From positions 1-12,512 of the forward strand of contig NW_014011957.1 of the NCBI RefSeq assembly GCF_000611645.1: a stretch of DNA of 12,512 bases. The letters run 5' to 3'. The position numbers were made by a program, and so were the translations under genes. This DNA is from Monoraphidium neglectum. Taxonomy: Eukaryota > Chlorophyta > Chlorophyceae > Sphaeropleales > Selenastraceae. Below the pieces are notes generated by a model. The model saw nothing but the letters and a program-made list of their open reading frames with translations, searched no databases and was not told the origin of the DNA. Positions 1-12,512 of this stretch are shown one piece after another; position 1 is the first letter of the stretch, and every line of letters begins with the position of its first letter.

Positions 1-31
1 GGGGTGGGGAGGATTGGGGTGATGGTTGGGG
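1..31 (+). other. G-run cluster at left edge
   Basis: Four GGGG runs (1-4, 6-9, 16-19, 28-31) with loops of 1, 6 and 8 nt on the strand opposite the SNF2 transcript, in intron 18. The transcript is correspondingly C-rich, which could be the pyrimidine tract of an acceptor just off the window. Confidence 0.5.
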
Positions 32-168
32 ATGGCAGGTAGGTGGGTTGTGGCTGATACGGAATAAATAATCAGATGTTGTACTCAAAATCGGTGTTCA
101 TCTTCTTGAAGGATTCCAGGGATCCCAACGACAGTCAAATGCTGAGCAGCAAGGCCTCCTTGCACCCG

Positions 169-194
169 CACAGGGAAGTGTCACAGGGAAGTGT
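169..194. repeat. Perfect 13-bp tandem duplication
   Basis: The unit CACAGGGAAGTGT occurs twice with no spacer (169-181 and 182-194). It lies in SNF2 intron 18 and looks like a recent replication-slippage duplication. Confidence 0.95.
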
Positions 195-252
195 CACGGC
201 TTTCTCCTGCCTCACACCCCACTCAGCCATGCGCTAAAAAAACACCCCAAAT

Positions 253-276
253 CACACACACACACACACACACACA
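253..276. repeat. (CA)12 microsatellite
   Basis: Perfect CA dinucleotide run on the plus strand, GT on the transcribed sense of the SNF2 gene, inside intron 18. Confidence 0.97.
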
Positions 277-392
277 TGCGTGCGCACGTGGCGCACCCAT
301 TCATACATCACTCGGGCCGGCAGCCCCGGAAACTACCTTTTCACCCCTCCTTACCCCCAGGCCCCCAGTGCGCGCTGTCCAGGCGGGCTCAC

Positions 393-807
393 TCGTGCCC
401 CGCCAGCCCCATGTAATCCTCTAGGATGTCTAGCATCATCTTGAACTGGCTGAACACCACCACGCGGTGGCCGGCCCCCTTGAGGCGCGCCAGCAGGCGG
501 TGCAGCACGGCGAGCTTGCCTGGGGGTTGGGGGTGCAGGGGTGCGGGGGTGCGAGGATCGAGCGCGATCAGGCTGTCATCGGCGCCACATGATGAGATTC
601 TTGCAGCATCGCTCCGTCAACAACGCTGGAAAAGCATGATGTAATGTAATGCAATGCACTGTTCCTTAAGCCACAAAGCACCGGAGCGGGGCGGAACAGG
701 CAGACGCCCGCAGCCGCTGCTGCCACTTGCCCTGTGCCGAGCGACCTGTCCTCCCCGCCTATGAGCCCTGCAGCTTTCATACACGACAAACAAAAAAAAA
801 CTCAGAT

Positions 808-859
<52 letters not shown>

Positions 860-1166
860 ACTCACACACACTCACACAGAGATAGACACTCTCATTCACA
901 CGCTCTCCCTCTTGGAATCACACCAACGCACGCAAGCGAGCAAGCGCCCCTCCCCCTCACCCGACGCGTCCAGCATCTCCTGCAGGGTGGCCGTCCCCTC
1001 TCCCCTGGGCTCGCTGTCCGGCATCATGAAGGGGTGGTTGACCACCTTGCGCAGCTGCATTATGAGGTTCAGCAGCCGCTGCCAGGACGAACCCGACCCC
1101 GCCAGCGCCGGCCCCGCCGCCTGGCCCTGCTGCTCCTGTGCCTCCTCCTGCTCCTCCTCCTGCCGC

Positions 1167-1223
<57 letters not shown>

Positions 1224-2461
1224 GCCTGCCCTGGGCCCTGCCTGCCGCCCGCTAAGCTCGCCTCCAGGGCGGCGAGCGCCTCGTAATTGCGCAGCAGCAG
1301 CCTGCGGGGGCAGTGGCGGCACCAGCCAGGGACAAGAGAGAGCGCGGTACGTGAGGCATGGTCGGTGGCCCCCATAAAGCACACAAGGGGCACAGTTCAA
1401 GACCAGAGATGCACCGTGGGTGCGGCTGTGCAGTGCTCATGGAGGTCTGGATTGGCAGCGCGGTCCGAGACAGCGGTTGGGTGCGTGCTTGGCAGACACC
1501 CATGTGCTCTGTCGAGCAGGGGCCCCAACAAAGCCTGGGACGCTGCAGAATGCAGCACCTGTCCGCCCCTCGCTGCACACCTGCAGTGCGTTTTGGGAAC
1601 ACAAAGGGGTGCCCTTTCCAGATGCCTGGCCGGCATGAGCTCACCTCCTGTACCAGAAGGTCTGCTGCGCGCTGAGGGGCACCGCGATGCGCGTCTCGAT
1701 TTTGGGGGGCAGGCTGACCTCCACCTCTGGCGGCCGGCAGCGGTCCAGGGTTTGGGTCGAGCAAGAGGGGCGAGGGTGGTTTGAAAGGCGAGGAGGCGAG
1801 GTGGGGCTTGGATGATGCGACAGCGAGGGGAGCTGGTGCTGCGGGCGCTTGGCGTTGATTGAGGTGCCCGCTGTGTGGGTGTTGTGTGGCATGAGCACAG
1901 GAGCGGACGAGAACGCCAGAGTCATGTCACTGAAGTCAGATGGTCACTACAGGGTCGCGGCTGGCCGCGCGAGCGCGCACCTGTCTTGAGGCGGCGCAGG
2001 CAGAAGGGGCGCAGCAGGTAGTGCGCAGCAGTGAGCGCCTCTTGGTCCACCTGTGCAGAAGTGAGATGATGCAAGGGGGGATGAGCAGTCGTACACAAAA
2101 TGACACCACTCAACACCAAATGTTGAGGACCACACGCCGAAGCGCCCCTGCCAGAAGCCCGGACGTCGGCTGCAGGACCCGATCCAGCCGCAGTCGGCTC
2201 TGATTCCCATCGACGGTAGCCCAGCCAGTCACAGCTGCGCCCCATCGCCCCGCCCGCCCCGCCCCTGCCCTTGAAATGCCGTGTGCAGACCTGGCCTTTG
2301 CCCAGGTTGAAGGCGACCTCAAAGGGGGCGCGCGTGGTGAAGACGTCTGGGTGCAGCAGAGACAGCAGACCGTGCAACTCCACCATGTTGTTCTGTAGGG
2401 GGGTGCCTGTTGATGTGGCGTGTGAGTGGGTTGGTGCGCGTCTGTGCAACACAACGGTAGG

Positions 2462-2554
<93 letters not shown>

Positions 2555-4578
2555 GTTTGCGTGATGATGTGTACATTTGCCGGCACTCGCAAGTGGGTGC
2601 AGGATGCGCGCCTGCGCAGGTCATGTTTGGAGCGTGGGGAGGTGGTTAGGCGGACTACTGGGGCCCAAGGTTGAGACCTGCAACGGCCACGTCAAGCGGC
2701 AGGGTTGATGCTTCTGATCCCCCTCCCGAGCCAGCCCCTTGGATCCAGAGCCGCGTCCGCACCTGTCAGGAGCAGGATGTTGCCGCGCTGCACGCGCCTG
2801 AGCGCCGCCGCTGTCAGCGTGTCGACGTTGCGCACGCGGTGGCCTGCCGTCCGGGGGTTGCATCAAGCGTAAAGCTCGTACATGGGCGGACACTTGGCGG
2901 GCGTGCTGCAGGCAGGCTCTGCTGCGGCAGCTGCCAGCAACGACCCTCGCAGCAGGTCGGGTGCGCAGACAATAGCCACACACAGACACCAGACAGCCTG
3001 GCACAGGCACCCCACCTTCGTCCAGCACCAGGTAGCGCCACGTCTGAGAGTATAAGGGGCCAGGCGGCGCATGTTGCGTGCGCGAGGGCTCAAAGGTTTT
3101 GGGCCAAACTGCACGCTACGCAACCAAGGCCTGAGGATGCAGGCAAGCAGACCCTGCCTTTGCGGCGGTTGATGGTGGTCTGAACAGTTCCGGAACGCGC
3201 TGACGCGTACACCCGCACACCCTGTTGCCCTGGGTCATATCCTGGGACCTTTCTAGCCTGGGGGTATTGTCACCAAGAGCGGGGATCACCCACCACAGTG
3301 GTCTGTATGGGCCGGCCAAAGTCGACGCTGGTGACCATCTCGTACGTGGTGACGGCCACGTCGAAGGTGTCAGGCCGTGCAAGCACCTGGTGGTGGGCAA
3401 GTGCGCGTGCTAATGTGCATGTGCGTGTATGTGTGCATATGTGTGTGGGTGCGCATGTGTGTGTTTGTGTGTGCGCGTGCCTGCGTGTGTGTGTGTGTGC
3501 GTGTGTGCATGTGTGTGTGGATGGGGAGATGTAGACAGCCTTCGCTGGAAGTATGATCATGTGAGCACAGCACCGACAAATTGCCCCATCAGGAAAGGCG
3601 GGGGCCGCACCAAATGCGCCACAGGGGCGCCCCACGCACCTCTTTGCGCAGCCTGGCGCGCTCAGCGGTGTCCGACGTGTGCAGCCGCACCACTCGCAGA
3701 TCAGGGCACCACCTTCAAGGGGTTGAGCGGCGACACACGCAGACAGGACGCTCGGTGGGCGACACGGGGGACCAATTACTAGTGGCTCATTACTAGTGGG
3801 CCTGCCAGCAGCAAATCTTTGGCCGTGCACAAGCAGAATCTCAGGATTTAAAGTCCCTGTTATGGCCCCCCAAACCCTGGGCCCACCTTGCCAGCTCCCC
3901 CATCCAGCTGGACATGACCGACAGGGGCACCACCACCAGGTGCGGCCCGGGCACCCGCAGGTTCCACTTGAGGTGGGCCAGGAACGCAATCGTCTGAAGG
4001 GTCTGTCGACCATTAGGTCCCCGCAACAGAGTGGGGTTGGGCGGGGTCTTGAGGTGAATTATTTGGTCAACATGTCGTATTAGCAACGCTTGAGCAAGAC
4101 CTGAGCAGGTCAACTGGACAGGAGCACCTGCTTTGGCCTGCCGTTCTGGGCGTGGCAGGCAACCATTTGGGCCGGACTAGGTGGCAAGCGGAGATTTCAA
4201 ATCATGCCGTCAGATCAGCGCCCGCACGCACCTTGCCGAGGCCCATCTCGTCTGCCAGGATGCAGTCGATGCCCCTGTGGTGCTGAGCCACCAGCCACGC
4301 CAGGCCCTCCAGCTGCGGACATGACGTGGGCGGTGGGGGGGTCGGGGGGTCGTATTGGGTGCCGTGGGGTCCTGGCCAGGCCGTTGGCAGGGGCTGGGCC
4401 CTGGGCTCGAAGTCGTGGCGCCTGCTGGCGGTAGGCGCTCCTGAAAAGGTGCAAGCCGACATGCTTGAAGCGCGTACGTATGCACGCATGTACGCGCAAG
4501 CACTTGAAGACGTACCTACACTGTCGTTTTGTGCCTCACGCACATGCACATACGCTCTGCCACATGCCAGTACGCGTG

Positions 4579-4621
<43 letters not shown>

Positions 4622-7308
4622 ATGAAAGCCCCTCGCCGCCTCGCTGAATCTCTCTACCTGTCTCTTCCTCTTTTGCTTTCTCAACATGGAGCCCCGCCAC
4701 CACGCACCCACCTGGTACTCCCGCAGCACCGCCTTGATCTGCGCCGGCTGCCCCTCCAACGGCTCAGGGTCCTTCGGCCGCGCCGGCAGCGCGGCCGCCG
4801 CGCGCTGCAGCGCCTCTGCGACTGCTGGTGCTATGAAGGGCCGCAGCTTGTCGAGGTAGGACGCGAGATAGGCGGTGCGCGCAGCCGCGAGGGCCTGCGC
4901 AAGCGGGGGTTGGAAGGGCGAGCGGTTTGGCACCAGAAGGTTTGCCAGCTAGTGGGTGGGCTCAGCGTGTGACAACTAACGGCCCCTGCAGGGCAGTCGC
5001 TGTTTGGGGCCTTCAGCCTCAGAATCAAGGGCGCCCCAAGGTCACAGGCTCGCCTACCTGGGCCGACGCCTTGACACCTGCGTTGTGCGCGCGGCGCGCT
5101 GCTTGCGCCTCCCCGACCTCCTTGTCCTGCGGTGCTTTTATGACTGGCTTGAGCTTTGGCTTCTGCTGTTGATGCGGCTTCCGAGGCGGCGGGGCGGTGG
5201 AGTAGCCTCGCTCTGTGTAGGGCTTGTCTGCGGTGGCGAAAGCAGCAGCACACGCGCGACGGTTGCAGTGGCAATTCAGATCACAAGACATGCGCTTGAC
5301 TGCTGCAGGAACCGCCTTGAAATGACACGCATTGCCTGCGGCGACCGGGTGACATATAACGTGCAAAAATGGTCACGTGACTCCGCTCCCCTCCTCGTGG
5401 CGGGCCTCTCCTCGAGCCCGGGGCGGCCCGTCCCTCGACCCATCTGAAAGCACCGACGCACCCCAGCCCCTCGTGCCCCAAGCCCCAGCCCCGGCCTCAC
5501 CTGTGAGCTCCTTGTCAAAGACAGACGGCTCCCCCCCCTCCAGGTTGTACAGGTTGTCTCGCAGCACCGGCACGCGCCCGACATACACCACGCGCGCCTT
5601 CGCTTCCCGCCCACTGCGCCGCGGCGGCGGCACCGGCGCGCCAGCTCGCCGCGGCGGGCGCCCCGCTGGCGCTGCCGCAGCCTTTGTGAGGGCGTCCTCC
5701 TCGTCCCGCCCTTCATGATCATCTTCATCCTTGCAGTGCTGCTGCTGCTGCTGCTGCTGCTGCTGCAAGTCCTCCTGCAGCTGCTCGTCTCCTTCCTCTT
5801 CCCCCTCCCCTGTTTGGTCCATTTCCTCATCGGCCTCGTCCAGACCCTGCTCCTCGTCCTTCACGTCCTGCTGCAGCAGCTGCGGCCCCGCCCCGCTCCG
5901 ACCCTGTGCATTCGCCGCGACCGCGTCCGAGCCGGCGGCGCCCTCCTCTTTCTTCAGGAGCACAGACGTGCCCAGCGACACCGACGCCGCGCTCTGGGAG
6001 GGCCGCGGGGCCCCGTAAGCGGGCTCGCAGGGCAGAGTGGCGGGGATGCCAAACTGCGCGGAAGTCAGTGATGGTGAGGGAGGTGCAGGGAAGGGTGTGG
6101 TCTGGTATGGCTTCGTGCGTGGCCAGGTTCCTTGCCTTCGTGCTGCTTTCAGGGGAGCTGCAGCGCACCTTACCAGGTGCATGCAATTCAGGCTTGCAGT
6201 GTCGCCCGAGCAACAGCGCTCACCGCAGCCTTGCGCAGGTGGGAGAGGCCGACTTCCTTGAGCAGCGCCTCTCCTGCCCTGCGGGCCTCAAAGCGGCCCC
6301 ACCCGTGCTGCAGGCCCCGCTCGTTGCCCTGAAGCTGCAGCGGCGGCGGCACCCAGGTGTAGGAGGGCCGCAGGTTGGAAAGGATCCGCACAAAGCTGTA
6401 GCTATGGCCGATGTCTGCGTTCGCACGGCATTTTGTCACAGTGGCACGGAGGGAAGGAGATGGACTGGTAAGCGTTGGTTGTGTGGGGGGTGTCGAATGT
6501 CCGGGCGGGCAACGCGTCATGCGGGTGCTTGCACCTGCATGGAGCTGCATGCGGCTAGTATGCATGTTGCACATGCGGCCGCGGCCGCGTGCGTGGAGCA
6601 TGACCCGACGCGCCTGGCATGTATACATGGACTCCGGCCACGGTCTTGCGCAGCACTACGCCCATCCACCACACGTCGTCCTGCAGCATCTCCACCGCCA
6701 TGCCCGCCTGGTGGCGTGACGCGCGCGGAGCGTATGGCTGATTGCTGTTGGCATCTGCTGGGGCTCCAGGCGGACGGGGCGCACATGCAAACGCGAATTC
6801 AAGCGGGCTCCGTGTCCCAAGGCTGCACCATGTATCCACCGGCTCTTTGCCGTGCCCTCTTGGGCCCCTGTCCTGACCTTAAGCTGGTCCCAGCTTGAGA
6901 ACTTGGCGGCAGCCGGCGGGGTGGGGCGCAGGCGCGCGGCCTCGACAAATTCGACCAGCTGCTCTCCAGTCTCCTCGTCCACGAACTGCAGTTGATTCCG
7001 TTTCAGGTTTGGATTGCACGCAACGCGCAGCGATCCTGTCATGTCACACCCAACGCTCAGCTGCTGCACACCAGGTGGGGTTGACACAGCGCGAGCAGGC
7101 ATGCAGCAACGGGCATTAGACGGAGCGCAGCAGCTAGTTGCGATCTGGCTGCTCGTAAAACAGACAGTACTCTCACGTGGTGGTACTCCATTATGACGCC
7201 ATTGCGCGCGGCGTCGACCTGCACGACCGTTCCTGTGAACCAACTGGCGGGAAACCCCTCCGTCTCAAGGCCTGCAGCCTCCACGAGCTGATTGACGGTA
7301 AACCTCAT
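393..7308 (-). CDS. Agenet-domain SNF2-family chromatin-remodelling ATPase, 18 exons, 3' end outside window
   Basis: Predicted nuclear DNA translocase that would use ATP to remodel nucleosomes. Exons on the minus strand: 7308-7177, 6985-6878, 6707-6605, 6414-6224, 6053-5501, 5227-5058, 4894-4712, 4312-4232, 4002-3887, 3712-3640, 3386-3294, 3043-3016, 2843-2763, 2406-2291, 2050-1981, 1726-1645, 1301-961, 519-393. All phases agree; exon 3's 3' end (weak donor GTCATG) is the least sure. The start is the first in-frame ATG. About 883 residues are visible: tandem Agenet (1-135), unassigned (136-240), acidic Gln-rich linker (241-298), basic Pro/Arg patch (about 308-328), a conserved-looking segment (329-375), then the SNF2 motor from LREYQ (476-480). 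Motor motifs: GLGKT (K507), DEGH (609-612), GTPLQNN (638-644), QLRK..NHP (to 817), FSQ and LDILEDYM. Domain 2 motifs IV-VI lie off the left edge. The motor recalls ISWI, CHD1L and an orphan fungal/algal SNF2 group (WYRRLL, MPDSEP); subfamily is uncertain. Introns 7, 10, 13, 17 and 18 carry microsatellites; intron 16 (1644-1302) shows nothing notable. Confidence 0.9.
809..878. repeat. (CA)22 microsatellite with imperfect extension
   Basis: Perfect CA run at 809-852, followed by CTCACACA-type imperfect units to about 878. It sits in SNF2 intron 17 (960-520) and reads as GT repeats in the pre-mRNA. Confidence 0.97.
1169..1222 (-). repeat. In-frame (CAG)18 polyglutamine tract
   Basis: Eighteen uninterrupted CAG codons in exon 17 of the SNF2 gene encode Gln 754-771. 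They sit between WYRRLLLRNY and LLNLIMQLRK, inside the motor region. Pure codon use indicates slippage-prone, recently expanded sequence. The reverse strand reads as poly-Leu, Ala or Cys and is not coding. Confidence 0.95.
2240..2270 (-). other. G-run cluster in SNF2 intron 14
   Basis: Six runs of three or more G on the transcript strand within 31 nt, starting about 20 nt after the donor at 2290. It could form an RNA quadruplex or act as an intronic G-run splicing enhancer. Composition is seen; function is inferred. Confidence 0.6.
2468..2552. repeat. Compound (AG)n(TG)21 microsatellite
   Basis: An AG tract at 2468-2510 (one imperfection near its end) abuts a perfect (TG)21 at 2511-2552. In SNF2 intron 13 (2762-2407) the transcript reads (CA)21 followed by a CT tract ending about 60 nt before the acceptor, so it may add pyrimidine content. 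Confidence 0.96.
3411..3522. repeat. Degenerate GT/GC-rich simple repeat
   Basis: Imperfect alternation of GTGT, GCGC and ATGT units over about 110 nt, purine-pyrimidine alternating almost throughout. It fills much of SNF2 intron 10 (3639-3387) close to the acceptor, and reads CA-rich in the transcript. Confidence 0.9.
3775..3799. repeat. 11-bp direct repeat pair
   Basis: ATTACTAGTGG occurs at 3775-3785 and 3789-3799 with a 3-nt spacer, in SNF2 intron 9. It probably arose by a short duplication; no function is apparent. Confidence 0.93.
4335..4369 (+). other. G-run cluster in SNF2 intron 7
   Basis: Runs of 7, 6, 3 and 4 G with loops of 2, 7 and 6 nt on the strand opposite the transcript, just upstream (in transcript sense) of the exon 8 acceptor, so the pre-mRNA is C-rich there and may serve as the pyrimidine tract. 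Confidence 0.55.
4585..4618. repeat. (CA)17 microsatellite
   Basis: Perfect CA run on the plus strand, flanked by a GCGCGC stretch, inside SNF2 intron 7 (4711-4313); GT in transcript sense. Confidence 0.97.
5738..5766 (-). repeat. In-frame polyglutamine tract in acidic linker
   Basis: A CAG run in exon 5 of the SNF2 gene gives nine consecutive Gln (about residues 275-283), embedded in an Asp/Glu-rich linker between the Agenet pair and the motor. It is likely disordered. Confidence 0.93.
6224..7308 (-). other. Tandem Agenet (Tudor-like) module, exons 1-4 of the SNF2 gene
   Basis: Exons 1-2 encode a near-canonical first Agenet repeat (residues about 3-68). It has a VEA..LETEGFPASWF start, a TVV strand, a VIMEY strand, and the closing LVEFVEAARLRPTPP, matching the family pattern of VEV..EEGF..SWF, a central strand with Y, and L.E.V...RLRP.PP. 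Exons 3-4 encode the second repeat (about 75-135): WDQLKAGMAVEM, then DDVWWMGVV, VHVYMPG and LRPSYTW, matching the WWEGVV and LRP..W landmarks. Agenet domains belong to the Royal family and in plants often occur in pairs; some bind methylated histone tails or act as chromatin adaptors. The ligand cannot be read from sequence. Splice phases 0, 0, 1 and 0 keep the frame into exon 5 with no intervening stop, so the module is contiguous with the motor if the exon 3 to exon 4 junction is right. Confidence 0.85.
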
Positions 7309-8794
7309 GGCGCTGTGCCTGCCGAGACGAGGCACTGATCGCGAATCAGATCACATGGATGTGGCCGCGTCCACACACGCGGGCACGTATGCAATTTCGT
7401 TTGTCGGCCGCGAGTTCTAGTAGGAGCCCCGCATGCGACGCGTGCGACACGAACTCTCCAAGTCACTATGTCACCCGCCAGGCACTTGTGCAAGTGTCCC
7501 CTGAGCAAGCATCCCCTGAGTTGGCAGGCACTCATGCACAACCTCATGACAGGGTACCATCACGACTGTAGTGTGTCCGCATTGCGCACCACGTGGTCTT
7601 TAACAGGGCGTTGCCATGACCACAAGGGGGTCAGGACAGGCGCATGCACAAGGGTCCTTGCTTCAAGCCGCCATCGCTCGTGGCGCAATTGCCACACATC
7701 TCTGCGACCGCGCGGTTTGCACGTCTGCTGCAACGTTGCTGCCTTCAGGCTGCAAACTCCTGCGGAACCCCCAACAATGGACCACTGCACCTGAAGTTTA
7801 CGTCAAAGGCACAGGTTTACAGCAAGCTCTGAAGAGCGCTGGATATCTGTCGTGTAAAAGACAAGTAGGCAGAGCAACCAATTAAGTGAAAGCAGTGTCT
7901 ACAACAAGCACACATAAGGAGAAGGGTGTGCACGCCGAGCTCACAAACAGGGCCCAGTCTGCACGAGGGCGTGTGAGGCACCCTTGATGTGCAAGTGGTG
8001 TGCATATGTGCACCCCATCGTGCAAACAGCCGGGCCCGCTTCTTGGCAATGCACCCAGCCACACGCGGTTTTTGAGGCGGCAGGAGAAAGGCGAGCCTCT
8101 CTGCCCATGGTGAGCCGGCTCCTTGCCCCTCGGCAAGGGCCGGCCTGCGGGCGTCACTACATCTACTGTTCCTAAAACCAGGCACAAAACGCCGCGTCTC
8201 TGTGTCGTTGGAACAAGGAGCGCTCGCTCGATTGCCATGGGGAGGAGTTGTCGCGTGGTACCCTGAATCAAGGGCATGCGCTAGAGGGTGGGAGGGGGGG
8301 GTGGGCAACCGGGAACAAAAAAGACCAGGGGAGCGCACTGGCAGCGCTTAGCTGGGAATGATTCAAGCCTCTTGGGGCCACTCGCCGGCCACATCACGCC
8401 ACAATCAAGCATTCTCAACCCAATTTGCATTCACCAGCCGACGGCACGGGTTTATGCGCCTTCACACGCCGCAGCTTCGCATGCAGCGGAAAATCGAGGC
8501 CGCGCGGCATGGCGGCGGTGCGGGCGTGCACGGGGACAGACACAACACAAAGCAATCGACGGTGCTCGATTGGTTCAGCCGTGAACAAAGAGGTGCAAAC
8601 AAACGGGACACCAGGGGGGGGAGGCGAATCCAGGCCATCACATCACATCAGTAACTGCGCACGCCGCTGCTGCCCCAGGCTGGAAGCTCGGGCGCACTCC
8701 TGCTGCTCGGCAGGGCCAGTGCTGACTGGCAGGTTTTAGTGAATAAAATGGCAGGGGACGGCGACACCCGCGCAGAGGCGCAGCCGAAACACAG
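7309..8794. other. Intergenic stretch between cystinosin stop and SNF2 start
   Basis: No exon with a recognisable protein motif was found on either strand in this 1.5 kb. By position it must contain the 3' UTR of the cystinosin gene and the promoter and 5' UTR of the SNF2 gene. The only minus-strand TGTAA, the usual chlorophyte polyadenylation signal, that I find is at 7821-7817, nearly 1 kb past the cystinosin stop; that would imply a very long 3' UTR, so its use is doubtful. The open frames present (for example minus 8338-7817) have low-complexity, non-family composition. A compact G-quadruplex motif lies at 8286-8305. Confidence 0.6.
8286..8305 (+). other. G-quadruplex motif in intergenic region
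   Basis: Four G-runs of 3, 3, 8 and 3 separated by single-nucleotide loops (T, A, T), with a further GGG at 8311. Short loops make this the strongest quadruplex candidate in the window. It lies about 490 nt beyond the cystinosin stop and about 980 nt upstream of the SNF2 ATG, on the template strand for both genes. Confidence 0.75.
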
Positions 8795-10976
8795 CTAGTG
8801 CTGCTGCTGCTGGTGCTGCTGCTGCTGCAGTGCTCGCGGCGTGGCTGCTGCAGACGACGCTCCGCTGCTGCCGACGCGGCTGCTGCCAGGGGCGGACCCC
8901 ACGAACACCTCCACGTCAGGCAGGTAGAAGCTGCCGGGGCCTGCCGCGCCGCTGCTGCTGCCGCGGCTCGCCCTCGAGTGCGACAGCAGCGGCTCCCGCA
9001 CGTCCCCGTCGGCAATGCCCGCCGCCAGCCACGCGCCGCTGCCGTCGATGCTGCTCTCCAAGTCAGACTCGTCCTCCGCCGTCGCCCAGCCCGCCGCCAG
9101 CAGCCGCTCGAGCGCGCCGGGCGGCAGCGTCAGCGGCAGGTCCGCGTAGCTGCTGAGCGCCTTCCTGTCGGCCACGTCGACGCCGGTGTCGCCGAGCGTC
9201 AAGAGCGCGTCCTCGGCCACCTGGTACGGCAGCCGCTCCGGCCGCTCCGCCAGCGCGCGCAGCACGTACACGACCCGCCGCTGCGCCGCCGCCGACGCGC
9301 GCTTGCCGTCGGGGCCGAGCAGGCGCTTGTGGGGCGGATACAAGATGTAGTGCTGAGTCATGAAGACGACGTCAAACCCGATGGAGATGACGGCGAGGCC
9401 GAGCTTCACCGGGTTGGCGGTGATTGGGTCCCAGTTGCCGGTGACGTGGCAGGTGAGCAGCTGCTGTCCCAGAGACAGGATGCCTCCCATGAAGTCCAGC
9501 AGGATGTTGAGGATCGACCAGCCCTGGGTGCTGCGGCGGCGCCAGTTGTACGTGGCCTGCGGCGGCGGCGGTGAGGGTCAGATACTGTCAACTTATAGGG
9601 AAATGCAAGGTGCGCACACGTGTGGCGAGGGCATAAGGCGACACACCACGCAACGCACATGAGGGCAATACCGCATCTCCTCTCTGTACTACCCCTCTTT
9701 GCAACCAAACGACCAGGTCACGACCCAGCAGTCCCAAAGCACTAAACATGGCTTGTTCAATCAGCAGCAAATCGGGCCCGAACCTGAGGGATGTACTTCA
9801 GCAGCGTCACCACCATCTTGATGTACGACAGGAAGTACAGCCACAGCACCCACTCCAGCCAGGGCTCCAGCCACGCGCGCACAGACAGCAGCCCATGCTC
9901 AAACAGCCGCTGCTTGCCGGCAATCGCCGCGCCGTACACGCCGGCGGCTGTTGCTGCAGCTGCGATGCCGGTCAGGACGGCGGGGTGGACGCGCTGCTTG
10001 CCGCGCGGGTAGATGATGCACTGGGCGGCGGTGACCAGGGTCACGATCAGCGCGTGGACCGCAAAAACTACGTCATTGTACTCCACGGCAAACTGTTGAC
10101 AAAGATATGGTAAGTGGATGTGTGGCGAGCGTGTCGCTCTCAGTACGCACTCCGGGCAGCAGTGCAGCGGCGCGCCCAGAGGGCGAGTGGGCGTGGAAAT
10201 GACTGGCCCTGCAACGCAGCCGCGGGCAAGTAAGCACACCCCGCAGGAGCGCATGTACACCTGGCACATGGAAATGCCGCACACACTGCCCACCTGGCAG
10301 AAGTCGGTTGTCCCGACCGCCAGCACGTCGGCCGCCCGGGGCCCTGCACCCAGGAACGCTGCCTTGACGCCCTCGTGCTTTGCGGGGGGGCACTCAAAGA
10401 CAGTGTAAATGACAACATTGAACGTCGAGTAGGCGACCCATCCCAGGAGGTTGAGTGCCAGGTAGTCGAAGGACTGCGGGAGGGGGCGGGTGCCGACAGG
10501 GCGGGTGAGCACGGGGTGATGAACGCCCTGACCGGGCGCAGCCGGCCGCCTCAGCGATGCGACTGTACGAGGCAGCTGCGACCGCATCGTGCATCTGCAG
10601 TGGCCGCGGCAGCCACTCACGAGTCCAGTGACATCCTTGCGTCTGAAATTGAGTATGACTTGGGGCCTGCAAAGTGCATGTGTATGGTGCATGGGGGTGG
10701 GCACATGCACAGAGCGCAGACATGACGGCGCCGCCTGATTTGGGGGCAGCAAGCACTGCGCTTGTCCCCGCCATAAAATTGAAATTCTCACCAAAACGAT
10801 AAACTCCAAGCGATGGTATAGGTCCAACCCGCTCCGGCTTGAATCGAAGCGACCCATCTATCCGATATCTTGGGGTTCGGCCAAGCCCATCCAAGCAAAG
10901 CTCCAGAGACTGCGATAGCTGTCAAAAGTACCCACACAGGGACTCGCCAGCCCTGCGGACTGGAAGGTGCAAACAT
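8795..10976 (-). CDS. CTNS: Cystinosin-like PQ-loop cystine/H+ symporter, five exons, complete
   Basis: Membrane carrier expected to export cystine with protons from the vacuole/lysosome to the cytosol. Exons: 10976-10792, 10666-10621, 10473-10294, 10092-9784, 9556-8795 (stop TAG at 8797-8795); phases 2, 0, 0, 0 all fit; predicted 493 residues. Family landmarks: first PQ motif (SFWPQVILNFRRK, P63-Q64), SFDYLALNL (D80), EYNDVVFAVHA (N143-D144), SYIKMVVTLLKYIPQ (K229, second PQ at 239-240), NWRRRSTQGWSILN, LLDFMGG (D261, the position of the proton-coupling Asp of human cystinosin) and IGFDVVFMTQHYILY. Seven membrane spans are expected. The large glycosylated luminal N-terminus of the human protein is absent, as in plants; a hydrophobic stretch (about 13-33) sits there instead. 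A soluble tail of about 175 residues follows the last span, with an REPLL patch (427-431) and a QQQQHQQQQH end. An in-frame upstream ATG at 11132 would add 52 unlikely residues; the GCGCCATG context favours 10976. Confidence 0.93.
8798..8828 (-). repeat. Gln/His low-complexity C-terminus of cystinosin
   Basis: CAG/CAC codons encode QQQQHQQQQH as the last residues before the stop. This is a third coding CAG tract, in a different gene from the other two. Confidence 0.92.
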
Positions 10977-11393
10977 GGCGCGCAGCTGTGAATGACGTAT
11001 AACTGGCCCGTGAATTTCAGATAAGATATCTGATACGTCGTGATGTATTGTTGCAACGTGCGTCCGGGGATTTCGACCAGCATTCCACACCTGATGCCTT
11101 TCTCCCCGCCACAGAGTGCGACCTCTCGTCATGGCACGTCCTCATCGCCGCTACCCCCTGGGATTTGAGGCTGTGCTGGCCCATGCACTTTGTCAAGTGT
11201 TGAATTGTGCTCAGGACCTTGAGCAAATTGCATAATCTGCATGGCGCAGCTGTGGTGCTAATAGAGAGCATGTGCTGCAGCCACCCCCCAGGACCATTAC
11301 TACGCTCCCCCTGCCACATGGGTGGCGGCGCATGGTAGACCAAGCCACGTTCCTGCGCCAAGCACCGGGGAAAAACACGCTGTCATATGTTAC
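10977..11393. other. Intergenic stretch between Tic22-like stop and cystinosin start
   Basis: About 420 nt separate the two co-oriented genes. It should contain the Tic22-like 3' UTR and the cystinosin promoter/5' UTR. It is less GC-rich than the surrounding exons. I found no TGTAA on the minus strand and no convincing TATA box. An open frame continues upstream from the cystinosin ATG to 11132 without homology to the family. Confidence 0.6.
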
Positions 11394-12486
11394 TCATTTG
11401 CCTTTCTTCCCGCCCTTGGCGGCTGCGACGGGCGCCTGCACCACCGCGCTGCTCTCGCCGCTGCTGGCCGCTGACTGCAGCAGGCCGCCCGCCTGCGGGC
11501 CCGGCGACAGCAGACAGGCGCGCAGGCATTGTTAGATGCGGCGTGCACCAGAAGGTTGCATCCTGGCACCTTCAGCCAAGGTGAAGTGCCAGGCAGCAGT
11601 TTACCGCGCCCCATTCCAGTATGCGATCACCCCTGAGTAGCTGATGTCACTCCGGTATCACCCGCGCCCACAACCCCCGCTGCGCATGCATCGGCACTCC
11701 TAGTGCAACTCACCACGAACATGACCTGACTCCAGGCTGAGAGCTCGTCCCCCTCGCTGGCAGACATGCGCATCAGCACCTCCTCAAAGCTGCCCACCTG
11801 CGGTGCGGGTAGGCAGGCAGCGACGCCGCGCCGCCGCGCGCGTTCAGGCGCCCGCACGCTCGCGGCCGCGTGCGTTTGTATGTGCGGGCGTGTGCGCACG
11901 CGTTCGAAGCGCGTGCGCACATATGACGACAATGTGAGCCCATACGGCGACCGCAGGGCTCCCGATCCCGCAACGGCTCTCGTGACCCCGAAAAAAACCG
12001 GCCGCACCTCGATCTTGGGCAGCGGCGCGGCCTCTATGCTGGCCGCCCGCTCCAGCGCGGAGTCCAGCGCGCCGCGCGCCTTGGACGCGCGCGACTCCAG
12101 CACCACCTTGTCGCGCCCCTTGGCGGCGGCCGCCGCGTTCATCGCCTCCTGATACTCCTGGCAGCCGCAAGGATGAGATGACGCGCAAACGCAGCAGCGG
12201 CTTACCAGTCAGGCGATCTGACGAGCACGATTCAGCACTGAGGCCATCGCATCGTCGCACCAGCCACTCTCGCACCAGCCGTGTGACCGCTCATCCCTTC
12301 CGGCTGCAGCGCGCCCGCCGAGCGCGGCCCGCCCCAGCGCGCAGCAACCCCGAACCCCCCGCGCGCCTGCTCATGCTTCGCGGCCTCGCTGCGCGCCGCC
12401 CCTATGGCGGCCGAGTTGCGCTGCCGGTGCGCGCCCTGCACCGCCACGTCCAGGTCCTCCTTGCACAGGAACAGCGGCACGTATTG
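11394..12486 (-). CDS. TIC22: Tic22-like plastid protein-import factor, 3' exons only
   Basis: Tic22 proteins act in the chloroplast intermembrane space as a chaperone-like link between TOC and TIC; cyanobacterial relatives are periplasmic. Visible exons: 12486 to about 12268 (3' end ambiguous), 12157-12008, 11797-11714, 11492-11394 (stop TGA at 11396-11394). Supporting motifs are YVPLFLCKEDLDVAV in the first visible exon and VGSFEEVLMRM followed by SAWSQVMFV in the third, which match the C-terminal VP.F..KEDL..A and VGSLE.V...M...W..V.F pattern of the family. Between them lies an Ala/Lys/Glu-rich, probably helical segment. The last exon encodes a short tail ending KGGKKGK. For the first visible exon's 3' end, phase-0 choices are a GTGGCT donor after 12268, a GTTGCT donor after 12349, or a GC donor after 12369; none is a good consensus. 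The transit peptide and N-terminal half lie to the right of the window. Family call from the C-terminal motifs only. Confidence 0.7.
11891..11921. repeat. Perfect 12-bp inverted repeat (hairpin)
   Basis: The arm TGTGCGCACGCG (11891-11902) is perfectly complementary to 11910-11921 with a 7-nt loop that contains TTCGAA. It lies in the Tic22-like intron between 12008 and 11797. The arms are very GC-rich and would form a stable stem in RNA or a cruciform in DNA. Confidence 0.95.
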
Positions 12487-12491
12487 CTGCG

Positions 12492-12512
12492 GTGTGTGTG
12501 TGTGTGTGTGTG
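12492..12512. repeat. Dinucleotide TG run at window edge
   Basis: A TG run starts at 12492 and continues off the right edge. In the sense of the Tic22-like gene it is a CA repeat ending immediately before the CCGCAG acceptor of the first visible exon, where a pyrimidine tract would normally be. Confidence 0.95.

Follow-up and report, generated by a model that had tools for sequence, protein, structure and literature searches.

The window, the whole stretch of 12,512 bases that was analyzed, is the entire contig C1364 of a 34.6 Mb genome assembled in 1,632 contigs. Three genes were recognized on its minus strand: an Agenet-SNF2 gene, a PQ-loop gene and a Tic22-like fragment. The Agenet-SNF2 gene runs from 7308 to 393 on the minus strand in 18 exons, which contain no in-frame stop (minus strand read in three frames). 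Its 17 introns measure 163 to 441 bases each, and GT-AG borders were found in all 17. Exon boundaries were set by eye, by keeping the frame and by fit to relatives, so that the in-frame joining of the 18 exons is partly a product of construction. Introns 2, 7, 12 and 14 (4 of 17) are free of stops on read-through, and their calls therefore depend on the relatives and on the splice signals. The acceptor of exon 9 was placed at 4002, nine bases from 3993, which restored GKTLQT. The resulting model comprises 882 codons plus two bases, the same length as an earlier reading of 883 residues. The features of the gene are as follows.

7308-7177, 6985-6878, 6707-6605, minus strand: exons 1-3, first Agenet barrel and most of the second (Pfam Agenet, exon model)
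6224..6414, minus strand: exon 4, end of the second Agenet barrel and the linker after it (7yt9 alignment, exon model)
5501..6053, minus strand: exon 5, acidic, Gln-rich linker, then most of motif 1 (motif profile, exon model)
5058..5227, minus strand: exon 6, basic linker up to the motor (exon model, BLASTP against P0038)
393..4894, minus strand: exons 7-18, ISWI-like SNF2 domain and start of Helicase_C (Pfam, exon model)
4894-4712, 4312-4232, 4002-3887, 3712-3640, minus strand: exons 7-10
3386-3294, 3043-3016, 2843-2763, 2406-2291, minus strand: exons 11-14
2050-1981, 1726-1645, 1301-961, 519-393, minus strand: exons 15-18
1..392, minus strand: beginning of an intron that continues past the contig edge (phase-2 donor GTGAGC from 392)

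The GAG TGA near 393, earlier taken for the stop, is a phase 2 splice donor, GGGGCACGA followed directly by GTGAGC, and a gene end at 393 was rejected because of this donor and the contig edge. The window spans the contig from end to end, so the gene continues beyond the contig edge. The 883-residue model, which the initial annotation had put forward as the protein, is therefore incomplete; in relatives the remainder of Helicase_C follows, as does a PHD finger. The proposed in-frame passage from Agenet to SNF2 through exons 5 and 6 was borne out by the 18 stop-free exons with GT-AG introns, within a model whose boundaries were drawn by eye, and exon 6 lies inside one BLASTP alignment with the closest relative, P0038 (residues 3-545, 44% identity). 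An Rfam search gave no match, and a promoter and terminator scan, whose consensus is bacterial, was uninformative.

Exons 1-4 had been read as two Agenet repeats within residues 1-135, and both repeats were recovered. The Pfam Agenet profile (PF05641) matched residues 15-68 of the 882-residue model (42.2 bits, E 1.2e-10, cut-off 27), and with the N-terminal piece alone the match reached E 1.8e-12. The second repeat gave no separate Pfam match in the 882-residue model; it was identified by phmmer, which aligned residues 10-140 with the solved tandem Agenet 7yt9 (E 3.7e-11), and by the AF2 model of P0038, in which two barrels are predicted at the N-terminus. The P0038 model was built from 19 sequences with a mean pLDDT of 67.2 and a pLDDT of about 92 over the first 130 residues, and by structure comparison, effectively over residues 1-138, it matches ADCP1, AGDP1 and AGDP3. 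A curated-profile Agenet domain and tandem barrels thus place the module in the Agenet/Tudor (Royal) group; Agenet is a fold known for holding histone tails. The chromodomain profile PF00385 was absent from the Pfam scan of the 882-residue model, and the tandem chromodomains of the CHD family were accordingly not found; a MORC2 chromo-like match within the Agenet part stayed below threshold (12.5 bits against a cut-off of 27). A genome search with the Agenet part returned C1364 as the sole strong match, with no second strong copy.

The assignment of exons 7-18 to an SNF2 ATPase was confirmed by the SNF2-related domain PF00176, which matched residues 479-818 (237.6 bits, E 2.1e-70) and includes the motor motifs DEMGLGKT at 501 and DEGH at 609. 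The remaining Pfam matches of the whole model were below cut-offs or came from the DEAD profile overlapping SNF2. Helicase_C, which was not listed in the Pfam scan of the whole model, reached 12.5 bits, under the cut-off, over profile positions 2-34 of 110, where it is cut by the contig end. Among solved chains, the motor scored best with the ISWI type (282 bits), compared with 223 for CHD1 and 220 for DDM1. The eight best PDB sequences include five that bear the name ISWI or ISW1 and 5jxr, which is titled as MtISWI; the other two have cut-off names that fit SMARCA5, and the best row, whose name is cut off, is presumably SMARCA5. By sequence, then, the motor is closest to ISWI.

Six contigs were compared with relatives by tblastn. 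Contig C1207, which was read closely, starts with exons for SRLVEVDGVPVLRSNNY..., followed by a PHD finger (7.1e-7). Its strand and contig edge are as expected for a continuation of C1364, and a genome search brought up no other strong match of this kind; one intron of C1207 has a GC donor. The PHD finger of C1207 finds its best match in CHD4 (3.8e-19), and its C-terminal zinc cluster aligns with NSD2 and NSD3 from query residue 11 or 12 to 88 and is presumably the cluster named C5HCH. C1207 probably carries the continuation of the C1364 gene, a join that we infer because two genome searches did not find the piece between them, the missing Helicase_C exons, in the assembly. These searches yielded weak matches on C72, C952, C860, C1069 and a few other contigs, which we read as other SNF2 genes or chance.

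A database search with the SNF2 protein, of which we considered the best 120 of at least 1,954 matches among 7,989 candidates, placed it closest to green-algal proteins within those 120. Precomputed Agenet and SNF2 domains occur together in 6 of the 120, namely in Pleodorina starrii, Volvox reticuliferus, Volvox africanus, Chlamydomonas sp. UWO 241, Micractinium tetrahymenae and P0038; the source name of P0038 is that of a transcriptome ORF. With the first 178 residues of the window protein as query, local phmmer matched 10 of 135 sequences, adding Myrmecia bisecta, Elliptochloris bilobata and the metagenomic proteins P0124 and P0127; by Pfam, Agenet was below cut-off in Myrmecia and unlisted in Elliptochloris, both of which count as phmmer matches. 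Sanguina aurantia gave two partial matches to a profile built from the clear Agenet cases. Overall, 8 of 15 named chlorophyte members carry the Agenet module in their gene models (Sanguina in part), and the gene models of the other seven, from C. eustigma, Coccomyxa, Haematococcus, two Apatococcus, Symbiochloris and Cymbomonas, are without the pair. Seven entries from named species have a clear N-terminal Agenet, and these are annotated as hypothetical proteins. Searched by itself against the database, the Agenet part gave zero matches at E <= 1 among 3,500 candidates, an outcome that at face value speaks against our reading and that we take as a limit of the candidate step; local phmmer of the same part against P0038 gave 1.8e-43 among 136 sequences. 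Pfam scans of 13 relatives detected Helicase_C in all except the truncated P0038 and a PHD above cut-off in 10; the PHD was below cut-off in P0124 and P0127, in which the Agenet is located after it. Neither HAND nor SLIDE was matched by Pfam in the 13 relatives or in the C1207 part.

A motif of about 40 residues, RVVYVGRVPVLRDNLYNLEGGEPSVFDKEL in the window, stretches from exon 5 into exon 6 and recurs after the motor in relatives. The first copy matched the motif profile at residues 327-368 (E 5.1e-20), with its last few residues in exon 6. The profile was seeded with 22 copies from 13 proteins and the window, which match by construction; the motif reads about R-x-R-x(3)-V-x-G-x(2)-V-L-x(2)-N-x-Y-x-L-E-x-G-E-x-S-V-F. 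At a domain E < 0.01, the profile matched 100 of the 136 sequences once or more and 42 of them twice or more, and a strict text pattern of the motif was present in 50 of the 136. At this threshold, the motif was not found in the six HAND/SLIDE rows or in Haematococcus, and only one copy passed in UWO 241; it was found in Adiantum and Diphasiastrum, which we take to be a fern and a lycophyte, in a pelagophyte and in a Nitzschia protein. AF2 of the Coccomyxa protein P0010 places a hairpin and a helix at both copies, and because the pLDDT of the block is 39-52, we make no claim about the fold. The twin motif characterizes a broader group than the Agenet fusion does.

A quick maximum-likelihood tree of the motor was computed from 104 of the 136 sequences; 32, including P0038, were left out for incomplete motor coverage, a filter that was not applied to the window. 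The window falls inside an 18-row clade (SH-aLRT 96) that holds the nine rows labelled as having an N-terminal Agenet and nine rows without this label; 14 of the 18 carry species names, all of them presumably green algae. The six HAND/SLIDE rows lie within a separate nine-row clade (98), and the two rows with a C-terminal Agenet lie within a three-row clade (100). As the deepest forks have a support of 5, the tree does not demonstrate a single clade of all twin-motif proteins. This mixture may reflect losses, late-starting gene models or repeated gains.

In ADCP1, the H3K9me2 cage consists of Y301, W306 and F323, N302 and D303 lie at H3R2, and E233 and E272 lie at H3K4 (PMC6318295); for RsAGDP1 a similar cage is reported, with a pair of acids at H3K4 and Asp at H3R2 (PMC6208443). 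The window protein has Gln, Trp and Met at places 301, 306 and 323 and does not keep the three-aromatic cage. It has Asp and Asp at 302 and 303 and Thr and Glu at 233 and 272, so that half of these four places are kept exactly, and with E233 replaced by Thr and N302 by Asp, H3-tail reading would rest on two acidic places. E272, D303 and W306 are the same in all nine N-terminal copies from chlorophytes (9/9), and place 233 is acidic in five of these. Place 301 is aromatic in one copy and place 323 in four, with a gapped and least certain alignment near 323; all three cage aromatics occur in one copy only, that of Pleodorina. In the C-terminal Agenet copies of P0124 and P0127, each of the three cage places is aromatic; P0127 is without D303.

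Taken together, our comparisons support a conserved remodeller in which an Agenet pair precedes the motor and, in relatives and probably also in this protein, a CHD4/NSD-like PHD finger follows it. We consider it somewhat better than an even chance that the gene encodes a chlorophyte remodeller whose ISWI-like motor is tethered to the H3 tail by the N-terminal Agenet pair and the C-terminal PHD finger. The product would slide nucleosomes by means of its ISWI-like, DNA-translocating motor. The Agenet cleft would hold the H3 N-terminus through the equivalents of D303 and E272, and H3K9 methylation would be unneeded for this clamping because the aromatic cage is incomplete. The PHD finger, presumably encoded with the C-terminal half of the gene on C1207, would hold the H3 tail from the C-terminal side of the motor.

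That the Agenet and SNF2 parts are separate neighbouring genes wrongly joined is very improbable. The gene models of several relatives are without the Agenet part and the join is known here from DNA alone; however, the order of Agenet before SNF2, for which a survey of chlorophytes had been suggested, recurs in P0038 and, at the level of gene models, in seven other named species, and motif 1, which was seen in 100 of the 136 family sequences, is encoded in exon 5 in the same frame as the Agenet exons. Because the same join was found in several other green algae, we regard it as real and rejected two separate genes. The initial annotation also envisaged a remodeller directed by a histone mark, and the Agenet pair might read H3K9me2 or another mark through a rearranged cage and so direct the remodeller to silent chromatin. 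The closest solved structures are H3K9me2 readers, W306 is present in all nine copies, complete sets of cage aromatics occur in Pleodorina and in the C-terminal copies of P0124 and P0127, and place 300 is aromatic in six of nine copies, the window not among them. Moreover, NtAGDP3 has His in the alignment where ADCP1 has Tyr301, and 7yta is titled as its H3K9me2 complex; a changed cage is therefore compatible with methyl reading. However, two of the three ADCP1 cage places are non-aromatic in the window, aromatics at 301 and 323 are in the minority among the chlorophyte copies, and ADCP1 double cage mutants did not bind H3K9me2 (PMC6318295). The proposal is thereby weakened, and we regard the following of a methyl mark as a doubtful and weaker reading for the window protein. 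It is also rather unlikely that the pair serves as an adaptor for protein or RNA binding, or inhibits the motor as an autoinhibitory element, with no role as a histone reader, given that the D303 and E272 equivalents are invariant in all nine copies and that relatives also carry a PHD finger.

We tentatively suggest, as a possibility below even chance, that the gene belongs to an undescribed eukaryotic group of ISWI-like remodellers that has the twin motif flanking the motor and a C-terminal PHD, is without HAND-SLIDE and bears Royal-family modules at either end. The tandem Agenet would be N-terminal in core chlorophytes, as a methylation-independent clamp on the H3 tail, and C-terminal in two metagenomic proteins of unassigned host.

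No paper on an Agenet-SNF2 fusion was recognized by title or abstract start among the matches listed in a search of open-access full text, a scope that leaves subscription papers and bioRxiv outside. The earlier remark that no Agenet pair N-terminal to an SNF2 motor was known agrees with this literature, and the join is apparently undescribed so far. One paper reports a single Agenet protein in green algae, in one of four species (PMC4634149). A conserved Agenet-SNF2 remodeller adds to this published picture, and the algal group includes Volvox and Chlamydomonas, where genetics is feasible. ISWI remodellers are usually described as acting through HAND-SANT-SLIDE and partner subunits; a conserved remodeller that itself carries a tandem Agenet and a PHD would link the reading of histone tails to nucleosome sliding in a different manner.

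Several known systems resemble the algal protein in part. ISWI remodellers such as SMARCA5 and ISW1 are like it in motor sequence, whereas neither HAND nor SLIDE was matched in the 13 scanned relatives, and an Agenet pair and a PHD take their place in the algal family; the HAND/SLIDE rows also stand apart from the window in the tree, with the twin motif in none of the six. ADCP1/AGDP1 and AGDP3 of land plants, which to our knowledge have no motor, differ in the three-aromatic cage and E233, neither of which is kept in the window. CHD3 and CHD4 (Mi-2) share the combination of a PHD finger and an SNF2 motor with the algal family. However, the chromodomains and PHDs of CHD4 precede its motor, whereas in the algal relatives the PHD follows the motor and the N-terminal module is Agenet. 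Finally, the PHD-C5HCH part of NSD methyltransferases aligns with the C-terminal zinc cluster of C1207; unlike NSD, the algal relatives have no SET domain, and their zinc cluster is joined to a motor.

A motif of about 40 residues flanks the motor on either side in many relatives, and its profile, which was built from 22 copies (from 13 proteins and the window), matched 100 of the 136 sequences in the family set. In the proteins scanned, no Pfam family above its cut-off covered this motif. Its two sites are as follows:

5501-5609 of the window, minus strand: the motif within exon 5
360-450 of L043 (contig C1207): the other site, on the PHD-encoding piece that is probably the C-terminal half of the subject gene

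Within the PHD part, we also observed a GC-donor intron (AG|GCGCGC) at L043 1186-1396. Intronic dinucleotide repeats and the CAG/Gln tract of exon 17 occupy approximately 805-870, 1152-1220, 2468-2552, 3420-3520 and 4583-4620 of the window; the exon 17 tract sits within the motor, ahead of the QLRK motif.

Two other genes could be identified in the window:

8795-10857, minus strand: a PQ-loop gene of several exons, in which two ORFs match the Pfam PQ-loop profile (E-values 7.9e-10 and 2.4e-7)
11390-12510, minus strand: part of a gene for a Tic22-like chloroplast import protein (Pfam, 24.5 bits vs. a cut-off of 23)

The former is presumably cystinosin-like, and the latter is interrupted by the contig end opposite the subject gene. 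Elsewhere in the genome assembly, a further Agenet exon lies at C932:6304-6423 (minus strand, locus L019), scoring 27.5 bits, barely above the Pfam cut-off.

Among the matches listed, other members carry chromodomain, HMG, SANT or CW profiles. By eye, the N-termini of the metagenomic proteins P0125 and P0029 contain a Tudor-like stretch with a W-F / D-G-D pattern upstream of motif 1. Two further metagenomic members, P0124 (residues 1116-1253) and P0127 (residues 1065-1173), have a tandem Agenet C-terminal to the PHD rather than preceding the motor. In the alignment, aromatics occupy all three cage places of this C-terminal module in both proteins, corresponding to Y301, W306 and F323 of ADCP1.
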